NCBI GenBank assembly: GCA_030041985.1
Contig: JASIAM010000060.1
Location: 1-64,000 of the forward strand
Direction of reading: 5' to 3'
Source of the DNA: Bryobacteraceae bacterium
GTDB taxonomy: Bacteria > Acidobacteriota > Terriglobia > Bryobacterales > Bryobacteraceae
DNA: 64,000 bases
This document shows, piece after piece, positions 1-64,000 of this stretch. The notes under the pieces were generated by a model, which worked only from the letters and a program-made list of their open reading frames with translations, was not told the DNA's origin and searched no databases. Each line of letters opens with the position of its first letter. Positions within the stretch are counted from its first letter, which is position 1. Position numbers and translations under genes: made by a program.

Positions 1-3000
1 AGCATGACATCCACGCCCACACTGCTACCCAGGTCCACACTACCGGTCACATGGAGCAAGCTGATATCGGCCAGCGCCGAGCCGCTGATGGCTTCATTGA
101 CGGTTGCGCCGTTGTTCAGGTCAAGCGGTCCAACGATATTGAGGGTACCCGGAGGATCGGTGGGCACGCCCTGCGTGTCGCCCGCTTGGATTGCCGCTCC
201 ACCCGCGATGGTAACAGCGCCGGTAACGGTTCCATCTCCACCCAGCATGCCGCCATCAATGTTGACCATCGGAGAGGCCAATTCTCCATCTACCTGCGTG
301 ATACCCGCGGTCTGGATATATTGCGTGCCCTGGTCCATCTGGAAGGTGCTGCCCGTGCCGGCCAGAACGTCGCCGGAGTCGGTGAAGTTGGTATCCGGAG
401 CATCGAATGTGTAGCCGCCCAGCAGGTTCAGAGTGCCATTGTTGGTGTTGAGGTTCGAGAGAGCGTTGTTGCCGTTCTGATCCACGAAACGGACGTTGTT
501 GTTGGTGCCGTCCAGTGTAACCGTGGTGTTGGCTCCAATGGTCGTAATCTCGCCGCCGGTAGTGCCCAGCGAATTGATCTGCAAGGTTGACGTAAACCCA
601 GCCGTGCCGTTGACGACGTAAGTGCCACCGGTCAACGTGTTCGTGCCATTCCAGTTGGTCAGGCCGGTAGATACCAGCAGCGTGCCGCCATTGGTGGCCT
701 TGAACGTTCCGTTGTTGGTGGAACCCTCGCTAGGGTTGACATTCAGGGTCTGGCCGGTCACATTAGCCAGGACGGTTCCACCGGCCTGGTTCAAGAAGGA
801 CATGCCGTGGTTGGCGCCGATGAACCCTTCGCCCTGGATGGTGTTCCCTTCATTGACCAGGGTCGCGCCGCCATCGCCGAAGATGCCGGTGGCGCCGTTG
901 TGATCGGAGTTGGCCAGGGTAATGGTGCCATTCCCGGTGAGGGTAGTGGTAACGTTGCCGCCGTTGCCCGCGTACAGATATGTGCCGGCGCCATTCCCGG
1001 CCAGCACGATGGAACCGGTATTGTTGATTGTTCCCAGAATATTCAATTGCTGTCCGGCGAGCACCGTTACCGTGCCCGTACCGGCGATGGTCAGCGTGCC
1101 TTCGGAGGTGCTTCTGCCGTCCAGCAAGCTGCCGCCTTCGGTATTGACGGTTCCGTTCAGCGTGCCGCCCTCAATAGTCGAAGAAGTGACCAGCACTTGG
1201 GAGCCGTTGCCGCTGTCGGTGGTGATCAACCCGCCGCTGTTGTTAACGGGGATGCCCGCAATCTGCAGGGTGCCGCCCCGGGTAGCTTCCAGTAGACCAG
1301 TGTTGGTGACTCCGTCACCGGCTTGAAGAGTAAGGGTCTGGCCGCTGACATTGGCATTCACGACGCCGCTAGCGTCGTTCTGAAAGAGTATGCCGTGAGC
1401 GGCGCCAATAAACCCTTCGCCCTGGATCGTGTTGTTGACGTTCTCCAGGGTCACGCCGCTATCGCCATAGATACCGGTGGCGCCGTTATGATCGGAGTTG
1501 GACAAAGTGACGGTGCCGCCACCCGTAAGGGTAGTCGTAAAGCTGCCGCTGCCCGCGTACAGAGAGGTGCTGCCGCCATCCCCGTTCAGCACGATGGAAC
1601 CGGTATTGTTGATCGTTCCCAGGATGTTCAGTTGATTGCCCGCGATTACAGTCACCGTGCCTGCGTTGGTCACCATGTTGCTTGTGCCGTCCAGCAAGCT
1701 GCCGCCTTCGGTATTGATGGTTCCGTTCAGCGTGCCGCCTTGAATGGTCGCTCCATTGAGCAGCACCTGGGAGCCGTTGCCGCTATCGGTCTTGATCGAC
1801 CCATTGGCATTGTTAACCGTGGTGCTGAGGATTTGCAGGGCGCCGCCGTTGGTGGCTTCCAGGATATTGTTGTTAGTCACCCCACCGGGAGCCTGCAGGG
1901 TCAAGGTTTGGCCACTGACATTGGCGTTCACAACGCCGGCAGCATCGTTCAGCAGGGCAAAACCATGGCCGAAGCCGATATTCCCTTCGCCCTGGATCGT
2001 GTTGTTAACGTTCTCCAAGGTCACGCCGCCATCGCCATAGATACCGGTGGCGCCATTATGATCGGAGTTGACCAGGGTGACGGTGCCGCCACCCGTAAGG
2101 GTAGTCGTAAAGCTGCCGTTGCCCGCGTACAGGTAGGTGCCGGCGCCATTCCCGGCCAGCACGATGGAACCGGTATTGTTGATCGTTCCCAGAATGTTCA
2201 GTTGATTGCCGGCGAGCACCGTTACCGTACCCGTGCTCGAGATGGTCACCGGGCCCTCGGAAGTGCTTCTGCCATCCAGCAGGCTGCCCCCTTCGGTGTT
2301 GATCGTTCCGTTCAGAGTGCCGCCCTGAATGGTCCCTCCGTCGAGCAGCACTTGGGAGCCGTTGCCGCTATCGGTGGTGATCAACCCGCCGCTGTTGTTG
2401 ACGGTATTGTTGATCTGCAGAGTGCCGCCCAGGGTGGCTTCCAGGGTACCGGTGTTGGTCACCCCATCGCTGCCATTGAGGATCAGGGTTTGGGAAGCGA
2501 CGTTAGCGTCCACGATGCCGTGAGTGTCATTCTGGAAGGCCATGCCATGGTTATCGCCTATGGATCCTTCTCCCTGAATGGTGTTGTTGACATTTTCCAG
2601 AGTCACCCCGCCATCGCCATAGATTAGAGTGGCGCCGTTGTGGTCAGAGTTGGACAAAGTGACGGTGCCGCCGCCGGTAAGGGTGGTGGTAAAGCTGCCG
2701 TTGCCCGCGTAGAGGTAAGTGCCGGAGCCGTTCCCGTTCAGCAGGATTGTGCCTTGGTTATTGATCGTGCCTAAGATATCAGTCTGAGTGCCAGGGTTGA
2801 CGGTCACAGTCGCCAGATTGGTCACGCCGTTCAGTGTGCCATTGGAAACTTGAATGTTCCCGTTCAGCGTGCCACCCTGGATCGTCGCGCTGCTGGTAAG
2901 CAATACTACCGAATTATTGCCGGTATCAGTGCTGATCAATCCGCCAGCGTTGTTAAAGCTGTTATTGATCTGCAGGGTGCCGCCGTTGGTAGCTTCCAGA

Positions 3001-3653
3001 GTGCCGGTGTTGCTGTTGTTGCCCCCAGTCCCGTTGAGGATTAGCGTCTGGCCGGTCACGTTCGCGTCGACAGTTCCGCCATTTTCGAGACTAAAGCCGT
3101 GGTTCAAGCCGATTTGTCCTTCTCCCTGGATGGTGTTGTTCACGTTATCCAGGACCACGTTGCCATCGCCGTAGATGGCAGTGGCGCCGTTGTGGTCGGA
3201 ATTGGCCAGGGTGACGGTGCCGCCTCCGGTGAGCGTGGTGGTAGAGCTGCCATTACCTGCGTACAGGTAAGTGCCGGAGCCGTTCCCGTTCAGCAGGATC
3301 GCGCCCGCGTTGCTAATGGTGCCCCCGGCGGTGATTGTGAGCGTCTGCCCGGCGTTGATATCCACGCTGTTTGTGCCGTTGCCCAGTGTCAGGCCGCCAA
3401 CCGTGAAGCTTCCGTCTACCAACACCGGGTTGTTCGTGGTGCTGTTAATGTTGGCTGTTGCCGAGGAACTGTTGGGGACACTGTTGGGGGTCCAGTTGAG
3501 GACATTGCTCCACAGGTTGCTGGCACTGCCGTTCCAGGTCTGCGCCTTTCCCGGCGTTGCCCCTATCCCGGCCAACACCATTACCGCTGCCCATCCGGCC
3601 AGCGAGCCGCGTAACCTTCGATTCACTGTTCTACTGATTTGCGCGTTTCGCAC
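1..3653 (-). CDS. Giant surface repeat protein (autotransporter-type beta-strand repeats), 5' part only
   Basis: The minus strand is open from a GTG start at 3653 to the left edge, about 1,217 codons, with the 3' end outside the window. GGAGGAG lies 5-6 bases upstream of the GTG. Residues 1-39 look like a signal peptide (basic start, hydrophobic stretch around AAVMVLAGIGA, then KAQ). The mature part is rich in Gly, Thr, Asn and Val and contains a unit of 184-196 residues at least five times; the shared SDHNGAT segment recurs at plus positions 891, 1479, 2049, 2631 and 3183. This is the look of autotransporter-associated beta-strand repeat or filamentous-haemagglutinin-like beta-helix proteins. 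A surface or adhesive role is inferred. No C-terminal barrel or anchor can be seen because the gene is cut. The long plus-strand frames here are shadows of the repeats. Confidence 0.85.
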   Translation of the reverse strand, partial: MRNAQISRTVNRRLRGSLAGWAAVMVLAGIGATPGKAQTWNGSASNLWSNVLNWTPNSVPNSSSATANINSTTNNPVLVDGSFTVGGLTLGNGTNSVDINAGQTLTITAGGTISNAGAILLNGNGSGTYLYAGNGSSTTTLTGGGTVTLANSDHNGATAIYGDGNVVLDNVNNTIQGEGQIGLNHGFSLENGGTVDANVTGQTLILNGTGGNNSNTGTLEATNGGTLQINNSFNNAGGLISTDTGNNSVVLLTSSATIQGGTLNGNIQVSNGTLNGVTNLATVTVNPGTQTDILGTINNQGTILLNGNGSGTYLYAGNGSFTTTLTGGGTVTLSNSDHNGATLIYGDGGVTLENVNNTIQGEGSIGDNHGMAFQNDTHGIVDANVASQTLILNGSDGVTNTGTLEATLGGTLQINNTVNNSGGLITTDSGNGSQVLLDGGTIQGGTLNGTINTEGGSLLDGRSTSEGPVTISSTGTVTVLAGNQLNILGTINNTGSIVLAGNGAGTYLYAGNGSFTTTLTGGGTVTLVNSDHNGATGIYGDGGVTLENVNNTIQGEGNIGFGHGFALLNDAAGVVNANVSGQTLTLQAPGGVTNNNILEATNGGALQILSTTVNNANGSIKTDSGNGSQVLLNGATIQGGTLNGTINTEGGSLLDGTSNMVTNAGTVTVIAGNQLNILGTINNTGSIVLNGDGGSTSLYAGSGSFTTTLTGGGTVTLSNSDHNGATGIYGDSGVTLENVNNTIQGEGFIGAAHGILFQNDASGVVNANVSGQTLTLQAGDGVTNTGLLEATRGGTLQIAGIPVNNSGGLITTDSGNGSQVLVTSSTIEGGTLNGTVNTEGGSLLDGRSTSEGTLTIAGTGTVTVLAGQQLNILGTINNTGSIVLAGNGAGTYLYAGNGGNVTTTLTGNGTITLANSDHNGATGIFGDGGATLVNEGNTIQGEGFIGANHGMSFLNQAGGTVLANVTGQTLNVNPSEGSTNNGTFKATNGGTLLVSTGLTNWNGTNTLTGGTYVVNGTAGFTSTLQINSLGTTGGEITTIGANTTVTLDGTNNNVRFVDQNGNNALSNLNTNNGTLNLLGGYTFDAPDTNFTDSGDVLAGTGSTFQMDQGTQYIQTAGITQVDGELASPMVNIDGGMLGGDGTVTGAVTIAGGAAIQAGDTQGVPTDPPGTLNIVGPLDLNNGATVNEAISGSALADISLLHVTGSVDLGSSVGVDVM

Positions 3654-3960
3654 GCTCTCCTCCGCGGGCCTGCTATTGCGTTATTTCCCAAAGTCGTCAA
3701 CTGCAGAAATGCACACTGAGTATAAGGCGAAAAATCTAAGGGAATTCCGGTATCAGTACTAAGAAAACTCCACAATTGTACTGGAGCGTTTGCCTCAGTA
3801 CCTCTGTGCATTCCGTCCTACTCCAAAATTCCACTGTGCCTGTCTTCTCAGTGAGATATCGAGACATCTCCGGCGACTATTTTTGTCTGGCGGGCGCGGC
3901 GTACGGAAGTTACAACCGGTATGTGACGTCTCGCCCCTGTGATTTCTTTGTAGTAGACTG
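3654..3960. other. Divergent intergenic region
   Basis: About 307 bp separate the GTG start of the leftward repeat protein from the ATG of the rightward TPR protein. It must hold both promoters. I see the ribosome-binding site of the leftward gene at 3659-3663 but no convincing promoter pair, and no coding sequence that looks real. Confidence 0.6.
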
Positions 3961-5493
3961 ATGAATTTGTGGAAAGTGCGGACGTTACAACCCGCAGGAC
4001 CGATGTTACTGAGCGCGCTGCAGCAAGACCAAATCCGTGCCCACTTAGAAATGGTTATCGGTTCTCCTTTATTTAATACCTCCGCGCGAAGGGGGCAGTT
4101 ACTCCGTTACCTGGTGGAACGTACGCTTGCCGGTGAGGGCAGCCGGATGAGCGAATACGCTATTGGTGTGGACGTTCTCGGCCGGCCGGAAAGCTTCGAC
4201 CCGCGCATCGAATCGATTGTCCGCACCGAAATGGGCCGCCTGCGGCAAAAATTGAAGGAGTATTACAGCCAGGCGGGGGCGGATTACCCCGTAGTCATCG
4301 AGCTGCCGTTGCGCAGTTATGCTCCCCGGTTTGCCTTCCGGGAAACAGAGACAGTGATCCCCCCGGTTCCGGTAACGGGTGAGAAAAGCGGGCGAGAGGG
4401 GATGCCTGCATACGCGCGGCTGCCGCGCGCGGCTCTCGTGGCTGCGGCGGTAATCCTGATAGCGGCACCCCTGGCAATTTGGCAGATGCGTCTCTTGCGT
4501 CTCCCGTTTGGGAGCAGCCGGCAGGCGCCCGAAACAACCAGTAATCCCGAGGCGCATCAATTATTTATGGAGGGCGCTTCGGAATCCGCGAGGGCCACTC
4601 CGGAGGCCTATCGCAAGGCCATTGCCCTGTTCCAGGATGCCCTACAAAAGGACCCTTCTTATGCAGCGGCGTATCTCAGCGTGGCCAAAGACGAACAGGG
4701 CCTCATTCTGCTGATGGCACAATCTCCCAAACAGGGCACCGGCGAGATGGAAGCCGCGCTGCACAAAGCCCTGGATATAGACCCTGAGCTGGGCGAGGCG
4801 CGCGGCCTGTTGGCGGAGCTGCATTCGATCCGGGATTGGAATTGGCCCTCGGCGGAGCGGGAATACCGGCAGGCTATTGACGAGGGCGCTCCGGCGTTCG
4901 TTCACATGATGTACGGATGGGGGCTGGCGACGCGCGGCCAGTTTGTGAAAGCGCACGAACAGCTACGGCTGGCGCAGGACCTGGAGCCGCTCTCACTGGA
5001 CGCGCGCTTTTTTGAGGCGCTGGCTTACTATATTGAGCACCGCTTTGCCGAGGCAGAGAAACTGACACGCGACATTCTGGCTCTCAATGCGGGATATCTG
5101 CCGGGCCACGGATTATTAGTGCTGCTGGAGGTGCTGGAGCGGAACTGTGAGGAAGCGGCGCCTCAAGTGGAGTGGTTTACCCGCCAACCCGCCATGCCCC
5201 TGACCAAAGTGTTGCTCGCCTGGGAGAGCGCTTGCCGGGGGGAACACGAGCGGGCGGAAAGCTATCTCGAGCAAGCTGCCCGGCCGGCCGGCCCGGGTTA
5301 TGCATCCCCCTATCTCATTGCCTCTGCTTACGCCTTGCTGGATGAGAACGAAAATGCGCTGGAGTATCTGCAGAAATCCGCCGCCGACCATGAACCGCAG
5401 ATTCTGTATCTGAAGTATGCGCCGGAATTTACCGGAATCCAGGAGGATCCGCGCTATATAGCTCTGGAGCGCAGAGTTGGGCTGGAGCCGTAA
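3961..5493 (+). CDS. Winged-helix-like domain plus TPR membrane protein
   Basis: 510 residues in three parts. Residues 20-125 match the N-terminal module seen in many acidobacterial regulator-like proteins (RRGQLLRYLVE, SEYAIGVDVLGRPESFDPR, VRTEMGRLRQKLKEYY, ELPLRSYAP), usually read as a winged-helix-like domain. One membrane span follows at about 157-175. The rest, to the C terminus, is TPR-like helices with repeated A-x-x-Y and LDPEL-type turns. The likely topology is cytoplasmic N terminus and extracytoplasmic TPR part, suggesting a signalling or scaffold role. No catalytic domain is visible, although relatives often carry the same N-terminal module ahead of other effector domains. The target is unknown. 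Confidence 0.8.
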   Translation: MNLWKVRTLQPAGPMLLSALQQDQIRAHLEMVIGSPLFNTSARRGQLLRYLVERTLAGEGSRMSEYAIGVDVLGRPESFDPRIESIVRTEMGRLRQKLKEYYSQAGADYPVVIELPLRSYAPRFAFRETETVIPPVPVTGEKSGREGMPAYARLPRAALVAAAVILIAAPLAIWQMRLLRLPFGSSRQAPETTSNPEAHQLFMEGASESARATPEAYRKAIALFQDALQKDPSYAAAYLSVAKDEQGLILLMAQSPKQGTGEMEAALHKALDIDPELGEARGLLAELHSIRDWNWPSAEREYRQAIDEGAPAFVHMMYGWGLATRGQFVKAHEQLRLAQDLEPLSLDARFFEALAYYIEHRFAEAEKLTRDILALNAGYLPGHGLLVLLEVLERNCEEAAPQVEWFTRQPAMPLTKVLLAWESACRGEHERAESYLEQAARPAGPGYASPYLIASAYALLDENENALEYLQKSAADHEPQILYLKYAPEFTGIQEDPRYIALERRVGLEP

Positions 5494-5497
5494 GGCG

Positions 5498-5959
5498 TCA
5501 CTCGGGCAGAAATTCGTCCTCTAAAACCTGGTCAAAGGTGAAGGGACACTCGGCGGGAAAGCGTTTGACTGGGATACCGGTTTCGGCGGAAGCTTCCTTG
5601 ATAGCGTGGTGGTGCGCCTCACTCAGCTTCTGTTCGCCGTAGTGCTTCAGGCTGGGAGCCTGCTCGAACAGGTCGGCCAATTGCCGCCGCTGCTCGCGAA
5701 TAGTGCGGAGCCAATTGGAGGCTCCAGACGCCGTATAGCGCCGCTCCGGCTGCAGTTGCCATTTCAGCAGATGCATCATCAGCACAATCAGCCGGCTGTT
5801 TACCTCATGCCTGTAACGCGTGCCCAAATCTTCGATCTCTTCCGCGATATGCTCCAGATCGGCTTCGTGAACGCAGCCCTGCCGCAGTAGTTCCGCATTG
5901 CGGGCGGTCCACTCAAAGAAGTCCTGATCGTACAAAGCGGCCGTATCCTCGCGTGCCAT
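5498..5959 (-). CDS. DUF29 family protein
   Basis: About 153 residues from an ATG at 5959; an in-frame ATG at 6007 would add 16 residues that do not resemble the family. Family features are the start ALYDQDFFEWTARNAELLR, then DLEHIAEEIEDLG, an MMHLLKWQLQPERR helix and a C-terminal FPAECPFTFDQVLEDEFLPE block. DUF29 proteins are small, helical, of unknown function and common in cyanobacteria and acidobacteria. The gene ends 4 bp from the end of the convergent TPR gene. No function can be assigned. Confidence 0.85.
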   Translation of the reverse strand: MAREDTAALYDQDFFEWTARNAELLRQGCVHEADLEHIAEEIEDLGTRYRHEVNSRLIVLMMHLLKWQLQPERRYTASGASNWLRTIREQRRQLADLFEQAPSLKHYGEQKLSEAHHHAIKEASAETGIPVKRFPAECPFTFDQVLEDEFLPE

Positions 5960-6046
5960 GGTTTTATTGTAGGAGGCGCCGGGGAAAAGGGGGTGGGGTG
6001 GCGCCACTCCCTGGCGATCGCAGCCCGGGGTTCGCGGCTGAGGCGG

Positions 6047-6421
6047 CTACTTTTTCGATTCGGCGATCAATTGGGCGACTTTGGAACCGGGGCCGACGGG
6101 CTCGACGAACACGATAGATTTGTCGCTGATGATCATGCGATCGGGGCCATGCCATTCCTTGCCGCGCTTCACCAGCACGTTGTTCACCTGCTTAGTTTCC
6201 TGGTTGACGTTACTTTGCACATAGTACACGTCATGGAGAACGGGGAATTCCGATCCCAGTCCTTCGAGCTTACCGAAATACACGGAATTGTTATTCAGCA
6301 ATACCGCGTAATACTTATTCGGATCGATGGCGGCATCGGCGGGGGTAGCAGGAGCACGCTGGCAGCCGGTGGCAAGAAACGCCAATCCCGCAAACGAAAG
6401 AGAAGCGAAAAGCCGTAACAT
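6047..6421 (-). CDS. Small predicted lipoprotein
   Basis: 124 residues from ATG 6421. The first 20 residues form a lipoprotein signal (MLRLFASLSFAG then LATGC), so Cys20 would be the lipidated residue. The mature part contains a beta-rich stretch (YYAVLLNNNSVYFGKLEGL, VLVKRGKEWHGPDRMII). I do not recognise the family. A longer in-frame start at 6493 exists, but the lipobox position favours 6421. The gene is divergent from the TPR lipoprotein at 6515 with about 93 bp between starts, so the two could share a control region. Confidence 0.75.
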   Translation of the reverse strand: MLRLFASLSFAGLAFLATGCQRAPATPADAAIDPNKYYAVLLNNNSVYFGKLEGLGSEFPVLHDVYYVQSNVNQETKQVNNVLVKRGKEWHGPDRMIISDKSIVFVEPVGPGSKVAQLIAESKK

Positions 6422-6514
6422 GCGGCGATTGTAACAGAACCCTTCCGGCAAACCTTGGTTTTCCAGTCCTAGTACCTTGCTACAAAAAGGCAAATTGCGG
6501 TCATAATAAGGGCA

Positions 6515-8845
6515 ATGGTTTCGAAGAAAACACTCTCTTACTTTCGCGCCCCGGTAGTGATAGTGCTGGCTGTGGTGTCAACGGCTTGCCTCCGTAGTCC
6601 GGAAGATTACCTAAAAAAGGCCAATCAACTGGCCGCTCAGGGCAAGTATGCGGAAGCCGATTTAAATTACCGCAAAGCCATTCAGAAAAACGCGAATTAT
6701 GGCGAAGCTTATTATCAGCTCGCATTAGCGGATCTGAAGCTCGGAAAAGTAATGGACTCTTACCGGACCCTCGCGCGGGCGGTGCAACTGCTACCCAGCC
6801 GCGACGATGTGAAGGTGGAGATGGCCGATCTCAGCCTGTCACTGTTCCTGGCGGACCGGCGCCGTCCCCGCGCGCCCTGGGACGAAGCCCAGAAGCTGGC
6901 CGACGAGCTGCTGGCCAAGAATCCCCAGTCCTTTGACGCATTGCGTCTGAAGGGACATCTGGCGGCGGTCAGCCAGAACCTGAAAGACGCGGAAGGATTT
7001 TATTCCCGCGCCAATTCCATTCAGCCCATGAATCCGGAGGTTACGCTAGGCCTCGCGCAGGTGTGGTTTCAGGATGGGCGGGTCAAGGAAGCCGAAGATC
7101 TGGCCATGGCGCTGATGGCCAAAGACAAAACCTACGGGCCGGTTTACGATTTGCTCATTCAGCGGCGCCTGGTAGCCAAAGACATGAGCGGGGCCGAGCA
7201 ACTCCTGAAAACCAAGCACGCGAATATGCCCAAAGATGCGGCAACGTCACTGGAGCTGGCGCGATTTTATGCCGGTACGTCGCGGGAGGCCGATATGAAG
7301 GCCGTCTTGCAGCAGATGCTGGATGATCCCAAGACATTCCCGCAAGCCCCACTGCAGGCGGGTGATTTCTACGCCGTGCTGCGGCGCTGGGACGACGCGG
7401 ACAAGCAGTACGAGGCGGGCGCCCAGGCCACCAGCACCGGCAAGGACAATACCGCGCAGCATGTCACTTATCTGAAAAGAGTGGCGGATCTGGCGCTGCT
7501 ACGGGGCAAAAGCGACGAAGCCAACCGGGCGATCGATGAGATTCTCAAAGTCGCGCCCGATGATCAAAGCGCGGTGGCTGTGAAGGGCTCTTTATTGATT
7601 GCGACGCGCAAGCCGGAAAATGCCGCCAAAGCGGTTGCCTTACTGCAGCCGGCGGTCGCGAAAAACCCAAACAACGCCAACCTGCATTACACCTTGGGAC
7701 GGGCACTAGCGGCCAAAGGAGACCTGGATGCGGCCCGCTCGGAATTTCTGGTGGCCGTGCAGAAGAACGACAGGTTCATCGAACCGCGGCTGGCGTTGGC
7801 CGAAATGGGGCAACTGAGAGGCGATTATCAGACCACCTTGCGCTACGCCGACGAGATCCTCGCCATCAATCCCAACCTGACGCGCGTGCGCGTGCTGCGG
7901 GCGGTGAGCCTGATCAATACGGGAAACTCCGCCGATGGGCGGAAAGAGCTGGAAACTCTCGAGCGGAGCAACCCTCAGGACAAGGAACTGCAGTTGCAAC
8001 TGGGCGTTCTGGAATTGCATGACAAACACTTCAAGGAGGCGGAAGAATACTTTCGCAAGCTGACCGCCGATAGTACGAACGATGTGCGCCCGCTCTCCGG
8101 GCTGACGCAAACCCTGGCGGCCGAAGGGCAGCTCGACAAAGCCGTAGCGCTGCTATCGGAGGATCTCAAGAAAACGCCCAATAACAATCAGCTTCGTTAT
8201 CTGTACGCGGTTACGGCGGCTATGGCGGGACGGTACGACACGGCGGTTGAGGAATTTCAGCACCTGGTGGCCGCCAGCCCGCAGACGACACAGCTCTACG
8301 TGGCGCTGGGGAATGCCTATCGCCTGAAAGGAGACACGGCCGATGCTCTGGCGACACTCGAAAAGGGCGCCGGGCTGGCGCCGAAAGACCCGACTCCGGT
8401 AGTCGCTGAGGCGGAAATCCTAAACAGTATGAACCGCCAGCAGGAGGCGCTGGAGAAATACCGCGCCGCGCTCCGCATGAGCCCCGATAATGCCACGCTG
8501 CTGAATAATGTGGCTTATCTGATGGCGGACACGGGAGGCAGTCTGGACGAAGCTCTGAAATACATACGCCGCGCATTGCAACTGGATGCCAAGCAACCAC
8601 GCTATAGCGACACGCTGGGATGGATCTATTACAAACAGAACCTGAATGACACCGCCATGCAGGTGTTTCGTGGGCTTACTGAAACGAACCCCGATAATGC
8701 CACTTTCCACTATCACTTTGCCATGGTGCTACTGAAGAGAGGCGATAAGGCCATGGCCAAAACCGAGCTGCAGAACGCGCTGGCTAAGAAGCCGTCCGAC
8801 GAAGTGCGCCACGACGCGCAAACGGAGCTATCGAAGATCGGGTAG
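6515..8845 (+). CDS. Large TPR-repeat lipoprotein (PrsT-like)
   Basis: 776 residues. An N-terminal signal ends in a lipobox-like VVSTAC, followed by tandem TPR units to the C terminus (for example QLAAQGKYAEADLNYRKAIQKN, and a final unit GWIYYKQNLNDTAMQVFRGL). Length and layout resemble the PEP-CTERM/exopolysaccharide TPR lipoprotein family (PrsT, TIGR02917), which is usually found near polysaccharide loci; a large glycan locus starts at 17 kb here. No exosortase is visible in the window, so the PrsT assignment is by likeness only. The last 188 bp of the coding region plus 13 bp of 3' flank (8658-8858) are repeated at 13528-13728, at the far side of a 4.87-kb insertion. Confidence 0.85.
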   Translation: MVSKKTLSYFRAPVVIVLAVVSTACLRSPEDYLKKANQLAAQGKYAEADLNYRKAIQKNANYGEAYYQLALADLKLGKVMDSYRTLARAVQLLPSRDDVKVEMADLSLSLFLADRRRPRAPWDEAQKLADELLAKNPQSFDALRLKGHLAAVSQNLKDAEGFYSRANSIQPMNPEVTLGLAQVWFQDGRVKEAEDLAMALMAKDKTYGPVYDLLIQRRLVAKDMSGAEQLLKTKHANMPKDAATSLELARFYAGTSREADMKAVLQQMLDDPKTFPQAPLQAGDFYAVLRRWDDADKQYEAGAQATSTGKDNTAQHVTYLKRVADLALLRGKSDEANRAIDEILKVAPDDQSAVAVKGSLLIATRKPENAAKAVALLQPAVAKNPNNANLHYTLGRALAAKGDLDAARSEFLVAVQKNDRFIEPRLALAEMGQLRGDYQTTLRYADEILAINPNLTRVRVLRAVSLINTGNSADGRKELETLERSNPQDKELQLQLGVLELHDKHFKEAEEYFRKLTADSTNDVRPLSGLTQTLAAEGQLDKAVALLSEDLKKTPNNNQLRYLYAVTAAMAGRYDTAVEEFQHLVAASPQTTQLYVALGNAYRLKGDTADALATLEKGAGLAPKDPTPVVAEAEILNSMNRQQEALEKYRAALRMSPDNATLLNNVAYLMADTGGSLDEALKYIRRALQLDAKQPRYSDTLGWIYYKQNLNDTAMQVFRGLTETNPDNATFHYHFAMVLLKRGDKAMAKTELQNALAKKPSDEVRHDAQTELSKIG

Positions 8846-8858
8846 AGACACACTGGCG
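8658..8858 (+). repeat. Left 201-bp direct repeat (3' end of TPR gene)
   Basis: This segment covers the last 62 codons, the stop codon and 13 bases after it. It recurs without gaps at 13528-13728, exactly 4,870 bp away. By eye there are six differences, all in the first half and all silent third positions (CGT/CGC, GGG/GGC, ACT/ACC, CCC/CCT, ACT/ACC, CTA/CTG). The last 100 or so bases are identical. Confidence 0.95.
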
Positions 8859-9227
8859 CTTAAGAGGCCGCCCGCAGCGTAAGCCCCGCACCCATTATAA
8901 AGGGCGAGAAAGGAAGCTTCTCCGAGTAATCCCAAAGGTGCTTCGACTGGAACCCGGGCGCCACAGGAAACGAGTGTTCGGCCGCCCGGCTCGGCTGCTC
9001 CCTGGAACGACCCAGACCCATTAAAGAGTCATCCACACACTGCGGTTTGGCTCACTGCCCGTTTCATCAGCTTGCAGTCGACGAATACTCGCGTCCCTGT
9101 GGTTGGTGACGAACCTTATCGGAAACGTTTCTTTGAATTCTCAATAACATTTGCATGAGGTGCATTAAATTGCTGGACATAATTGTTTTTCCGTGATATA
9201 AGTCCCGTACAAAAGGAAGGAGTTGAG
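8846..9227. other. Left non-coding flank of the insertion
   Basis: About 380 bp after the TPR gene. The first 13 bp belong to the direct repeat. From about 9120 the sequence becomes clearly AT-rich and carries the promoter of the small peptide gene (9174-9202). I see no coding region, transposase fragment or tRNA in it. Confidence 0.6.
9174..9202 (+). promoter_or_regulatory. Sigma70-like promoter of the Cys-rich peptide gene
   Basis: TGGACA at 9174-9179, a 17-base spacer, then TATAAG at 9197-9202. This is one of the best promoter matches in the window. Predicted transcription start is near 9209, giving a leader of about 20 bases that carries the strong Shine-Dalgarno AAGGAAGGAG just ahead of the ATG at 9228. 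It suggests the small peptide gene is well expressed on its own. Confidence 0.6.
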
Positions 9228-9464
9228 ATGGTTTCAAAGATGTCAAGCTTTAAGGATCTACCCCTTCTAGCCGTTACGGCTTTGGCTTTGGCCGGCACGC
9301 CTCAGGCGGCGCGCTCCGGCGGCCTATGTTACTACTCCTGTGGTCAGGTATACGAGAATTGGATAGCAATGTGCGAGCATTTTTATTTCCCTCCCGCTTA
9401 TACATTTTGCCTGGATGTTGGGGAGGAGTCCTATGAGAGTTGTATCTCGCACTGCGCAAGCTGA
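9228..9464 (+). CDS. Secreted six-cysteine, tyrosine-rich small peptide
   Basis: 78 residues; the ATG at 9228 is chosen for AAGGAAGGAG just upstream (an earlier in-frame start at 9183 lies inside the promoter). Residues 1-32 are a Sec-like leader with a hydrophobic core (LPLLAVTALALAG) that ends in a Gly-Gly pair, so either signal peptidase or double-glycine processing is conceivable. The 46-residue core has Cys at 34, 38, 49, 61, 72 and 76, with spacings 3, 10, 11, 10 and 3, almost a mirror image. It has six Tyr; Tyr69 sits among Asp63, Glu66, Glu67 and Glu70, the kind of acidic setting used by tyrosine sulfotransferases. No family is recognised. Downstream come thioredoxin-like, TIGR03435, sulfotransferase and JmjC-like genes. 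A secreted disulfide-bonded and possibly modified peptide is inferred. Confidence 0.7.
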   Translation: MVSKMSSFKDLPLLAVTALALAGTPQAARSGGLCYYSCGQVYENWIAMCEHFYFPPAYTFCLDVGEESYESCISHCAS

Positions 9465-9771
9465 GAAACTCGCGGCATTCTAGTGTAGGGGTTGGCGGCC
9501 TTGGCAGGTCGGCCGAAGTCCGCAGGATCAGACTACTGTCGAAGAGCGCGGGGCAAGTCGCGAGTGGTCTTACGCCCGTCTCGTGACGGGCAATTATAGT
9601 ATGCACGGTGTGAATAAGGGAGCAGCATAGTTGGTACGGCCTATTTGCCAGCGCTGTCGTTTCACTGGACGGCGGTTTAGGGAAAGGGGAGTCTCGTGGC
9701 CTAGCTAATTCGAGCCGATCCTGCAAACATTCGAATAGGATTACACTTTTCCTACTCAGGAGACCAGGACA
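9465..9771. other. Gap between peptide gene and thioredoxin-like gene
   Basis: 307 bp with no convincing coding region. It holds the hairpin at 9574-9591 and, at its end, the Shine-Dalgarno CAGGAGA (9757-9763) of the next gene. The size of the gap next to the tight spacing of the following four genes suggests the peptide is expressed as its own unit or at a higher level. Confidence 0.5.
9574..9591 (+). terminator. Perfect 7-bp hairpin with 4-base loop (attenuator-like)
   Basis: GCCCGTC, loop TCGT, GACGGGC: a perfect GC-rich stem about 110 bp after the peptide stop codon. No run of T follows (AATTATAGT instead), so it is not a textbook intrinsic terminator. It could be an attenuator or a 3'-end stabiliser of the peptide mRNA. 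Confidence 0.35.
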
Positions 9772-10317
9772 ATGATAGAAAAATCGTTGAGATTTATAGC
9801 CTACCTCGCAGTTATTGTCTTGTGCTTCGTTCGAGTGTATTCCTATTGGAGCAACAAGGGCGCTGCGCCTCATCCTTCGGCCGAATCCTTGGCCGCACAT
9901 CTTGTCGGTTCCAGGATCGGCCTCGGTGGGAATGCCACAGGTGAGGCAGTCCGGGCGAGCGTCGTTATTGCCATGACTAAGTCCTGTGTTTATTGCCGTG
10001 CGAGTGCGCCATTCTACAGGAGGCTGATCCGGGAGGCCCAAAACCTTCCTGGAGGTGTCAGGACGATCGCGGTTATGCCGGAAAGCAGGGATGCTGCGGA
10101 CAGTTACCTGAGGAATTCACTTATCCTTACCTTCGATGACGTCGTGCAATCCTTGCCAGGGTTTCGTGCGGCTGCTACGCCTACTTTGATTGTGACCGAC
10201 AGGCAGGGAGTCATCAAAGGAGCGTGGGTCGGGTTCCTGAGACCGGAAGCCGAAAATGCAGTTCTAGCGGCGCTCTGCCGCATGTCTGGGGCTGCGGGGG
10301 CTGTGTGCCGCAGTTGA
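9772..10317 (+). CDS. Membrane-anchored thioredoxin-fold protein
   Basis: 181 residues. An N-terminal membrane anchor spans about residues 7-25 (FIAYLAVIVLCFVRVY), followed by a thioredoxin-like domain with a C-V-Y-C active site at residues 72-75 after VVIAMTKS, and a TPT segment at 136-138 in the expected cis-proline position (ATPTLIVTDRQG). These are hallmarks of TlpA/ResA-type extracytoplasmic thiol-disulfide proteins. CVYC is unusual compared with CGPC or CxPC. The gene starts the four-gene run behind the Cys-rich peptide, so a role in forming or editing its disulfides is a reasonable inference. Shine-Dalgarno CAGGAGA at 9757-9763. Confidence 0.75.
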   Translation: MIEKSLRFIAYLAVIVLCFVRVYSYWSNKGAAPHPSAESLAAHLVGSRIGLGGNATGEAVRASVVIAMTKSCVYCRASAPFYRRLIREAQNLPGGVRTIAVMPESRDAADSYLRNSLILTFDDVVQSLPGFRAAATPTLIVTDRQGVIKGAWVGFLRPEAENAVLAALCRMSGAAGAVCRS

Positions 10318-10333
10318 CTATGGAGTTACATCA

Positions 10334-11128
10334 ATGCACCGACCCTTTCTCTTATGCCTCGCTAGCCTAGCGGTGGCGACAGAATTGTCAGCGCAGGGGA
10401 TCTCGGGTAAGGAGTTTGAAGTGGTCTCGATCCGCGTTCCTCAGGAGCTCAGCCGTGAGGAATACTCCGCAAACCCAGGCTCACGGATAGTGCAGATCGA
10501 CAAGGGGTTTGTTACGATGCCCTACGCCAGAATGGAAATTATACTCCAACGAGCGTTTGGCGTGACCAGGCCCCAGCTAATCGCGCCCGAGTGGACGCAA
10601 TCACGCTACTTTAGCATTGAGGCAAAACTGCCTCCGGACGCTGCTCAGGGCGATGTTCCGGAGATGCTCAGGAATATGTTGGTGGCACGTTTCCACATGG
10701 GATACCACAAGGAGGTCAGGAACACAACGGTTCTCGTGCTAGCCTCTGCAAAAGGGGGTACAAAAGCGGAAGCTGCCGCCGCGGAATCCCGGTCACGGCG
10801 GCGGGGGATAGAGCACGGTGGAACGCATTTCGACTTAACGACGACCTCCGTTGGCCTCGCGGACTTTCTGGCCCAACGCACATTCGGCCCCGTGGTTGAC
10901 AGGACGGGTCTGGCGGGTACATATTTGTTCTCGTTTGATTTTTATCCTTTCGGGAAGTTGGGGGGGGATGGAAACCCGTTGGGCCCGCCGACCAACGATT
11001 TCTTTGCGGATCTGGTCCGGCATTACGACGACGCACTGGCCCCTATCGGTCTTCGCCTCACCCCGGCCAAGCTGCCGATGGAAAATGTCATCATTGACCA
11101 GCTTGACCGCACGCCCACTGAGAATTGA
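10334..11128 (+). CDS. TIGR03435 family secreted protein
   Basis: 264 residues with a signal peptide (MHRPFLLCLASLAVATELSAQ) and then the conserved FEVVSIRVPQ start of the TIGR03435 family. Further family-like blocks are GFVTMPYARMEIILQRAFGV, the FSIEAKLPPDA region and a late DRTGLAGTYLFSFDF block. The family is known as a Solibacter/acidobacterial expansion of extracytoplasmic proteins without an established function. It starts 16 bp after the thioredoxin-like gene, so the two are probably co-transcribed. It is the best clue in the window to the host lineage. Confidence 0.85.
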   Translation: MHRPFLLCLASLAVATELSAQGISGKEFEVVSIRVPQELSREEYSANPGSRIVQIDKGFVTMPYARMEIILQRAFGVTRPQLIAPEWTQSRYFSIEAKLPPDAAQGDVPEMLRNMLVARFHMGYHKEVRNTTVLVLASAKGGTKAEAAAAESRSRRRGIEHGGTHFDLTTTSVGLADFLAQRTFGPVVDRTGLAGTYLFSFDFYPFGKLGGDGNPLGPPTNDFFADLVRHYDDALAPIGLRLTPAKLPMENVIIDQLDRTPTEN

Positions 11129-11166
11129 CGCCGTCAGGAGGGTAGCGTATCAGGAAAGGAGTTTCT

Positions 11167-12207
11167 GTGCTGATTCTGGATGATCACAATCCTTGGGTCC
11201 CCGCCATGCGTAAGGTGGAATGGCCTGCATCAAAGATTCCTCCAGGATGGCTACCAGCGGCTGTGAGCGGTGGTAGGGCCGTTATCAGGTGGATCTACGT
11301 TGGAAGAGAGCCGTTAGCCGAGGCATTTCTCCCTGAAACAGTTAGGAGGTTGCGCGCGAGTGAGCCACCTGCCGTCGAATGCGAGACCGAGGTTTCGGTC
11401 TTGGAACGACGCCCTGGGGAGCCATCTTCGGCACCACCGGCCGGCATCATTTTTCACATGACTAGGTGCGGTTCTACGCTTCTCGCCAATGCATTGCGGA
11501 GAGCGGATGAAGCTGTCGTCGTTAGCGAGTCTGCCGCGGTTGCCCGAGCTATGGAGTGGATCGGGTCGCCGTCCAGTTATTGGGCCGGAATTGGTGCGAG
11601 GCTTATAGAGTCTCTAACCGCTGTTTTCGCCAATTACCAGGCGCACGGCAAAGCGGGACGCGTCGTTATCAAGTGCTCCTCTCAAGAAATACGGTGTCTG
11701 CGGGAGTTACGGGCTGTGTGGCCGAGGGTGCCGTGCTTGATTCTAATACGAAATCCTATTGAAGTCCTGGTTTCGAATGCGCTAAAGCCTTCTAAGCTCT
11801 TTCTGGATTGGCAGGACCATCCCCGGGTCGTGCCGTTAGGCGTCCCGCCGGCGGAGGTCTTTGACGGCGGCGTTGTCGAGTTTTCTGCGTGGATGGCGGG
11901 TCGCTTCTGTTCCACGGCCTTGGCAGTTCTCGACGCCGGCTGCTGGGTGTTGGATTATGCTCAGATTACGCCAGAGGTGGCGAAGAAGGTTGCGAGGTAT
12001 TTCGGTTTGTCATTATCCGACGAGGGTGAGCAGGCCTTGACTGAGGTATTTCAGTTTCACTCGAAACGCCCCGACCGTGCTTTCATTGAAGACTCGACAG
12101 ATAAGATAGGATCTGCGGCCGAGCATATGAAAATGTGCGCTGCACGATGGATACAAGCACCGTACGATGAGCTGCGGAGTCAAAGCCGTACGCCGGAGCT
12201 AGTTTAG
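11167..12207 (+). CDS. Sulfotransferase-family protein
   Basis: 346 residues from a GTG at 11167, chosen because AGGAAAGGAG lies just upstream. Residues 95-108 (IFHMTRCGSTLL) match the 5'-phosphosulfate-binding loop of PAPS-dependent sulfotransferases, and LILIRNPIEVLVS around residues 191-203 matches the 3'-phosphate-binding strand (Arg195). About 90 N-terminal residues ahead of the loop resemble nothing I know. The gene sits 38 bp after TIGR03435 and 3 bp before the JmjC-like gene. In known systems such enzymes sulfate sugars, small molecules or tyrosines (RaxST). The substrate here is unknown; the tyrosine-rich peptide of the same locus is a candidate. Confidence 0.7.
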   Translation: MLILDDHNPWVPAMRKVEWPASKIPPGWLPAAVSGGRAVIRWIYVGREPLAEAFLPETVRRLRASEPPAVECETEVSVLERRPGEPSSAPPAGIIFHMTRCGSTLLANALRRADEAVVVSESAAVARAMEWIGSPSSYWAGIGARLIESLTAVFANYQAHGKAGRVVIKCSSQEIRCLRELRAVWPRVPCLILIRNPIEVLVSNALKPSKLFLDWQDHPRVVPLGVPPAEVFDGGVVEFSAWMAGRFCSTALAVLDAGCWVLDYAQITPEVAKKVARYFGLSLSDEGEQALTEVFQFHSKRPDRAFIEDSTDKIGSAAEHMKMCAARWIQAPYDELRSQSRTPELV

Positions 12208-12210
12208 CAG

Positions 12211-13497
12211 ATGAACAATCCACTGACGCTCAAGATGCTCCTTGCACCCCATGAAGAGGGCGATTTCCTGGAGAGCGTTATGGGTCAGTCCGCTCTCTAC
12301 GTTCCTGGAGTGTCCGGCAAGTTCGAGCACCTCTTCTCTTGGGTGAAACTCAATTATTTATTGGAATTTGGTGGACTTTCGTTTCCTCGCCTGCGACTCT
12401 TCAGAGGTGGGCAAGAAGTACCGAAGGCCTCCTATTTTACGGCTGGCCGTAGCGGGTATGAGCGGCCCCTGGTCCGGGGGCTGACAACTGAACTGCGCGA
12501 AGGCGCCATGCTGACGATCGAATCTATCGAGGAGCTACACGAGCCGATTTCAGTCCAGTGTCGTGTGCTGGAGCGGAGCTTTGGGATCCCAGTCCAGGCC
12601 GACTTGTATGCCAGTTGTCGGGACAGGCCTACGCCGCCGTTGCGGCAAAACGACCACGATGTCATTGTTCTACAGTTGGAAGGCGCACGTCGTTGGCAGC
12701 TTTATTTTCCGATAAACCGGCGGGCAGCCCGGGGGAATGGGTCACTGGAACCTGTTGCGGCGCCTGCGTGGGAAGGTGTGGTGGATACCCACGATCTGCT
12801 TTATGTTCCCAAAGGATGGCGATATTGTGATGAACCAGCCGGAGAACATGGAGTGTGCCTCGCGCTAAAGTTTAGAAATCCAACCGCATTGGACGTTGTG
12901 AGCAGACTTGTAGTACAGCTCGGTGTGAGTCGAAAAATGAGCGCGAGCATCCCGCGGTTCGCTGATGCAGAGAGGCAGGGACGGTTCCTAAGAGATGTGC
13001 AGCAGAAGTTGGCTGAGGCAGTGACACACCCTGGCTTGTTGGCGGGATACTTAACTGGCGTCAGATTTTTCGCGGAGCCGCGGCACGCCTTTTCCCTTCC
13101 ATGGGCGGGACTCCCGAGTCCGTTGCCGCCAGCAGATGATTGGGTGCTGACGCCTCTTTTGGGGTTTCCTGCGTCCGACTCTCTAGTACATTCGGAGCTT
13201 GAGGACGTTTGCGAAATTGTCGTTGACCGACAGGTGGTCCGTTTTAGCGAGGATGTTGCCGACGTTGTTCAGTCGATTCTTGACAGTGAGAGTACCACTG
13301 TAGGCTCCCTGATCTCTGCGTTCGCGTCGAGTGTACCTGCGGAGCGAATTTTGGAATGTGTAAGTGAACTAGTGAAATGTGGAGCTGTTTGCTTCCGGGA
13401 ACCTGGTTTTCGTCATGCAGCTAACCATAGGCTGCCAGGATCAGGAGTCTGCAGGAGCTTTCTCTGCTCCGAGTCACCAACTCGAGTAAGGCCTTAG
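12211..13497 (+). CDS. JmjC/cupin-like protein with probable loss of metal ligands
   Basis: 428 residues. Residues 120-220 resemble the Cupin_4/JmjC fold of bacterial ribosomal oxygenases (HDVIVLQLEGARRWQLY, then DLLYVPKGWRY). Where these enzymes have H-x-D of the iron-binding triad, here residues 145-147 read R-Q-N. The distal His after the LYVPKGW strand appears replaced by Leu217, and GWxH reads GWRY. If this by-eye alignment is right the protein cannot bind iron in the usual way. The C-terminal part (about 310-400) looks like a small winged helix, as in ribosomal oxygenases, and could also be compared with PqqD-like peptide-binding domains. It starts 3 bp after the sulfotransferase, so the two probably act together. 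Confidence 0.6.
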   Translation: MNNPLTLKMLLAPHEEGDFLESVMGQSALYVPGVSGKFEHLFSWVKLNYLLEFGGLSFPRLRLFRGGQEVPKASYFTAGRSGYERPLVRGLTTELREGAMLTIESIEELHEPISVQCRVLERSFGIPVQADLYASCRDRPTPPLRQNDHDVIVLQLEGARRWQLYFPINRRAARGNGSLEPVAAPAWEGVVDTHDLLYVPKGWRYCDEPAGEHGVCLALKFRNPTALDVVSRLVVQLGVSRKMSASIPRFADAERQGRFLRDVQQKLAEAVTHPGLLAGYLTGVRFFAEPRHAFSLPWAGLPSPLPPADDWVLTPLLGFPASDSLVHSELEDVCEIVVDRQVVRFSEDVADVVQSILDSESTTVGSLISAFASSVPAERILECVSELVKCGAVCFREPGFRHAANHRLPGSGVCRSFLCSESPTRVRP

Positions 13498-13527
13498 GCC
13501 GGAGAGTGCGTTTTGCGCGGTGGGCTC

Positions 13528-13715
13528 TGCAGGTGTTTCGCGGCCTTACCGAAACGAACCCTGATAATGCCACCTTCCACTATCACTTTGCCATGGTGCT
13601 GCTGAAGAGAGGCGATAAGGCCATGGCCAAAACCGAGCTGCAGAACGCGCTGGCTAAGAAGCCGTCCGACGAAGTGCGCCACGACGCGCAAACGGAGCTA
13701 TCGAAGATCGGGTAG
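13528..13715 (+). pseudogene. Orphan C-terminal fragment of the TPR lipoprotein gene
   Basis: Encodes the last 62 residues of the TPR lipoprotein including its stop codon, with no start or upstream domain of its own. An open frame from 13506 runs into it but its first seven codons are unrelated. It is the left-behind end of the target gene, or the end brought in by the insertion. Confidence 0.85.
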
Positions 13716-13728
13716 AGACACACTGGCG
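13528..13728 (+). repeat. Right 201-bp direct repeat
   Basis: Second copy of the TPR gene 3' end, gapless against 8658-8858 with six silent third-base differences. Since no coding difference has built up, this copy came from a functional allele and not from slow decay of a local duplicate. Together the repeats mark the ends of the 4,870-bp insertion. Confidence 0.95.
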
Positions 13729-13792
13729 TCTGGATCAGATGCTTCCCAGACTGCCCGGCCCCCAGAGAGCAACCGCCAGCGCGGAGCCGCGC

Positions 13793-13822
13793 TTGACAGG
13801 TGCGATGACGCCCCCTTAGGCT
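13793..13822 (+). promoter_or_regulatory. Promoter of the first parDE pair (possibly leaderless)
   Basis: TTGACA at 13793-13798, an 18-base spacer and TAGGCT at 13817-13822. The ATG of the antitoxin follows only 8 bases after the -10, so the transcript may start at or next to the start codon. No Shine-Dalgarno is visible. Confidence 0.4.
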
Positions 13823-13830
13823 GAAATCGT

Positions 13831-14115
13831 ATGGAAGTGCAGTTCACCCCCGATCAGAAGGCCTTTGTCCGCCAGGCGATTGAAAGCGGACGGCTGCAGC
13901 GCGAGGAAGACGCGGTGAAGGAGGCGCTGTCGCTGTGGGAAGAGCGCGAGCGCCGAAGATTGGAAATCCTGGTGGCCGCCGATAAGGCAGAAGCATCATT
14001 GGTGCGCGGCGAAGGACGTAGGGTGAGGACCGAAGAAGAAGCCAGCCAGCTTGCCGCCGACGTGAAACGGCGTGGTATGGCGCGCCTGAATGCCGCATCG
14101 AATCCCCGCTCATGA
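13831..14115 (+). CDS. ParD-like antitoxin
   Basis: 94 residues. The N terminus (VQFTPDQKAFVRQAIESGR, then EDAVKEALSLWEERERRR) is a ribbon-helix-helix domain of the ParD type, which binds DNA and represses its own operon. The charged C-terminal half would wrap the toxin. The stop codon overlaps the toxin start as ATGA (14112-14115), the standard coupling of such pairs. A leaderless promoter may drive it. Confidence 0.8.
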   Translation: MEVQFTPDQKAFVRQAIESGRLQREEDAVKEALSLWEERERRRLEILVAADKAEASLVRGEGRRVRTEEEASQLAADVKRRGMARLNAASNPRS

Positions 14116-14417
14116 GCGAGTTTCGCCTTGCGCCGGAGGCGGAGGCCGAGCTGGACGACATCTGGCTGCACATTGCGAGGGAAAGCGGCAGCATTGATAT
14201 TGCTACCCGCGTAGTCGAGAAAATAGCCGATCATTTCTGGCTGTTGGCGCGGTATCCCTACCTCGGGCGGGCGCGCGCCGAAGATTTGCGGCCCGGCTTG
14301 CGCAGCTTTCCTGTTGGCGGCTACCTCATTATTCACCGCATTGTGGAGGATGACGTGGTGCTGATTCTGCATGTGGTGCACGGCAGCCGCGACATCGGGC
14401 CATTGTTCGGACATTAG
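14112..14417 (+). CDS. ParE-like toxin
   Basis: 101 residues with the RelE/ParE fold signature: FRLAPEAEAELDDIWLHIA, then ARYPYLGRAR, RPGLRSFPVGGYLIIHRI and VVLILHVVHGSRD. Members poison gyrase or cleave mRNA. The pair sits directly after the insertion scar and before nadE. It appears intact. Confidence 0.85.
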   Translation: MSEFRLAPEAEAELDDIWLHIARESGSIDIATRVVEKIADHFWLLARYPYLGRARAEDLRPGLRSFPVGGYLIIHRIVEDDVVLILHVVHGSRDIGPLFGH

Positions 14418-14518
14418 CAATGCGAAGCCTCTGTGCCCTACTGTAATGCTTTCCTGCACCTTCGGACTGCGTGCCGGAGGACTGCCGCAGTTACTGTAAC
14501 ATCGTATTGGAAACTCTC

Positions 14519-16153
14519 TTGCGCATCGCTCTTTTGCAAATCAACACGACGGCGGGGGATCTGCCCGGCAACGCGGCGCTGATCATTCGCGGGGTGCGGC
14601 AGGCGCAGTTTGCGGGGGCGGAACTGGTGTTGACACCGGAGCTGTCGCTGATGGGCTACCTGCCGCGGGACCTGCTGATGAATCGCGGCTTCGTAGCGCG
14701 CAGCGGGCAGATGCTCGAGCAGATTGCGACCGAGTTGGCGGCGGCGCCTCCGGTGCTGGTGGGGACGGCGATTCCCAACCCGGCGGAAATGGGCCGGCCG
14801 CTGTTCAACAGCGCGGTGCTGCTGCATAAGGGCGTGGTGGGCCGGGCCTTTCGCAAGACGCTGCTGCCCACCTACGATGTCTTCGACGAAGACCGCTATT
14901 TCGAACCGGCGAGCGAGCCCGAAATTCTGGAGTGGAACGGGTGGCGGCTGGGGATCAGCATCTGCGAAGACGTATGGAACGACCGCGATTTCTGGGAGCG
15001 CCCGCGGTATCACCAGGACCCCATTGAGACACTTGCCAAAGCGGGCGCGCAAGCCATTCTGAATCTATCGGCCTCGCCCTTCTGCGCAGGCAAACAGCTT
15101 TTCCGCCAGCGCATGCTGGGGCACATGGCGCAGAAGCACGGCCTTCCGCTGGTTTACGTCAACCAGGTGGGAGGAAATGATGACCTGATTTTCGACGGTC
15201 GCAGTTGCGTCTTCGATGCGGAGGGCCGGCTGATCGGGCGCGCGGCGGGTTTTGGCGAGGATCTGCTGGTGGCGGACCTGGCGCCGGCCAGCAGCACCAT
15301 GGCGGAAGACGATTTCGCCATTGAGGCGGAAATCTGGAACGCGCTGGTGCTGGGGGTGCGCGACTATGCGTCCAAAACGCGATTTTCCAAAGTGCTGCTG
15401 GGGCTTTCCGGGGGCATCGATTCCGCGCTGACGGCGGCCATTGCGGCGGAAGCCATGGGCGCGGGAAACGTGCTGGGCGTGCTCATGCCATCCTGCTATT
15501 CGAGCGCGGGCAGCGTGGAGGACGCGCGGGAGGTGGCGCGCAACCTGGGCATCGAAACCCTGATTTTGCCGATTGCGGGCATCATGCAGACTTACGGCTG
15601 CGTGCTGGCGGAAGCGTTTCACGGCCGCCCGGCGGATGTCACTGAAGAAAATATTCAATCGCGCATTCGCGGCAACCTGCTGATGGCGGTGTCCAACAAA
15701 TTCGGATCGCTGCTGCTGACGACCGGCAACAAATCGGAGCTGGCGGTGGGGTATTGCACGTTGTATGGCGATATGAACGGCGGCCTGGCAGTAATCGGGG
15801 ATGTGCCGAAGACCATGGTGTACCGGGTGGCGCGCTGGCGCAATCAGCGGCGGGCTGACATTCCGGAGGCCATCCTGACGAAGGCGCCCTCGGCGGAGCT
15901 GCGTCCCAACCAGACCGACCAGGACACGCTGCCGCCGTATGACGTGCTGGACCAGATTTTGGAGTTGCACGTGGAGCGGTGCCAATCGGCGGAAGAGATT
16001 GTGGCGCAGGGATTCGAGGAACAGACGGTGCGGCGCGTGCTGCGCATGGTGCGGATTGCGGAATTCAAGCGCAAGCAGGCTGCGCCGGTGCTGAAGGTGA
16101 CCTCGCGAGCGTTTGGCACTGGCTGGCGGATGCCGATCGTGCGGGGAGAGTAG
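14519..16153 (+). CDS. nadE: Glutamine-dependent NAD+ synthetase
   Basis: Two-domain enzyme that makes NAD+ from deamido-NAD+, ATP and glutamine in the cytoplasm. The N-terminal nitrilase-type amidotransferase domain shows its triad: Glu in LTPELSLMGY, Lys in FRKTLLPTYDVFDE and Cys in GISICEDVW. The C-terminal synthetase domain has the ATP-binding loop LGLSGGIDSALTAA, and NKSELAVGYCTLYGDMNGG. About 545 residues, normal for the short bacterial form. The family start lies at the TTG at 14519 (LRIALLQINTTAGD); a GTG at 14471 in the same frame would add 16 unusual residues. Neither start has a strong Shine-Dalgarno. It is flanked on both sides by toxin-antitoxin pairs. Confidence 0.93.
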   Translation: MRIALLQINTTAGDLPGNAALIIRGVRQAQFAGAELVLTPELSLMGYLPRDLLMNRGFVARSGQMLEQIATELAAAPPVLVGTAIPNPAEMGRPLFNSAVLLHKGVVGRAFRKTLLPTYDVFDEDRYFEPASEPEILEWNGWRLGISICEDVWNDRDFWERPRYHQDPIETLAKAGAQAILNLSASPFCAGKQLFRQRMLGHMAQKHGLPLVYVNQVGGNDDLIFDGRSCVFDAEGRLIGRAAGFGEDLLVADLAPASSTMAEDDFAIEAEIWNALVLGVRDYASKTRFSKVLLGLSGGIDSALTAAIAAEAMGAGNVLGVLMPSCYSSAGSVEDAREVARNLGIETLILPIAGIMQTYGCVLAEAFHGRPADVTEENIQSRIRGNLLMAVSNKFGSLLLTTGNKSELAVGYCTLYGDMNGGLAVIGDVPKTMVYRVARWRNQRRADIPEAILTKAPSAELRPNQTDQDTLPPYDVLDQILELHVERCQSAEEIVAQGFEEQTVRRVLRMVRIAEFKRKQAAPVLKVTSRAFGTGWRMPIVRGE

Positions 16154-16216
16154 GGGGGCTGCGCCGCAGGGTCCAGGGTTCGGGAGCCAGGGGCCGAAAA
16201 ACCCAGCGGCCAAGGA

Positions 16217-16247
16217 TATTGGCAATAATTGCCAATACTGCTAGAAT
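16217..16247 (+). promoter_or_regulatory. Promoter with overlapping palindromic operator of the second parDE pair
   Basis: TTGGCA at 16219-16224, a 17-base spacer and TAGAAT at 16242-16247. A 9-3-9 perfect inverted repeat (arms TATTGGCAA and TTGCCAATA, 16217-16237) covers the -35 and most of the spacer. This is the expected site for repression by the ribbon-helix-helix antitoxin encoded just downstream. Confidence 0.65.
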
Positions 16248-16270
16248 GGTCGCGATTGGAGGACCATCGC

Positions 16271-16573
16271 ATGCCCACCCGGAACGTCAACCTGACCGAG
16301 CATTTCGACCGATTCATTGAGACCGGCATCACCTCAGGCCGTTTCAGCAACGCCAGCGAAGTAGTGCGCGAAGGCCTCCGGCTCCTGGAGCAGCGCGAGC
16401 ACGAGGACAAGGCTAGGATCGAATGGCTGCGCGGCGCCGCCAAGGAAGGCTTTGATGCCGCTGACCGCGGTGACTACATAACTCTCCGCTCTGATCAGGA
16501 GATCGATGACTTTGTAGATCAGGTGCGCCGGGAAGCATCGAAAAAACTCGTCACCAAAAAGGTGCGTGCCTAA
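16271..16573 (+). CDS. ParD-family antitoxin
   Basis: 100 residues from ATG 16271, preceded by GGAGG. The N terminus (VNLTEHFDRFIETGITSGRF, then SNASEVVREGLRLLEQRE) is the classic ParD ribbon-helix-helix domain; the acidic C terminus is the toxin-binding part. The gene overlaps the toxin by 8 bp. It probably represses its own promoter through the palindrome at 16217-16237. Confidence 0.85.
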   Translation: MPTRNVNLTEHFDRFIETGITSGRFSNASEVVREGLRLLEQREHEDKARIEWLRGAAKEGFDAADRGDYITLRSDQEIDDFVDQVRREASKKLVTKKVRA

Positions 16574-16967
16574 ATCTCCGACAAAATATGCTGTGAGGCT
16601 TACCGGCCCCGCCAAGCGGGATCTCTCCGGCCTGATGGAATGGACTGTCCAGGAGTTTGGCGAGCGCGCAGCACTTCGCTACGATACTCTGATCAAACAG
16701 GCCTTAAAGGATATCGGAGCCGATCCCGAACGTCCAGGATCGAAAGAGCGGCCCGAGATCATGGTCCGGGGCGCGCGGACATATCACCTGGAATTTAGCC
16801 GGAACCGAGTGAGCGGGTCAAAGGTGAAAAAGCCGCGCCATTTTCTCCTGTACCGCTGCTGCGATGATGGTGTGGCCGAGGTGGCCCGTATTCTTCACGA
16901 CGGCCGCGACCTCCAACGCCATCTTCCTGAAGGCTATCGGCATGGCGAAGGAACACTTAAAACTTGA
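16566..16967 (+). CDS. ParE-family toxin
   Basis: 133 residues from a GTG at 16566 that overlaps the antitoxin end. RelE/ParE features: VRLTGPAKRDLSGLMEWTVQEFGERAA, then RGARTYHLEFSRNR and a C-terminal HFLLYRCCDDGVAEVARILHDGRDL block. It is somewhat longer than the usual 95-105 residues because of a C-terminal tail. It looks intact. A GTG start and overlap give lower, coupled translation, as usual for the toxin. Confidence 0.8.
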   Translation: MPKSPTKYAVRLTGPAKRDLSGLMEWTVQEFGERAALRYDTLIKQALKDIGADPERPGSKERPEIMVRGARTYHLEFSRNRVSGSKVKKPRHFLLYRCCDDGVAEVARILHDGRDLQRHLPEGYRHGEGTLKT

Positions 16968-17023
16968 GTCCTGCTTTGTAAATGCAAGTACTTGCCAACC
17001 AACGGCATCCAACGGCTCCGTGG

Positions 17024-17029
17024 TATACT
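17024..17029 (+). promoter_or_regulatory. Possible extended -10 element ahead of the glycan locus
   Basis: TG-N-TATACT (TATACT at 17024-17029) lies 35 bp before the GTG at 17064. No good -35 stands at the right distance. If used, it would start the rightward glycan operon 17064-24791. Confidence 0.3.
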
Positions 17030-17063
17030 TCCCGTTCAACCACTGTATGTATAAGGGCATCCC

Positions 17064-18905
17064 GTGAGCAATCGTGACACACGGGAACCTTACGAAGCTG
17101 AACTGAAGCAGCGGGTGAAGTGCCTCGAGTACGAATTACGGACGCTGGAGGCGCGGGTCGCTTCCCTTGAGAACAGCTTCGTATTTCGCATTCTTCGCTG
17201 GGCCGGGCGGCCAGTCGCATATATCCGCGCGGTAACGTTGCGGCTATTCTTGAAGCGGTGGCCCCGCTTGTACCAGCACTTCCACGCAGTCTATTTACCC
17301 AGGTATCCGGCCTGGGTGGAATCCGAGCGCGAACTGGCGGTACCGGAACTGACGTCACAACCCCGATTCCGCATTCTTCTTCCGGTTTTCCGCACCAAGC
17401 CCGAGAGCCTTCAGGAAACCATAGCTTCGATTACAGCGCAAAGTTATCTGTCCTGGGAGCTTTGCATCTGTTGCCCAAGTTCTTCAGAAGAATGGCTGGA
17501 GAAAACGCTGGCATTAATGTTCTCCTCAGACCCGCGGATTTCTGTCAGCCGCTGGACTGGCGATTACTCGGAGACTCAGGCTCTTCAGCAGGCCGCTCGT
17601 GGAAATACTTCGGATTACGTGTTCACCGTGTATCCGGGTGACCGCCTTGCCCCACAGGCACTACATTGGATGGCAACAGAGGATGGGGCTGATCTGATTT
17701 ATAGTGACGAAGACCATCTGGATCAACACAGCCAGCGCTGCGAACCCGTTTTTAAGCCTGGATGGTCGCCCGATCTACTCTTGTCGTGTATGTACCTCGG
17801 CAGCTCCATCGCCGTCTCGCGGCACGCGTTCGAGCGCGCAGGTGGCTTCCAGGCGGCGTCAGAGGGCGCTCCACATTACGATTTAGCATTGCGCATTACG
17901 GATGGACCCGTCGACGTACGGCATGTATCGAAAGTTCTCTATCATCGGCAAAAGCGGAACGCCGGCTTGGAGCATGACAGCGCGGGTATGCGATATGTCG
18001 CCAACGCTCTCAAACGGCGCGGGGAGGCGGCTGATGTGGAGCCTGGTTCCCGGCCCGGCTTCTGCCAGGTTCACTGGAAACCGAGAGAGGTTGCTTCGGT
18101 TAGCCTGATTGTCTGCTCGCGATCTCCCCGCTTATTGGCAAAATGCTTACGCGCCGTGGAACGGCGAACGTCTTATCCAGCAAGAGAGGTTATTGTCGTC
18201 CAACATCTCGGAAATCAAGACACCGCTTTGCAGGCTGTGATCGAATCTGCGGGAGCGAAACGGGTGGCTTATTCCGGCGCGTTCCATTTCTCCCGAATGA
18301 ATAATCTGGGAGCACGGATCGCCTCCGGAGACGCTCTGGTATTTCTTAACGATGATGTCGAACCGCTCGAAGGAACCTGGCTGGAGCGCATGGTGGGGCA
18401 ACTGAGCCGGCCGGATATCGGTATCGCAGGCGCGCGCCTTCTTTATCCATCCGGCGCGGTTCAACATGCGGGGGTAGCCGTGGGCATCCATGACGGATGC
18501 GGACATGTTGGCCGCGGCCTGATAGCTGCTCCACCGTTTTGGCCGTGGCTGGAATTATCCCGCGATGTCGCCGCGGTAACCGGGGCATGTATGGCCATTC
18601 GCACATCACTCTTCCGGCAGTTATGTGGTTTCGCCGAGGCATTCCCCGTTAATTACAACGATATTGATTTATGCCTGCGTGCCCGAAAGGCAGGCTATCG
18701 GGTAGTCTTTGACGCCGGCGCCGTATTGCGGCATTATGAATGCCAAAGCCGGGCAGGCGTCGTCACCTGGGAAGAGCGGCAACGGTGGTACGATCAATGG
18801 CACGAGCTAATCGACAGCGGCGACCCTTTCTATAGCCCGTATTTGAGCCGCCGAGGGGAACAATTGGCGCTCGGCCTCCCAAACTCGGGCGGGATTGATT
18901 TGTAG
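17064..18905 (+). CDS. Two-domain family 2 glycosyltransferase
   Basis: 613 residues from GTG 17064. A short N-terminal coiled coil (about 10-40) is followed by a first GT2-like domain (about 105-290; FRILLPVFRTKPESLQETI, IYSDEDHLD) and a second, more complete GT2 domain (about 345-600) with VSLIVCSRSPRLL, a DxD-type LVFLNDDVEP and NDIDLCLRARKAGYRVVF. Such double enzymes, typical of O-antigen and capsule loci, transfer sugars to a growing glycan on the cytoplasmic membrane face. The next gene begins 3 bp downstream, so it is the first gene of a rightward operon. Donor sugar unknown. Confidence 0.88.
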   Translation: MSNRDTREPYEAELKQRVKCLEYELRTLEARVASLENSFVFRILRWAGRPVAYIRAVTLRLFLKRWPRLYQHFHAVYLPRYPAWVESERELAVPELTSQPRFRILLPVFRTKPESLQETIASITAQSYLSWELCICCPSSSEEWLEKTLALMFSSDPRISVSRWTGDYSETQALQQAARGNTSDYVFTVYPGDRLAPQALHWMATEDGADLIYSDEDHLDQHSQRCEPVFKPGWSPDLLLSCMYLGSSIAVSRHAFERAGGFQAASEGAPHYDLALRITDGPVDVRHVSKVLYHRQKRNAGLEHDSAGMRYVANALKRRGEAADVEPGSRPGFCQVHWKPREVASVSLIVCSRSPRLLAKCLRAVERRTSYPAREVIVVQHLGNQDTALQAVIESAGAKRVAYSGAFHFSRMNNLGARIASGDALVFLNDDVEPLEGTWLERMVGQLSRPDIGIAGARLLYPSGAVQHAGVAVGIHDGCGHVGRGLIAAPPFWPWLELSRDVAAVTGACMAIRTSLFRQLCGFAEAFPVNYNDIDLCLRARKAGYRVVFDAGAVLRHYECQSRAGVVTWEERQRWYDQWHELIDSGDPFYSPYLSRRGEQLALGLPNSGGIDL

Positions 18906-18907
18906 AA

Positions 18908-20434
18908 ATGGCGCCTTCAGGCTCTCACCCCAGTTCCAACCAGGCGGATGCTTTGCTGAACCAGAACGAGGAACGTCTATCTGCGCAGCTCGGCGTGGCC
19001 GCTTTTCAAGAGCAATTTCGGGAGAAGCTGAATGAGTATCAAACGCAGCGCGCGTGGCGTTTGATGCTGATCGCCCGCAAGGCCTACTCATTGGCTTTTA
19101 TGCAAGGCTGGAGCGGCCGGTGGCTCCTTGCGAAATGGCTGGCGGAAATTCCATTTCGGGGCTTCCAGGGATTGGAGGATTACGGCCTGACATTCCCCGA
19201 GGTGGGTTTCTACCTGCCTCCTATCTGCCGCAGACCGGTTATGGATTCCGGGGGTGTCGCGCCACGGCAAACCTTCCCCATATCACTAAGGCCGGCGGCA
19301 TTCGACGTATTGATCCTTCCGGTCTTTGATTATGAGTATCGTTTTCAGCGCCCGCAACACCTGGCGGTGGAATTTGCCCGTGCGGGCCATCGTGTATTCT
19401 GGATCAGCCCTACACGCCGCGCCATCCAGCATTACGAAGCCATCCAGTTACAGGAGAACCTCTGGGAAATCCGCTTGGGGAGCGCCATACCGGACATTTA
19501 CTCCGGCGAGTTGGCGGAAAGGGGAGCGGAACGGTTATGCCAGTGTTTAGAGGAGCTGTATGAAGATGCTGGAATCACCACGAGCTGCGCTATGCTGCAA
19601 CTTCCCTTTTGGAGACCGCTGGGACTTCAAATACGCAACCGTCTGGGCGGCAAGCTGGTTTACGACTGTATGGATAATTGGGCGGCATTTCCGGGCTTCG
19701 GCGACTTCAATCGACGGCAGGAGGCAGCGCTCCGGAAGGATGCGGATTTGCTTGTGGTCACTGCGCAATGGCTTGCGAAGCGAGCGTCGATGGCCGGTGT
19801 CACACCGGTTCTAATTCCCAATGCGGTTGACTTTAGCTTTGTTTCCAAACCGTGTGAGAAAAGGCTCCAGGACTATAAAAAGCCGATTATCGGATACATT
19901 GGCGCAATCGAGCAGTGGTTCGATTATAAGTTGTTCTATGCGGTCGCCCGCCTCCGGCCAAGCTATTCATTTATTTTGATCGGCGCTTTTGGCCTGGCGA
20001 AGAACGTTATTGGAGACCAAGCCCGGTGGCTCGAATCGCTCCCCAATGTGCATCTGCTTGGCCATAAAGATTATGCGGAGATCCCGGATTACCTGGCGGA
20101 TTTCGATGTGTGTGTCATTCCTTTCGTGGTGAACGAAGTGACGGCTGCCACCGATCCTGTCAAGATATACGAATACTGCAGCCAGGGCAAGCCGGTAGTT
20201 GCCACCCCGCTTCCGGAGTTGCAGCGCTTGGGATCTTTGGTGGCTATTGCCGGAAGCGCGGAGGAATTTGCATCGAAAGTCGATGAGGCCCTTGCGAATA
20301 GGGACACGGCCGCAACTGCGGAGCGCATCCGGTTCGCCCAGGAGAACACGTGGCGGCGCCGGTATGAAGCATTCGCTTCTGAAATGGGGGCTTTATTCAC
20401 AAGTGCGGGCGCGGAGGGGCCATCACCGGCATGA
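18908..20434 (+). CDS. Glycosyltransferase, GT-B fold (GT4-like)
   Basis: 508 residues. The first 130 residues are not recognisable. From about 135 comes a GT-B enzyme: LPVFDYEYRFQRPQHLAVEFARAGHRVFWISP, the linker VYDCMDNWAAF, VVTAQWLAKRA, then the donor-binding half with IIGYIGAIEQWFDYKL, NVHLLGHKDYAEIPDYLADFDVCVIPF and YEYCSQGKPVVATPL. The first block is typical of enzymes acting on polysaccharide chains. It starts 3 bp after the GT2 gene and ends before the ABC permease. Confidence 0.85.
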   Translation: MAPSGSHPSSNQADALLNQNEERLSAQLGVAAFQEQFREKLNEYQTQRAWRLMLIARKAYSLAFMQGWSGRWLLAKWLAEIPFRGFQGLEDYGLTFPEVGFYLPPICRRPVMDSGGVAPRQTFPISLRPAAFDVLILPVFDYEYRFQRPQHLAVEFARAGHRVFWISPTRRAIQHYEAIQLQENLWEIRLGSAIPDIYSGELAERGAERLCQCLEELYEDAGITTSCAMLQLPFWRPLGLQIRNRLGGKLVYDCMDNWAAFPGFGDFNRRQEAALRKDADLLVVTAQWLAKRASMAGVTPVLIPNAVDFSFVSKPCEKRLQDYKKPIIGYIGAIEQWFDYKLFYAVARLRPSYSFILIGAFGLAKNVIGDQARWLESLPNVHLLGHKDYAEIPDYLADFDVCVIPFVVNEVTAATDPVKIYEYCSQGKPVVATPLPELQRLGSLVAIAGSAEEFASKVDEALANRDTAATAERIRFAQENTWRRRYEAFASEMGALFTSAGAEGPSPA

Positions 20435-20482
20435 TGAACACCACCTTTCAGCATGCCTGGTCTTCTACAATGGGGGATTGCC

Positions 20483-21247
20483 ATGTGGCGTGGAGACTCG
20501 ATTTTCTTATTGCAAAACCTGATCATGAAAGATTTCCGCATCCGGTACCGGAATATGTCTCTGGGTGTGCTCTGGTCGCTGTTGAACCCGCTGGTAATGA
20601 TGGGTGTCCTGACATTCGTCTTCACGATGATTTTTCCCAATCCGAACATTCGCAACTACCCGGTGTTTGTGCTCTGCGGCCTGGTGCCGTACAGCTTCTT
20701 CACCATCGCATGGATCAGTGGCACAACTTCGATCGTGGACAATAGCGGATTGGTGAAACGCGTTCCGGTTCCGCGCGAGATCGTGCCCATCGCTTCGGTC
20801 CTCTCCAACTGCGTCCACCTGGTGGTGCAAATCGGCCTTTTGCTAGCCGCCGCCCTGCTGTTCCGCGGCGGAGCAAACCGGTATTGGTTCTGGCTTCCAC
20901 TGATCTGGGTCCTGGAATTGATTTTCGTGTGCGGCATGGCTCTGGCAACGGCCGCGTTCAACGTATATATACGCGACACACGTTATATTGTGGAGTCGAT
21001 CAATACCGTATTGTTCTGGCTGGTTCCTATCTTTTACGGCTTGGAGGCGATCCCCGCCAAGTTTGCGGAAGTCTATCAATACAATCCTATTGCGGCGCTG
21101 GTAGTGTGCCTTCGCGACATTCTTTTGAAAGCGCAAGCGCCGCCGGCCGCCACTCTCGAGAAACTCACGGCCGTTTCCATGCTTACTTTCGTGGTAGGCC
21201 TGGTCATATTTCAAAAGGGGAAACGGGCGTTTTACGATCATATTTAG
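20483..21247 (+). CDS. wzm: ABC-2 polysaccharide exporter permease (Wzm-like)
   Basis: About 254 residues with six hydrophobic spans (for example LGVLWSLLNPLVMMGVLTFVFTMIF, then LVPYSFFTIAWISG, LVVQIGLLLAAALLF, LIFVCGMALATAAFNVYIRD). The IRYRNMSLGVLWSLLNP start and the VPIFYGLEAIPAKF and YNPIAALVVCLRD blocks are standard for Wzm/TagG permeases that move polysaccharide across the inner membrane. The ATG at 20483 is preferred because a G-rich Shine-Dalgarno stands before it; an earlier in-frame ATG is at 20453. The partner ATPase starts immediately downstream. Confidence 0.9.
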   Translation: MWRGDSIFLLQNLIMKDFRIRYRNMSLGVLWSLLNPLVMMGVLTFVFTMIFPNPNIRNYPVFVLCGLVPYSFFTIAWISGTTSIVDNSGLVKRVPVPREIVPIASVLSNCVHLVVQIGLLLAAALLFRGGANRYWFWLPLIWVLELIFVCGMALATAAFNVYIRDTRYIVESINTVLFWLVPIFYGLEAIPAKFAEVYQYNPIAALVVCLRDILLKAQAPPAATLEKLTAVSMLTFVVGLVIFQKGKRAFYDHI

Positions 21248-22006
21248 ATGGAAGACATAGTAGTTTTCGATAACGTCGCGAAGTACTTTCACACTCATAG
21301 CGGCCAGATGCTGCTTCGCGACCGGCTCTTTCACTGGATGCGCCCCGCGCCCCGCTTTTATGCTCTGCGGGGTGTTTCGTTCGCCATAAGACGAGGGGAG
21401 AGCTTGGCTGTCGTTGGACAGAATGGCGCGGGGAAAAGCACGTTGCTCAACATCGCGACGGGCCTGTGTCTTCCCAGTGAGGGAACCGTGGAGATCAATG
21501 GCCGCCTGGCCGCCTTGCTGGAGCTGGGATCGGGCTTTCACCCGGACCTTACGGGCGCGGAAAACATCCGCATTAATGCGGCGTTATTGGGTCTCAGGCG
21601 GCGCCAGACTCACCAGCGTTTCGACCAGATCGTGGAATTTTCCGAATTGGGCAATTTCATTTACGAGCCGCTGCGGACGTATTCGGCAGGAATGGTGATG
21701 CGGCTGGCTTTTTCCGTGGCTGTCAATGTGGACCCGGATATCTTGATTATTGATGAAGTCCTGGGCGTGGGAGACCAGAGTTTTTTTCAGAAATGCCTGG
21801 AACGTATTCTGGAGTTCCGGCATGGGGGCAAAACACTCCTTTGCGTTTCGCATGCCCTGAACACTCTGGAAGGTCTTTGTGACCGCGGCCTGTGGCTCGA
21901 CCACGGCAGGGTTCTGAAGGCGGGTCCGGTGCAGCAGGTGGTCGAAGAATATAAGCGATCCAATGGCGTGGCTCAGGCTTTGACGAGTGCCCAGACGGTG
22001 GCATGA
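21248..22006 (+). CDS. wzt: ABC polysaccharide exporter ATPase (Wzt-like, no glycan-binding tail)
   Basis: 252 residues: Walker A VGQNGAGKSTLLNIATG, the YSAGMVMRLAFSVA signature, Walker B DILIIDEVLGVGD, and the switch His in LLCVSHAL. It pairs with the permease one base upstream. The family's longer members carry a C-terminal carbohydrate-binding domain that selects finished chains; this one stops after the ATPase domain, so chain recognition must come from elsewhere or export may not need a terminal cap. Confidence 0.92.
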   Translation: MEDIVVFDNVAKYFHTHSGQMLLRDRLFHWMRPAPRFYALRGVSFAIRRGESLAVVGQNGAGKSTLLNIATGLCLPSEGTVEINGRLAALLELGSGFHPDLTGAENIRINAALLGLRRRQTHQRFDQIVEFSELGNFIYEPLRTYSAGMVMRLAFSVAVNVDPDILIIDEVLGVGDQSFFQKCLERILEFRHGGKTLLCVSHALNTLEGLCDRGLWLDHGRVLKAGPVQQVVEEYKRSNGVAQALTSAQTVA

Positions 22007-22025
22007 GCGCGGCTTACATAGGTAA

Positions 22026-23780
22026 ATGCGAGCTCCGGATATCGAAACGGATGGCACGGGCCAACTCCTGATCAGTTTTTGCAATACTCAGCCGAAGGGT
22101 TTTCCTCTCGGCCGGTTCGACTTCACTAGAGAGCAGTTTGCCTGGGTTGGGTCATTTGGTCCCGAGATAGAAGGGGCTACAGGACTGTGCGCCTGCACAT
22201 CAGGTTTTTATGTTTTGCTGCAGTCCAAGCGACCTATGGGAAGAGACTCCGCGCTCGGCCTCCTAGGCTCCGACTTACAAATTCACCGGACCGTTCCGCT
22301 TGATAGCGTGCGTGACGCGCACTCCTTAATCCAGCACGAGGGGGCACTGCTGGTAGCCAGTACCGGGACGAATCAGATCATCCGAGTATGTTGGGATGGT
22401 CAAGGCTTGCCCAAGGAAGAGGTCTTCTGGTCCGCAGTAGAGAGGACCAGCGAAGACAACGTTCACGTGAACTCGATTCTTGAGTATCGCGGAGACGTCC
22501 TGGTTTCGTTGTTCGGCGCCAAAATAGATGGGGCATGGGACTCCTCAAATCGGGGAGAGGTTCGTAACCTGACGACAGGCCAGGTGCTTTGTGATAGCTT
22601 GAGACACCCGCACTCGCTCTTTTCACTGGAAGGCGGCGTTTGCTGTCTCAGCTCGCTGGACGGACGCGTGGTCCAGGCAAATGATAGCGCGGGCCAGACA
22701 TTGTGGAATCTTCCAGGATATGTTCGCGGGGTTGTGCGAGATGGCCGGTTCCTTTTTGTGGCAACCAGCAGGTTTCGCCAGCGCTCCAGAAAAACCGGAA
22801 GAAGCCGGCTGGCACCACTCGCGATGTCTGGCTGCCGCTTACATCGTATTGATTTGCTGTCCGGCCAGATAGAGATGCGGGACCTCTCCCCATTCGGCCA
22901 GGAAATCTACGACCTTGCCGTTCTGCCGCGGCCACTGGTGCGGAATTTTCCACCGAGCAGGGAAGAAGCTCTTCTGCGCAGAATAACGGCGTTCGATGAT
23001 CAGCATCGGGAAATGGTGGCGGCATACGAAGAGAATGCCGGAATCCGGGTGCTTTACGATCGGGAACTACGCCGGCTCATCAATGCCGACCAGAACTACG
23101 CGGCGGCGGCTGGCTGGCTGGAGCGGTTATTGGAGGGGGACCCGACAAATGCTGACTGGCAGTACCACTACGCCTTCTGCCTAGCCAGCTTGGGGAGTGA
23201 CTACAAGAAAGCGATTGTTCATTTTGAGCGGGCGTTAGCCGGCGGGTTCAGCGAGTTCTGGGTGCGATACAATCTGGCATCCGCTTATTTGCATGTGAAT
23301 CAGACAGAGGAGGCGGAGGCTAATTGGAACCGCGCACGCGAGCTTCAGCCCGAAGAAGCAGGCTTGGAACAATTGCGCCTGCGAATCGAATCCGCTAAAA
23401 AACAATCCGCCGACGAACTCGTCCGATTGCAGACGGGGACGATTCATGCGCTGCTGGATGCCGGGGAGTTTGAACATGCGCTTGAAGTGCTGGGGGAATG
23501 GCGGCCGGCGGACACGGCGGGGCTAGCGGAACGGGAATACCTGCTCGGGTTTTCCATGCACATGCTTGGCCGCGAGGCCGAAGCCGCCCTGGAACACTAT
23601 AACGCCGCGTTGCGGTTGGGTTTCGATGAGTTTTGGGTGCTCTATAATCGGGGCCAACTCCTGAGGACAGTGGGAAAACACGATTCGGCGCTGGAGGACC
23701 TCAGGCGTGCCTGCGCCTTGCGTCCGGATCACACAGGCGCCGCAGAAATGCTACAACTCTGTACGGGGCGAGCGGAATAG
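22026..23780 (+). CDS. Beta-propeller (TIGR03032/DUF4915-like) plus TPR protein
   Basis: 584 residues. The N-terminal 310 or so look like the TIGR03032/DUF4915 propeller (LLISFCNTQPKGFPLGRFD, DAHSLIQHEGALLVASTGTNQI, HVNSILEYRGDVLVSLFG, PHSLFSLEGGVCCLSS). The C-terminal 230 are TPR repeats whose FSEFWVRYNLASAYL and FDEFWVLYNRGQLL units match TPR ends at 34574-36358 and 40582-41049. Proteins of this propeller family are frequent in glycan loci; no enzymatic role is established. It follows the ATPase by 19 bp and is probably in the same operon, which could make it an export-associated factor. Confidence 0.75.
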   Translation: MRAPDIETDGTGQLLISFCNTQPKGFPLGRFDFTREQFAWVGSFGPEIEGATGLCACTSGFYVLLQSKRPMGRDSALGLLGSDLQIHRTVPLDSVRDAHSLIQHEGALLVASTGTNQIIRVCWDGQGLPKEEVFWSAVERTSEDNVHVNSILEYRGDVLVSLFGAKIDGAWDSSNRGEVRNLTTGQVLCDSLRHPHSLFSLEGGVCCLSSLDGRVVQANDSAGQTLWNLPGYVRGVVRDGRFLFVATSRFRQRSRKTGRSRLAPLAMSGCRLHRIDLLSGQIEMRDLSPFGQEIYDLAVLPRPLVRNFPPSREEALLRRITAFDDQHREMVAAYEENAGIRVLYDRELRRLINADQNYAAAAGWLERLLEGDPTNADWQYHYAFCLASLGSDYKKAIVHFERALAGGFSEFWVRYNLASAYLHVNQTEEAEANWNRARELQPEEAGLEQLRLRIESAKKQSADELVRLQTGTIHALLDAGEFEHALEVLGEWRPADTAGLAEREYLLGFSMHMLGREAEAALEHYNAALRLGFDEFWVLYNRGQLLRTVGKHDSALEDLRRACALRPDHTGAAEMLQLCTGRAE

Positions 23781-23852
23781 CGCAAGATATACTGTAATGT
23801 TGCCGATTGCTTTCTCGCTCTCATCGGTCCGCACGGAGGCTGCAAGTAAATA

Positions 23853-24791
23853 ATGCCAATACATGTTTTAGTGACCGGCGGCGCCGGCTATCTTGGCTCG
23901 ATTCTGGTTCCCGCATTGCTTGCCGAGGGACACCGGGTCACGGTGTTGGATACTTTCCGTTTTCAGCAGACGTCGCTCTTAGAGTGCTGCGCCAATCCGG
24001 CGTTCGCGGTGGTTCGCGGAGATTGCCGCGATGAACAGACTCTCCGCCGGGTGCTGCGTGATGTGGACTATATTTTTCCCTTGGCCGCGATAGTGGGCGC
24101 GCCCGCCTGCCAGGAAGACCAGATCGGCGCCACCAGCCTCAACCTGGAGGCCATCCGGCTCCTGCTTTCGCTACGTTCGCGCCAGCAACGGATCATTTTC
24201 CCTTGCACCAACAGCGGCTACGGTATCGGCGAGCGCGACAAATTCTGCACAGAGGAAACGCCGTTGCGGCCGATTTCGCTCTATGGCCGAACCAAAGTTG
24301 AGGCCGAAACCGCTATCCTGAGCGCTGGCGATAGCATCTCGCTCCGGCTGGCGACGGTTTTCGGCGTGTCGCCCCGTATGCGCATCGATCTGCTGGTCAA
24401 CGATTTCGTGTACCGGGCCATCATCGACCGGACGGTGGTGGTCTTCGAGGGGCATTTCAAGCGCAACTACATCCACATCCGGGACGTAGCGCGAGCCTTT
24501 CTGCATGCCCTGTGCAACTTCGATCACATGAGAGAGCAACCCTATAACGTTGGCCTCAGCGACGCGAATCTTTCCAAGCTGGAGCTGTGCGCGAAGATCA
24601 GGGAAGCGGTCCCGGGTTTTATCTATCTGGAAGCTCCGCTGGGAGAGGATCCGGACAAGCGGGATTACATCGTTTCCAACGAGAAGATTGAGGCCACGGG
24701 GTATCGGCCGCAGTACTCGCTCGAAATGGGCATCGCGGAGTTGCAAAAGGCTTTTCAGATCCTGCGGGCGCGGCAGTATGCGAATGCGTGA
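23853..24791 (+). CDS. NAD-dependent epimerase/dehydratase (SDR)
   Basis: 312 residues of an extended short-chain dehydrogenase. The NAD-binding loop is VTGGAGYLGSILVPALL, with the catalytic Tyr/Lys in LYGRTKVEAE and a Ser/Asn-rich PCTNSGYG strand before it. It acts on a nucleotide sugar; the exact reaction cannot be told from the sequence. It is the last gene of the rightward operon and converges with the methyltransferase at 24795. Confidence 0.87.
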   Translation: MPIHVLVTGGAGYLGSILVPALLAEGHRVTVLDTFRFQQTSLLECCANPAFAVVRGDCRDEQTLRRVLRDVDYIFPLAAIVGAPACQEDQIGATSLNLEAIRLLLSLRSRQQRIIFPCTNSGYGIGERDKFCTEETPLRPISLYGRTKVEAETAILSAGDSISLRLATVFGVSPRMRIDLLVNDFVYRAIIDRTVVVFEGHFKRNYIHIRDVARAFLHALCNFDHMREQPYNVGLSDANLSKLELCAKIREAVPGFIYLEAPLGEDPDKRDYIVSNEKIEATGYRPQYSLEMGIAELQKAFQILRARQYANA

Positions 24792-24794
24792 GCG

Positions 24795-25679
24795 CTACGC
24801 GCCGGGAACGCGGGCGTGCAACACCGAATTCTCGCCTGCGTAATACGGATAATTCGCATAGGTGGGAAACACCGCGTCTCCTTTCGAAGCATACTCTTTG
24901 AGACGGTCGCGTGCGTAGTCGATATCCAGTGCGCCTTCGCACTGGCGAATCACTTCCGCTTCATTCTGATGCGAAAACAGCTTGGTTACGGACAGCCCCA
25001 GTCTGCGTGTCAGTTCAGCCAAAGAGAGAGGGGAGAAAAAGTGCAGGTGTTCCGGGTAAACCGTGTCTTTCAAATCCTTGCCGGAGGGTGCAAAACGAAA
25101 AACCGGGAAATTCGGTTGCGTAATGTAAATGAGGCCGCCCGGCCGCATTTTCGGCAGCACACTCTGCAGGAGAGCGGCTGGATCGATAGAGTGCTCGATC
25201 GTGTGGGAAAACCGGGCGATATCGAAATACCTGTCCGGCACGGCCGTTAACTCCGAGGGAGACAGGACAGTCACGCCCCACTCGCGTCCGAACTCTTTCG
25301 ACTCAGCGGCGTAATCGACACCGACAACGCCTCGAAAGGAAAGCTTCACGGCTTCATGAGGCAGAATAGGAATGGAGCAACCATAGTCCAGAATACAGGT
25401 CTCTTCGGCCGGCTTATGGATGATGCTCAGCAGCTCCGCGAGATGATTACGATAGTATTCTCTGTTGTCGTTCTGAATCGTTTCCTGCCCGTGCCCGCTG
25501 GTATATTGCTCCAGATAGTACCGGCTGGTTTCTTCTTCGGAGGGCAGATTCCGCCACCAGACGTGCCGGCAGTTCCGGCAAATTAACAGTGTTCGGCCTT
25601 CCTTTTGATAGAACTCCGTGTTTTCGAAGGACTGGCATATGGGGCAGGAAGGGATGTACTCAAGTGAGGGCGGTGGCAT
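24795..25679 (-). CDS. Class I methyltransferase with N-terminal zinc ribbon
   Basis: About 294 residues from ATG 25679, which overlaps the stop codon of the upstream gene (TAATG). The N terminus has two C-x-x-C pairs (CPIC about 20 residues before CRNC), a zinc-ribbon-like knuckle, followed by a SAM-binding domain (CILDYGCSIPILPHEAVKLSFRGVVGVDYA, FDIARFSHTIEHSIDP, LPKMRPGGLIYITQPNF). This layout is common for sugar C- or O-methyltransferases of glycan clusters. It is the last gene of the leftward operon 29224-24795. Confidence 0.85.
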   Translation of the reverse strand: MPPPSLEYIPSCPICQSFENTEFYQKEGRTLLICRNCRHVWWRNLPSEEETSRYYLEQYTSGHGQETIQNDNREYYRNHLAELLSIIHKPAEETCILDYGCSIPILPHEAVKLSFRGVVGVDYAAESKEFGREWGVTVLSPSELTAVPDRYFDIARFSHTIEHSIDPAALLQSVLPKMRPGGLIYITQPNFPVFRFAPSGKDLKDTVYPEHLHFFSPLSLAELTRRLGLSVTKLFSHQNEAEVIRQCEGALDIDYARDRLKEYASKGDAVFPTYANYPYYAGENSVLHARVPGA

Positions 25680-26476
25680 TAGCACCTTTCGAAGACGAAC
25701 AGTTTCTGGGTGCCGTAGTCACCCCAGGGTGGCAACTCGGCGCACCAGCGATTCCATTCCATATTCGGGTCTGCCGGATCGATTCCGTTACCAAGCGCTT
25801 TTGCGAGCAGGGGCTTTAACACCCGGGTTGCTACGTAATACGAACTGGCGAAATTCACTATCTTCGCCAGCCGCAATTCATTCGGGAGATGCTTGCTGAG
25901 CTTATCTTCATCCAGATACTCGTTGAACGGGGGAACGGGAATATCTGTCAGTCCCCATTCGCGGCGAAAGGCGTTCAAACGGCGCCATCCCTGCACGGTG
26001 GCCTCGGAAACCAGAAGGGTACCTCCGGGTTTGAGAACACGGGCGCATTCCCGCAACGCCTGCAACTGAAGGTCCCAGTTCCGAAGATTGATTAAGACTC
26101 GAATGGTGACCACCCTGTCATAAGCGCCGTCAGGTTCCTCGAGCGAAGTGATATCGCCCTGCGCAAATTCGACTGTGCCTCGAAGGTGGGTGGAGAGCGC
26201 GTCCAAACGGCGGTGAGCTTCGGCAATCATCTCCGGGATGTAATCGAGTCCGCGAATGCGGATTTGCCGTTGCCTGGCGAACTGTACAGTGGAAAATCCG
26301 TTTGCGCATCCCACGTCCAAGACACGGTCGTGGTCGGAGAGGTACTTCGATATCTCGCGGACTTCCATTTCCATAACACGCACGTCCGACCAGGAGGCTG
26401 CCGCTGCCTGGCCATGCATCTTGGCCTGCCCGGTCCAGAAAGCACGAATCTGCTCCAAATCATAAATATCCGGCAT
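25679..26476 (-). CDS. Class I SAM-dependent methyltransferase
   Basis: 265 residues from ATG 26476 (MPDIYDLEQIRAFW); a frame opening at 26551 would add an unlikely 25 residues inside the upstream gene. The SAM domain shows VLDVGCANGFSTVQFARQ, RGLDYIPEMIAEA, a DGAYDRVVTIRVLINLRNW loop and ARVLKPGGTLLVSEA. The start overlaps the upstream glycosyltransferase end by 17 bp. Its target is probably a sugar or lipid carrier of the cluster. Confidence 0.86.
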   Translation of the reverse strand: MPDIYDLEQIRAFWTGQAKMHGQAAAASWSDVRVMEMEVREISKYLSDHDRVLDVGCANGFSTVQFARQRQIRIRGLDYIPEMIAEAHRRLDALSTHLRGTVEFAQGDITSLEEPDGAYDRVVTIRVLINLRNWDLQLQALRECARVLKPGGTLLVSEATVQGWRRLNAFRREWGLTDIPVPPFNEYLDEDKLSKHLPNELRLAKIVNFASSYYVATRVLKPLLAKALGNGIDPADPNMEWNRWCAELPPWGDYGTQKLFVFERC

Positions 26477-27443
26477 AAGTGGATTGTCTTGCCTGTTGAC
26501 TCTGACGGCGTGTAAGGCCGGAGTACTCAAACGTGGTTTCGCGGACCGCATAGCTGGGCCGATCCATCATTCGGAAATGCATGCGTGCCAGATATTCGCC
26601 AATGATACCCAGTGCAAATAGCTGGGTTCCGGAAAAGAGGGCGATCATGGACGCCAGAAAGGGGAAGCCTGGCACGGGGTCGCCATCATAAAAAAAACGG
26701 AAGGCGACATAGGCCAGGATTGCCAAACCCACCAGCGCGCTGGAGAATCCCACGATGCTAGCAATTTGCAGCGGCACCGTGGTGAAGCCGGTCATCATAT
26801 TTAGCGCATGCACCACCAGCTTGCGAAATGTGTAGTTGGAGACTCCGATTGTGCGGGGATCGTTTTCAACCGAAACCGCGGCGAACCTGCGGGTGCCCCA
26901 GGTCAATAAAACGTCAATGGAGACGAAAGGGCCCGAATACGCTGCGAACGCTTCCCGCAACTGAGTTCGGAAAACGCGGAAGGCGCTCACCTGCCGCGCT
27001 GTTTCCGCTCCCATGGCGCTTTGTAAGGCGAACTTTGTCAGAGTCGAAGCGACATTTCGAAGCAGACCGTGCGACTGCCGTTTGGGTGTTCCGTAGACCA
27101 CATCATGGCCTTTGCCGAGGCACTCGAGCAGCTTGGGAATATCCTCAGGGCGCGTCTGCAGATCGTCATCGAGGGTCGCTATGATCTCGAACCGCGCCAT
27201 TCGAATTCCGCATAGGAGCGCGTTATGCTGCCCGAAGTTTCGCATCAGGTTCAGGCCGCGAACCCACGAATGCACAGCCGCTAACTCCCGGATAATATTC
27301 CAGCTCTGGTCGCGACTGCCGTCATTCACCAGAATCAGCTCGCCGAGGGCGGACTCCGGTTCCAGAACGCCTTGCAAACGTTCTACCAGGATTGGCAGGC
27401 TGCCCTCCGAGTTATAAACTGGAATCACTACAGAGACGGGCAT
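26460..27443 (-). CDS. Family 2 glycosyltransferase with C-terminal membrane spans (ArnC/DPM1-like)
   Basis: 327 residues. A GT2 domain (VSVVIPVYNSEGSLPILVERL, LILVNDGSRDQSW, NFGQHNALLCGI, ATLDDDLQTRPEDIPKLL with the DxD) is followed by two membrane spans at about 230-285. This is the layout of enzymes that load a sugar onto undecaprenyl phosphate. It lies between methyltransferases in a tight leftward operon with wecE. Confidence 0.88.
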   Translation of the reverse strand: MPVSVVIPVYNSEGSLPILVERLQGVLEPESALGELILVNDGSRDQSWNIIRELAAVHSWVRGLNLMRNFGQHNALLCGIRMARFEIIATLDDDLQTRPEDIPKLLECLGKGHDVVYGTPKRQSHGLLRNVASTLTKFALQSAMGAETARQVSAFRVFRTQLREAFAAYSGPFVSIDVLLTWGTRRFAAVSVENDPRTIGVSNYTFRKLVVHALNMMTGFTTVPLQIASIVGFSSALVGLAILAYVAFRFFYDGDPVPGFPFLASMIALFSGTQLFALGIIGEYLARMHFRMMDRPSYAVRETTFEYSGLTRRQSQQARQSTYAGYL

Positions 27444-27450
27444 TTGCAGA

Positions 27451-28083
27451 TCATAGCACTGGGGAGCCAGCCACTGATTCCTGTGTAGCCCGTACTTCGC
27501 CTACGCCGAGAATGTACTGATGGTATATGGCGAAATTCTCCCAATGAATCAGGCGAAAGCTGGTTTCCAGATGGCTCCGCAAGGAATCTGCCGTCCGAGG
27601 GCATTCACCTCTGTCGAGGGCCCATAAAGCCCGGCTGAGAAGCCTGCCGGGCACCAGCAAGGGGTCCAAAAATAGGAGTGTTCCACATGGCTTAATTACC
27701 CGCCGGAATTCACGGACACCCGCTGTAAGCATTTGCTCGTTCAAATGATGCGCAACAAACATGCATACCAGGACATCAATGCTATGGTCCGCGAGCGGCA
27801 TTCTGAGTGCGTCCGCTAAAACCGCCAGCCCGGCGGGTGACTTTTCCCGAAAGCCCCTAAGTTTGGCAGGGTCGATTTCCAGGCATATGTATGTATACTC
27901 TGGCGGCACCAGCTTTCTTAGGGTTCCTGTGCCCCCACCAACGTCGAGTACACATCCTTTTTCGCTGCCTGGAGGCAGATGTCGTTGGAGCCTCCGGTAG
28001 ACATGATCCGCACCCGCCAGCACCTGTATCCGATCGTAAACCCACGGATGAGATGCCAGCTTGTGCAGAAATTCACGAAGCAT
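27451..28083 (-). CDS. Class I methyltransferase
   Basis: 210 residues: GCVLDVGGGTGTLRKLVPPEYTYICLEIDP, then IDVLVCMFVAHHLNE and FRRVIKPCGTLLFLDPLL. The start overlaps the end of wecE by 11 bp, showing translational coupling. Methyltransferase type 11-like; substrate unknown, presumably a sugar of the cluster. Confidence 0.86.
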   Translation of the reverse strand: MLREFLHKLASHPWVYDRIQVLAGADHVYRRLQRHLPPGSEKGCVLDVGGGTGTLRKLVPPEYTYICLEIDPAKLRGFREKSPAGLAVLADALRMPLADHSIDVLVCMFVAHHLNEQMLTAGVREFRRVIKPCGTLLFLDPLLVPGRLLSRALWALDRGECPRTADSLRSHLETSFRLIHWENFAIYHQYILGVGEVRATQESVAGSPVL

Positions 28084-29224
28084 ACATGCGGCCGCCTAAG
28101 CCAGCGAAGGATTGTACGGCATCGATTACGGCCTCTTGATCCGCTTCCTCGAGCCCGGTATAAAAAGGAAGACGAACCAGACGGTCCGAAACATCCTCGG
28201 CGACCGGACACACCGCCGGCCGTCCGAATCTTTGGCCGGCCGCCGAGCGGTTCAGCGGGAGATAGTGAAACACGCTCAGGATTCCACGCTCCCGCAGGCG
28301 GCCTATCAAAGCTTGGCGAAACTCCAAGCTTGGGACGATCATATAGAACATGTGATGGGGTTGGTCGCAGTACTGGGGAATGAAGGGCAGCCGTACATGC
28401 ATGCGGTCGGCCCATTCGCTCAGCCCAGCGTAGTATGTGTTCCAGATACGCTTACGTTTCGTCTGTATTTCCTCCACACTCTCGAGTTGAGCCAGCAGAA
28501 ACGCCGCCAGCACATCGGAGGGAAGATAGCTCGAGCCGACGTCCACCCATGTGTATTTGTCAACCTGCCCGCGAAAGAAGCGGCTTCTGTCCGTGCCTTT
28601 TTCTCTGATGATCTCTGCGCGCTCGACGTATTTTGGATCGTTAATCAAAAGGGCGCCGCCCTCGCCACAGGTTACGTTCTTGGTTTCGTGAAAACTCTGT
28701 GCAGCCATGCAACCGAGTGTTCCCAACTGTTTCCCGCGGTACCTGCCCAAAAACCCATGCGCGTTGTCTTCGACCACCGCAATCCCATGCGATGACGCAA
28801 TGTCCAGAATGAGGTCCATCTCGCAACCGACGCCCGCATAGTGAACCGCAACAATGGCTCTGGTCAGGTTCGTGATCAGGCCTTCGAGCAGAGATTCATC
28901 GAGGTTCAGGGTGTCCGGGCGGCTATCGACAAAGACAGGAATTGCGCCTCGAAGCACGAAGGCATTCACCGTCGAAACGAAGGTAAATGACGGGACAATG
29001 ACTTCATCGCCCGGGCCTATATTCAACAAAAGCGCGGCCATCTCGAGGGCGTGGGTGCAGGAGGTAGTCAGCAGTGCTTTGCGCGTACCGGTGAGGCGTT
29101 CCAACAACTCGTGGCATTTATGCGTAAATGCACCGTCACCGGAAGCATGGCCTGCCTCAAGGGCCTCACGAATATATTGAAACTCATTGCCGGTGACATA
29201 GGGCTTATTAAACGGAATTCTCAA
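28073..29224 (-). CDS. wecE: dTDP-4-amino-4,6-dideoxygalactose transaminase
   Basis: 383 residues of the DegT/DnrJ/EryC1 aminotransferase family and close to WecE (RffA): IPFNKPYVTGNEFQYI, PGDEVIVPSFTFVSTVNAFVLRGA, VHYAGVGCEMD, FHETKN with the PLP lysine, GTDRSRFFRGQVDKYTWVDVGSSYL. WecE makes dTDP-4-amino-4,6-dideoxygalactose (Fuc4N precursor) from the 4-keto sugar. It is the first gene of the leftward operon that also encodes a GT2 and three methyltransferases. The RmlA/RmlB steps that feed it are not in the window. Confidence 0.92.
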   Translation of the reverse strand: MRIPFNKPYVTGNEFQYIREALEAGHASGDGAFTHKCHELLERLTGTRKALLTTSCTHALEMAALLLNIGPGDEVIVPSFTFVSTVNAFVLRGAIPVFVDSRPDTLNLDESLLEGLITNLTRAIVAVHYAGVGCEMDLILDIASSHGIAVVEDNAHGFLGRYRGKQLGTLGCMAAQSFHETKNVTCGEGGALLINDPKYVERAEIIREKGTDRSRFFRGQVDKYTWVDVGSSYLPSDVLAAFLLAQLESVEEIQTKRKRIWNTYYAGLSEWADRMHVRLPFIPQYCDQPHHMFYMIVPSLEFRQALIGRLRERGILSVFHYLPLNRSAAGQRFGRPAVCPVAEDVSDRLVRLPFYTGLEEADQEAVIDAVQSFAGLGGRMYAS

Positions 29225-29388
29225 CCCAGGGCCTCCACCCGCACCACGTGTTTGCCGGCGATTCTATTAAATCGCGAGCGTAGCATGTTGCCCTTCCAGC
29301 GTGCAAACCTCCTGTGGCCCACACCAGCTTATGATCGGCTTCACGACGGCCGATCGATTATAATTTGCTTTTAACATCCTGGGATAGT

Positions 29389-32232
29389 ATGCCAAACTTG
29401 TTTGAATTTGGCCCTCTGGCATTCTTCGTGTGGTTGTTCGCAACACTCGCAGCGTCGGCCTTGATAGCTCGGCCGATCACGATGGCGTATGACCAAGCTA
29501 AAAGCACCCGTGCGTACTTTTGGGCCGCAACGTTGTGCCTACACCTCCTGCTGATGTGTACCGTGCCGTTGGCGCTAACGTTCTTGAAAGTCAATACTCC
29601 GGTGCTCTACATAGCCATAGCGCTTGGTTTACTTGCTGCAATCCTTTACCCGAGTAGAATCAGGCCGGCCTGGGACGATGTGCGCCGCGTGCTCCACTCC
29701 GCTCAACCTGCTTATCAAAGAACGCTGACCGCGGCTCTCGCGCTGCTATTCATCCCCCCGCTGATGTTCAACATCGCCCCAATAACAGAAACGGATTCAT
29801 TGGGTCCGGCAAGCGCCATCATCGCATTCGCGCATAACGCACTGTCGCCTAACCACCTTTTTCTTTCGGGCACTAGCCAGTTTTGGGAATTCAGCTATTT
29901 GCCATCCTATGTCCTGACCCGCACTGACCGTTACTTCTGGCTCAGCTCCTTCGAGGCCGTGGTCCTATTCGCAATCTGTGCGTACCTTGTATCCGTTTCG
30001 CTCAGTCTACGGCGTCCACTGTGCGTTCTTCTGGCGGCCAATGCGGCAGCAGTGTATCACTTCTGGTTTGGACCGGCTGGGGTGATGACCCTGAAGGTGG
30101 ACATGATTGACGCCGCGGGTGTCCTCGTTCTAGTGCTGGCTTGCCTGATGATGATTCAAGGCAACTTCGGGCGTCTAACGGCACTTCTCGCCGTCTCAGG
30201 GACTGCCTTTGTGATTACGAAGTTAAATGGTCCATTTTTCTTAGTTGGGCTGCTTAGTATTACCGCATCGATAGTTTATACTGTGAGACGTCATGTGTTC
30301 CGCCGGTTTCTAAGTTTCTCGCTTGCTACGTCGTTGTGTGCCATTGTGATTTCGGGGCACTTGTATGTGTACAATCTGTTCCACTATCACAATCCCTTTT
30401 ACCCCGTCGACTTACCGATTCTGAGCCTTCACCTACCCGGAAGGCTTTCTAATTTGCAGGCTACATCCATTTTTGCTCACATTCGTGAGGGCGCGCTGTG
30501 GAAGACATTGTTGTTTAGCAGTTCGCGCGGCGTGCATTACGGGGGTGCATTGTTCGCGCTTGAGCTGCTCGTCTTCTTCTTGCTGGTAGCCCCTGTGAGT
30601 GCACGTAAGTTCCTAAAGCTTGTCAGAGGGTGCCCTACAGAGAAAACTCTGGTCATCGGGTTAGTAGGACTCTTCGGTTGGCTCTTGTATTTCGCGGCGC
30701 CATGGAGCGCAGGCAATACGCCCACGGACTTTTACTATCTGAGCCCTATGGCAAGTCTCAGATATGCTTTGCCGTTTCTATTTCTGTCGGAGGCATGGCT
30801 GGTGGCTTTGGTTCCAGCCAATCGAAGGGCTGTTTGGCTGACTGGTGCAGTGCTCGCAGTAAGCTTTTTGTCGCGGATGTACATATTGTATTTCCAACTG
30901 CCGCTTATAAGCGCGCTAAACGTATCGGGCGTACTTGCGGGCCCGTGTGGGCGAGCCAGTGAGATCGTTGTGAGCGTTGTCGGGATCATGTGTTTGGCTG
31001 TGGTCGTATTTCGATGGCGAGGAGGTCTCCGAGCTGTTTTGGCCGTGACGGCCACTGGCGTACTCCTGGCTGCGCCCGGTATTGTGGAGGCGAACCGAAA
31101 GATTTGGCTTGCGCCTTGGCAGTTTGTAACGAAGGTCGTCGCCTTTGCCGAGCCGGCGGAGGTGTTTGCCATTAATCAGTGGGATAACCAGAGGTTGATG
31201 GAAAACCTCTATATTGAGGGCGGTATCCGCGCGCAGCACCACCTAACGTACGGTTCGGTGAACGACCTTAAAGACTATCTCAAACAACGGGCGAATCCGC
31301 CCCGGTTTGTGATTTTTGCCAGCTTCGTTGATTACAGTACCTCGAAGATCGAGCGACTCAGTAAGATACTCGCGGCCATTGACTATGCGCCGCTCGGGGC
31401 GAACTCTCGGTCCGGCGCTTTTGAATACGCTCCGGGCGTCAGATTAGGGGAGCTTGGACAAGCAGGGCTGGGAAAGGCGGCATATTGTCCCCACGAGGCG
31501 TGCCTTCCGCCAACCCCGGTCGCTACTGGTTTGGAATATGTCGGCGCGACGGGGGATTTATACTACGCGCAAGATGGCCACCTGCGGACGATCATTGGTT
31601 CGGAAGGAGAGAAGTCCAGCATCGGAGGAATGGGCGGTGAGTATCCGAATGGTTCCTGGACGGGACTACCGATTACCTGGAATAGGATGGCTTGGGATTT
31701 GGATCAGACGCGAGTGCAAGAAATTATGGCCGCCTTCACTGTTACCAGATTCCCGGCTGGCAAAGCGCCGGGGCCGGGCTGGTCGATTGCTGGTAACATA
31801 CGCCACGATTCCACAATTCTAAAAGACAGGGAAGGTTCAGCCGTAAGAATCCGTGCCTTGGAGACACGCCCGGACGGTTGGCTAGCGTTGGTGTATTCCG
31901 GCCCACAACTGACGGCGAAAACGGACTTCAGCCTGGACTGCGAAGTCCGGAGCCTGGTGAAGCAAGTGTACCTCCAGTCCTTTGATTTCGGTCCGAAGGG
32001 AGTTATCGGGACGCGGTCCCTGCTCGTTTCGGGTGCGGAACAGTGGTCCCATGCGAGCCTAGGTTATGGATTTCGTGATGCCGCAACTGGAAGCTATATG
32101 GCCATTGCTATCTTTGGCGTAAAGAACGAGGAATTTCTGGATTTACGGTACGCGCGGGTTCTAAAGGGCCGCTGGCTTGAAGGAGTGCCGGCGAAAGAGC
32201 AATCCGAACCGATAGCGCCTCGTCAACCCTGA
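29389..32232 (+). CDS. Polytopic membrane protein, GT-C-like
   Basis: 947 residues from ATG 29389 (a TTG 24 bp earlier is in frame). At least ten hydrophobic spans fill the first 560 residues; the remaining 390 form a soluble part. An acidic ITETDSLGPASAI motif in an early outer loop (about residues 125-140) recalls the metal-binding loop of GT-C glycosyltransferases (GT39-like). If so, it would transfer sugar from a polyprenyl donor outside the membrane. No close family recognised. Confidence 0.65.
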   Translation: MPNLFEFGPLAFFVWLFATLAASALIARPITMAYDQAKSTRAYFWAATLCLHLLLMCTVPLALTFLKVNTPVLYIAIALGLLAAILYPSRIRPAWDDVRRVLHSAQPAYQRTLTAALALLFIPPLMFNIAPITETDSLGPASAIIAFAHNALSPNHLFLSGTSQFWEFSYLPSYVLTRTDRYFWLSSFEAVVLFAICAYLVSVSLSLRRPLCVLLAANAAAVYHFWFGPAGVMTLKVDMIDAAGVLVLVLACLMMIQGNFGRLTALLAVSGTAFVITKLNGPFFLVGLLSITASIVYTVRRHVFRRFLSFSLATSLCAIVISGHLYVYNLFHYHNPFYPVDLPILSLHLPGRLSNLQATSIFAHIREGALWKTLLFSSSRGVHYGGALFALELLVFFLLVAPVSARKFLKLVRGCPTEKTLVIGLVGLFGWLLYFAAPWSAGNTPTDFYYLSPMASLRYALPFLFLSEAWLVALVPANRRAVWLTGAVLAVSFLSRMYILYFQLPLISALNVSGVLAGPCGRASEIVVSVVGIMCLAVVVFRWRGGLRAVLAVTATGVLLAAPGIVEANRKIWLAPWQFVTKVVAFAEPAEVFAINQWDNQRLMENLYIEGGIRAQHHLTYGSVNDLKDYLKQRANPPRFVIFASFVDYSTSKIERLSKILAAIDYAPLGANSRSGAFEYAPGVRLGELGQAGLGKAAYCPHEACLPPTPVATGLEYVGATGDLYYAQDGHLRTIIGSEGEKSSIGGMGGEYPNGSWTGLPITWNRMAWDLDQTRVQEIMAAFTVTRFPAGKAPGPGWSIAGNIRHDSTILKDREGSAVRIRALETRPDGWLALVYSGPQLTAKTDFSLDCEVRSLVKQVYLQSFDFGPKGVIGTRSLLVSGAEQWSHASLGYGFRDAATGSYMAIAIFGVKNEEFLDLRYARVLKGRWLEGVPAKEQSEPIAPRQP

Positions 32233-32465
32233 CGGGCGACTACATCAGTTATCACGGTTTCTCCTCTAATTCTCCAGCGCACATCTGCCAATGAACAGGT
32301 TAATGGCAAGGCTTTCGTCCCGAGTCTCACGTATTCTGTTATCGAGCGCCGGCCGCTCCACTATAGGCGTTTCGACCACTAGGTGGAAGTTTAGAATACA
32401 ATAACGGAAAGCCATCGTGCGGCGGACCATGGAAGGCAGGGGAGGTTATTCCCTCGGGAACATTG

Positions 32466-33566
32466 ATGAAGATTTTCGTTGCCGGTGTATGCGGCTTTGT
32501 CGGGAGCTCATTGGCGCGCTGGTTTCAGGCTGCCAGTGACCGTGTCTCAGTATTTGGAGTAGATAATCTCGCTCGCCCCGGAAGCGAGATAAACCGTTCA
32601 CAGCTACGTTCGACCGGCATCACAGTTGATCATGCGGACGTGCGACTGGCCTCTGATCTGGAGAATCTCCCTGGCCCAGATTGGGTAATCGACGCTGCTG
32701 CTAATCCAAGTGTGCTGGCAGGTGTGGATGGCCGCTCAAGCAGCCGGCAGCTTATTGAACACAACTTAGGCGGCACTTTACACTTGCTTGAGTACGCGAA
32801 GAAGCATGGAGCGGGATTCCTGCTTTTGAGTACAAGCCGTGTATATTCCATCGCTGCTTTGACACAGGTCCCGGTACAGGTGGCCGGAAGCTCATTCCGG
32901 CTGGACACGGGGAAAGCACTGCCGCCTGGACTATCTGAAGAGGGAATTAGTGAGAAGTTCTCCGTGGCTGCTCCGGTTTCCCTCTATGGCAGTACCAAGC
33001 TCGCTGCGGAAATCCTGGCCCTTGAGTATGGGCACACATTTCAGTTCCCGGTGTGGGTTAACCGTTGCGGTGTCATGGCAGGGGCAGGTCAGTTCGGCAC
33101 TCCGGAGCAGGGGATCTTTTCGTATTGGATGCACGCCCATGCCGCACGAAAACCGCTGCGGTATATCGGCTTCGGCGGCGCAGGATACCAGGTTCGCGAT
33201 GTTTTGCACCCGGAAGACCTCGCGAGACTGCTATGGTTGGAAATAAACGATGGCTGCGCTGGTGGCGAACGGGTTTTTAATGTCGGCGGAGGCTCGAAGA
33301 ACGCCATCTCGCTAGCCGGGCTCACCACAATTTGTGACAAACACTTCGGGCCGCACGTGCCGCAGGCGGACAACCGGGAGCGGCCGTTCGATCTGCCCTG
33401 GATCGTTATGGACTCCCGGAATGCGAAGGACCGTTTCAATTGGAGACCTACCAGGCCGCTGCTTTCGATTTTGGAGGAACTCGCTAGCCATGCCCGGCAT
33501 CACCCAGAGTGGCTTGAACTTTCAAACGGCCTGGCATCTTTGCCGGCAGAAGAGTTTTGCGCATGA
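32466..33566 (+). CDS. CDP-paratose 2-epimerase-like SDR
   Basis: 366 residues. The NAD loop (KIFVAGVCGFVGSSLARWF) has a hydrophobic first strand ending in G-x-x-G-x-x-G; the catalytic pair is in SLYGSTKLAAE, and the LSTSRVYSI and GAGQFGTPEQGIFSYWMHAHAARKPLRYIGFGGAGYQVRDVLHPEDLA region matches CDP-tyvelose/paratose epimerases (RfbE-like) best. It overlaps the following GT2 by ATGA. ATG 32466 is preferred over TTG 32463. Confidence 0.85.
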   Translation: MKIFVAGVCGFVGSSLARWFQAASDRVSVFGVDNLARPGSEINRSQLRSTGITVDHADVRLASDLENLPGPDWVIDAAANPSVLAGVDGRSSSRQLIEHNLGGTLHLLEYAKKHGAGFLLLSTSRVYSIAALTQVPVQVAGSSFRLDTGKALPPGLSEEGISEKFSVAAPVSLYGSTKLAAEILALEYGHTFQFPVWVNRCGVMAGAGQFGTPEQGIFSYWMHAHAARKPLRYIGFGGAGYQVRDVLHPEDLARLLWLEINDGCAGGERVFNVGGGSKNAISLAGLTTICDKHFGPHVPQADNRERPFDLPWIVMDSRNAKDRFNWRPTRPLLSILEELASHARHHPEWLELSNGLASLPAEEFCA

Positions 33567-34417
33567 GCACAAGCTTGGCTGACTCCAGCAGCTCGGAGAC
33601 GAATGACCTCAAGCTTCTGACCGTCGTGATTCCCGCTCGAAACGAAGCCGGCGCAATTCGTTCGACAGTCGAGCATCTGACCTTAGAGTTGCGCCTCGGC
33701 GGCATCCCGCACGAAATTATCGTGGTAGACGACGGAAGTACCGATGCGACATGGAGCATTCTGCAGAATCTTCAGGATACGTTACCGTCGGTCAGGCCTA
33801 TTCAGAATTACGGACTGCACGGGTTCGGCAGAGCAGTGATTTGTGGTTTGAATGAGATGAGGGGCGATGCCGTCGTGATTATGATGGCGGACGAGTCCGA
33901 TGATTGCCGGGACGTCGTGCGATATTGGAAAGTCCTCAACGAAGGTTACGATGCCGTCTTTGGCTCCCGGTTTACCAAAGGTGGTGGTGTTATCGATTAT
34001 CCGCTCCTCAAGCTCTTACTGAACCGCCTCTTCAACCGTACGATTCGGGTTTTGTTTCACATTAAGCTGAATGATACGACGAACGCATTTAAGGCGTACC
34101 GACGCTCAGTTATTGACGGATGCAGGCCCTTGATCTCGCCACACTTCAACCTCACCATAGAACTGCCCCTCAAAACAATCGTCCGCGGGTACACTTGGAC
34201 AACGGTTCCGATTACTTGGCGAAACCGTCGAACGGGAGAAGCAAAACTCAAGCTGAAGGAAATGGGAAGCCGATATGTATTTATCTGCTTCTATGTGTGG
34301 CTTGAGAAATACTTCAGCCGGGGTGATTACCGGAAACCAGCGGCCTTGAATAGCAGCAATGAAAGCTTGCCACGTACGATTGGTGCCGCTAAATCATCAG
34401 GTATATCTCCGGACTGA
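33563..34417 (+). CDS. Family 2 glycosyltransferase (DPM1-like)
   Basis: 284 residues starting inside the upstream stop (ATGA). A GT2 core: LTVVIPARNEAGAIRSTVEHL, IIVVDDGSTDATWSIL, GFGRAVICGLNEMRGDAVVIMMADESDD. No C-terminal membrane spans are seen, unlike the enzyme at 26460. With the epimerase upstream it forms a two-gene unit that makes and transfers one dideoxy or related sugar. Acceptor unknown. Confidence 0.85.
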   Translation: MSTSLADSSSSETNDLKLLTVVIPARNEAGAIRSTVEHLTLELRLGGIPHEIIVVDDGSTDATWSILQNLQDTLPSVRPIQNYGLHGFGRAVICGLNEMRGDAVVIMMADESDDCRDVVRYWKVLNEGYDAVFGSRFTKGGGVIDYPLLKLLLNRLFNRTIRVLFHIKLNDTTNAFKAYRRSVIDGCRPLISPHFNLTIELPLKTIVRGYTWTTVPITWRNRRTGEAKLKLKEMGSRYVFICFYVWLEKYFSRGDYRKPAALNSSNESLPRTIGAAKSSGISPD

Positions 34418-34573
34418 GAGAAGAGATAAGAACGGCGCCTAGGGCAAATCGTCGGATTCCATAAAGCAGAGCTAACTCCCCATTCAACCGGAAACCCCCG
34501 CGACGCCATCCCTACGGCGGACTCAATGCTTGGCCCTGGCTTTGTGCTTCCACAAGCGACGAGGGGACTATTT

Positions 34574-36358
34574 TCAGTGCGTCTCCGATTTTAGTTTCTT
34601 CAGCTCTTGAAGATACACGTTCACTCCCGGGTTTTGCGGGTCTAAGGCCCGCGCCTTTATCAGATCGCGTTCGGCCAGATCCAAGCGTTTTTGAAGCAGA
34701 TATACCGCACCCCGGTTGTAACGAATCCATTTCTCTAATGCTGGATCCAACTCCAATGCCTTGCTATACGCCACCGCGGACTCGTCTAAGCGGCCGACCA
34801 TCTGCAGGCAAAAGGCATACCGGTATTGTGCCTCTGAATTCTGTTCATCCCACGAGACGAGTTTCTTATATAGGGGCAACGCTTCTGAGAATTTACCCCG
34901 CGAGAAGAGATCCTTAGCACGTTGGATTTCCCCGGCAGGTATGCCCGTAGGAGATGTATATGCAAATCCCCGGTCATCGAGGTAGAGAACCAACTGCGTT
35001 ATCCCACCGCGGACTATCGCGGGCGCCGCATCTGCCCGTTTGACTGTCGTCTGCGGGAACAAATACCGGAAAGCCGCCATCCGTCCCAAACACCATGATT
35101 GCTGCTCGCTCATACCGACAAGGGTCACCTCCGCCCGCCGGTACTGTGGCAACGCAAGCCAATAGCTCACTGAGGTCAAAAGGTGTTTCGTCAACGGCTG
35201 ACTTGCGACGGTCGCGAGGAGTGGCCGCGTCAGTAGAGACCTGCGGCACTCCAGAGTCAAAGATAGTACTACCAGCAAGCTAACGATCACTGCAAGAAAT
35301 CGAAGACGAAGCTGCCGAAGCATCAGAAAAAGGCCAGAGGCCAGGAGCGTAGCTATCATGGCCATCCCGAGACTGGACGCAGTTGAGTAGTATTCAAAGG
35401 GATAAGGAACCAAAGCAATAGGAAGTGCAGGAATAACCGTGATCATGGCCAGGAGGGCTAACGTTGATAGAAAGGTTTCTGGCAATCTCCGACGGTATAG
35501 GACAAAAGACATTACGGCTCCCACGATCAAGAGCGCGACGCCCAGATGCGGCGTCATTGGGACCGGTAAAATATAATCTGACGCCCGATAGAGGACTAAT
35601 CCAGCGAATTGGGGCCGGAGACCGATCTGTGGGGAGTGCCACGCCGACGGCATCCGGATCCGGCTGTATAAAGCCCAAAGCGCGACTAAGCAAAATGACG
35701 GCGCGAGCGTACGAAGGAGGGGGGGCCGGTCCTCGCGGCGCTTCAATAAGAAATAACCACCTGCGAATATGAACGGAGTCGGGAATACGTATTCCTTCGA
35801 TGCGATGGCAACAAATAGAAAAAGCAATGACAGCATCTGGTCCGCGACGGCTTTCGTGTCGAGGTATTTTAGGAAGTAATATATGGAGGCGACGTAGCCC
35901 ATCAGAGGAACGATTTCGATGTTGCCAGTTACCGGCCAGCTCATGTCAAAAGCCCAGATGTTCGAAAATCCAAAAAGCAGTGTACCTAACCAGGCAATTG
36001 CATTGTTACGCAACAGAAGGCGCAAGAGAGCATGGAGGTAATACAGCAGTAGAGCAGCGGCGAAAAACAGTTCGAGAGTAAAACCTGCTGGATTGGGACC
36101 CCAGAGAGTGTTATTCAACCACGGCAACCAATTAGTGGGTAACGGCCGAAAGTAAGGCGGAATTACAGGGGTGCCGAGAAGCAGGTCCAAGGGCTTGGTA
36201 TTTCTGAGCTGGGAGAGGAAAAACCAATCGTCTTGGAAGAACGAAAAAGACAGGGTGTCTCTAAAGTAGACGACCACGCCAAGGTAGAGCAACGCGAAAG
36301 TTGCAATAGGGGTTTGGGCGCGGTGCCAAAGAGCTCGGGCGCTGAGGTGCTGGGTCAC
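34574..36358 (-). CDS. Polytopic GT-C-like membrane protein with C-terminal TPR
   Basis: 594 residues. Many membrane spans occupy residues 15-400. An acidic FFQDDWFFLSQL motif in the first outer loop (about residues 39-50) is typical of GT-C/dolichyl-phosphate-type glycosyltransferases. The last 110 residues are TPR units (EAQYRYAFCLQMVGRLDES, KWIRYNRGAVYLLQKRLDLAERDLIKA), closely similar to the TPR tail of 40582-41049. Extracytoplasmic glycan transfer is inferred. Confidence 0.75.
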   Translation of the reverse strand: MTQHLSARALWHRAQTPIATFALLYLGVVVYFRDTLSFSFFQDDWFFLSQLRNTKPLDLLLGTPVIPPYFRPLPTNWLPWLNNTLWGPNPAGFTLELFFAAALLLYYLHALLRLLLRNNAIAWLGTLLFGFSNIWAFDMSWPVTGNIEIVPLMGYVASIYYFLKYLDTKAVADQMLSLLFLFVAIASKEYVFPTPFIFAGGYFLLKRREDRPPLLRTLAPSFCLVALWALYSRIRMPSAWHSPQIGLRPQFAGLVLYRASDYILPVPMTPHLGVALLIVGAVMSFVLYRRRLPETFLSTLALLAMITVIPALPIALVPYPFEYYSTASSLGMAMIATLLASGLFLMLRQLRLRFLAVIVSLLVVLSLTLECRRSLLTRPLLATVASQPLTKHLLTSVSYWLALPQYRRAEVTLVGMSEQQSWCLGRMAAFRYLFPQTTVKRADAAPAIVRGGITQLVLYLDDRGFAYTSPTGIPAGEIQRAKDLFSRGKFSEALPLYKKLVSWDEQNSEAQYRYAFCLQMVGRLDESAVAYSKALELDPALEKWIRYNRGAVYLLQKRLDLAERDLIKARALDPQNPGVNVYLQELKKLKSETH

Positions 36359-36463
36359 GTCTCTCGATGCAGATGAATCACTTTAGCACAATATCTCCCG
36401 GTTCGAGCCTATGCTAGTTTTGGAGCCTAATGATTTACAGAGTGTCTGCCGATAGATGGGTTG

Positions 36464-39400
36464 ATGGCAAACGGCCCATTCCGAGTCTTGTGTTTGTTGC
36501 TGCCAAGCGCGGCGACGGTGCTTGCGTCCCTCAACCGCCCGGTCTTCCAGGAGAACCTAGGGCAGGCGTCGCCCGCAATCCGGTTCTTGACGCAAACGCC
36601 GCGGTATAACGTAGGCTTTTATGCGGACGGCCACATGGCGTATGCGTTTCGATCCGGCGCTGCAGAAGCCGCTGTTATGGAAATAAATCCGCTCGGGGCT
36701 GGACCACGGTCTATATCTGGCGAAACGCAGCTTTCTTCGTTTACTACGCTGTACCGGGGCGGTCGCACGCTATCGGAGTTCCGCCTGCAGGATTATGCCG
36801 CCGTCCGTTACCGCGAAATATATCCGGGAATTGACTGGGTCTGGCATTTCAGCGGGGACGACCTGGAATTTGATCTTCATCTGCAGCCCGGTGCCGATCC
36901 AGACGCGATTGCCATCCGGTTCACCGGAGCCAAAGCCATACGGATCGAGACGAACGGTGATTTGGCGATGGAGACTTCGGCTGGAGTAGTCCGCTACCGG
37001 CGGCCAGAGGCATGGCAGCAGGCCAACGGAAGGCGCCTGTCTGTTCCGGTCTCATTCCATCTGGAAGCGGGAATCCTGCGCTTTACGGTGGGGCGGCACG
37101 ACTCTTCCCTGCCACTGATTATCGATCCCACCATCCAGTTCTCCACCTATTTGGGCGGATCGGGCTGGGATGGCACATATGCTGTGGCGACAGACGCGCA
37201 GGGAAATATCTATGCAACCGGAGCCACTGCGTCGAATAATTTTCCCGGCTCTACCGGAGCGCGACAAGAACAGGATGTCTTTATCACCAAGATGTCGCCG
37301 AACGGCACGAGCGTCGTTTTCACAGTTATTTTGTCCAGTACAGGAAATGATGCCGGCTACGGTATTGCATTGGATAGCGGAGGAAATATCTGGGTTGCCG
37401 GAATAGCAGGCGGTCCCGATTTCCCGGTCACTTCCAACGCGCTGCAGAGCCAGTCGGCCGGCGGGCAGGACGCTTTCATCGCGCGCCTCAATCCAAGCGG
37501 CTCTTTGACATACTCCACCTATTTCGGTGGAAGCGGAACGGATGCCGCCACGGGACTCGCACTAGACTCCTCCGGCAACGCATATGTGGCCGGTTATACG
37601 TCTTCCGTGAATTTTCCCGCCACCGCCGGGGTGCCCCAACGCACGTATGGCGGTGGTTACTATGATGCTTTTCTAATGAAAATCGCCGCTTCGGGAAGCC
37701 TCGTGTATGCGACCTTGTTGGGTGGCACCGGGGATGATGTTGTCAATGCCGTTGCAGTGGATCAGAATGGAAACGCGTGGGTCGCCGGGTCGACGGACTC
37801 TCCCTCCCTACCGGTCTATCATGCGATCCAGACCACATTAAGCGGGACGACGAATATTTTGCTTGCCAGTCTGAACTCTGCCGGGACTGCCTGGAACGTA
37901 CTCACGTATTTGGGCGGATCGGTAGGGGATATTGCTTATGCGATTACGCTGGATTCTTCGGCCAACGTTTATTTGGCCGGAACCACCGTTTCCCAAAATT
38001 TCCCCGTGACCACCGGCGCCTTTCAGACGACCTCACATGGCGGCTACGATGCCTTCGCTCTGAAACTGGTGCCAGGAGCGGGTTCCATCGTATTTTCCAC
38101 GCTGCTTGGTGGCAGTGCCAACGATACGGCGACCGGGATCGCCGTCGACGGTTCCGGGAACGTCTGGCTGGCAGGCTATACTGGCTCGGTCGATTTTCCT
38201 GTAGCCGGCTCTCCAGCCACGGCATTTCACGGCGAAAATGATGCCTTCCTCGCAGAAATCAACTCTAGCGGAGCAAGCCTTGCTTCATCTTTGCTATTGG
38301 GGGGTGGGCTTGACGATCGGGCAGAGGCTCTCTCTCTGATACCCTCCGGCCGTGTAGTGATAGCCGGCTTTACCGGGTCCACGAATTTCCCGACCACTGC
38401 GGGAGTTCTTCAGCCGACTTCACCCGGACCGTACGACGCCTTCATCGCTTTGTTGGGTCCGGCGCAGCCTGCCCTGGTGGCTGCAAATCCCACGTCTGGC
38501 AGCGGGGCCTCGCAAACTTTCCAGTTTCAGGTCTCTGATCCAGGCGGAGCCGCCAACATCCAGTATCTGGAGACGCTCTTCGTCAACACTAACGGTTCCC
38601 GCTGTGTCATCTATTTCTATCCCGCAGCGAATCAACTCGAATTGCTGAACGATGCCGGCACGGCCTGGCTCACTCCGATTTCCATAGGCTCAGCCACTAC
38701 GTCGCAGAATTCCGAGTGCATCCTCAACGCCGCCGCTTCCTCGACGCAATCGAATGGGAATATTCTGACCTTGAATCTGGCCCTCTCCTTCACCGCCGCA
38801 TTCAACGGTACCGAGACTTTCTACATCTTCGGCGCTGATAACAGCGGCCTGGCGCTGTCCTTGACGCAGGTGGGGACGTGGTCGAGTAATATTAGTTCTC
38901 CTGCGCTTGTTTCTGCCAACCCCACTTCCGGGAGCGGCAACAGCCAAACTTTCCAGTTTCAAGTCTCTGATCCAGGTGGAGCCGCCAACATCCAGTACCT
39001 GGAGACGCTCTTCGTCAACACTAACGGTTCCCGCTGCGTCATCTATTTCTATCCCGCAGCGAATCAATTCGAATTGCTGAACGATGCCGGCACAGCCTGG
39101 CTTACACCCATCTCCATAGGCTCAGCCACTACGTCGCAGAATTCCGAGTGCATCCTCAACGCCGCCGCTTCCTCGACGCAATCGAATGGGAATATTCTGA
39201 CCTTGAATCTGGCCCTCTCCTTCACCGCCGCATTCAACGGTACCGAGAATTTCTATATCTTCGGCGCTGATAATAGCGGCTTGTCCCTTCCCTGGACCCA
39301 GGTAGGAACATGGTCCAGCAACAGCAACCCCACACTGGTTTTCGCGAATCCCACCTCCGGGAGCGGCGATACCCAAACTTTCCAGTTTCAGGTCTCTGAT

Positions 39401-39751
39401 CCAGGCGGAGCCACCAACATCCAGTATCTGGAGACGCTCTTCGTCAACACTAACGGTTCCCGCTGTGTTATCTATTTCACCCCCGCTACCCACCAACTGG
39501 AACTGCTCAATGATGCCGGCACGGCTTGGCTTACGCCAATCTCCATAGGCTCAGATGCAACCTCTCAAAATTCCTCATGCACCGTCAACGCCGCCGCTTC
39601 CTCGGTGCAATCCAGTGGAAATATTTTGACCTTGAACCTGGCCCTCTCCTTCTCTGGTGCGTTCAGCGGCACAAAGACGTTCTACATTTTTGGCGCCGAC
39701 AATAGTGGCTTAACTTTACCCTGGACAACCGTAGGAGCTTGGTCCAGCTAG
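36464..39751 (+). CDS. SBBP beta-propeller surface protein with three tandem C-terminal repeats
   Basis: About 1,095 residues. A signal peptide is followed by the domain that usually precedes SBBP repeats (PVFQENLGQASPAIRFLTQ, then YPGIDWVWHFSGDDLEFDLHLQPGADP). From about residue 225 come SBBP propeller units (STYLGGSGWDGTYAVATDAQGNIYATG, FGGSGTDAATGLALDSSGNAYVAGYT). The C terminus has three copies of a 140-144-residue module (38468-39748). Such proteins are secreted and abundant in Solibacter. Function unknown. The ATG at 36464 is preferred over TTG 36461. Confidence 0.88.
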   Translation: MANGPFRVLCLLLPSAATVLASLNRPVFQENLGQASPAIRFLTQTPRYNVGFYADGHMAYAFRSGAAEAAVMEINPLGAGPRSISGETQLSSFTTLYRGGRTLSEFRLQDYAAVRYREIYPGIDWVWHFSGDDLEFDLHLQPGADPDAIAIRFTGAKAIRIETNGDLAMETSAGVVRYRRPEAWQQANGRRLSVPVSFHLEAGILRFTVGRHDSSLPLIIDPTIQFSTYLGGSGWDGTYAVATDAQGNIYATGATASNNFPGSTGARQEQDVFITKMSPNGTSVVFTVILSSTGNDAGYGIALDSGGNIWVAGIAGGPDFPVTSNALQSQSAGGQDAFIARLNPSGSLTYSTYFGGSGTDAATGLALDSSGNAYVAGYTSSVNFPATAGVPQRTYGGGYYDAFLMKIAASGSLVYATLLGGTGDDVVNAVAVDQNGNAWVAGSTDSPSLPVYHAIQTTLSGTTNILLASLNSAGTAWNVLTYLGGSVGDIAYAITLDSSANVYLAGTTVSQNFPVTTGAFQTTSHGGYDAFALKLVPGAGSIVFSTLLGGSANDTATGIAVDGSGNVWLAGYTGSVDFPVAGSPATAFHGENDAFLAEINSSGASLASSLLLGGGLDDRAEALSLIPSGRVVIAGFTGSTNFPTTAGVLQPTSPGPYDAFIALLGPAQPALVAANPTSGSGASQTFQFQVSDPGGAANIQYLETLFVNTNGSRCVIYFYPAANQLELLNDAGTAWLTPISIGSATTSQNSECILNAAASSTQSNGNILTLNLALSFTAAFNGTETFYIFGADNSGLALSLTQVGTWSSNISSPALVSANPTSGSGNSQTFQFQVSDPGGAANIQYLETLFVNTNGSRCVIYFYPAANQFELLNDAGTAWLTPISIGSATTSQNSECILNAAASSTQSNGNILTLNLALSFTAAFNGTENFYIFGADNSGLSLPWTQVGTWSSNSNPTLVFANPTSGSGDTQTFQFQVSDPGGATNIQYLETLFVNTNGSRCVIYFTPATHQLELLNDAGTAWLTPISIGSDATSQNSSCTVNAAASSVQSSGNILTLNLALSFSGAFSGTKTFYIFGADNSGLTLPWTTVGAWSS
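38468..39748 (+). repeat. Three tandem ~430-bp coding repeats
   Basis: Units begin at 38468, 38900 and 39329 (432, 429 and 420 bp), each opening with P-x-L-V-x-A-N-P-T-S-G-S-G. Units 1 and 2 are nearly identical in DNA over long stretches (for example 38521-38820 against 38950-39250); unit 3 is more diverged. Recent duplication or gene conversion inside one reading frame is likely. Confidence 0.9.
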
Positions 39752-39888
39752 CGGAATTTTTTGAGGTCCGGTACAGTGCATCGACGGGCATCGCGGCAAT
39801 GCTTTTAGTTTGGATAGGACATATTCGCCAAATTCCTCCCGTCGCAGTGTGTCTCGTAACTTAAGCCAATTGGTATTCTATGTAGCGC

Positions 39889-40560
39889 ATGACTATTTTT
39901 GAGACGTTGGCGGCCGATGCCACTGAGAACTTCCTTCGCAACTTCGTGAAGCCCGGGCAAATTGTCTTCGACGTAGGGGCCAACATAGGCCAATCCGCTT
40001 TGGTCGCAGGCGAACTGACGGGGCAATCCGGCCGGGTAATTTCTTTTGAGCCGAATCCTGCCGCTTTCAAGGGATTGGACGCGGCAGTCCGCGCCTCCGG
40101 ATATCGCAATATTACCCTTGTACAGAAGGCCCTGTCGGATCGGGCCGGGACTTTCGATTTCTTTCTGGACACACGAGAAGAATATACGGGCGTAGCGAGT
40201 TCCTTACGGCAACTGGATGACCTTGCTGCTGCCGGCAAATCCCTCAAATCCACGGTGGAATGTATCACCCTGGATTATTATTGCGTCACGCACGGTCTGA
40301 CCCCAGACATCATCAAGATTGATGTGGAATCGGCAGAACCGCTCGTCATCTCTGGGGGCAGAGGAACTATCGAGCGGCGCCGGCCTATCATGCTTTTCGA
40401 ATTTTGGGAGACCTGGTGGAACCTTGGTTTTCGCGAGTTATTCGAATACCTCAAGCCCCTATATAAACTTATCCGGATGCAGGATGGCGAAGATGTCGAG
40501 GATTTCTACTATACACAGACGGGGAATCGGGCTGTAGATATTCTCTGCCTCCCGCGTTAG
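39889..40560 (+). CDS. FkbM-family methyltransferase
   Basis: 223 residues: VFDVGANIGQSALVAGELTG, VISFEPNPAAFKGL, NITLVQKALSDRAGTF, then DIIKIDVESAEPLVISGG, all typical of the FkbM family, which O-methylates sugars and natural products. It is alone on the plus strand between the SBBP gene and the leftward heptose operon. Likely a glycan modification enzyme. Confidence 0.87.
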   Translation: MTIFETLAADATENFLRNFVKPGQIVFDVGANIGQSALVAGELTGQSGRVISFEPNPAAFKGLDAAVRASGYRNITLVQKALSDRAGTFDFFLDTREEYTGVASSLRQLDDLAAAGKSLKSTVECITLDYYCVTHGLTPDIIKIDVESAEPLVISGGRGTIERRRPIMLFEFWETWWNLGFRELFEYLKPLYKLIRMQDGEDVEDFYYTQTGNRAVDILCLPR

Positions 40561-40581
40561 GTCAGGGGTGCCTCGTCTGAC

Positions 40582-41049
40582 TCACTGCCCCAACTGCTTG
40601 AGATACGTCTTCACCCCTTCACTCTTTGGATCCAATTGTTGCGCTCGAAGCAGATCTTCCCGCGCCTTCGCTTTATCGCCCAGTCCCAAGTAAGCGGCGC
40701 CGCGGTTATACTTCACCCAGAATTCGGCATAGCCGAGCTGCAACGCTTTGGTGTAATGCTCTACAGCTTGTTGGTTGTCACCGGACAAAGCATCACTGAA
40801 TGCCAGACAGTATTGGGCCTCTGCCGAATCCGGGGCCATTCTGACGATTGGCTCCAGGAATGCTGCCGCCTGCTTATACTGCGCTTTCTGCCAGAACTCC
40901 TCGGCCTTTTTTCGAAGCAGGACGGGATCCTTTGCGTATTGGCTTGTTTCGAGATTGGGATCGGGTTGCCCGGATGCGCTCTTCTGCCCCGGACCTCCTC
41001 CGCAGCCGGCGCAGAATAGTAGGATCAATACTCCGAGATATCTACACAT
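40582..41049 (-). CDS. TPR lipoprotein
   Basis: 155 residues from ATG 41049, chosen for the lipoprotein signal (MCRYLGVLILLFCAGC). A long in-frame extension upstream lies inside the kinase gene and is not credible. The mature protein has TPR units (AEEFWQKAQYKQAAAFLEPIV, EAQYCLAFSDALSGDNQQAVEHYTKAL, WVKYNRGAAYLGLGDKAKAREDLLRAQQLDP). The last gene of the leftward operon 48944-40582. Its tail matches those at 23 kb and 34.6 kb. Confidence 0.82.
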   Translation of the reverse strand: MCRYLGVLILLFCAGCGGGPGQKSASGQPDPNLETSQYAKDPVLLRKKAEEFWQKAQYKQAAAFLEPIVRMAPDSAEAQYCLAFSDALSGDNQQAVEHYTKALQLGYAEFWVKYNRGAAYLGLGDKAKAREDLLRAQQLDPKSEGVKTYLKQLGQ

Positions 41050-41059
41050 AAGTGATCGT

Positions 41060-42040
41060 TCAAGTATGCACAATATGGCTTCCCGGCGCGTTGATCGCGA
41101 TAGGAACCTCTTCCAAGTGCGACAAACATTGGCGCACCGCTTGCCTGCGTTCTGGTGGCACAAATAATAGCAGAAATCCGCCACCGCCTGCTCCCAGAAG
41201 CTTGCCGCCCAGCGCTCCCGCGGCACGCCCCGCTTCGTAACACTCCTGTATAGCCCGGCTCGCGATACCATCGTCCAAAGATTGCTTCAGGCACCAGTTT
41301 TCATGCAATAACCGGCCAAAGTCCGCCAGGCCGTCTATGGAGGTAAGACTATGATAGCCGTGATCTACCAACTGACGCATGCGTTTGAGAATTTCCGTGT
41401 TCTGGGTGATCTTCCCCACCTGCCGCGAGGCTACATCCGATGCCCGGCGTCGGAACCCTGTAAATAGCAGCAATAAGTGCTGTTCCAGGCAGTGCATCCG
41501 CTCCCGCGAAAGGGGGACCCGGTGGACCACGATATCGTCCACCGCCCGAAACTCTATCACGTTGAGACCGCCTACTGCCGCTAACGTCTGGTCTTGACAG
41601 CCCACGCACTCCTGCATCACCTCGCGTTCGAGAGCGATTGCCCGGTAAGCCAGTTCCATTTGTGCCACCGACTTGCCCTGAAAGGCGTAGAGAGCGTGCA
41701 ACAGCCCGACCACGAACGAGGACGAGCTGCCCATTCCCGAAAACGAGGGCAACTCGGCCGTATAGCTCACCTCTACGTCATGAGAGATCCCACAGCAGCG
41801 CAGGCATTCGCGAAAACCGGGATGCTGAATTTCGTCCAGTTCGTTAATGCATTCCACCTGCCGGTATGCGATACGGATGCGGTAATCGAAAAGCCGGGAG
41901 TAGAATCGTGAAACCGCCAGAAAGGCGGAATGCGAAATAGCCGTTCCCAGCACCGCGCCCCCATGCTTTTCAAAATATTCGGGGTAGTCGGTGCCTCCGC
42001 CGAAGAAGCTGATGCGAAACGGCGTCTTCGTGATGATCAA
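41060..42040 (-). CDS. hddA: D-glycero-alpha-D-manno-heptose-7-phosphate kinase
   Basis: 326 residues of the GHMP kinase family. The start MIITKTPFRISFFGGGTDYPEYFEKHGG is diagnostic of HddA-type sugar kinases; the ATP loop is PSFSGMGSSSSFVVGLLHAL, and the C-terminal GGKLLGAGGGGFLLLF is motif 3. The start is a TTG at 42040, overlapping the hddC stop as TTGA. It makes heptose 1,7-bisphosphate, the step before GmhB (54675) in GDP-heptose synthesis. Confidence 0.9.
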   Translation of the reverse strand: MIITKTPFRISFFGGGTDYPEYFEKHGGAVLGTAISHSAFLAVSRFYSRLFDYRIRIAYRQVECINELDEIQHPGFRECLRCCGISHDVEVSYTAELPSFSGMGSSSSFVVGLLHALYAFQGKSVAQMELAYRAIALEREVMQECVGCQDQTLAAVGGLNVIEFRAVDDIVVHRVPLSRERMHCLEQHLLLLFTGFRRRASDVASRQVGKITQNTEILKRMRQLVDHGYHSLTSIDGLADFGRLLHENWCLKQSLDDGIASRAIQECYEAGRAAGALGGKLLGAGGGGFLLLFVPPERRQAVRQCLSHLEEVPIAINAPGSHIVHT

Positions 42041-42771
42041 AATTCCAACTCCTGCCTGTGCCGGCCAATGAAGGACTCCGCCCGCTTGAGCGATTCGGGC
42101 GTTCCGATATCCAGAAAATCACCCTCCATGCGAAAGGCTCGCAACCGTGTCTCGCCGGCCAGCAGGCAGGGAAACACTTCGTATTCCATGCTTAACGGAG
42201 ATGCTGCGGGAAACAAGCTTAACACGCGTTTTGAAAAAATGTACGTGCCGGCGTTGATCCACCCGCGGCCGGACCGCTTCTCTTCAAAACCCAACAGCCG
42301 TCCACCTTCACCGATGCGCAGCGTGCCATACCGCTCGGCGTTCTCTACGGCTATTCCAACTACAACCCCTGCCGTACCCGGATCGCTCAGCATAAGCCAA
42401 ACTTCCTCGATCGGTCCCACCGCTAGCGAATCACCATTCAGAATCACCAGCGGATCCGCGTCCGGCAAGGCGGCTGCCGCGAATCGCACCGCGCCTCCGG
42501 TTCCCAGTGGTGTCTCCTCTCTCACCGTGGTGATGCTAACCCCCGGCCAGTTCCACTCCGCAATGCGGCATTCCGCCTCCGCGGCCTTGTATCCAAGAGA
42601 AATCACCAGCCGTCGGATTCCCAAGCGCACCCAAAACCGGCAAACCCATTCCAGAAACGGGTGCCCGCAGACTGGAATCAGAGGCTTGGGCAGATGCGGA
42701 TAGAGGTGTTGTATCCGGGTCCCGGCCCCTCCGGCCAGCACAATCGCACACGTATTTTCGGGAGGAAGCAT
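42037..42771 (-). CDS. hddC: D-glycero-alpha-D-manno-heptose 1-phosphate guanylyltransferase (HddC-like)
   Basis: 244 residues of the sugar-nucleotidyltransferase family: AIVLAGGAGTRIQHLYPHLPKPLIPVCGHPFLEW with the signature loop, PLVILNGDSL, INAGTYIFSKRVL. Residue pattern and pairing with hddA point to the heptose enzyme, which makes GDP-heptose. A different sugar 1-phosphate cannot be excluded from sequence alone. The stop overlaps hddA. Confidence 0.82.
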   Translation of the reverse strand: MLPPENTCAIVLAGGAGTRIQHLYPHLPKPLIPVCGHPFLEWVCRFWVRLGIRRLVISLGYKAAEAECRIAEWNWPGVSITTVREETPLGTGGAVRFAAAALPDADPLVILNGDSLAVGPIEEVWLMLSDPGTAGVVVGIAVENAERYGTLRIGEGGRLLGFEEKRSGRGWINAGTYIFSKRVLSLFPAASPLSMEYEVFPCLLAGETRLRAFRMEGDFLDIGTPESLKRAESFIGRHRQELEF

Positions 42772-42772
42772 T

Positions 42773-43573
42773 TCAGGTCAGGACCCCGCTACGTTCGAGT
42801 TCCTGATGCACGAAAGCCATTACCGCGGCACGTGTCTCCGGAGGCTGTACATATTGAGAAATCTTCGCCAGGCTCATTTCATAGCGGACCCGCGGGCTGC
42901 CTGGGTTTACGGGAATATCTCCCGGATACAGTGCCGCCACTTCGCTCAGCCGCGCTACTCCGCTTCCGGAAAGATTGAGAACGTCATTGCGAACGCCTCG
43001 GTCCAGCACCTGAAATATGATCGCCGCAGCGCGGTCCGTATGCAAAAACTGCAATTCACTGGCTGGGTCTAAAAATAAAGGCCCGCCGTGTATGATGTCG
43101 AAAATCGCGTTCTTTTTCAGCCCCGGCCCGATGAAGCCCCCCAACCGGAAAATCAGCCAATCCTTCGCGGCATGCCGAACGCACTGCTCGGCCAGGTACT
43201 TATGAAACCCATAGGTGCTTTGCGCGGCCGGATCCGCAAACCGGTCCTCGTTGGTAGTGGCGGGTGATGTGCAGTCCGGATACACGTCGCAAGAGGAGAG
43301 GTGGACATAACATTGGCACCGGAAGTCTGCCAGTGACGCCCGTACGCTGCGTACGCTTGCATCAAACTCACCCAGCGGATCCTTTGCAGCCAGCGGTTTG
43401 CGTGAATTCCCATTCGCGTTCACGAATATTTCGCAAGCATGTCCTCGTACGTCGGCGTAGTTTTCCCGTCCGATCACTGTCACCCTACGCCCGATGCGTG
43501 CGCAATACCGGGTAAACGCGGAGCCCAGCAGCCCTTTGCCGCCAAGAATAAAGATTTCAGACTCGCAGGCCAT
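42773..43573 (-). CDS. SDR-family nucleotide-sugar enzyme
   Basis: 266 residues from ATG 43573 (MACESEIFILGGKGLLGSAF); the start overlaps the upstream gene by 17 bp. It has the NAD loop GGKGLLGSAFTRYCARIG, an HLSSCDVYPDC strand and YGFHKYLAEQ as catalytic Tyr/Lys. Short for the extended SDR family. It resembles dTDP-4-dehydrorhamnose-reductase-type enzymes, but the specific reaction is not clear. In operon with hddC/hddA and the Fcl-like gene. Confidence 0.8.
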   Translation of the reverse strand: MACESEIFILGGKGLLGSAFTRYCARIGRRVTVIGRENYADVRGHACEIFVNANGNSRKPLAAKDPLGEFDASVRSVRASLADFRCQCYVHLSSCDVYPDCTSPATTNEDRFADPAAQSTYGFHKYLAEQCVRHAAKDWLIFRLGGFIGPGLKKNAIFDIIHGGPLFLDPASELQFLHTDRAAAIIFQVLDRGVRNDVLNLSGSGVARLSEVAALYPGDIPVNPGSPRVRYEMSLAKISQYVQPPETRAAVMAFVHQELERSGVLT

Positions 43574-44507
43574 CGCCGGATTTCGGATAGTTCGCCGCGA
43601 ACCATTCAATCGTCTTTCGCAACCCATCCCGCAATGTCGTGGGACATGTTAACCCGAGACTTGTCTGCCGGGTGACGTCGAAGATTTTGAATTTTTGTCC
43701 GTCCGGTTTCGTCCGATCCCAAACCAGAGCGCCTTGGTATCCCACAAGTTCGCGGATCGTCTCAGCCAGTTCGCAGATTCTGGTCGTGGACCCGGAAGAA
43801 ATATTTACAGGCTCACTGGAATCGTGTTCCACAAAAAATGGCACGCAGCGGGCCACATCTCCGGCATAAACGAAATCGCGCGTGGGGCTCCCACTGCCCC
43901 AACATTCGACCTGCGGCACGCCGGCCAGCTTCGCTTCATAAAATCGGCGGATCATGCTGGGCACAACATGCGATTCGGCTGTCCGAAAGTTGTCGTACTC
44001 GCCATACATGTTGCCTGGAATCATCACCACCGAATTTAACCCATGCTGTTGGCGGTAAGCTTCGCTGGCTACAATCCCCATTTTCTTCGCGCTGGAGTAC
44101 GCGGCGCTCTCCGGCTGCGGATATCCCTCCCACATTTGGCTCTCTCCGATTGGCGAGACTGCTTTTGCGGGATAACTGCATCCACCCATGGGGTAAATCA
44201 ACTTGCGAACGCCAAAAGCAGCGGAGGCTTGAAACATGTGCGCCATAAGCAGTAAATTCCGATGGAAGAAATCGGCTGGCCATCTGCGATTGGCGCCGAT
44301 TCCCCCCACGTACCCCGCCAAATGCACAACCAGCGCCGGCTTGTATTCCTCAAATAGCCGGTTTACGGCACTTCGATCAGTGAGATCATAGTCTCCCCGC
44401 GACAGGCCGATCACCCGCTCCCCGCTGTAGCGTTCCCGCAGCACAGGAAGGACATGGCGGCCCAAGAATCCGCTCGCCCCTGTAACCACAATTGGACCCA
44501 TTATCAT
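43557..44507 (-). CDS. GDP-L-fucose synthase-like SDR
   Basis: 316 residues: VVTGASGFLGRHVLPVL, then LAGYVGGIGANRRWPADFFHRNLLLMAHMFQASAAFGVRKLIYPMGGCSYP, which is the WcaG/Fcl block, and AYSSAKKMGIVASEAYRQQHG with Tyr/Lys. Fcl enzymes epimerise and reduce GDP-4-keto-6-deoxymannose; in heptose pathways related enzymes reduce GDP-6-deoxy-4-keto-heptose. With a Gmd-like gene at 53651 and hddA/hddC in the operon, a GDP-6-deoxyheptose role is possible. Start 44507 or ATG 44501. Confidence 0.85.
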   Translation of the reverse strand: MIMGPIVVTGASGFLGRHVLPVLRERYSGERVIGLSRGDYDLTDRSAVNRLFEEYKPALVVHLAGYVGGIGANRRWPADFFHRNLLLMAHMFQASAAFGVRKLIYPMGGCSYPAKAVSPIGESQMWEGYPQPESAAYSSAKKMGIVASEAYRQQHGLNSVVMIPGNMYGEYDNFRTAESHVVPSMIRRFYEAKLAGVPQVECWGSGSPTRDFVYAGDVARCVPFFVEHDSSEPVNISSGSTTRICELAETIRELVGYQGALVWDRTKPDGQKFKIFDVTRQTSLGLTCPTTLRDGLRKTIEWFAANYPKSGDGLRV

Positions 44508-44518
44508 GCGCTCACAGA

Positions 44519-45607
44519 TTATTGCCTGGTCAAATGAACCTTCAATTTCTCAAACTGACACTCCCAATTCAACTCCTGCCGGAACGCTGTCTCACATCGC
44601 CGCACCATCGCTTCCCACTGGCCGGTCCCGTATATTCGCGTGGCGGATTGCAAACCCGCCACCAGCGCCGATTCGCTCCAATCGTTCAGCAGGAGGCCGC
44701 ACTGGTACCGCTCAGTCAACAGCTTACACTGCGCGTGTGGCGCGCTTAAAGGCGGAACCCCGTCGGCAATGCTTTCGAAGAATTTGTTAGGCGCAGCATA
44801 AAGCTGATTCTCCGTGTGGGGATTCCACATCACCAGGCTGTATGCATAACCGCGCCGGATCTGCTCGATCGACTCCCGGTCGACCATTCCGTGATACCGC
44901 ACACGGCCCTGCACCTGGCTGCGGAACTCCGAGCGCTCCTTTTCGGAGCCCCGAATTGGCCCGTATAGATCGATCGGATAGGTTTGCACTTCCGGTATCG
45001 TGAAGTACTCCGCTAACGTTTCCGTGCGGTCGATCGTGCCGGAATACAGAAATCGCCCGTTGCGCAAGCTCTTAGGCAAGGCCGGTCGATCGTGCCGCTT
45101 GGGGCAATTGTAGAGAACTAACGCCGGCGTGTCGCCAAAACCGAAGCGTCCGATTTCCAGTGCGGCGCGATTCTCCTCGGGAAAAATCACTACGTCGATC
45201 AATCCATTCAGCCAGCGATTCATTTCCACATCAAACTCACCGTAATGAGGGATCGATTCGTAGGAAAAGTAGATCACTTGGGCAGGGCGTTTCGTCAGTT
45301 TAAACAGCACCGGCAGCGTGAACGTACAGCAGATTAATAACAAGTCCGGGGCCCAGTCGTTCATCAACCGGGAGGCAGCCAGCATGTATTCGGTCCGGCC
45401 GCATTCCGAGTAAGGTGCGAATCTGGTCGTCGCCCGCCGGATGCGGAAAGTGGGAAAGCGGTTGTGCCGCGGCGACTGGCCGGGAACGGCCGGCTCCACA
45501 ATCAGGCTCTCAGCGCCCGGATACACCTGCAGCAGCGATTCCACCAGATACACGATCTGAGCACTGCCATAGCCCAGGCACACATCTGAAACACAGCCAA
45601 TGCGCAT
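44519..45607 (-). CDS. GT-B glycosyltransferase (GT4-like)
   Basis: 362 residues from ATG 45607 (MRIGCVSDVCLGYGSAQIV), two bases after the upstream stop. GT-B features: DLLLICCTFTLPVLFKL, then NGRFLYSGTIDRTETLAEYF in the second half, RVRYHGMVDRESIEQIRRGYAYSLVMWNP and a final ESIADGVPPLSAPHAQCKLL. Part of the leftward heptose/ManNAc operon. Confidence 0.8.
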   Translation of the reverse strand: MRIGCVSDVCLGYGSAQIVYLVESLLQVYPGAESLIVEPAVPGQSPRHNRFPTFRIRRATTRFAPYSECGRTEYMLAASRLMNDWAPDLLLICCTFTLPVLFKLTKRPAQVIYFSYESIPHYGEFDVEMNRWLNGLIDVVIFPEENRAALEIGRFGFGDTPALVLYNCPKRHDRPALPKSLRNGRFLYSGTIDRTETLAEYFTIPEVQTYPIDLYGPIRGSEKERSEFRSQVQGRVRYHGMVDRESIEQIRRGYAYSLVMWNPHTENQLYAAPNKFFESIADGVPPLSAPHAQCKLLTERYQCGLLLNDWSESALVAGLQSATRIYGTGQWEAMVRRCETAFRQELNWECQFEKLKVHLTRQ

Positions 45608-45609
45608 TT

Positions 45610-47769
45610 TTACGAGACCGGATGCGCCACGCCTTGAACTACATCCTGCTGGATGATTACAAGAGTCGATTCGATTTCCCGTATCAGACAATCGGCATTG
45701 TGGTATGCCCGCCAGTGCTTGGAAAATTCAATCGCCGTGCTTCTGTAATGTGGGTAATTGTCAATCAAGTCCTGTACCAGGTCCGGAATCTCATTTTCTG
45801 AGTGGTAAATTAGTCCTACCGCTCCCTTAGGGAATGAACGTTCCGCCGGGAACCGCAGGAAATCGATTTGCACATCGGCGAACCAAGTCTCCTCACCGGC
45901 AGTCGAGCTGCGTAGCGTAACTTTAACCTGGTACGTATTGGCGTCTAAGCCAGTCAGGATTACTGCCTGCCCCTGCTCGGCCGCCCCATCGAGCCACATC
46001 GTCCGCGGTGTCCCTGCCACCTCACGCCAATCGATTTCAGTAATCTCTACCAGTCCGGACTCGCATCCTCTGGTCAAGGCCGCGCTGAACAATAAATGCG
46101 TGGCCCCGTGCGGCAGTTGCAGCAACGTATGGGGGCCGTCAGCGTGTTCTGCCGAAAGTATAGCTGCTTGCGGTGGTTTCGTCCGATATTCTTCGCGTTG
46201 CGCTCTCAGCCACGCTTCCTCTCTATATCTAGACGGTCCCAACCATGACAAGGATTGCCATCCGTAAGCCGCCAAAACGGTCATTTCCTTGCGAGCGCTC
46301 AGCAGGTGCTCATTGTAGGAATGCTGAAACTGCCGGGCCAGCCAACACCCACTAGGAACGATGACGGGGATGCCCGCGGCTAATGATTCCACTAAAATGC
46401 CCGAGCTGCGCGCATAGTAGTTGTCCGGATCGTATAACAACAGAAGAAGGTCCGAAGAGAGTAGCAGCCGTCTATACTCTTCACTTGTCAGCGGGTTCCT
46501 GTACAGACTCGCAAACTCCGGGACCAATTCCAATTGAGTGCGAGCCAGCCTGGCTTTGGGCTCACCTCCGGGAATATTGTAGTTGCATTGAACGGCAAAA
46601 TGAGCTTTTCCGGTTGCCAGGTAGTCATTCTCCAGACTTCCGATAAGCCGGGGCAACAGTGCAAATCCCTTCTCGGTTCGGGCGTCGCCCAGGTACGTTA
46701 GCCGCAATGGCCGTGCGTGTAAAATGCAGTCGCTTGCGCTGTGCGTATGCGGAATTGGTAAGGTGTGAAATCGGAAAAGGCCGAGGCGCTCGTATTGGCT
46801 GGTCAACTCGTTGGTGTCGGTATAGAAATAGGAAAAATCGGCTAATCGGCTGTTCTGAACGCGGTCAAAAACCGCACGCAGCCCTTCCAGCGCTGGTTCC
46901 TGCCCGGCATATCCTGATTTGCGGCCGACATATATGTTCCGGCGGAACAGGAAATGCCAACTGGCTTTTGAAGCGAAGCCGGCTGCATTGCTCAATCCAG
47001 CCAGGCTGTCTAAATCACGTGGTGAAATTGTTGGGAAAAAGAGAATATCGCCGGCCTCCGGGGCGACGGTCTGGAGCAAGCGGGCGGAATCCTTTGCAAA
47101 CTGCTTGGCCTGCCGTGCTTCTATTTCCAGCAGCCTGCCGGCTCCTGGGGTTCGAGCAAAATAAGTGTTCCAAACGCCGCGCGGTAATTTTTTCCATCCT
47201 TTCTTGGCCTGCCGGAGCGCGGAAATATAAGCTGCAATCGGGTGTGTGATTACCGGCTTCTTACCGGCCAGCAAGACACTAAGAACTCGAATCAAAAATC
47301 GCAAGACGGCGTAGATCGTCCACAACAGGACTAACAGTAGAACGGGGATGATCAGAATAGCCAAGACCAGCAGCATGGCGACGCGGGAAACAGCGATCAG
47401 CAGATTGGTGGCGACTGCCGGCCGGCCTGGCAGATCGGGCACAACAACCGCACCGCCCCATTCTGTTGCGGCCAGCCAAGCCAGTCCCAGATTCGAATAA
47501 CGGCAGTGGAATCGCAGCAAAAACCAGCGCCGCTGGAGCCATTTAGTCCATGCCGTGGCGCGTGACGGCCGGGCCTCCGTCCAGAACCCGAATTCATATA
47601 GAGGCAATACCTTCCAGGGCACTGACAACTGCTCTTGAAATTTCCGGTTGGTGACCAGGATTGGCGTGTATCCGGCCCGCCCGGCTGCCTCTAAAACATG
47701 AACCGCATATTCGTAGTGGTGGCCTGCCAGATCGCGAATGGAATGATCCACCAAAATAAATTGTTTCAT
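45610..47769 (-). CDS. Large membrane-associated glycosyltransferase
   Basis: About 719 residues from ATG 47769. An N-terminal MKQFILVDHSIRDLAGHHYEYAVHVLEAA block, a membrane hairpin at about 125-170 (AMLLVLAILIIPVLLLVLLW), then a GT-B-like region from about 340 (LRLTYLGDARTEKGFALLPRLI; SDLLLLLYDPDNYYARSSGILVESLAAGIPVIVPSG). The start block is typical of a group of glycosyltransferases in capsule clusters. The C-terminal 150 residues are a beta-rich domain of unknown role. Confidence 0.75.
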   Translation of the reverse strand: MKQFILVDHSIRDLAGHHYEYAVHVLEAAGRAGYTPILVTNRKFQEQLSVPWKVLPLYEFGFWTEARPSRATAWTKWLQRRWFLLRFHCRYSNLGLAWLAATEWGGAVVVPDLPGRPAVATNLLIAVSRVAMLLVLAILIIPVLLLVLLWTIYAVLRFLIRVLSVLLAGKKPVITHPIAAYISALRQAKKGWKKLPRGVWNTYFARTPGAGRLLEIEARQAKQFAKDSARLLQTVAPEAGDILFFPTISPRDLDSLAGLSNAAGFASKASWHFLFRRNIYVGRKSGYAGQEPALEGLRAVFDRVQNSRLADFSYFYTDTNELTSQYERLGLFRFHTLPIPHTHSASDCILHARPLRLTYLGDARTEKGFALLPRLIGSLENDYLATGKAHFAVQCNYNIPGGEPKARLARTQLELVPEFASLYRNPLTSEEYRRLLLSSDLLLLLYDPDNYYARSSGILVESLAAGIPVIVPSGCWLARQFQHSYNEHLLSARKEMTVLAAYGWQSLSWLGPSRYREEAWLRAQREEYRTKPPQAAILSAEHADGPHTLLQLPHGATHLLFSAALTRGCESGLVEITEIDWREVAGTPRTMWLDGAAEQGQAVILTGLDANTYQVKVTLRSSTAGEETWFADVQIDFLRFPAERSFPKGAVGLIYHSENEIPDLVQDLIDNYPHYRSTAIEFSKHWRAYHNADCLIREIESTLVIIQQDVVQGVAHPVS

Positions 47770-47786
47770 CACGCCGATCGAACAGG

Positions 47787-48944
47787 CTATTTTACACGAC
47801 CGGCCAGATTTTCTTTGTTCGTTTTCAGCCGCCCCGCCAGAACCTCACCAATCCTCCGGCTAGCCTGCCCATCCCCGTACGGATTGTGTACGCGGGTCAT
47901 ACGAGTATATTCGGCGGAATCGTCGAGCAGGCACGTGGCCTCTCGAACGATCCGGTCTTCGTCGGTTCCAACCAGCTTCACCGTCCCCGCTTCCACAGCC
48001 TCGGGCCTCTCGGTTTTTTCACGCATTACCAGGACCGGCTTGCCGAGTGAAGGAGCTTCTTCCTGAATGCCGCCGGAATCGGTAATCAGAAAATAGGCTC
48101 GCCGCAGCAAATCAACGAAGGGAACGTACGCCAGCGGTTCTAATAGATGAACATTGGCCCGGCCGCCAAGCAACTCGTGCGCGGGGCCCAGCACGTTAGG
48201 ATTGCGGTGGACGGGGTACACGATTTCGACGTCCGGCCGCTCGGCAAGCCGCGCCAGCGCGCGCATCTCCCGTACGAATCCATCGCCAAAATTTTCCCGC
48301 CGATGGCTGGTTACCACAATGAGTCTACGGCCATTATTCGGATAGAGCCAGTGCGATCCGGCTATCGCGCCGGATTCCAGCGCATCCCGCACGAATAGCA
48401 CCGCATCGATTCCGGTGTTGCCGGTAACGTAGATGCGCCCGTTGGGGATTCCTTCCGCTGCCAAATTGGCGGCCGCTCCGCCCGTCGGCGCAAAGTGCAA
48501 CTCTGCCAGCCTGCTGGTCAGTACACGGTTCATCTCTTCCGGAAACGGATGGGCCGGATCGCCGGTCCGCAAACCAGCCTCCACATGAGCCACCGGAATC
48601 CGGTGATAGAAACCTGCTAGTGCCCCCGCCAGCGTAGTTGTGGTATCGCCCTGCACAACGATCATATACGGCGCAGCGTGAGCCAGAACCGGCTCCAACG
48701 CCTCCAAAATGCGCGCAGTCAGCCCGGAAAGTGTCTGATTGGGGCGCATAATGTCCAGATCGTAATCCGGCGTGATTTGGAACGCCTCAAGCACCTGATC
48801 CAACATGGCACGGTGCTGCGCGGTTACGCAGATGCGCACTGCCCATGTCTGGCGGGATCGCAATTCCCGAATCAAAGGGCAGAGCTTGATCGCTTCCGGG
48901 CGGGTGCCGAAGACGAACAACAGCACGGGGTGTTCTCCGAGCAT
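47787..48944 (-). CDS. wecB: UDP-N-acetylglucosamine 2-epimerase (non-hydrolysing)
   Basis: 385 residues from ATG 48944; a frame continuing to 49313 adds 123 residues that do not belong to the family. Features: FVFGTRPEAIKLCPLIREL, VVQGDTTTTLAGALAGF, AHVEAGLRTGDPAHPFPEEMNR, VTSHRRENFG, TDSGGIQEEAPSLGKPVLVMR. It interconverts UDP-GlcNAc and UDP-ManNAc for enterobacterial-antigen-type or teichoic-type glycans. First gene of the leftward operon that ends at 40582. A 58-bp copy of its 5' part lies at 55334-55391. Confidence 0.93.
   Translation of the reverse strand: MLGEHPVLLFVFGTRPEAIKLCPLIRELRSRQTWAVRICVTAQHRAMLDQVLEAFQITPDYDLDIMRPNQTLSGLTARILEALEPVLAHAAPYMIVVQGDTTTTLAGALAGFYHRIPVAHVEAGLRTGDPAHPFPEEMNRVLTSRLAELHFAPTGGAAANLAAEGIPNGRIYVTGNTGIDAVLFVRDALESGAIAGSHWLYPNNGRRLIVVTSHRRENFGDGFVREMRALARLAERPDVEIVYPVHRNPNVLGPAHELLGGRANVHLLEPLAYVPFVDLLRRAYFLITDSGGIQEEAPSLGKPVLVMREKTERPEAVEAGTVKLVGTDEDRIVREATCLLDDSAEYTRMTRVHNPYGDGQASRRIGEVLAGRLKTNKENLAGRVK
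48863..48920 (-). repeat. 58-bp segment of wecB repeated at 55334
   Basis: Covers the codons for FVFGTRPEAIKLCPLIRE. A copy with five differences and the same orientation lies 6,471 bp to the right, beside gmhB, so the two copies flank a 6.4-kb block. Confidence 0.85.
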
Positions 48945-49251
48945 GTGTGGCGGATTCGCAGCATAGAACTGATCACGCAAAGTCACAGGTTCAAGGAAGA
49001 GGATTAGCGTAACACGGATTTTTGCCGGCTTTGGGCGCCGCTGGAAGGCAGTCGAGTGATGCCCGGAACAAGGGCTTGTCCGTTCTAGAAGCCGAACCAA
49101 AGGGGCCGCCGCAGACGAGATTAAACAGCTCGCCAAGGAAGTCAGGAAGTACAGCCATGAAAAAGAAAGACCATCTCGCGCCGAAGCCGTCAGCATGAGT
49201 AGATACGATTTAAAGCAGATAATTATCTGATATAAATGATGAGGAGGAGCT
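48945..49251. other. Gap between wecB and toxin-antitoxin pair
   Basis: 307 bp. It holds the wecB promoter region, the 14-bp palindrome at 49216-49229 and the Shine-Dalgarno of the antitoxin. A short plus-strand frame around 49110-49230 gives a charged helical peptide that may be a relic, but I cannot place it in a family. Confidence 0.5.
49216..49229. promoter_or_regulatory. 14-bp perfect palindrome (probable antitoxin operator)
   Basis: CAGATAATTATCTG, 22 bp before the antitoxin ATG and next to an AT-rich TATAAA (49231-49236). Phd/YefM-type antitoxins bind such palindromes to repress their operon. Confidence 0.5.
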
Positions 49252-49539
49252 ATGCTTGATACCCGTGAAATCCACCCCTTGACCGACTTCCTGCGCAACC
49301 ACAAAACGCACATGACGCGGCTGAAAAAAACTCATGCGCCCGAAGTACTGACGGTCAACGGCAAGGCGGAACTGGTCATTCAGGACGCGGAAAGCTACCA
49401 GCGACTGCTTGACCGGCTGCACCGCATGGAAACGCTCACGGCGATTCAGGAGGGAATGGCGAGCGCCGAGCGCGGCGAATTGAAACCCGCCGCCCAGGTG
49501 CTTGACGAAATGCGGGCCAAGTATGGCCTATCGCGTTAG
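49252..49539 (+). CDS. Phd/YefM-family antitoxin
   Basis: 95 residues, strong Shine-Dalgarno GAGGAGGAG. Phd fold: HPLTDFLRNHKTHMTRLKKTHAPEVLTVNGKAELVIQDAESYQRLL. The C-terminal tail EMRAKYGLSR would contact the toxin. It overlaps the toxin start by 17 bp. Confidence 0.88.
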   Translation: MLDTREIHPLTDFLRNHKTHMTRLKKTHAPEVLTVNGKAELVIQDAESYQRLLDRLHRMETLTAIQEGMASAERGELKPAAQVLDEMRAKYGLSR

Positions 49540-49852
49540 TCTTTCGGCCCGCGCGGAAGACGACGCCTATTCGGCCTTTGAACGCATCCGCGAGGCCGCG
49601 CCGATGCACGCGGAAAAATGGCTGATACGTTTGTTCATGACCATCGACACCCTCAGCCAAGCTCCGGCCCTCTGTCCAGTGATAGCGGAGGCCGACGAGC
49701 TTGGCTTCCCCGCGCGCCAGTTGCTTTACGGCAAGGGCAGGGGAGTGTACCGCATTATCTTCGACATCCGGGAAGAGGAGCGTCATGTCCGCGTATTGCG
49801 CATTTGGCATGGTTCGCGGGACGCCCTCACCGCCGCAGATGTGGAGACCTGA
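49523..49852 (+). CDS. RelE/ParE-family toxin
   Basis: 109 residues from ATG 49523 (MAYRVSLSARAEDDAYSAF), chosen because it begins within the antitoxin end as usual. Late strands LLYGKGRGVYRIIFDIREEERHVRVLRIWHGSRD are typical of the RelE superfamily. Looks intact. Stands at the left end of a decaying toxin-antitoxin island. Confidence 0.85.
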   Translation: MAYRVSLSARAEDDAYSAFERIREAAPMHAEKWLIRLFMTIDTLSQAPALCPVIAEADELGFPARQLLYGKGRGVYRIIFDIREEERHVRVLRIWHGSRDALTAADVET

Positions 49853-49868
49853 ATATGCCCTTTTCATC

Positions 49869-50190
49869 GCCTACCACCGCGTATCCACCGACCGGCAGCC
49901 AGTCGAACAGGATGCGGGTGCAAGCGAGATGCTGCTTGACGTTTGTGGCCTTGTGCGCGGCCTGCAATTGCTCGAGGTACGCGCCACATGTACCGGCTGC
50001 ACCTCCTCTATGCGCGCGGTGCCTCGAGAAACACGGCGGCAGCGCGCGCATAGGCCCCCCGCGTGTTTCTGTTGCGGATGCTGACCGTGAAGAATTCGAG
50101 GAAGCGTCAGGCGGCTTTTTCGCCCGTGCGTGTCACCAGCGCCGTAAAGCGCCGGCGCGGAGGGAGAGGGATAATCTCGGCTGTATTCAT
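49869..50190 (-). pseudogene. Tyrosine recombinase (XerD-like) N-terminal relic
   Basis: Read leftward from about 50190, three frames give pieces of an integrase N terminus in the right order: an RFTALVTRTGEKAA piece ending in a stop, FFTVSIRNRNTRGAYARAAAVFLE, then (after a shift) IEEVQPVHVA, and (after another shift) AYLEQLQAAHKATNVKQHLACTRILFDWLPVGG. The core-binding domain order fits phage/plasmid-type integrases. The catalytic half is missing. It is interrupted by at least one stop and two frameshifts, so it cannot be functional. Confidence 0.7.
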
Positions 50191-50586
50191 AAACAGGCAA
50201 TGCCCAGCGCCCGCGCCGCTTTTTGTTGCCGCTCGTCAAGCGTGGCGAGAGGACATCCAGCCCGCAGCGCCAATTCCACGTACAGCGCGTCATAAGGCGT
50301 CAGCCCATGATCTCGGCAGATGCGCTGCACCGGCCCCGCCACTTGCGCCAACGTCGCGTGGTCGATTACGGGATTTAGGGCGAGCAGGGCATCGAAGAAA
50401 GCGCTTGTCTGCCCAGGCGTGATGCGTCCCCGGCGCTCGCCGACTAGCAGGACGTTCAACACCTCTACCGGCCAGTAACGCCTGCTCGCCGGCCTTAAGC
50501 CGGTCGAGCACGCCCAGGGAGGCGGGAGTCTGTTCATCAGGGAAGCACCAGGACAAGGTAAGGGAGGCATCGAGAACGATGCTCAC
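50187..50586 (-). pseudogene. vapC-like PIN toxin, broken by a frameshift
   Basis: The N terminus SIVLDASLTLSWCFPDEQTP is in one frame (start ATG 50586). From about 50480 the frame changes and continues as YWPVEVLNVLLVGERRGRI, then LTPYDALYVELALRAGCPLATLDERQQKAARALGI down to 50187. Together these carry the PIN acidic residues (LDAS, PVEV, YDALY, TLDE). A small deletion near 50480 explains the break. The two overlapping frames are one gene. Its antitoxin gene overlaps the start by ATGA. Confidence 0.78.
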
Positions 50587-50828
50587 GGACGCGCCTCGTC
50601 GCGCAGTTGACGCAGCGTCATGCCGCCGAGGGAAAGTCCGTGCGTTTTGCCGAAGGTCTTCAGCCGCTCGATGGCGGCGTTGCGTTCGGCTTCTTGGCGT
50701 GTGAGCGGCAGGTCTTCGGCGAGCGCTTCGAGGGCCGCGCTGATGACGTGCTGCGCGTCGGGATAAGCGCCGGAATCGATAACGCGCTCAATCATGCGCT
50801 GATGCTCGGGAGTGAGTTCTATGGTCAT
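50583..50828 (-). CDS. Antitoxin partner of the broken PIN toxin (ParD-like RHH)
   Basis: 81 residues: MTIELTPEHQRMIERVIDSGAYPDAQHVISAALEALAED is a ribbon-helix-helix domain; the C-terminal GGMTLRQLRDEARP tail would bind the toxin. It overlaps the toxin by ATGA. Intact although the toxin is not, which is a usual way for such pairs to decay. Confidence 0.8.
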   Translation of the reverse strand: MTIELTPEHQRMIERVIDSGAYPDAQHVISAALEALAEDLPLTRQEAERNAAIERLKTFGKTHGLSLGGMTLRQLRDEARP

Positions 50829-50895
50829 GGCGTAGCCCTTTGTATTTGCGGCGGCGTTTCCACCTTACGCGCCCGGCGTGTTTCCGTCAACCCAA

Positions 50896-50926
50896 TACTA
50901 CAAGATAAGTCCTTTATGTTGTAGTA
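50896..50926. promoter_or_regulatory. 8-bp inverted repeat upstream of the antitoxin
   Basis: TACTACAA at 50896-50903 and TTGTAGTA at 50919-50926, 15 bases apart and about 70 bp upstream of the antitoxin start (50828). A probable operator for self-repression. Confidence 0.45.
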
Positions 50927-51027
50927 ATCCCCCGGTTCCCGCTGCGGGAGAACGACCACCACCATCACGACCACGGCGGCGGCGAGCATCACCACGGTAA
51001 CCAGGATGGATGATGATGTTGCGCCCG

Positions 51028-51495
51028 TTATCGTGCCGGTGATGACGGAACCGCGAACAACTTCTCTATCGTCTCCATCGGCATGAAAAGCCGGTCTACG
51101 GTTTCGGGGAAAGCGATGAAGCCGAACTCGCTATAGAAGCGATGCGCCTTTTCATCCTTTGCGTCCACCACTACGGCGGCGGAGGCGATGTTCCTGCTCA
51201 TGCCCAGCGCCCTTTTCAACGCGTCCGCCAGCAGCAAATCGCCAATCCCCTGCCCCCGAAACGCCAGGTCACGGGCGAGCCGCCCAATGAGTGTTGCTCC
51301 GATGACCGGGTAGCGCGGCAGATTCAGTTGCTTGACCAACTCGGCCGGGATGTCATCCACGCGGATATTGTCCAAAGACAGCGTGTAATAGCCCGCAATC
51401 CGGTTATCCGCCGACACCAGCACGTAAGGCACCGCCACGCGCTTCCTGGCATCCTGGCTTGCCTGCTCTTTCAAATAACGATCGAGCGGTTCCAC
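51028..51495 (-). CDS. GNAT acetyltransferase toxin (TacT-like), N terminus without a start codon
   Basis: 155 residues from GTG 51495. GNAT motif A LARDLAFRGQGIGDLLL, late motif HRFYSEFGF with the catalytic Tyr. TacT toxins acetylate aminoacyl-tRNA. Codons for the normal N terminus are still readable upstream on the minus strand (KPITAPSFRPIKPLGAEHKKLLAAFSCG at about 51580-51497), but the position where a start is expected reads GTT and no ATG, GTG or TTG stands in frame near it. So either an unusual start is used, or only the truncated protein is made and the toxin is weakened. Antitoxin gene directly upstream. Confidence 0.72.
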   Translation of the reverse strand: MEPLDRYLKEQASQDARKRVAVPYVLVSADNRIAGYYTLSLDNIRVDDIPAELVKQLNLPRYPVIGATLIGRLARDLAFRGQGIGDLLLADALKRALGMSRNIASAAVVVDAKDEKAHRFYSEFGFIAFPETVDRLFMPMETIEKLFAVPSSPAR

Positions 51496-51577
51496 CCCGC
51501 ATGAAAAAGCCGCCAGGAGCTTTTTATGCTCAGCACCGAGCGGCTTGATAGGGCGAAACGACGGGGCCGTAATAGGC

Positions 51578-51874
51578 TTAACCCGCGAACACTTGTGCGT
51601 GCCGCTGAGCGGCTTTTTGCAGCCGGGCGTTGGGCGCCGGCGTATTCAGCAGTGCTTCCACAAAAGCAACCTTGTCGCGCTGCGTCAGGCGCATGAATTC
51701 ATTCTCCTGCACCGTGCGTGTCGCAGCCTCGACAGCGCTACTGACCACAAAATCCGTAAGCGAGCGGCCCTGAATCTCAGCGGCTTTCTGGAACAGCGCC
51801 TTGGTCGCACGGCTCACCCGCGCTTCCAGGCGTTCCCCGCGGCGCGCCGCCGCCCTTCTTTCGGCAGCCTGCAT
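51578..51874 (-). CDS. DUF1778 (TacA-like) antitoxin
   Basis: 98 residues from ATG 51874, with GAGGAG 7 bases ahead. Ribbon-helix-helix LEARVSRATKALFQKAAEIQGRSLTDFVVSSAVEAATRTV, then the toxin-binding tail. A longer frame to 51949 starts inside the promoter and is rejected. It precedes the GNAT toxin, as in TacAT. Confidence 0.83.
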   Translation of the reverse strand: MQAAERRAAARRGERLEARVSRATKALFQKAAEIQGRSLTDFVVSSAVEAATRTVQENEFMRLTQRDKVAFVEALLNTPAPNARLQKAAQRHAQVFAG

Positions 51875-51925
51875 CTGTGTTCTCCTCTTTTCTGGACGCG
51901 CTAGCGCCATCGCGTCAACGATTAC

Positions 51926-51954
51926 ATTGTACGCCATATGGCCGTACATATCAA
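51926..51954 (-). promoter_or_regulatory. Promoter with operator palindrome of the tacAT-like pair
   Basis: On the minus strand TTGATA (51954-51949), a 17-base spacer and TACAAT (51931-51926). The spacer carries an imperfect inverted repeat (arms TGTACG and CGTACA around CCATATGG, 51928-51948), the likely binding site of the antitoxin. Confidence 0.6.
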
Positions 51955-51991
51955 ATGCTATCCGGGATTGTCCGGCCCGGAAAAGGGACAG

Positions 51992-53485
51992 CTACCGGGC
52001 GCCCGGTTCGAAATCGAATTTCAGTAGCGATTCGCTTGCGACCGGGGCTCCATTTTTTCGAGCCGGCTGGAAACGCCAGAGGCGCGCGGCATCCGCTGCT
52101 TGGGGGGCCAGCAGTTTTTGTGCGGCCGAGAGGCTTCCTACAGGGATGGCGCTCGCGACTTTGCCGGCGGTATCGATTTCTACTTTGATCTCGATCGAGA
52201 CCGGCTCGGAAAGTAGGAAGTGCAGACCGGCTGGCAACGTGGGCCTGACTTTGCGAACAGGGACGGCAGTTTCGTAGCGGATGGCGGACGCGGTGGGGTT
52301 GAAGGACGCTGCATTAGCGTTTGCAGCCGAGGAATCGGGAGGGGGCGCGGGTGTTGTCAATGCGGTTTGCGGGGCGGTAAGGCTCCCCTTTCCCGGGATG
52401 CGCTTGGTGGCGATCTGCGGGACAGGGCTGGATGGCAGGGCAGCCGGTTTTCCCGAGGGAAGGCTGGGATCGGTTACAACTGGTTTGTTGGTGGCAGGGT
52501 CTGCGGCAAGGGAGGGCTGGGGAGTAGACACGCCGGTGGCCATAGCCACGGCCTCCCCGGTATAGTGAGTGCCATCCCGGTAAATTTCCAGCCGGACTTC
52601 GACCCACCCGCTTTCCGGAACGTAGACCGTGCTGCCGGTGTGCAGTTGCTGGCGATCGAGCGGAATCTGCAAACGGTGGCCTCCATCCTGGACCGTAAGG
52701 ATACCGGAGAATCCCTCGGCGACGGGACGGCTGGTGGGGTCCCATTGCACCCGGAGCCGGGTACCCTCAGGGTGAAGCTGTAAATGGACGTCGGAGCGGG
52801 CAGGCAAGACATTTGGCGGGCGTGTTTTCCAAAGGGAATGACTCAGGATTGCGCCACAGCCGAGACCCAGCAGCCCCACGAGCGCCCACGTGCGCCAGCG
52901 AGAGCGGGAAGGAGCTATCGGCAATGCTGGGCCGGCAAGCGCCTGTTTTTCCAGTGCCTGCGGAGTGGGAGGATCGGCCGGGAACTCCATCAGCGGGAAA
53001 TCCAGCAGGAAATCCCATTTACCATTTACCCGGCGATAGACACGTGCCGGTTCGACACCCGCAGCCGAGGCTGGAATGAGCACCAGAAGCGGCTCGGATA
53101 GTTTCAAAAGATCGGCGATGGTTTGATCTGCTTCGGTGGGTCCGGGTTCGCCGCTGGTGTGGCTGCGGAAATGTCCGAGGATGCCAGTCTCGGAGGCTTG
53201 TGCCCACAAGACGGATTGTTTTACGAAGAGGAGATCAGCCGGGGAAGGACGGAAAACGGGGCCGGTACGGTATTCCATGGGGAGTGGCCGGACGGCCTCC
53301 AAACAGATACTGCCATCAGAAGATCCCATCAGGATGCCGCCGACTTCCAGGCCGCGGCGGGGAAAGGCTTTCACGCCATCCCGCACCATCTGGTCCAGAG
53401 CCGCCAGCGCAAGGAAGCTCGCCTGTAAGGACACCGCTTTCCCCTGAATGAGACGGTATTCTACGGATTTGGCGACGCCGCCCAT
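51992..53485 (-). CDS. JAMM-like domain, membrane span and TonB C-terminal domain fusion
   Basis: 497 residues. Residues 40-125 resemble a JAB/JAMM domain: Glu47 in LEVGGILMG, then GHFRSHTSGEPGPTEAD, where R107-S-H109-x7-T117-x-x-D120 matches H-x-H-x7-S-x-x-D except Arg for the first His and Thr for Ser. One membrane span at about 195-215. A Pro/Ser/Ala-rich linker follows. Residues 400-497 are a TonB-type C-terminal domain (VSIEIKVEIDTAGKVASAIPVG, AADAARLWRFQPARKNG). Energy transducers bring outer-membrane receptors to the proton-motive force; the JAMM-like part suggests peptide processing or ubiquitin-like chemistry, but is probably inactive or uses His105. Confidence 0.7.
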   Translation of the reverse strand: MGGVAKSVEYRLIQGKAVSLQASFLALAALDQMVRDGVKAFPRRGLEVGGILMGSSDGSICLEAVRPLPMEYRTGPVFRPSPADLLFVKQSVLWAQASETGILGHFRSHTSGEPGPTEADQTIADLLKLSEPLLVLIPASAAGVEPARVYRRVNGKWDFLLDFPLMEFPADPPTPQALEKQALAGPALPIAPSRSRWRTWALVGLLGLGCGAILSHSLWKTRPPNVLPARSDVHLQLHPEGTRLRVQWDPTSRPVAEGFSGILTVQDGGHRLQIPLDRQQLHTGSTVYVPESGWVEVRLEIYRDGTHYTGEAVAMATGVSTPQPSLAADPATNKPVVTDPSLPSGKPAALPSSPVPQIATKRIPGKGSLTAPQTALTTPAPPPDSSAANANAASFNPTASAIRYETAVPVRKVRPTLPAGLHFLLSEPVSIEIKVEIDTAGKVASAIPVGSLSAAQKLLAPQAADAARLWRFQPARKNGAPVASESLLKFDFEPGAR

Positions 53486-53650
53486 CGCAAGTTCTCAAGG
53501 GTGGAAAAGCACCGGCACACGCGCATGCGGGGTACTTACTGACTGTAACATTCTGTCCGGCCGGTGAGCGGTGTAGCTATTAACAAACGGGCGGCGCGTA
53601 TCCAGCTAAGTTCTATCGAGAGCGGCGCAATGCTACCATCAACCTTTCGC

Positions 53651-54670
53651 ATGTCCTTGTGGGTGGGAAGGACGCCCCGGGCGCTGATCACTGGTATCAC
53701 CGGGCAGGATGGTTCTTATCTGGCGGAACTGTTACTGGCCAAGGGGTACGAGGTTCATGGAATTGTCCGGCGGGTGGCCCTGGAAGATCCGGAAAACCGG
53801 CTTAGCCGCCTGGCTGGGGTGCGCTCCCGGTTGCGTTTGCACGCGGCGTCGCTGGAGAGCTATGCCAGCATTCATAAGGCACTCGATAAGATACGCCCGG
53901 ACGAGTGCTACCACCTGGCAGCGCAGAGTTTCGTCAACTACTCATTCGACGATGAATTTTCAACTTTTGAAACGAATATTAATGGCACTCATTACCTGCT
54001 TTCGGCTTTGCGCGAATTAGCGCCGGAGTGCCGGTTCTATTTTGCCGGCACCAGCGAAATGTTCGGCACAGTAGAAGAATCGCCGCAACACGAACGGACG
54101 CTGTTTCACCCGCGTTCGACGTATGGCATCAGCAAAGTAGCGGGTTTTCATCTCACGTGTAATTATCGGGAGGCGTACGGGATGCATGCTTCGAGCGGCA
54201 TCCTGTTCAATCACGAATCGCCACGGCGCGGTTACGAGTATGTAACGCGCAAGATAACGGCCGGAGTGGCGCGCATTCTGGCGGGCCAATCGAGCGAATT
54301 ACGGCTGGGAAACCTGGAAGCCAAACGCGACTGGGGGCACGCGCGCGAGTACGTGGAAGCCATGTGGCTGATGCTGCAGCAGCCCAAGCCGGATGACTAT
54401 GTGGTGGCCACGGGGGAATGCCATGCGGTGCGTGAGTTTGTGGAACTTGCGTTTTCTTATGCTGGCCTGGACTGGCGGCAGTACATAGTTTCCGATCCCG
54501 AGCTGTATCGTCCTTCGGAAGCGCATGTGTTGGTGGGTGATGCGGCAAAAGCGCGGCGGGTATTGGGCTGGAAGCCGCGGATTGCATTTCCCGAGCTGGT
54601 TCGGGAAATGGTCACTGGTGACTGCCGCGCCCGGGGAGTGGAAGCGGCTCTGGCAAGCCGGGCGTCCTGA
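53651..54670 (+). CDS. gmd: GDP-mannose 4,6-dehydratase-like enzyme
   Basis: About 339 residues from ATG 53651; earlier in-frame starts (53564, 53630) are possible. ALITGITGQDGSYLAELLLAKGYEVHGIVRR is diagnostic of Gmd; HLAAQSFVNYSFDDEFSTFETNINGTHYLLSAL, AGTSEMFGTVEESPQ, YGISKVAGFH and RRGYEYVTRKITAGVA follow the family. Forms GDP-4-keto-6-deoxymannose, or the heptose analogue. Located apart from its likely partner at 43557. gmhB starts 4 bp after its end. Confidence 0.88.
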   Translation: MSLWVGRTPRALITGITGQDGSYLAELLLAKGYEVHGIVRRVALEDPENRLSRLAGVRSRLRLHAASLESYASIHKALDKIRPDECYHLAAQSFVNYSFDDEFSTFETNINGTHYLLSALRELAPECRFYFAGTSEMFGTVEESPQHERTLFHPRSTYGISKVAGFHLTCNYREAYGMHASSGILFNHESPRRGYEYVTRKITAGVARILAGQSSELRLGNLEAKRDWGHAREYVEAMWLMLQQPKPDDYVVATGECHAVREFVELAFSYAGLDWRQYIVSDPELYRPSEAHVLVGDAAKARRVLGWKPRIAFPELVREMVTGDCRARGVEAALASRAS

Positions 54671-54674
54671 GCGA

Positions 54675-55322
54675 ATGACTGCGACCCCGATGCGCGGCAG
54701 TTTTGACGAGGCCCTGGGCATTTGGATTTGGGCCGCTCCGCCGCAAGAGCGCGCGCCGCGGCTGGCGCTGTTTCTGGACCGCGACGGGGTGATTATCGAA
54801 GATCCCGGCTACCTATGCCGTGCAACGGATCTGCGGCTGATTGAGGGAGCCGCCGGTGTGATCGCCGAGGCCAACCGCCGTGGCATTCCAGTGGTGGAAG
54901 TTACCAATCAGGCCGGCATTGGACGCGGCTACTACGGCTGGGACGATTTTGTGGCGGTGGAAGAAGCCTTGACGCAACTGCTGGCGCGGGAATCGGCCTC
55001 TGTGGACGCGGTGTTCGCCTGTCCCTATCATCGCGAAGGCATCGCTCCCTGGGTACATCCCGAACACCCGGCGCGCAAGCCTCGTCCGGGGATGCTTTTG
55101 GCGGCGGAACGGCTTTTGGGTCTCGACTTGGGCCGCTCCTGGATTGTGGGTGACCGGCTGGGGGATTTACAAGCCGGTTATCATGCCGGGCTGCGCGGCG
55201 GACTGCACGTGCTCACTGGCGCGGGCGTGCGCAGCCGGGCCGCGGTGAACGAGTGGAAGCCGGAAAATTTCGAGGTGCGGCTGGGAGACTCGATCCGCGA
55301 TGCGGTGGGGCTGATCCGGTGA
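54675..55322 (+). CDS. gmhB: D-glycero-D-manno-heptose-1,7-bisphosphate phosphatase (GmhB-like, HAD)
   Basis: 215 residues from ATG 54675, 4 bp after gmd. HAD motifs: LFLDRDGVIIEDPGYL (nucleophile Asp and acid/base Asp), VVEVTNQAGIGRG, and IVGDRLGDLQAG. A CPYHREGIAPWVHPEHPARKPRPGML loop stands where the zinc-binding cysteine loop of E. coli GmhB is; the late cysteines are His or other residues here, so the zinc site is altered or lost. It provides heptose 1-phosphate for hddC. Histidinol-phosphatase-type HAD relatives are an alternative. Confidence 0.82.
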   Translation: MTATPMRGSFDEALGIWIWAAPPQERAPRLALFLDRDGVIIEDPGYLCRATDLRLIEGAAGVIAEANRRGIPVVEVTNQAGIGRGYYGWDDFVAVEEALTQLLARESASVDAVFACPYHREGIAPWVHPEHPARKPRPGMLLAAERLLGLDLGRSWIVGDRLGDLQAGYHAGLRGGLHVLTGAGVRSRAAVNEWKPENFEVRLGDSIRDAVGLIR

Positions 55323-55333
55323 CGGAAGCATCC

Positions 55334-55391
55334 ATTCCCGAATCAGCAGGCATAGCTTGATCGCTTCCGGGCGCGTGCCGAAGACGAACAA
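55334..55391 (-). pseudogene. 58-bp relic of the wecB 5' end
   Basis: Reads FVFGTRPEAIKLCLLIRE on the minus strand and matches 48863-48920 with five differences, including a Pro-to-Leu change (CPLIRE to CLLIRE). Nothing further of the gene is present. It points to a past arrangement with wecB beside gmd-gmhB, or to a recombination event. Confidence 0.8.
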
Positions 55392-55457
55392 GAATGAATG
55401 CGTCCGAGTCAGACGCCGGCGAGCCTTACGGCACGCATTCTGGGAGACAGGGCGTGA

Positions 55458-56048
55458 TCACTCGGCAACCGGTTGCGACCAGTCGATTTTGTCGTATATC
55501 TCGGCCACCGGAAGGACGCAGGGAATGGATGCGAGTGGGATGGTCTGGTTAGGACTAGAGAATTCGGCGAGCAGCCACCGATCCTGTTGCTGCCGCGTGT
55601 AATGCTCGACGTGCGGCTCGTCCTGCGCAACTGTCAGGTATTCGACTAATGACGGCAAGGTCCGGTAGTATTGAAATTTGCGGCCACGGTCGTAGTCCCG
55701 GGTGGATTCCGAGAGCACTTCGATGAGAAGCACTGGGTTCAGAAGGGTGTCCTTTTGGTCGTCGGCGAACTGGATTTCGCCGCAGGCAACCATTACGTCG
55801 GGATAGGTGTAGAGCCCGGCCGTGGTTACCCGCAGGCGCAGATCGTTAGAGTAGACTTCGCAAGGCTTTCCTTTTAACTGCTGCCGCATTTCGGCGACCA
55901 GGTTGGTAACAATCAAGCCATGCCGCCGGCTTGCGCCAGCCATCGCGAACACCTCGCCGCGCAGGTATTCACTTTTGCGTTCGGCACGGCGTTCCTGCTC
56001 GAGATACTCGGCAGGAGTGAGGAAGGTTGTGGAGTGGGCTGCCATCAT
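55458..56048 (-). CDS. Uma2 (DUF820) family protein
   Basis: 196 residues with the Uma2 pattern: FLTPAEYLEQERRAERKSEYLRGEVFAMAGAS, then TYPDVMVACG and PVLLIEVLSESTRDYDRGRKFQYYRTLPSLVEYLTV, including the Asp and Glu/Ser residues of the predicted PD-(D/E)xK nuclease site. Uma2 proteins are predicted endonucleases, abundant in cyanobacteria and acidobacteria, of unclear role. Confidence 0.88.
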   Translation of the reverse strand: MMAAHSTTFLTPAEYLEQERRAERKSEYLRGEVFAMAGASRRHGLIVTNLVAEMRQQLKGKPCEVYSNDLRLRVTTAGLYTYPDVMVACGEIQFADDQKDTLLNPVLLIEVLSESTRDYDRGRKFQYYRTLPSLVEYLTVAQDEPHVEHYTRQQQDRWLLAEFSSPNQTIPLASIPCVLPVAEIYDKIDWSQPVAE

Positions 56049-56209
56049 TTTTATAGTATCAGTGGGTTAGCAGCAAAGGAGAGCTGAACTCAGGCCGCTT
56101 TGTCAGTGACGAGCATTTTCCACTGATTTTACCATTTAGATTCAATCACTTGGAATAGTTAAGTAGTCGCGATGAGTGGCTACAATGAGTTATATGAAAA
56201 GTAGAGGCT

Positions 56210-58189
56210 ATGAGTCTGCAGAAACCTGTCACGAGGTGGGGGCTGGCGGCGATACTGGCGATGCATGGGGCGGCCCAGACACGACTGGACCTACGCACCC
56301 AAACTAAAAGCGTAGATTTCTCAGGAGCGAGTTCCACCAAGCCCTCTCAGGTCGGGGCAACTTTACCGGCGAGTTGCACCATAGGACAAACGTTTCTCGA
56401 TACTAGCGCGCAAGCTGGGCAGAATCTATATATCTGTACCGCGGCCAATGTATGGACGGTGCAGGGGGCCAATGGGGTGCCGTACTATGCAATGAACTTT
56501 ACGTCAGCGACCACTGTGACTGTGCCGGGGGCTACGCACCAGTTGGGGACGGCGAACCTGTTTGTAGCTGTATACGACACCGAGAGTCCAGCGGTGCTAG
56601 TAGAGCCGGACCGGGTAAACATCAATCCTACGACATACGATGTGACAGTGGACTTTGCGGCTGCGCAAAGCGGGACCGTACTCATCAGCGCGGCCGGAGG
56701 AGGGGGAGGGAATAATGCGATCGCGAGCGTGTTTGGACGGCTGGGAGCGATCAGGGCACAAACGGGCGACTACACAGCGGCGCAGATAACCAACGCGGCA
56801 CAGACCAATGCGAGCAACGCATTCGTGGGCGGCATACAGGACTTCAGCGGTGCAGCTCATACTTTGCCGGCTAAAGTAGGCCTTATGGCCAGCGTGCCGG
56901 CAACCTGTACGACCGGCGAAATGTATTTCGCCACCGATGCGAACCCCGGCCAGAACTGGTTTTACTGCACTTCTGCCAACACCTGGACGGCGCAAATTAT
57001 CGGAGGAGGAGGGAGCGGCGGCGGCGGCTTGCCTGATCCGGGGGCGAATGGCCTGGTGGCCCGCATCGGCTCGAACGCTACTCAGTCCCGGGTGTTGACC
57101 GCGGGGCCGGGAATCACAGTGATTAACGGCAATGGAGACAGTGGCAACCCGATAATTGCGTTGAACACGGCGGTGGGCCTGACGAATGCGAGCGCGCAGG
57201 CGAACAAGCCATGGTTCTGTAACTCGAGCACGGGCAATACCACGTACGCCTGCTCGCTCAGTGCGGCCGCTCCGCTGGGCGCTTACAGTGCCGGCCAATG
57301 CGTGGACCTGTTGGTAGATACCCCCAATACTGGCGCGGCGACGCTGAATATCGACGGTTTGGGGGCGACGCCGATTAAGATCGGCGATGGAGTTACAGAT
57401 CCCATGGCGAACGAGATTATAGCCGGGCGGCAAACCCGGATCTGTTACGACGGCTCGGTGTTCCGCCTACCGACAGCTTTGGGGATGACAAGTGTCAGCG
57501 TGAACGGGGCCGCACAAGGCGCATTCAGTAATCTCAATCTGGGAACTCCGTCCGGGCTGAACTGGCAGGTAGTGCCGAACGGGCAAACACTGAATCTTAC
57601 ACCGATGCTTGACAGTGCCACCGTACCGAGTTTAGTGGCGTCAAACACCTATACAGCGGGGGCGAAACAATCGATGTCCCCGAGCACGACCACGGCGGGT
57701 CTAAACCTGAGTAGCGCGACGCTGCCGTCGGCACCAGTGTTGGGTGACCTCGCTACCGACCCCAGCGGAAATCTGAACTGGTATAACGGGACATCGTGGC
57801 AGTTAGGTACGGTGGCTGATGCCGCGCTGATGGCCGGCGCACCCATAGTTGGGGACGGCACCAATCATGTGAACGTTGGCAGCACAACGGGCAGTGGCAG
57901 TTTCGTAATGTCCAGTGTCCCGACCATTATCAATCCGGTGATCACAGGCTTTGTAAATGCCACTCATAATCACTCAAATGCCGCCAACGGTGGCGCTATC
58001 GCCAACACCGCTTTCAGTGGTCCCGTCACTGTTTCCAGCCTGCCGGCCTGCTCATCCAGCATCGAAGGGTCGCGCGGGGCTGTGAGTGACTCAACTACGA
58101 ACACGTGGGGCGCGACAGTCACTGGCGGCGGGTCCGACCACGTTTTGGCATATTGTGACGGAACGAATTGGACCGTAGCCGCCAAATAG
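56210..58189 (+). CDS. Secreted tail-fibre-like repeat protein
   Basis: 659 residues with an N-terminal signal (RWGLAAILAMHGAAQT). It has the look of phage tail fibre/collar proteins: SVFGRLGAIRAQTGDYTAAQITNA, then LPAKVGLMASVPATCTTGEMYFATDANPGQNWFYCTSANTWTAQI, itself a repeat of the similar block around residues 45-90. The C terminus (SSSIEGSRGAVSDSTTNTWGA, LAYCDGTNWTVAAK) is common in tail-fibre-like bacterial proteins. No phage genes are near. It precedes the giant secreted protein by 15 bp and is probably co-expressed. Confidence 0.72.
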   Translation: MSLQKPVTRWGLAAILAMHGAAQTRLDLRTQTKSVDFSGASSTKPSQVGATLPASCTIGQTFLDTSAQAGQNLYICTAANVWTVQGANGVPYYAMNFTSATTVTVPGATHQLGTANLFVAVYDTESPAVLVEPDRVNINPTTYDVTVDFAAAQSGTVLISAAGGGGGNNAIASVFGRLGAIRAQTGDYTAAQITNAAQTNASNAFVGGIQDFSGAAHTLPAKVGLMASVPATCTTGEMYFATDANPGQNWFYCTSANTWTAQIIGGGGSGGGGLPDPGANGLVARIGSNATQSRVLTAGPGITVINGNGDSGNPIIALNTAVGLTNASAQANKPWFCNSSTGNTTYACSLSAAAPLGAYSAGQCVDLLVDTPNTGAATLNIDGLGATPIKIGDGVTDPMANEIIAGRQTRICYDGSVFRLPTALGMTSVSVNGAAQGAFSNLNLGTPSGLNWQVVPNGQTLNLTPMLDSATVPSLVASNTYTAGAKQSMSPSTTTAGLNLSSATLPSAPVLGDLATDPSGNLNWYNGTSWQLGTVADAALMAGAPIVGDGTNHVNVGSTTGSGSFVMSSVPTIINPVITGFVNATHNHSNAANGGAIANTAFSGPVTVSSLPACSSSIEGSRGAVSDSTTNTWGATVTGGGSDHVLAYCDGTNWTVAAK

Positions 58190-58204
58190 ACGCTCTAAAT
58201 CCAT

Positions 58205-61200
58205 ATGGGTGATATTAGCTATAAATTACGGTGGCCGCGGGCGGCCGTAGCGCTGCTTATTCTCGGCAGCCGGTTAAATGGCCAGTCCACTCTGGCGCAG
58301 TTCCAGTTAACGGAATATTTTGGTGTGAACTGGCCGGTCCAGAACATAGAAATGAAGTACAATGGCGGCCCCCCTCCCATAGGCTCAACAGCCATGATCA
58401 AGAACGGAGGCGCGCAGGTGCCATATCAATGGATCGCGCCATCTGCGGGGGGTTATAACGGCTACGGGTGCTGGGACAATACGGCTACCGAGGGATGCAT
58501 CCTTGTGCAGGATAGCCTATCTGCGGCGACACTATCGGGCGGGGTGCCGACTAACCCGGTTACCAATACCTACACGCTTGAAAGCGGTGTTGCACCTACG
58601 GCTGCCGTGACCAATCCAGTAACGATCACATCCGGAACCTGTCAGAGTGGGGTAGCTGGTTGGATTATTGCGAATGGCCTGACTGGTGTGTGTGTCCCGA
58701 AAACGCAGCCGACGCCCTACAATTATGCACCCATCCAAGGTGTCCAGTTGGCTAACGGAATTTGGACAGGAGCGGTTTCCGGGACACCGAATCTTATCTA
58801 TACTCCAGCCGGTTCTTTAGCCCAGGTGACCGGGGGCAATCTCTCCGCCGAGTTTGAAACAGCCGCGACGATCTTCACTGGAGAGACCACTACCGTTATT
58901 GATGCAGGTCCATTAAAGACTTCCATCCAGTTGTCTTACACAGCAAATCGGCCTAATTACTATCTAGAGGCGGGAGCACCAACCACAGGAGGCACATCTA
59001 GTGGGTTGTCGTTCACTTACGCGGCAGGCCAAGTAGATTGCAATGTCCTGGCGTTGTACTTCAACAGCACGACGAACTTGCCATCCCCGCTCACCACGGG
59101 CCGAGTATACTACAACGTCGGTTGCACTGAGAGCGGCAATGCTTTAGAAGAGACCAACTACACCACCACAACCTACGAATTGTCTACCACTCCGGCCGGA
59201 TCCCCCCTTAGGTTAGGTGCGTACACTGGGCCTATTCCGGGCGTATATACGCTTGGAAATGTCGCTGGTCCAGGCCATCTTACGGCAACCCTGGTTATGT
59301 ATGCGAACCGGCCATCTTTCATTTATGACTACGACACGGATCTGACGGGGCAATGGTTTGCTCCGATGTACAATGAAGTCCAGCCGACCGTCAGAGAATA
59401 CCAAGGAGCCGGCAGTACATCGGCGGCGTGCGGATATACGACCCCTCTGACGATCACAAACATTACTACCGCCAGCCCTCCCGTCGTTACTGTAGCCGGT
59501 AATTTGGCAGCGACCGCTGGAGATCAGGTGATCATATCTAATGCCGGCGGCATCACGGGAGCCAATGGAACATGGTATTCCTGTGCTGTTACTAACGGAC
59601 CAAATGGATCATTCTCTTTGTATACGAGCGCGGCGTGCACAGCCCCAGTATCCGTGTCGGGGACGTATACATCGGGAGGGACCGCAGCACCGCAATATAC
59701 ACAGTGGAGCACGCGAGGCCAAGGGGATGCGTACTTTAATATTCCGTATTCTGCGAACTATATCCCATACATTGGGGTCAGTTGCGGATCTGGAAACTAC
59801 ATCTCTTCGCTTGGAATCAATTATCCTCCGAACTGGGACGACTCAGGATATTATGACATGGTATACAACGGCTCGAGCCCATTGCCGGGGACGGGAAATG
59901 CGTTATCACCGGTGGTCGGATTGTTCGAGGGACGTCTGTCAAAGCAATTCAATACCGGCCAGCTTACGCAGCATGCGCAGCCGGGGTGGTTTGCGAGTAA
60001 CAACCATTGGATTTCCGCTTACAACGTGAGCCAGTCGGGTTCGAATAATTGTTCTAATTCCGGTGGCACTTGCGCATTCGGCCTGGAACATATCTTTGCC
60101 ACGAACGCTCTTGCGACGACGATACATGGCAACTTCGGGATCTATGTTGGAACTGTAGGGCAACTCGTCGGACCAAATGCCCCGGCGCAACCGATTAAGG
60201 TGGAGCAGAACGCGGAGGCTGGGCTCAACTTGTCTAGTCTGTACTCGTATAATCTGAATTACAACAATCCAGCCCCGGCGATCACGGGAGCATCCTGGTC
60301 CAGCGGAACGGAAAGCCTTACGCTAGCAACCCCGACTTCCGTTGCTGTTGGAGACAGTATTACAGTCTCCGGTTTTACTCCATCCGGGTACAATTGCTCC
60401 GGGTGCTCTGTCACTGCAGTCACACCCACCACGGTGTCATACGCCGTGCCTGTAAACCCGGGGCCGTACGCGGCAGTTGGCGTGGTTACCGACAATACCA
60501 ATCCGAACTACGGATTCACTTACCCGTACATGCCCACATCTGATTTTAGGGCATGGTCGGCTTTGTTCAACAATTCCAGCGCCTTGTGCTCCTCAACAGG
60601 CACATGCTCCGGACCGAGCGGCTACTACAACAATATGTTAACGCTCGGATTCCCAACTAGTGTGGTGGCACAGATGTGGCACAATCCTACAAATACGAGT
60701 TATGTGACCGCCGCCTACAATGGCATGTGGACATCCGGAGCTTATGGGAATGCGTACAATCCCACCGCTGCATCTTGGGCGAACGGTACGGAGACGTTGA
60801 CGATAGGCCCCAACCCAATAACGGTTGGAGAAGAGATCAATGTGAGTGCCGCGTCATCCAGTTATAATTGCATCGCCTGTGTGGTGACCGGTGTTACTGC
60901 TACTACCGTGTCCTACGCGCAGGCGACGCAGCCACCGGCCACAGTAATGTTTACTTTTATGCGTGAGACCGGAGTCCCTGGGGTAGTGAATGAGATAGCA
61001 AACGGGCAAGGAGCTGCATGGAATGCAGGCGTCGAATATTATCAGTGGTATTACAATCAATTTGGCAATGACTTCTCGACGTGTGGAGCGCTATACCTTA
61101 ATCCGAATATTACCGCTGCTGAGACGGCCGGCTGCAAGAGAATGCAAGCGTTTGCAGGAGCCGTAATGTGGGATAAAGACTTCTGGCCGTTTGGCAATAT

Positions 61201-63475
61201 CAACGGTACAGGAACGACTGACTCTGGCGATAATGGCGGCCTAGGGAACCAGATAGTCCAATATAATGGATACCAAGCCGCAATAGCTGCACAGCTATCT
61301 TATAACCCATATTTTAACCAGTTCCTGAATGGAATACAGGCCACAGTATTAGGTGGTCTTAATGCTGGCATTAATCAATACGGGTCTAGCGCCGGCTCAA
61401 CAGCGTACACCGGGACCTACGACAATGCTGTGTACCAAGCATTTCAAATCATGAATCTCAGTACGGAGTTCCCACAGATCACGTTTTCACACACCAACTA
61501 TCCATGGGCACAGCATGAGAGCTTTTTGGCAAACGCTCTGGTGCCCGACTCACGCTATGGGAATCTCCGCAAGTACGTATCGGTCGGAGACGGTGCGACT
61601 TCTGGAGAGTCCACGATGTTCGGCGCATTCATCGCAGAAGGCCTGTATCCAACGAACCCGACGGCTGCCGGATATGGTATGTGGGGATGGCTCGAAGCCA
61701 CGGCATCGCCGAACTATCCAATGATCGGGGATACGGCGTGGTGGATCAACCCGCTTGTGCCACCGGTGACCCCTACGTTGGCGAGCATTAATTTTCCCGG
61801 ATACTGGTCCATCGAGCGGTATGGTTTCGGTACCCAGCATGAAACCAGCGTGCACTTCGTCAATGGGGATTTCTTCAGCCCACAAGGACACCGGCATTTT
61901 GACGATGGGCAAACTATCATATACGCACACAATGCGCCGCTATCACTTGACTGGGGGACAAATTATGACCCTGATGACGGGGCGGCATACTGCCACAACC
62001 GAATCGTATTGGACATGGCGCTCGTGGGAAACGTTGGCGCCTGGAACGAAAACAACCCTAATTGTGCGGTTACTTCTACGGGAGCAGGGGACGGCACCAG
62101 CGGCGGTTGGCTGACGGCTAATAATACAAACTTTACAGCATTCACAAACTCCACACAAGCCGTTGCCACCTTCGGCTACGCGGACGGGAGTTATTGGCAA
62201 CGCACTGTGCGGACGATGGCCGCCGACACGGTATATCCAGCAATCTACGTGATTGATCAGTTTTTCAACGGCAGTTGTGCGAGCAATTGTCAGGCTACGT
62301 CAGCATCAAATAATTGTGCTACCAACAATTGCAAGGTCCTGACCTGGAACATGATGGCGAACGCAAACGATCCGGTCAGCACCCCTGCGGGGAACCTAAC
62401 AATGGTGCCAAGATTCAGTGCGGGATGCCAGGCGGTAGCCGGAGAGTACGCCAGTGCGAACGATGCTAGTGGAGAAGCCCCCTACAATTTGTCTTCTGTT
62501 AACCCGGTGAATGGCTTATATGCATTTGGCTTCACGGGCTATACCTGGCCGGCACTCGCCGCAGGATCTATTAATTGGAACCTCTACGAACGTCCGACTT
62601 CCGGGCAGGCACAGTTTCTCATTGGTAACTGGGGCCATGGTTGCACCAGCACGACAGAGGCTGCTCAGTTCGCAGCAGCGAATGCCTCAGCCTCCTGGTA
62701 TAACATTGGTGGCACTCCAGTCAGTTATTGCTTTCCTGGAAACACGGCTGCTGGAGGTCCAGGCGGCAGTGCATTTTGCGAACAGCAGGACATCCTACGT
62801 ATTCATGATGTGGGACCATTCGAGACAACTATTACTCCAGTGCAGAATGGAACGACGCTTCCTACAGTCTCTTACAGCTCCGGGGCCTATTCGTTCTCGG
62901 TTGGCTCTGAGACATGGAAATGGGGAGATTGTGACACAACCGCGGAGAGTTGCTACTTCACATTCAGCAATGGCAGCGAGCAAGTGCTCACAAGCTACGA
63001 CACCAATAGCTATTCCGCATATGGGATGACAGCCTCGGGAGGCGCACAGGAGTTGGTCAACAATGGGGGCGGTGCGATCACCTGGACAATAGCCGATGTT
63101 GCAAGTAGTACCCGCTGCGTGACTCTGCCTACCGGAGTGGGAACTTGGTATCCGTCAGCTCCGGTGCAGTACGTCAGCGGGCAGTATTGTTACTATCCGA
63201 CTGGGCAGCCACAGCCAGCTCCGGTGACTATCACGTTCACGCATACCCCGGCGACAATTCGAACCATAACGCTAAGCTTCACGGCTCCATCCGGGGCAAC
63301 GCAGGTAGCAGTGAAGTTTGGTGGCACTACGAACTACGCGGCGCTGGCGAGTTGTTCTCCGTCATGCAGTGTTACCTTCCAAGCGCCGGCCGGAACGTAT
63401 ACGGAACAGCATTCGTTTTTATCTTCGGCTGGCACGGTGATTACCACCAGCCAGCCGATATCACGTGCGTATTAA
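58205..63475 (+). CDS. Giant secreted protein with heparinase II/III-like region
   Basis: 1,756 residues. A signal peptide (PRAAVALLILGSRLNGQ) is followed by a long Asn/Thr/Gly-rich, Cys-containing region. Two related modules of about 65 residues (SWSSGTESLTLATP-type, 60280-60490; SWANGTETLTIGPN-type, 60770-60960) look like inserted Ig-like units. Residues about 1190-1260 (FGTQHETSVHFVNGDFFSPQGHRHFDDGQTIIYAHNAPLSLDWGTNYD) resemble the His-rich heparinase II/III beta-sandwich, which suggests a polysaccharide lyase. A C-terminal beta-rich domain ends the protein. The paralogue at 63847 shares its N terminus. Substrate unknown. Confidence 0.65.
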   Translation: MGDISYKLRWPRAAVALLILGSRLNGQSTLAQFQLTEYFGVNWPVQNIEMKYNGGPPPIGSTAMIKNGGAQVPYQWIAPSAGGYNGYGCWDNTATEGCILVQDSLSAATLSGGVPTNPVTNTYTLESGVAPTAAVTNPVTITSGTCQSGVAGWIIANGLTGVCVPKTQPTPYNYAPIQGVQLANGIWTGAVSGTPNLIYTPAGSLAQVTGGNLSAEFETAATIFTGETTTVIDAGPLKTSIQLSYTANRPNYYLEAGAPTTGGTSSGLSFTYAAGQVDCNVLALYFNSTTNLPSPLTTGRVYYNVGCTESGNALEETNYTTTTYELSTTPAGSPLRLGAYTGPIPGVYTLGNVAGPGHLTATLVMYANRPSFIYDYDTDLTGQWFAPMYNEVQPTVREYQGAGSTSAACGYTTPLTITNITTASPPVVTVAGNLAATAGDQVIISNAGGITGANGTWYSCAVTNGPNGSFSLYTSAACTAPVSVSGTYTSGGTAAPQYTQWSTRGQGDAYFNIPYSANYIPYIGVSCGSGNYISSLGINYPPNWDDSGYYDMVYNGSSPLPGTGNALSPVVGLFEGRLSKQFNTGQLTQHAQPGWFASNNHWISAYNVSQSGSNNCSNSGGTCAFGLEHIFATNALATTIHGNFGIYVGTVGQLVGPNAPAQPIKVEQNAEAGLNLSSLYSYNLNYNNPAPAITGASWSSGTESLTLATPTSVAVGDSITVSGFTPSGYNCSGCSVTAVTPTTVSYAVPVNPGPYAAVGVVTDNTNPNYGFTYPYMPTSDFRAWSALFNNSSALCSSTGTCSGPSGYYNNMLTLGFPTSVVAQMWHNPTNTSYVTAAYNGMWTSGAYGNAYNPTAASWANGTETLTIGPNPITVGEEINVSAASSSYNCIACVVTGVTATTVSYAQATQPPATVMFTFMRETGVPGVVNEIANGQGAAWNAGVEYYQWYYNQFGNDFSTCGALYLNPNITAAETAGCKRMQAFAGAVMWDKDFWPFGNINGTGTTDSGDNGGLGNQIVQYNGYQAAIAAQLSYNPYFNQFLNGIQATVLGGLNAGINQYGSSAGSTAYTGTYDNAVYQAFQIMNLSTEFPQITFSHTNYPWAQHESFLANALVPDSRYGNLRKYVSVGDGATSGESTMFGAFIAEGLYPTNPTAAGYGMWGWLEATASPNYPMIGDTAWWINPLVPPVTPTLASINFPGYWSIERYGFGTQHETSVHFVNGDFFSPQGHRHFDDGQTIIYAHNAPLSLDWGTNYDPDDGAAYCHNRIVLDMALVGNVGAWNENNPNCAVTSTGAGDGTSGGWLTANNTNFTAFTNSTQAVATFGYADGSYWQRTVRTMAADTVYPAIYVIDQFFNGSCASNCQATSASNNCATNNCKVLTWNMMANANDPVSTPAGNLTMVPRFSAGCQAVAGEYASANDASGEAPYNLSSVNPVNGLYAFGFTGYTWPALAAGSINWNLYERPTSGQAQFLIGNWGHGCTSTTEAAQFAAANASASWYNIGGTPVSYCFPGNTAAGGPGGSAFCEQQDILRIHDVGPFETTITPVQNGTTLPTVSYSSGAYSFSVGSETWKWGDCDTTAESCYFTFSNGSEQVLTSYDTNSYSAYGMTASGGAQELVNNGGGAITWTIADVASSTRCVTLPTGVGTWYPSAPVQYVSGQYCYYPTGQPQPAPVTITFTHTPATIRTITLSFTAPSGATQVAVKFGGTTNYAALASCSPSCSVTFQAPAGTYTEQHSFLSSAGTVITTSQPISRAY

Positions 63476-63846
63476 GGCAGCTATGAAATCGCTGCTCCCG
63501 GAGCGGGAGCGGACAACGTAAGGGCATGTGGCAAATAGATCCCGTGGGCTGTCTTTCAGATTCCAGATTCAACCCGCGGGCAGCACCACTTTTCCGACCC
63601 GAGATCCGCCGCAAGCGATTGAATATCCTGAATGATCAGCCCGTCTATTATCGGCTGCCGCGCGCGCGAATTCCAGGTTCAGCCGGTTGACAAAGGCTAC
63701 CCGGCCGGTATGGCTGCCCCCTCCAGGTTTTCCAAATCGAAATTGTTCTGAATCACCGTGCAGGCTGGGAAACGAAGTAAAGATGCTTCCGGCCATACAC
63801 ACGCTGGAACAGGCTGATCTGGTGTTATGCTGAACCGTAACGGTTC
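63476..63846. other. Gap between paralogous secreted proteins
   Basis: About 370 bp with only short frames on both strands, none of which I recognise. I see no hairpin or promoter worth reporting. Confidence 0.5.
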
Positions 63847-64000
63847 ATGTCTAAGCATAAACATCGATCCCGATGTGTTCATGCTGTTACAGCACTTCTA
63901 TTTTGGGCTGGCCCCTTGAGCGGGCAGTCCACTCTTGCCACATTTAGCCTGAAGGAATACTTCGGCGTCGGGTGGCCCACCCAGAACATCGAGATGCGCT
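63847..64000 (+). CDS. Paralogue of the giant secreted protein (5' end only)
   Basis: 51 codons from ATG 63847 to the right edge. After a signal peptide the segment QSTLATFSLKEYFGVGWP then TQNIEM closely follows the N terminus of the gene at 58205 (QSTLAQFQLTEYFGVNWP, then VQNIEM). So at least two copies of this protein type stand in tandem. Confidence 0.8.
   Translation, partial: MSKHKHRSRCVHAVTALLFWAGPLSGQSTLATFSLKEYFGVGWPTQNIEMR

Follow-up and report, generated by a model that had tools for sequence, protein, structure and literature searches.

Genes for a predicted secreted cysteine-rich peptide, a thioredoxin-like protein and a TIGR03435 protein form a recurrent module in soil bacteria, accompanied at one locus by sulfotransferase and JmjC-like genes

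Genes encoding a Cys-rich peptide with a Sec-type N-terminus, a membrane-anchored thioredoxin-like protein (Trx) and a TIGR03435 protein are associated as a recurrent module in the family of the host, a soil bacterium of the Acidobacteriota. The window, by which we mean the whole 64,000-nt stretch of DNA analyzed here, carries one such trio, followed by genes for a sulfotransferase and a JmjC-like protein. We read the locus, with a probability of roughly 0.6, as encoding an exported disulfide-rich peptide that is served by its own Trx, often by a TIGR03435 protein, and here additionally by a sulfotransferase and a JmjC-fold pseudoenzyme. The initial annotation knew of no described system of this kind, and we likewise found no paper on TIGR03435, DUF3738 or an acidobacterial Cys-rich peptide/thioredoxin pair in a library of 5.39 million papers. 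The locus points to secreted Cys-rich peptides that appear to be undescribed and widespread in a common, little-studied group of soil bacteria, and it gives the TIGR03435 family its first testable context.

Layout and surroundings of the five-gene block

All five genes named in the initial annotation were recovered as intact open reading frames on the + strand, spanning 9228-13497 and reading as claimed. The features of the block and its flanks are as follows.

8658-8858, + strand: left-hand member of the 201-bp direct repeat on either side of the block, from the 3' end of a TPR gene (6515-8845)
9176-9205, + strand: candidate promoter for the peptide gene (weak, seen by eye), hexamers TGGACA and TATAAG 17 nt apart, the latter preceded by TG
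9228-9464, + strand: 78-residue Sec-type precursor of a Cys/Tyr-rich peptide, Cys pattern CX3C-X10-C-X11-C-X10-CX3C
9772-10317, + strand: membrane-anchored Trx, 181 residues, one N-terminal transmembrane segment, CVYC motif and TP loop
10334-11128, + strand: TIGR03435/DUF3738 protein with an export signal, 264 residues, E 3e-43
11167-12207, + strand: PAPS-type sulfotransferase, GTG start, 346 residues, retaining R100, E121 and S203
12211-13497, + strand: JmjC_2/ROX-like protein without metal ligands, 428 residues, JmjC_2 E 5e-11
13528-13728, + strand: truncated TPR remnant, right-hand member of the 201-bp repeat from the TPR gene's 3' end

A gap of 307 nt separates the peptide gene from the Trx gene downstream. 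The remaining genes are as tightly spaced as had been described, with gaps of 16 nt (Trx to TIGR03435), 38 nt (TIGR03435 to sulfotransferase) and 3 nt (sulfotransferase to JmjC); such gaps on one strand suggest a single transcript. No transporter gene lies between the repeats, as stated initially, and no Rfam family was found in the block. The peptide gene had also been called promoter-driven. A TGGACA-17-TATAAG arrangement is plausible by eye, but a consensus scan does not list it, so we grade it as weak; the promoter-like sites from that scan are no more numerous than in shuffled sequence. The sequence AAGGAAGGAG is located five bases before the peptide ATG.

The flanking repeats, overlooked in the initial annotation, duplicate the upstream TPR gene's 3' end; the two copies match at 97% over 201 bp, and their six differences all fall at codon third positions. 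The position of the block between these repeats is consistent with its recent acquisition. In G004, the nearest genome that has the TPR gene, the locus lacks synteny and the gene shares only about 66% identity with that of the window, so an empty site could not serve to demonstrate the insertion. No second locus with all five genes was found, nor any in which the other four occur but the peptide gene is absent.

The peptide, Trx and TIGR03435 genes across the host's family

The composition reported for the peptide was correct, with six Cys (34, 38, 49, 61, 72 and 76) and six Tyr (35, 36, 42, 53, 58 and 69), the last Tyr within EESYES. Its N-terminus is Sec-like by a simple rule, although only moderately hydrophobic, and no exporter is encoded. 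A homology search of 396 genomes of the phylum returned only chance-level matches to the peptide sequence. The Cys pattern CX3C-X10-C / C-X10-CX3C recurs only at two loci (L241 and L245), both times beside Trx, and occurs 0 times in 323 kb of controls.

The window Trx belongs to a family of membrane-anchored proteins with a CxxC motif and a TP loop (alignment A3), both invariant in 14 relatives. This family is present in 37 of the 237 genomes of the host's family. Within 500 nt of Trx, 20 Sec-type Cys-rich small ORFs were counted per 51 kb on the same strand (0.39/kb) versus one per 51 kb on the opposite strand (0.02/kb), and past 1.5 kb the density drops to background. TIGR03435 genes lie within 500 nt of Trx in 12 cases, all of them same-strand, and none was found in 108 kb of control loci; module counts of this kind overstate the number of independent events because some Trx loci are close relatives. 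Trios of all three genes occur, for example, at L197, L199, L239, L242, L243 and L254. The peptide rule gave no peptide at about 40% of Trx loci, some of which encode longer Cys-rich proteins. Where peptides are present, their sequences vary wildly between loci.

The window conforms to this arrangement, which we define as a Bryobacterales-type module: its Trx is an A3 member, a Sec-type Cys-rich ORF lies less than 500 nt away in the same orientation, and a same-strand TIGR03435 gene is adjacent, its product scoring 148.2 bits against a curated cut-off of 40. The initial proposal is supported in this respect: the module that joins a secreted, disulfide-rich peptide to a TIGR03435 protein and a membrane-anchored thioredoxin of its own is real and recurrent. 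Its function is most likely oxidative folding of the peptide. The predicted TIGR03435 fold gave no significant Foldseek match and no clear PDB match; the best VIA-align score, Z 3.6 to PilQ over 70 residues, is too weak to count as a match.

The sulfotransferase and the JmjC-like protein

From its sequence, the sulfotransferase looks active. Judged by published criteria (5'-motif Arg, catalytic Glu/His and 3'-motif Ser; PMC6637879), it keeps the P-loop Arg (R100), the Glu base (E121) and the 3'-motif Ser (S203), all invariant in its clade, and the host genome contains three APS kinase matches. The best structural neighbors of its model are the tyrosylprotein sulfotransferases TPST1/2 (Z 14.9-15.9), but only narrowly: STF9 and the polyketide/olefin-type sulfotransferase domains of CurM and olefin synthase follow at Z 14.5-14.8, a difference of about 1 Z or less. 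A grouping with sugar or lipid enzymes, which would have spoken against a peptide substrate, was not found, and heparan-sulfate enzymes score below the TPSTs (Z about 12). Operon position makes sulfation of the peptide plausible. We rejected the idea that the sulfotransferase is a further conserved member of the module, since no gene of its clade was found close to Trx in the remaining 36 genomes that have Trx; a match at L252 is a generic sulfotransferase encoded on the other strand. Relatives of the enzyme adjoin Nif11-like proteins, Asp/Asn hydroxylases and phage-tail Collar proteins.

In the JmjC-like protein, the H, D, H metal triad is replaced by R145, N147 and Y205, a change overlooked in the initial annotation. 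We rejected a working Fe/2OG hydroxylase because all three ligands are lost, and the protein is probably a pseudoenzyme, a clear case for testing. The triad is intact in every relative compared, as far as each sequence reaches. At positions 131 and 160 the window protein has Asp and Arg, where the family otherwise has Asn and Lys. Relatives with the intact triad adjoin unrelated Asp/Gly-rich precursor-like peptides, and no such substrate was found inside the block. At L197, a frame-broken, divergently oriented JmjC-like gene lies beside a peptide-TIGR03435-Trx set.

Proposed route, alternatives and known systems

In the proposed route, a cytosolic PAPS sulfotransferase would sulfate the precursor prior to export, with Tyr69 a reasonable site, and the small peptide would leave by Sec. 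The membrane-anchored, periplasmic Trx would most likely oxidize or isomerize its disulfides, and the TIGR03435 protein would act outside the cytoplasm, possibly in an accessory, chaperone or immunity role. Having lost its Fe(II) ligands, the JmjC-fold protein, if it acts at all, would bind the peptide or the sulfotransferase rather than hydroxylate. For the mature peptide, an extracellular role as an antagonist or signal is likelier than a housekeeping one, because Trx stays recognizable across loci whose peptides differ completely. The full version of this route, a sulfated, disulfide-rich, Sec-secreted acidobacterial peptide matured by Trx, a TPST-like sulfotransferase and a substrate-binding JmjC pseudoenzyme, is less likely than not. 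If true, the window would hold the first tailored representative of a large Trx-TIGR03435 peptide family that changes fast and, if the peptide is sulfated, an added bacterial case combining sulfation with disulfides.

The sulfotransferase and JmjC genes are tied to the peptide by co-location only. They may instead form a separate two-gene unit with another target that arrived in the same insertion, leaving the core module as described; we consider this unlikely, though a serious contender. Elsewhere the sulfotransferase clade sits with a 2OG-type hydroxylase, Nif11-like and Collar genes and no Cys-rich peptide, it occurs in no other Trx module, and the JmjC relatives serve Asp/Gly-rich peptides; the block being an insertion also fits. 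Against a separate unit, the last four genes follow one another on the same strand 16, 38 and 3 nt apart, the block encodes no other target gene, and the L197 set likewise has its JmjC-like neighbor.

It is improbable that the peptide instead stays in the periplasm as a small redox or metal-binding protein, with Trx keeping it reduced. Trx could reduce as well as oxidize, metal binding is possible for Cys-rich peptides, and members of a TonB-dependent-receptor-like family occur near 12 Trx loci. Cys numbers and patterns are, however, too variable for a single metal site, and we rejected the receptor-like genes as operon partners because they lie equally often on the other strand. Least probable is that the block was acquired and is now decaying in its entirety, as the lost metal triad, the insertion between repeats, the peptide's lack of relatives and the broken L197 gene might suggest, for five frames remain intact across 4.3 kb, the JmjC changes are substitutions without frameshifts in an otherwise conserved fold, and the sulfotransferase retains every invariant residue of its clade.

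Returning to the putative exported, disulfide-rich peptide, close parallels are pediocin/PedC and sublancin/BdbA, bacteriocins with a dedicated thiol-disulfide oxidoreductase, a CxxC thioredoxin-fold protein implicated in forming the correct peptide disulfides (PMC4919988). The window shares the pairing of a small exported Cys-containing peptide with such a protein. Those Gram-positive systems rely on a leader and on an ABC exporter of their own, whereas the window has a Sec-type signal, no exporter and a TIGR03435 partner.

RaxX/RaxST likewise places a small Tyr-containing precursor beside a PAPS sulfotransferase. The model of the window enzyme matches TPSTs best, though by a narrow margin over two bacterial sulfotransferases. 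In Xanthomonas, the double-glycine leader of RaxX is cut and the peptide exported by RaxAB, and RaxX is not described as disulfide-rich (PMC6637879); the window peptide has a Sec-like N-terminus, no transporter and six Cys, and its sulfation is putative. The methanobactin genes mbnA/mbnS also combine a Cys-containing peptide and a sulfotransferase in a bacterial operon. MbnS is an optional tailoring PF00685 enzyme whose likely target is Thr (PMC3621798); unlike methanobactin loci, the window has no MbnB/MbnC-type modification enzymes.

BipG of biphenomycin biosynthesis, a 2OG/Fe(II)-dependent JmjC hydroxylase acting on ornithine (PMC12707348), offers a parallel for a JmjC-domain protein within a peptide-maturation gene set, but the window protein is without all three metal ligands. 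Its nearest solved structures are the ribosomal oxygenases NO66 and MINA (E about 1e-18), which share its JmjC fold family over about 250 residues; their H-x-D...H triad is replaced in the window by R-x-N...Y.

Gene block and the recurrent thioredoxin module

We confirmed the five open reading frames of the block at the positions first proposed, with sensible starts:

9228-9464, + strand, Cys/Tyr-rich peptide precursor
9772-10317, + strand, membrane-anchored thioredoxin-like protein (Trx; CVYC)
10334-11128, + strand, TIGR03435 protein
11167-12207, + strand, sulfotransferase
12211-13497, + strand, JmjC_2-like protein

The tight spacing described for the last four genes also held (gaps of 16, 38, and 3 nt), and 307 nt separate the peptide gene from the Trx gene. 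The precursor comprises a short basic N-terminus, a hydrophobic stretch, and a tail bearing the six Cys (34, 38, 49, 61, 72, 76) and six Tyr (35, 36, 42, 53, 58, 69) of the initial annotation. The proposed neighborhood search through the peptide itself failed, as no sequence relative was detected among 396 genomes of the phylum, and Trx was therefore chosen to trace the module.

Trx relatives in the Bryobacteraceae adjoin other small Sec-type Cys-rich ORFs. A search with an alignment of 14 Trx relatives, built from the first set of matches, located the Trx family at 60 places in 37 of 237 family genomes, with some of the loci closely related to one another. Sec-type Cys-rich ORFs around these genes were counted by a single fixed rule, with the opposite strand as the control. 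Their same-strand density was 0.39/kb within 500 nt of Trx and 0.12/kb between 500 and 1500 nt, versus 0.02/kb on the opposite strand at both distances; beyond 1500 nt, both strands were alike. Given this internal control, base composition cannot explain the same-strand excess. Likewise, 12 TIGR03435 genes lie within 500 nt of Trx on the same strand; the opposite strand of these loci has none, and neither do 108 kb of control sequence. These counts show that an exported Cys-rich peptide is associated with Trx and TIGR03435.

The Trx-adjacent peptides vary greatly in length and Cys spacing between loci. The window pattern, which has CX3C-X10-C toward the front and closes with C-X10-CX3C, recurs in the Trx-adjacent peptides of two other loci (L241 and L245), whereas control loci totaling 323 kb lack it. 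The window peptide, an orphan in sequence, is therefore not one in architecture. At two further loci, the Trx-adjacent peptides are Cys/Gly-rich with tandem CGGGGGC-like tails (L195:6609-6980, L196:6767-7129). In another, an asparagine synthase gene directly follows the peptide-TIGR03435-Trx set (L239:4523-6292) and is possibly a further tailoring enzyme.

Pairing a peptide with a dedicated oxidoreductase is a known principle. Thiol-disulfide oxidoreductases serve the disulfides of pediocin and sublancin (PMC4919988); by analogy with those enzymes, Trx, anchored in the membrane on its periplasmic side, would form or correct the disulfides of the peptide. That the peptide sequence turns over while Trx remains steady suggests a possible outward role for the mature product, such as antagonism or signaling. 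The literature covered, which was incomplete, contained no paper that names TIGR03435 or DUF3738, and none combining Acidobacteria, a cysteine-rich peptide, and thioredoxin.

Sulfotransferase and JmjC-like protein

The tailored form of the module, with a sulfotransferase and a pseudo-JmjC protein, is known from one locus only, that of the window. In Pfam, the sulfotransferase matched only Sulfotransfer_3, below threshold, and its relatives in the phylum are 22-34% identical. Their alignment holds an invariant P-loop Arg, a Glu 21 residues further, and the Ser of a second motif, matching the three essentials defined for sulfotransferases (PMC6637879); in a PDB alignment, the Glu coincides with that of tyrosylprotein sulfotransferases (TPSTs) at equal spacing. 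For the predicted model (pLDDT 80.6), Foldseek alone did not tell TPSTs from heparan-sulfate enzymes. VIA-align ranked TPST structures highest (Z 14.9-15.9), followed by STF9 and two polyketide/olefin sulfotransferase domains (Z 14.5-14.8), with heparan-sulfate enzymes at Z ~12. Three APS kinase matches in the host genome indicate that the sulfate donor PAPS is likely available. The enzyme carries no export signal and would sulfate the precursor in the cytosol, a role less certain than that of Trx.

In the other 36 Trx genomes, this sulfotransferase clade does not occur near the Trx module. Its neighbors elsewhere are Nif11-like small proteins, PF05118 Asp/Asn hydroxylases, phage-tail Collar proteins, and DUF6916; the nearest relative (34%, L064) adjoins an APS kinase. 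At L064-L073, L076, and L282, a sulfotransferase clade recurs with these neighbors and with GNAT genes, a putative hydroxylation-plus-sulfation gene set.

JmjC relatives retain the H-x-D and distal His metal ligands; the window protein has R145, N147, and Y205 at these three positions, and the Asn and Lys typical of the family are replaced by D131 and R160. Since the reading frame is unbroken and the motifs around these sites are kept (YVPG..GKF, PRLRL, LQLEG, LLYVPKGW), we read it as a pseudoenzyme and not as a frameshifted gene. Among solved structures, NO66 and MINA are nearest. The protein would bind rather than oxidize, again less certainly than Trx would act. At L197, in the host family, a frame-broken JmjC-like gene with its triad kept adjoins genes for a Cys-rich peptide, TIGR03435, and Trx, so JmjC has met this module at least twice.

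For most of 79 JmjC relatives, a short peptide gene ends shortly 5' of the JmjC start or overlaps it. The actinomycete peptides end in SDGND, NDGND, or TDTND, and those of Acidobacteriota carry a longer DGSD/DGTD repeat run; no such peptide was found in the window block. Across L080-L159, the JmjC_2 gene of actinomycetes and Acidobacteriota, which mostly starts near position 8000, nearly always follows, often with overlap, either a short peptide with an SGLL(L/I)SVEPL-like motif and an (S/N)DGND or TDTND tail, or long DG(S/T)D repeats. This is likely an unreported peptide/hydroxylase pair. At L280:5195-8446, consecutive asparagine-synthase-like, HPr-kinase-like, and JmjC genes, a set cut by the contig end, resemble a lasso-peptide cluster that includes a JmjC protein.

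Repeat flanking the block

A 201-bp direct repeat with 97% identity, both copies corresponding to the 3' end of the upstream TPR gene, flanks the block (window 8658-8858 and 13528-13728). All six differences fall at third codon positions and are silent, which makes a drifting pseudogene copy on the right unlikely; more likely, the copies came from two lineages and were joined by recombination. No empty insertion site was found, since the top TPR match within the genus is only ~66% identical and not syntenic. Two small-gene pairs (window 13831-14417 and 16229-16967), one directly right of the block, resemble ParD/ParE-type toxin-antitoxin systems as read from sequence.

What the first reader, a model, noticed from the sequence alone, without database searches (positions are those of the whole stretch)
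9228..9464. Mirror-symmetric cysteine spacing in a small secreted peptide
Cys spacing 3-10-11-10-3 (CX3C ... CX3C with one central Cys pair) is nearly palindromic. Twin CX3C pairs on two helices are the mark of alpha-hairpinin-like folds; here a third Cys pair is added. I recognise no family. The leader ends in Gly-Gly, adding a possible double-glycine cut.
Basis: partly seen in the sequence, partly recalled or inferred. Interest (0 to 1): 0.6.

Follow-up and report, generated by a model that had tools for sequence, protein, structure and literature searches.

The report
Mirror-spaced cysteine hairpin peptide, dedicated thioredoxin
A small secreted bacterial peptide with mirror-image cysteine spacing turns out to belong to a scattered, very variable set of cysteine-rich secreted peptides in soil Acidobacteria that sit next to a membrane-anchored thioredoxin-like gene, and several of those peptides follow the same mirror rule, as expected for two antiparallel helices stapled together by nested disulfides.

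Summary
In detail: window 9228-9464 (+) encodes a 78-aa secreted peptide, Cys spacing 3-10-11-10-3. It has no detectable relative in 297 phylum or 200 family genomes and no Pfam/NCBIfam family. The key is its neighbour, a membrane-anchored ResA-like CxxC thioredoxin (9772-10317). Homologues of that gene occur in 43 of 237 family genomes, beside diverse secreted Cys-rich proteins: 43 of 73 loci; 44 same-strand against 2 opposite-strand; 2 in 274,100 distant bases; 0 in 244,919 control bases. Of 39 such small peptides, 36 have an even Cys number. Eight, the window peptide not among them, show at least three exactly mirrored spacing pairs (shuffled mean 0.17), e.g. 3-17-7-11-7-17-3 and 3-10-6-3-9-3-6-10-3. 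Proline is absent from the arms (0 of 440) but present in central loops (10 of 80). Best reading: an antiparallel helical hairpin closed by nested disulfides, folded by its own thioredoxin partner. The Gly-Gly cut is not supported. Biological target unknown; a secreted antagonistic or interaction peptide is my guess.

The parts
9215..9222 (+). Shine-Dalgarno-like GGAAGGAG, 5 nt before the ATG
   Evidence: sequence; no sigma-70-type promoter found by the consensus scan of 8700-10400
9228..9464 (+). 78-aa secreted Cys-rich peptide; Sec-type signal in about residues 1-28 (9228-9311); Cys codons 34, 38, 49, 61, 72, 76; spacing 3-10-11-10-3
   Evidence: one of 39 Cys-rich peptides beside this thioredoxin family
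9772..10317 (+). 181-aa membrane-anchored thioredoxin-like protein, CVYC motif (C72, C75), cis-Pro P137; inferred disulfide partner of the peptide
   Evidence: alignment A1, ResA/thioredoxin as nearest solved structures, family distribution
10334..11128 (+). DUF3738 / TIGR03435 family protein with signal-like N-terminus; recurrent third gene
   Evidence: same strand within 1.5 kb of the thioredoxin gene in 16 of 73 loci, 18 genes all same strand
11167..12207 (+). sulfotransferase-like protein (Sulfotransfer_3 below cut-off); not seen at the other thioredoxin loci scanned
12211..13497 (+). JmjC_2 cupin protein that has lost the Fe ligands (HxD...H read R, N and R or Y)
   Evidence: alignments to MINA and to L032
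8658..8858 (+). left copy of a 201-bp direct repeat (3' end of the TPR gene 6515-8845)
13528..13728 (+). right copy of the direct repeat; 6 mismatches, all at third codon positions and all in the first 74 nt; bounds the inserted segment 8859-13527

Best explanation
The gene encodes a precursor exported by the Sec route. After the signal is removed, the mature peptide of about 45-50 residues forms two antiparallel helices (about residues 25-51 and 55-76) joined by a short turn with two prolines, and its six cysteines pair concentrically: C34-C76, C38-C72, C49-C61. The membrane-anchored, outward-facing thioredoxin-like protein encoded about 300 nt downstream makes or corrects these disulfides. 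The pair belongs to a patchily distributed guild in Acidobacteriota in which this thioredoxin family is accompanied by highly divergent secreted Cys-rich proteins, one structural class of which is a mirror-spaced, disulfide-zippered helical hairpin of variable length. Shown by computation: the peptide, its spacing, the neighbourhood association, the recurrence of mirror spacing, even Cys numbers, proline confined to the central loop. Inferred: the disulfide pairing, the action of the thioredoxin on the peptide, secretion. Guessed: the peptide acts outside the cell as an interaction or antagonism molecule; its negative charge argues against a classic cationic membrane-lytic peptide.
For: Association: over 73 loci of the thioredoxin family, found without regard to peptides, 43 have a same-strand secreted Cys-rich ORF within 1.5 kb (33 with one of at most 160 aa); 44 same-strand against 2 opposite; 2 in 274,100 bases more than 2.5 kb away; 0 in 244,919 bases of 79 control loci. 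Loci from the phylum-wide draw: 5 of 13 strict, 6 of 13 relaxed. Mirror rule: of 39 small peptides, 8 have >=3 exactly mirrored gap pairs (shuffled gaps: mean 0.17, maximum 3, 0 of 2000 reach 8); the window peptide is not among these 8. In the second set 3 of 5 peptides are mirrored. In 7 of 9 the arms match in reversed but not in forward order. Pro 0 of 440 in arms, 10 of 80 in central loops. 36 of 39 have an even Cys number (binomial 1.8e-8). Orthologous peptides L240/L248 keep 18 of 18 Cys but 33 of 100 other residues. Thioredoxin: all 27 aligned keep C72 and P137, at least 90% keep C75. The window's thioredoxin groups with that of L125, whose peptide is also mirrored (support 94/89). AlphaFold2 hairpin, pLDDT 81, superposes on the walnut Jug r 2 fragment at 1.1 A over 37 residues (Z 5.5).
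Against: The window peptide has no detected relative, so conservation of its own cysteines cannot be tested. Only one of five AlphaFold2 models was confident (81.4; the others 43-50), no coordinates were available to measure Cys pairs, and the L171 model was poor (55.8). Helical hairpins match many things (no Foldseek hit with E under 4; Z under 8). 30 of 73 loci have no partner by the relaxed filter (some lie at contig ends). The mirror label is not clustered on the thioredoxin tree (122 of 500 shuffles as low). L227 and L235 are mirror-symmetric but also fit a forward repeat. L148's thioredoxin has lost its second Cys. The direction of the redox reaction is unknown.
Confidence: 0.66

Rival explanations
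1. The thioredoxin-like protein is a self-protection (immunity) or quality-control reductase: it breaks the disulfides of the neighbouring toxic peptide instead of making them.
For: Nearest solved relatives are ResA-type proteins, which from general knowledge act as reductants in cytochrome c maturation; no separate immunity gene is obvious in the island.
Against: In pediocin the immunity gene is separate and a co-encoded CXXC thioredoxin-fold protein raises potency (PMC4919988, passages). Association with Cys-rich proteins of very different kinds, including long ones, fits a folding catalyst better than immunity to each.
Confidence: 0.15
2. The whole island is a modified-peptide cluster: the sulfotransferase and the cupin protein modify the peptide (for example Tyr sulfation near Glu) before export, in the manner of RaxX/RaxST (recalled).
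For: Both genes are in the same inserted segment and strand; the peptide has six Tyr, some beside Glu. Sulfotransferase relatives L046 and L047 lie near Nif11-like ORFs of the kind used as peptide leaders (naming recalled).
Against: Neither gene was seen at the other thioredoxin loci scanned, apart from one short cupin match in L140. The cupin protein lacks its Fe ligands. RaxX-type leaders use a C39 transporter (recalled), absent among the island's genes.
Confidence: 0.12
3. The peptide is a metal-binding or structural envelope peptide (metallothionein-like or coat-like) whose cysteines are thiols or ligands, not disulfides.
For: Cys-rich and anionic (36 of 39 siblings).
Against: Signal sequence, even Cys numbers in 36 of 39, thioredoxin partner, mirror spacing with Pro only in the turn: these fit disulfides across a hairpin.
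Confidence: 0.1
4. The mirror spacing of this one peptide is a chance pattern in an orphan ORF.
For: Six per cent of permutations of its own gaps are equally symmetric; no homologue.
Against: Eight other partner peptides show three or more mirrored pairs against 0.17 expected; strong ribosome site and signal sequence; the control loci hold no such ORF in 244,919 bases.
Confidence: 0.07

Closest known systems
Plant alpha-hairpinins
   Same: Helix-loop-helix, antiparallel, twin CX3C, Cys sometimes the only conserved residues (PMC11591084, passages); the model superposes on a Jug r 2 fragment (9q1l) at 1.1 A over 37 residues
   Different: Those criteria ask CX3C-X4-20-CX3C or CX3CX3C-X4-20-CX3CX3C; here X10-C-X11-C-X10 lies between the CX3C pairs; bacterial; with a thioredoxin partner; longer siblings
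CHCH / small Tim proteins of mitochondria
   Same: Disulfide-stabilised helical hairpins with twin CX3C or CX9C, folded by a dedicated oxidoreductase (PMC11832770, passages)
   Different: Twin CX10C instead of CX9C plus outer CX3C; Sec-exported; partner is thioredoxin-fold, not MIA40
PedC/BrcD, BdbA and BlpGst type bacteriocin thiol oxidoreductases
   Same: A CXXC thioredoxin-fold protein encoded with a disulfide peptide and raising its potency (PedC; PMC4919988, passages)
   Different: Only 1 of 27 aligned thioredoxins matches the PedC/BrcD model, E 0.0075; no ABC transporter or immunity gene seen in the island; peptides are anionic
ResA / DsbE / TlpA-type membrane-anchored thioredoxins, and MauD
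   Same: N-terminal anchor, CxxC, cis-Pro; weak model hits ResA 10, DsbE 8, MauD 3 of 27; MauD serves a disulfide-rich secreted subunit (recalled)
   Different: Partnered with diverse Cys-rich secreted proteins; no curated family fits the window protein; cytochrome context was not looked for

Membership tests
alpha-hairpinin | 4C motif CX3CX4-20CX3C or 6C motif CX3CX3CX4-20CX3CX3C (PMC11591084, Table 1 passage) | tested here: not met
   window spacing is 3-10-11-10-3
alpha-hairpinin | two antiparallel helices joined by a loop, cross-linked by disulfides | tested here: inconclusive
   one of five models shows it with pLDDT 81; Z 5.5 to a Jug r 2 fragment; disulfides not measured
CHCH (twin CX9C) | twin CX9C on a helical hairpin | tested here: not met
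   twin CX10C
double-glycine leader peptide | GG at the cut, with C39 peptidase/ABC transporter | tested here: not met
   GG present at 31-32, but no such protein among the island's five genes; GG before first Cys in 4 of 39 siblings. The rest of the genome was not searched for C39
membrane-anchored thioredoxin-like oxidoreductase (ResA/TlpA-like), for 9772-10317 | N-terminal anchor, CxxC, cis-Pro in a thioredoxin fold | tested here: met
   (C72 and P137 invariant, C75 at least 90%); family profile hits ResA 3c73 at 3.1e-7; the window protein alone scores below the Pfam cut-offs
PedC/BrcD (TIGR01295) | match to the curated model | tested here: not met
   window thioredoxin: 0 NCBIfam families; 1 of 27 members at E 0.0075
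proposed class: mirror-spaced hairpin beside this thioredoxin family | at least two mirrored gap pairs about a central gap; Pro only in the central gap; thioredoxin gene within 1.5 kb on the same strand | tested here: met

The most novel reading that the evidence does not exclude
Acidobacteria possess a hypervariable, horizontally moving arsenal of secreted cystine-rich peptides, each folded by its own anchored thioredoxin, and among them a bacterial fold with a simple design rule: reversing the order of Cys gaps about a Pro/Gly turn yields a disulfide-zippered helical hairpin of any length, without conserved sequence.
Probability: 0.45. Interest if true: 0.8.

Novelty: new variant of a known kind. 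Interest (0 to 1): 0.66.

Why it matters
If true, it adds a bacterial class of disulfide-zippered helical hairpins that sequence searches cannot see, because only the Cys spacing rule and the partner gene are kept. It gives a practical handle (search for the thioredoxin, read the neighbour) for uncharacterised secreted peptides of soil Acidobacteria, and a natural set of matched peptide-oxidoreductase pairs for studying dedicated disulfide folding. The nested pairing is directly testable by mass spectrometry.

Tried and rejected
Direct homology of the peptide: 26 of 297 phylum genomes at E<=0.1 (about 30 expected by chance from the E-value; all but the own hit have E>=0.0036), 8 of 200 family genomes at E<=0.05 (about 10 expected), own genome only itself plus two at E 0.56 and 0.94; no match in plasmids or phages, PDB best E 1.3, PADLOC none for the island's five proteins. 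Rejected.

Island-level relatives by DNA: in 200 family genomes matches cover mainly the TPR gene end and the antitoxin region right of the island, plus short scraps. The sulfotransferase and cupin were followed first as possible peptide-modifying enzymes; the three loci read (L032, L046, L047) showed no Cys-rich secreted peptide that I recognised, and the control filter, which includes them, found none, so I dropped them as the explanation of the peptide.

Sequence homology among the mirror peptides: BLAST E-values look small, but with Cys fixed and other residues shuffled most pairs fall within chance; the higher ones are window-L171 z 4.1, L232-L119 3.6, L143-L119 and L235-L119 3.2, L125-L235 2.2 (pairs with z of 2 or less are printed only if they involve the window). 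Common descent is neither shown nor excluded.

Fold search: no significant Foldseek match; VIA-align rows are mostly generic hairpins, such as ATP synthase c subunits and Rop, so apart from the Jug r 2 row (1.1 A) they say little. No CHCH protein is in the list; that is not evidence against.

Literature: searches for Acidobacteria + cysteine-rich peptide + thioredoxin (1 unrelated paper), TIGR03435 (0), helical hairpin + disulfide + CX3C + bacteria (5), Acidobacteria + small secreted + cysteine-rich (2), disulfide-rich peptide + thioredoxin + gene cluster + bacterial genomes (0), two of Solibacter, cysteine-rich, secreted peptide (399 papers, 12 listed, all on plants or plant peptides), PedC (4), MauD (1), Acidobacteriota + gene cluster + RiPP + disulfide (4), DUF3738 (0). 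I saw only listings, plus passages of PMC11591084, PMC4919988 and PMC11832770. Nothing describing this system was seen there; the library lacks most subscription papers.

Full report
Observation. Window 9228-9464 (+) is an open frame of 78 codons with a strong ribosome-binding site (GGAAGGAG, 9215-9222) and a Sec-type N-terminus by inspection. The six cysteines are spaced 3-10-11-10-3 exactly. Alone, this symmetry is mildly unusual: 0.23% of random placements over the same span and 6% of permutations of its own gaps do as well.

No family by sequence. Pfam and NCBIfam give nothing for it (one sub-threshold rubredoxin-like Pfam hit at E 0.23). Searches of 297 phylum and 200 family genomes give only chance-level matches, plasmids and phages none, solved structures nothing better than E 1.3. 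If the peptide has relatives, their sequences are beyond recognition.

Surroundings. The peptide lies in a 4.7-kb segment (8859-13527) bounded by a 201-bp direct repeat that is the 3' end of the TPR gene 6515-8845; G+C is about 0.50-0.58 in the segment against 0.60-0.64 to the right of it and about 0.56-0.61 in the TPR gene. The segment holds, all on the + strand, the peptide, a membrane-anchored thioredoxin-like protein (CVYC), a DUF3738/TIGR03435 protein, a sulfotransferase-like protein and a JmjC_2 cupin protein. None of the four other genomes of its genus in the search has the thioredoxin-like gene, so the segment looks acquired.

The thioredoxin leads to siblings. Searching with the thioredoxin-like protein gave 25 of 200 family genomes, with a 27-row profile 43 of 237 (E<=1e-10), and 11 of 252 genomes spread over the phylum (E<=1e-15; the own genome is counted in all three). 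A scan of named genome contigs gave 22 loci, all Acidobacteria(ota) or Terriglobia by title, among them Solibacteraceae/Bryobacterales and group 4. The family keeps C72 and P137 in all 27 aligned rows and C75 in at least 90% (L148 has lost it). Nearest solved structures are ResA and other thioredoxins; weak NCBIfam hits are to ResA (10 of 27), DsbE (8), TrbB (6), MauD (3) and PedC/BrcD (1).

Association. A mechanical filter (start codon with a Shine-Dalgarno-like site, hydrophobic N-terminus, at least 4 Cys and 6% Cys after it, low Arg) was run on all loci. In 73 loci of set A (family genomes and named contigs), 33 have a same-strand hit of at most 160 aa within 1.5 kb, 43 if up to 450 aa are allowed; 44 hits are on the same strand and 2 on the opposite strand; 2 lie in 274,100 bases farther than 2.5 kb; none lie in 244,919 bases of 79 loci fetched for other reasons. 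In 13 loci from the phylum search (set B) the figures are 5 and 6; with longer flanks 7 of these 13 have one within 1.5 kb on the same strand. Dropped before counting: seven duplicate contig loci and L175 (same stretch as L212). DUF3738 genes lie within 1.5 kb in 16 of 73 loci, 18 genes, all on the same strand, against 1 in the far bases and 1 in the controls; none in set B. Loci without a hit (30 of 73) include some near contig ends; others may have neighbours that the filter misses.

Mirror rule. The 39 distinct small peptides (34 from set A; 5 from set B; the window peptide included) were not chosen for symmetry. Ten have at least two exactly mirrored gap pairs around a central gap (shuffled-gap mean 1.29, maximum 5) and eight at least three (mean 0.17, maximum 3; 0 of 2000 shuffles reach either count). 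The eight are L143 3-10-6-3-9-3-6-10-3; L126 3-17-7-11-7-17-3; L125 2-6-10-3-8-3-10-6-3; L232 with core 3-10-14-11-14-10-3; L171 with core 10-6-3-9-3-6-10 (and a second block 3-6-7-6-3); L119 with core 6-3-6-3-6-3-6-3-6 (flanked by 10 and 9); L227 3-6-3-5-3-6-3; L235 with core 3-6-3-10-3-6-3. Three of the five set-B peptides are mirrored, an independent confirmation because the rule was noticed in set A. The other two with two pairs are the window peptide and L136; L136 is Gly-rich and I do not count it in the class, which leaves nine members. In seven of the nine the second arm repeats the first in reversed order and not in forward order; L227 and L235 fit both.

Why a helical hairpin. Most gaps plus one are 4, 7, 11, 15 or 18, near multiples of 3.6, so the cysteines of an arm lie on one face of a helix (mean resultant 0.74-0.96; no shuffled control was made for this measure). 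Proline is absent from the arms of the nine (0 of 440 residues) and common in the central gap (10 of 80; Fisher 4.5e-9). For the window peptide the best AlphaFold2 model has helices at precursor residues 25-51 and 55-76 (pLDDT 81.4), three cysteines on each, but the other four models are poor (43-50). The L171 model is poor (55.8) though partly helical. VIA-align puts the window model on a fragment of walnut Jug r 2 at 1.1 A over 37 residues (Z 5.5), among many generic hairpins. Even numbers of cysteines in 36 of 39 peptides and the conservation of 18 of 18 Cys but 33 of 100 other residues between L240 and L248 say that the cysteines pair and are what is kept; a less related pair, L135/L147, keeps 8 of 12. 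The nested pairing C34-C76, C38-C72, C49-C61 is inferred.

Mechanism. I commit to this: Sec export, signal removal, oxidative folding by the anchored partner, release of a stapled helical hairpin. The partner step is by analogy: in pediocin a co-encoded CXXC thioredoxin-fold protein lowers the MIC from 1.2 to 0.4 uM, and its authors name further bacteriocins with such partners (PMC4919988, passages). What the peptide does outside the membrane is not shown. Patchy distribution, extreme divergence and location on an apparently acquired segment suggest a role in interactions between organisms; 36 of 39 peptides are anionic (window -6), which speaks against a cationic lytic peptide.

Other genes of the island. 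The cupin protein aligns with MINA and with L032, but the Fe ligands H, D and H (ligand identity recalled) read R, N and R or Y, so hydroxylase activity is unlikely. The sulfotransferase was not seen at other thioredoxin loci scanned. I regard both as separate cargo, with modification of the peptide a minor rival.

Double glycine. GG occurs closely before the first Cys in 4 of 39 siblings, the island's genes include no C39 peptidase or transporter, and sibling signals look Sec-type. Not supported.

Relation to known kinds. It works like alpha-hairpinins and CHCH proteins (stapled helical hairpins) and like bacteriocins with a dedicated thiol oxidoreductase, but it fails the spacing definitions of the first two and the curated model of the third. 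I found no description of the system in the searches listed under Tried and rejected. Overall: a real, more general and more interesting feature than the finding claimed, with an untested biochemical core.

Noticed in passing
8658-8858 and 13528-13728: 201-bp direct repeats flank the inserted segment; their 6 mismatches are all at third codon positions and all in the first 74 nt, the last 127 nt are identical, as if the segment came with a relative's TPR gene end by homologous recombination. No integrase seen in the segment.
   Followed up: partly
12211-13497: JmjC_2 cupin protein with all three Fe ligands replaced: a probable pseudoenzyme; its closest full-length relative (L032) keeps them.
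   Followed up: partly
11167-12207; L046, L047: Distant sulfotransferase relatives lie beside GNAT-like ORFs and short Nif11-like ORFs, one of them fused to an Asp-hydroxylase-like domain (domain names recalled, not searched).
   Followed up: no
13831-14115: ParD-like antitoxin ORF (name recalled) right of the repeat, with 50-77% identical relatives in many family genomes.
   Followed up: no
L124, L132, L158, L163, L164, L166, L170: Instead of a small peptide these thioredoxin loci have a 170-250-aa secreted protein with repeated CCSG/DSDCCSG-type segments, a different disulfide class.
   Followed up: no
L121 4087-5280, L241 5239-6345: Long Cys-rich secreted neighbours whose C-terminal parts share a motif like DxNxDGxxDxGSELF, perhaps calcium-binding.
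   Followed up: no
L131, L137, L142: Two similar Cys-rich peptides in tandem beside one thioredoxin gene (L131, L137), suggesting local duplication; all 6 Cys kept while other residues differ.
   Followed up: partly
10334-11128 and 16 of 73 thioredoxin loci: DUF3738/TIGR03435, a family named in none of the papers searched (0 papers), recurs on the same strand beside this thioredoxin family.
   Followed up: partly
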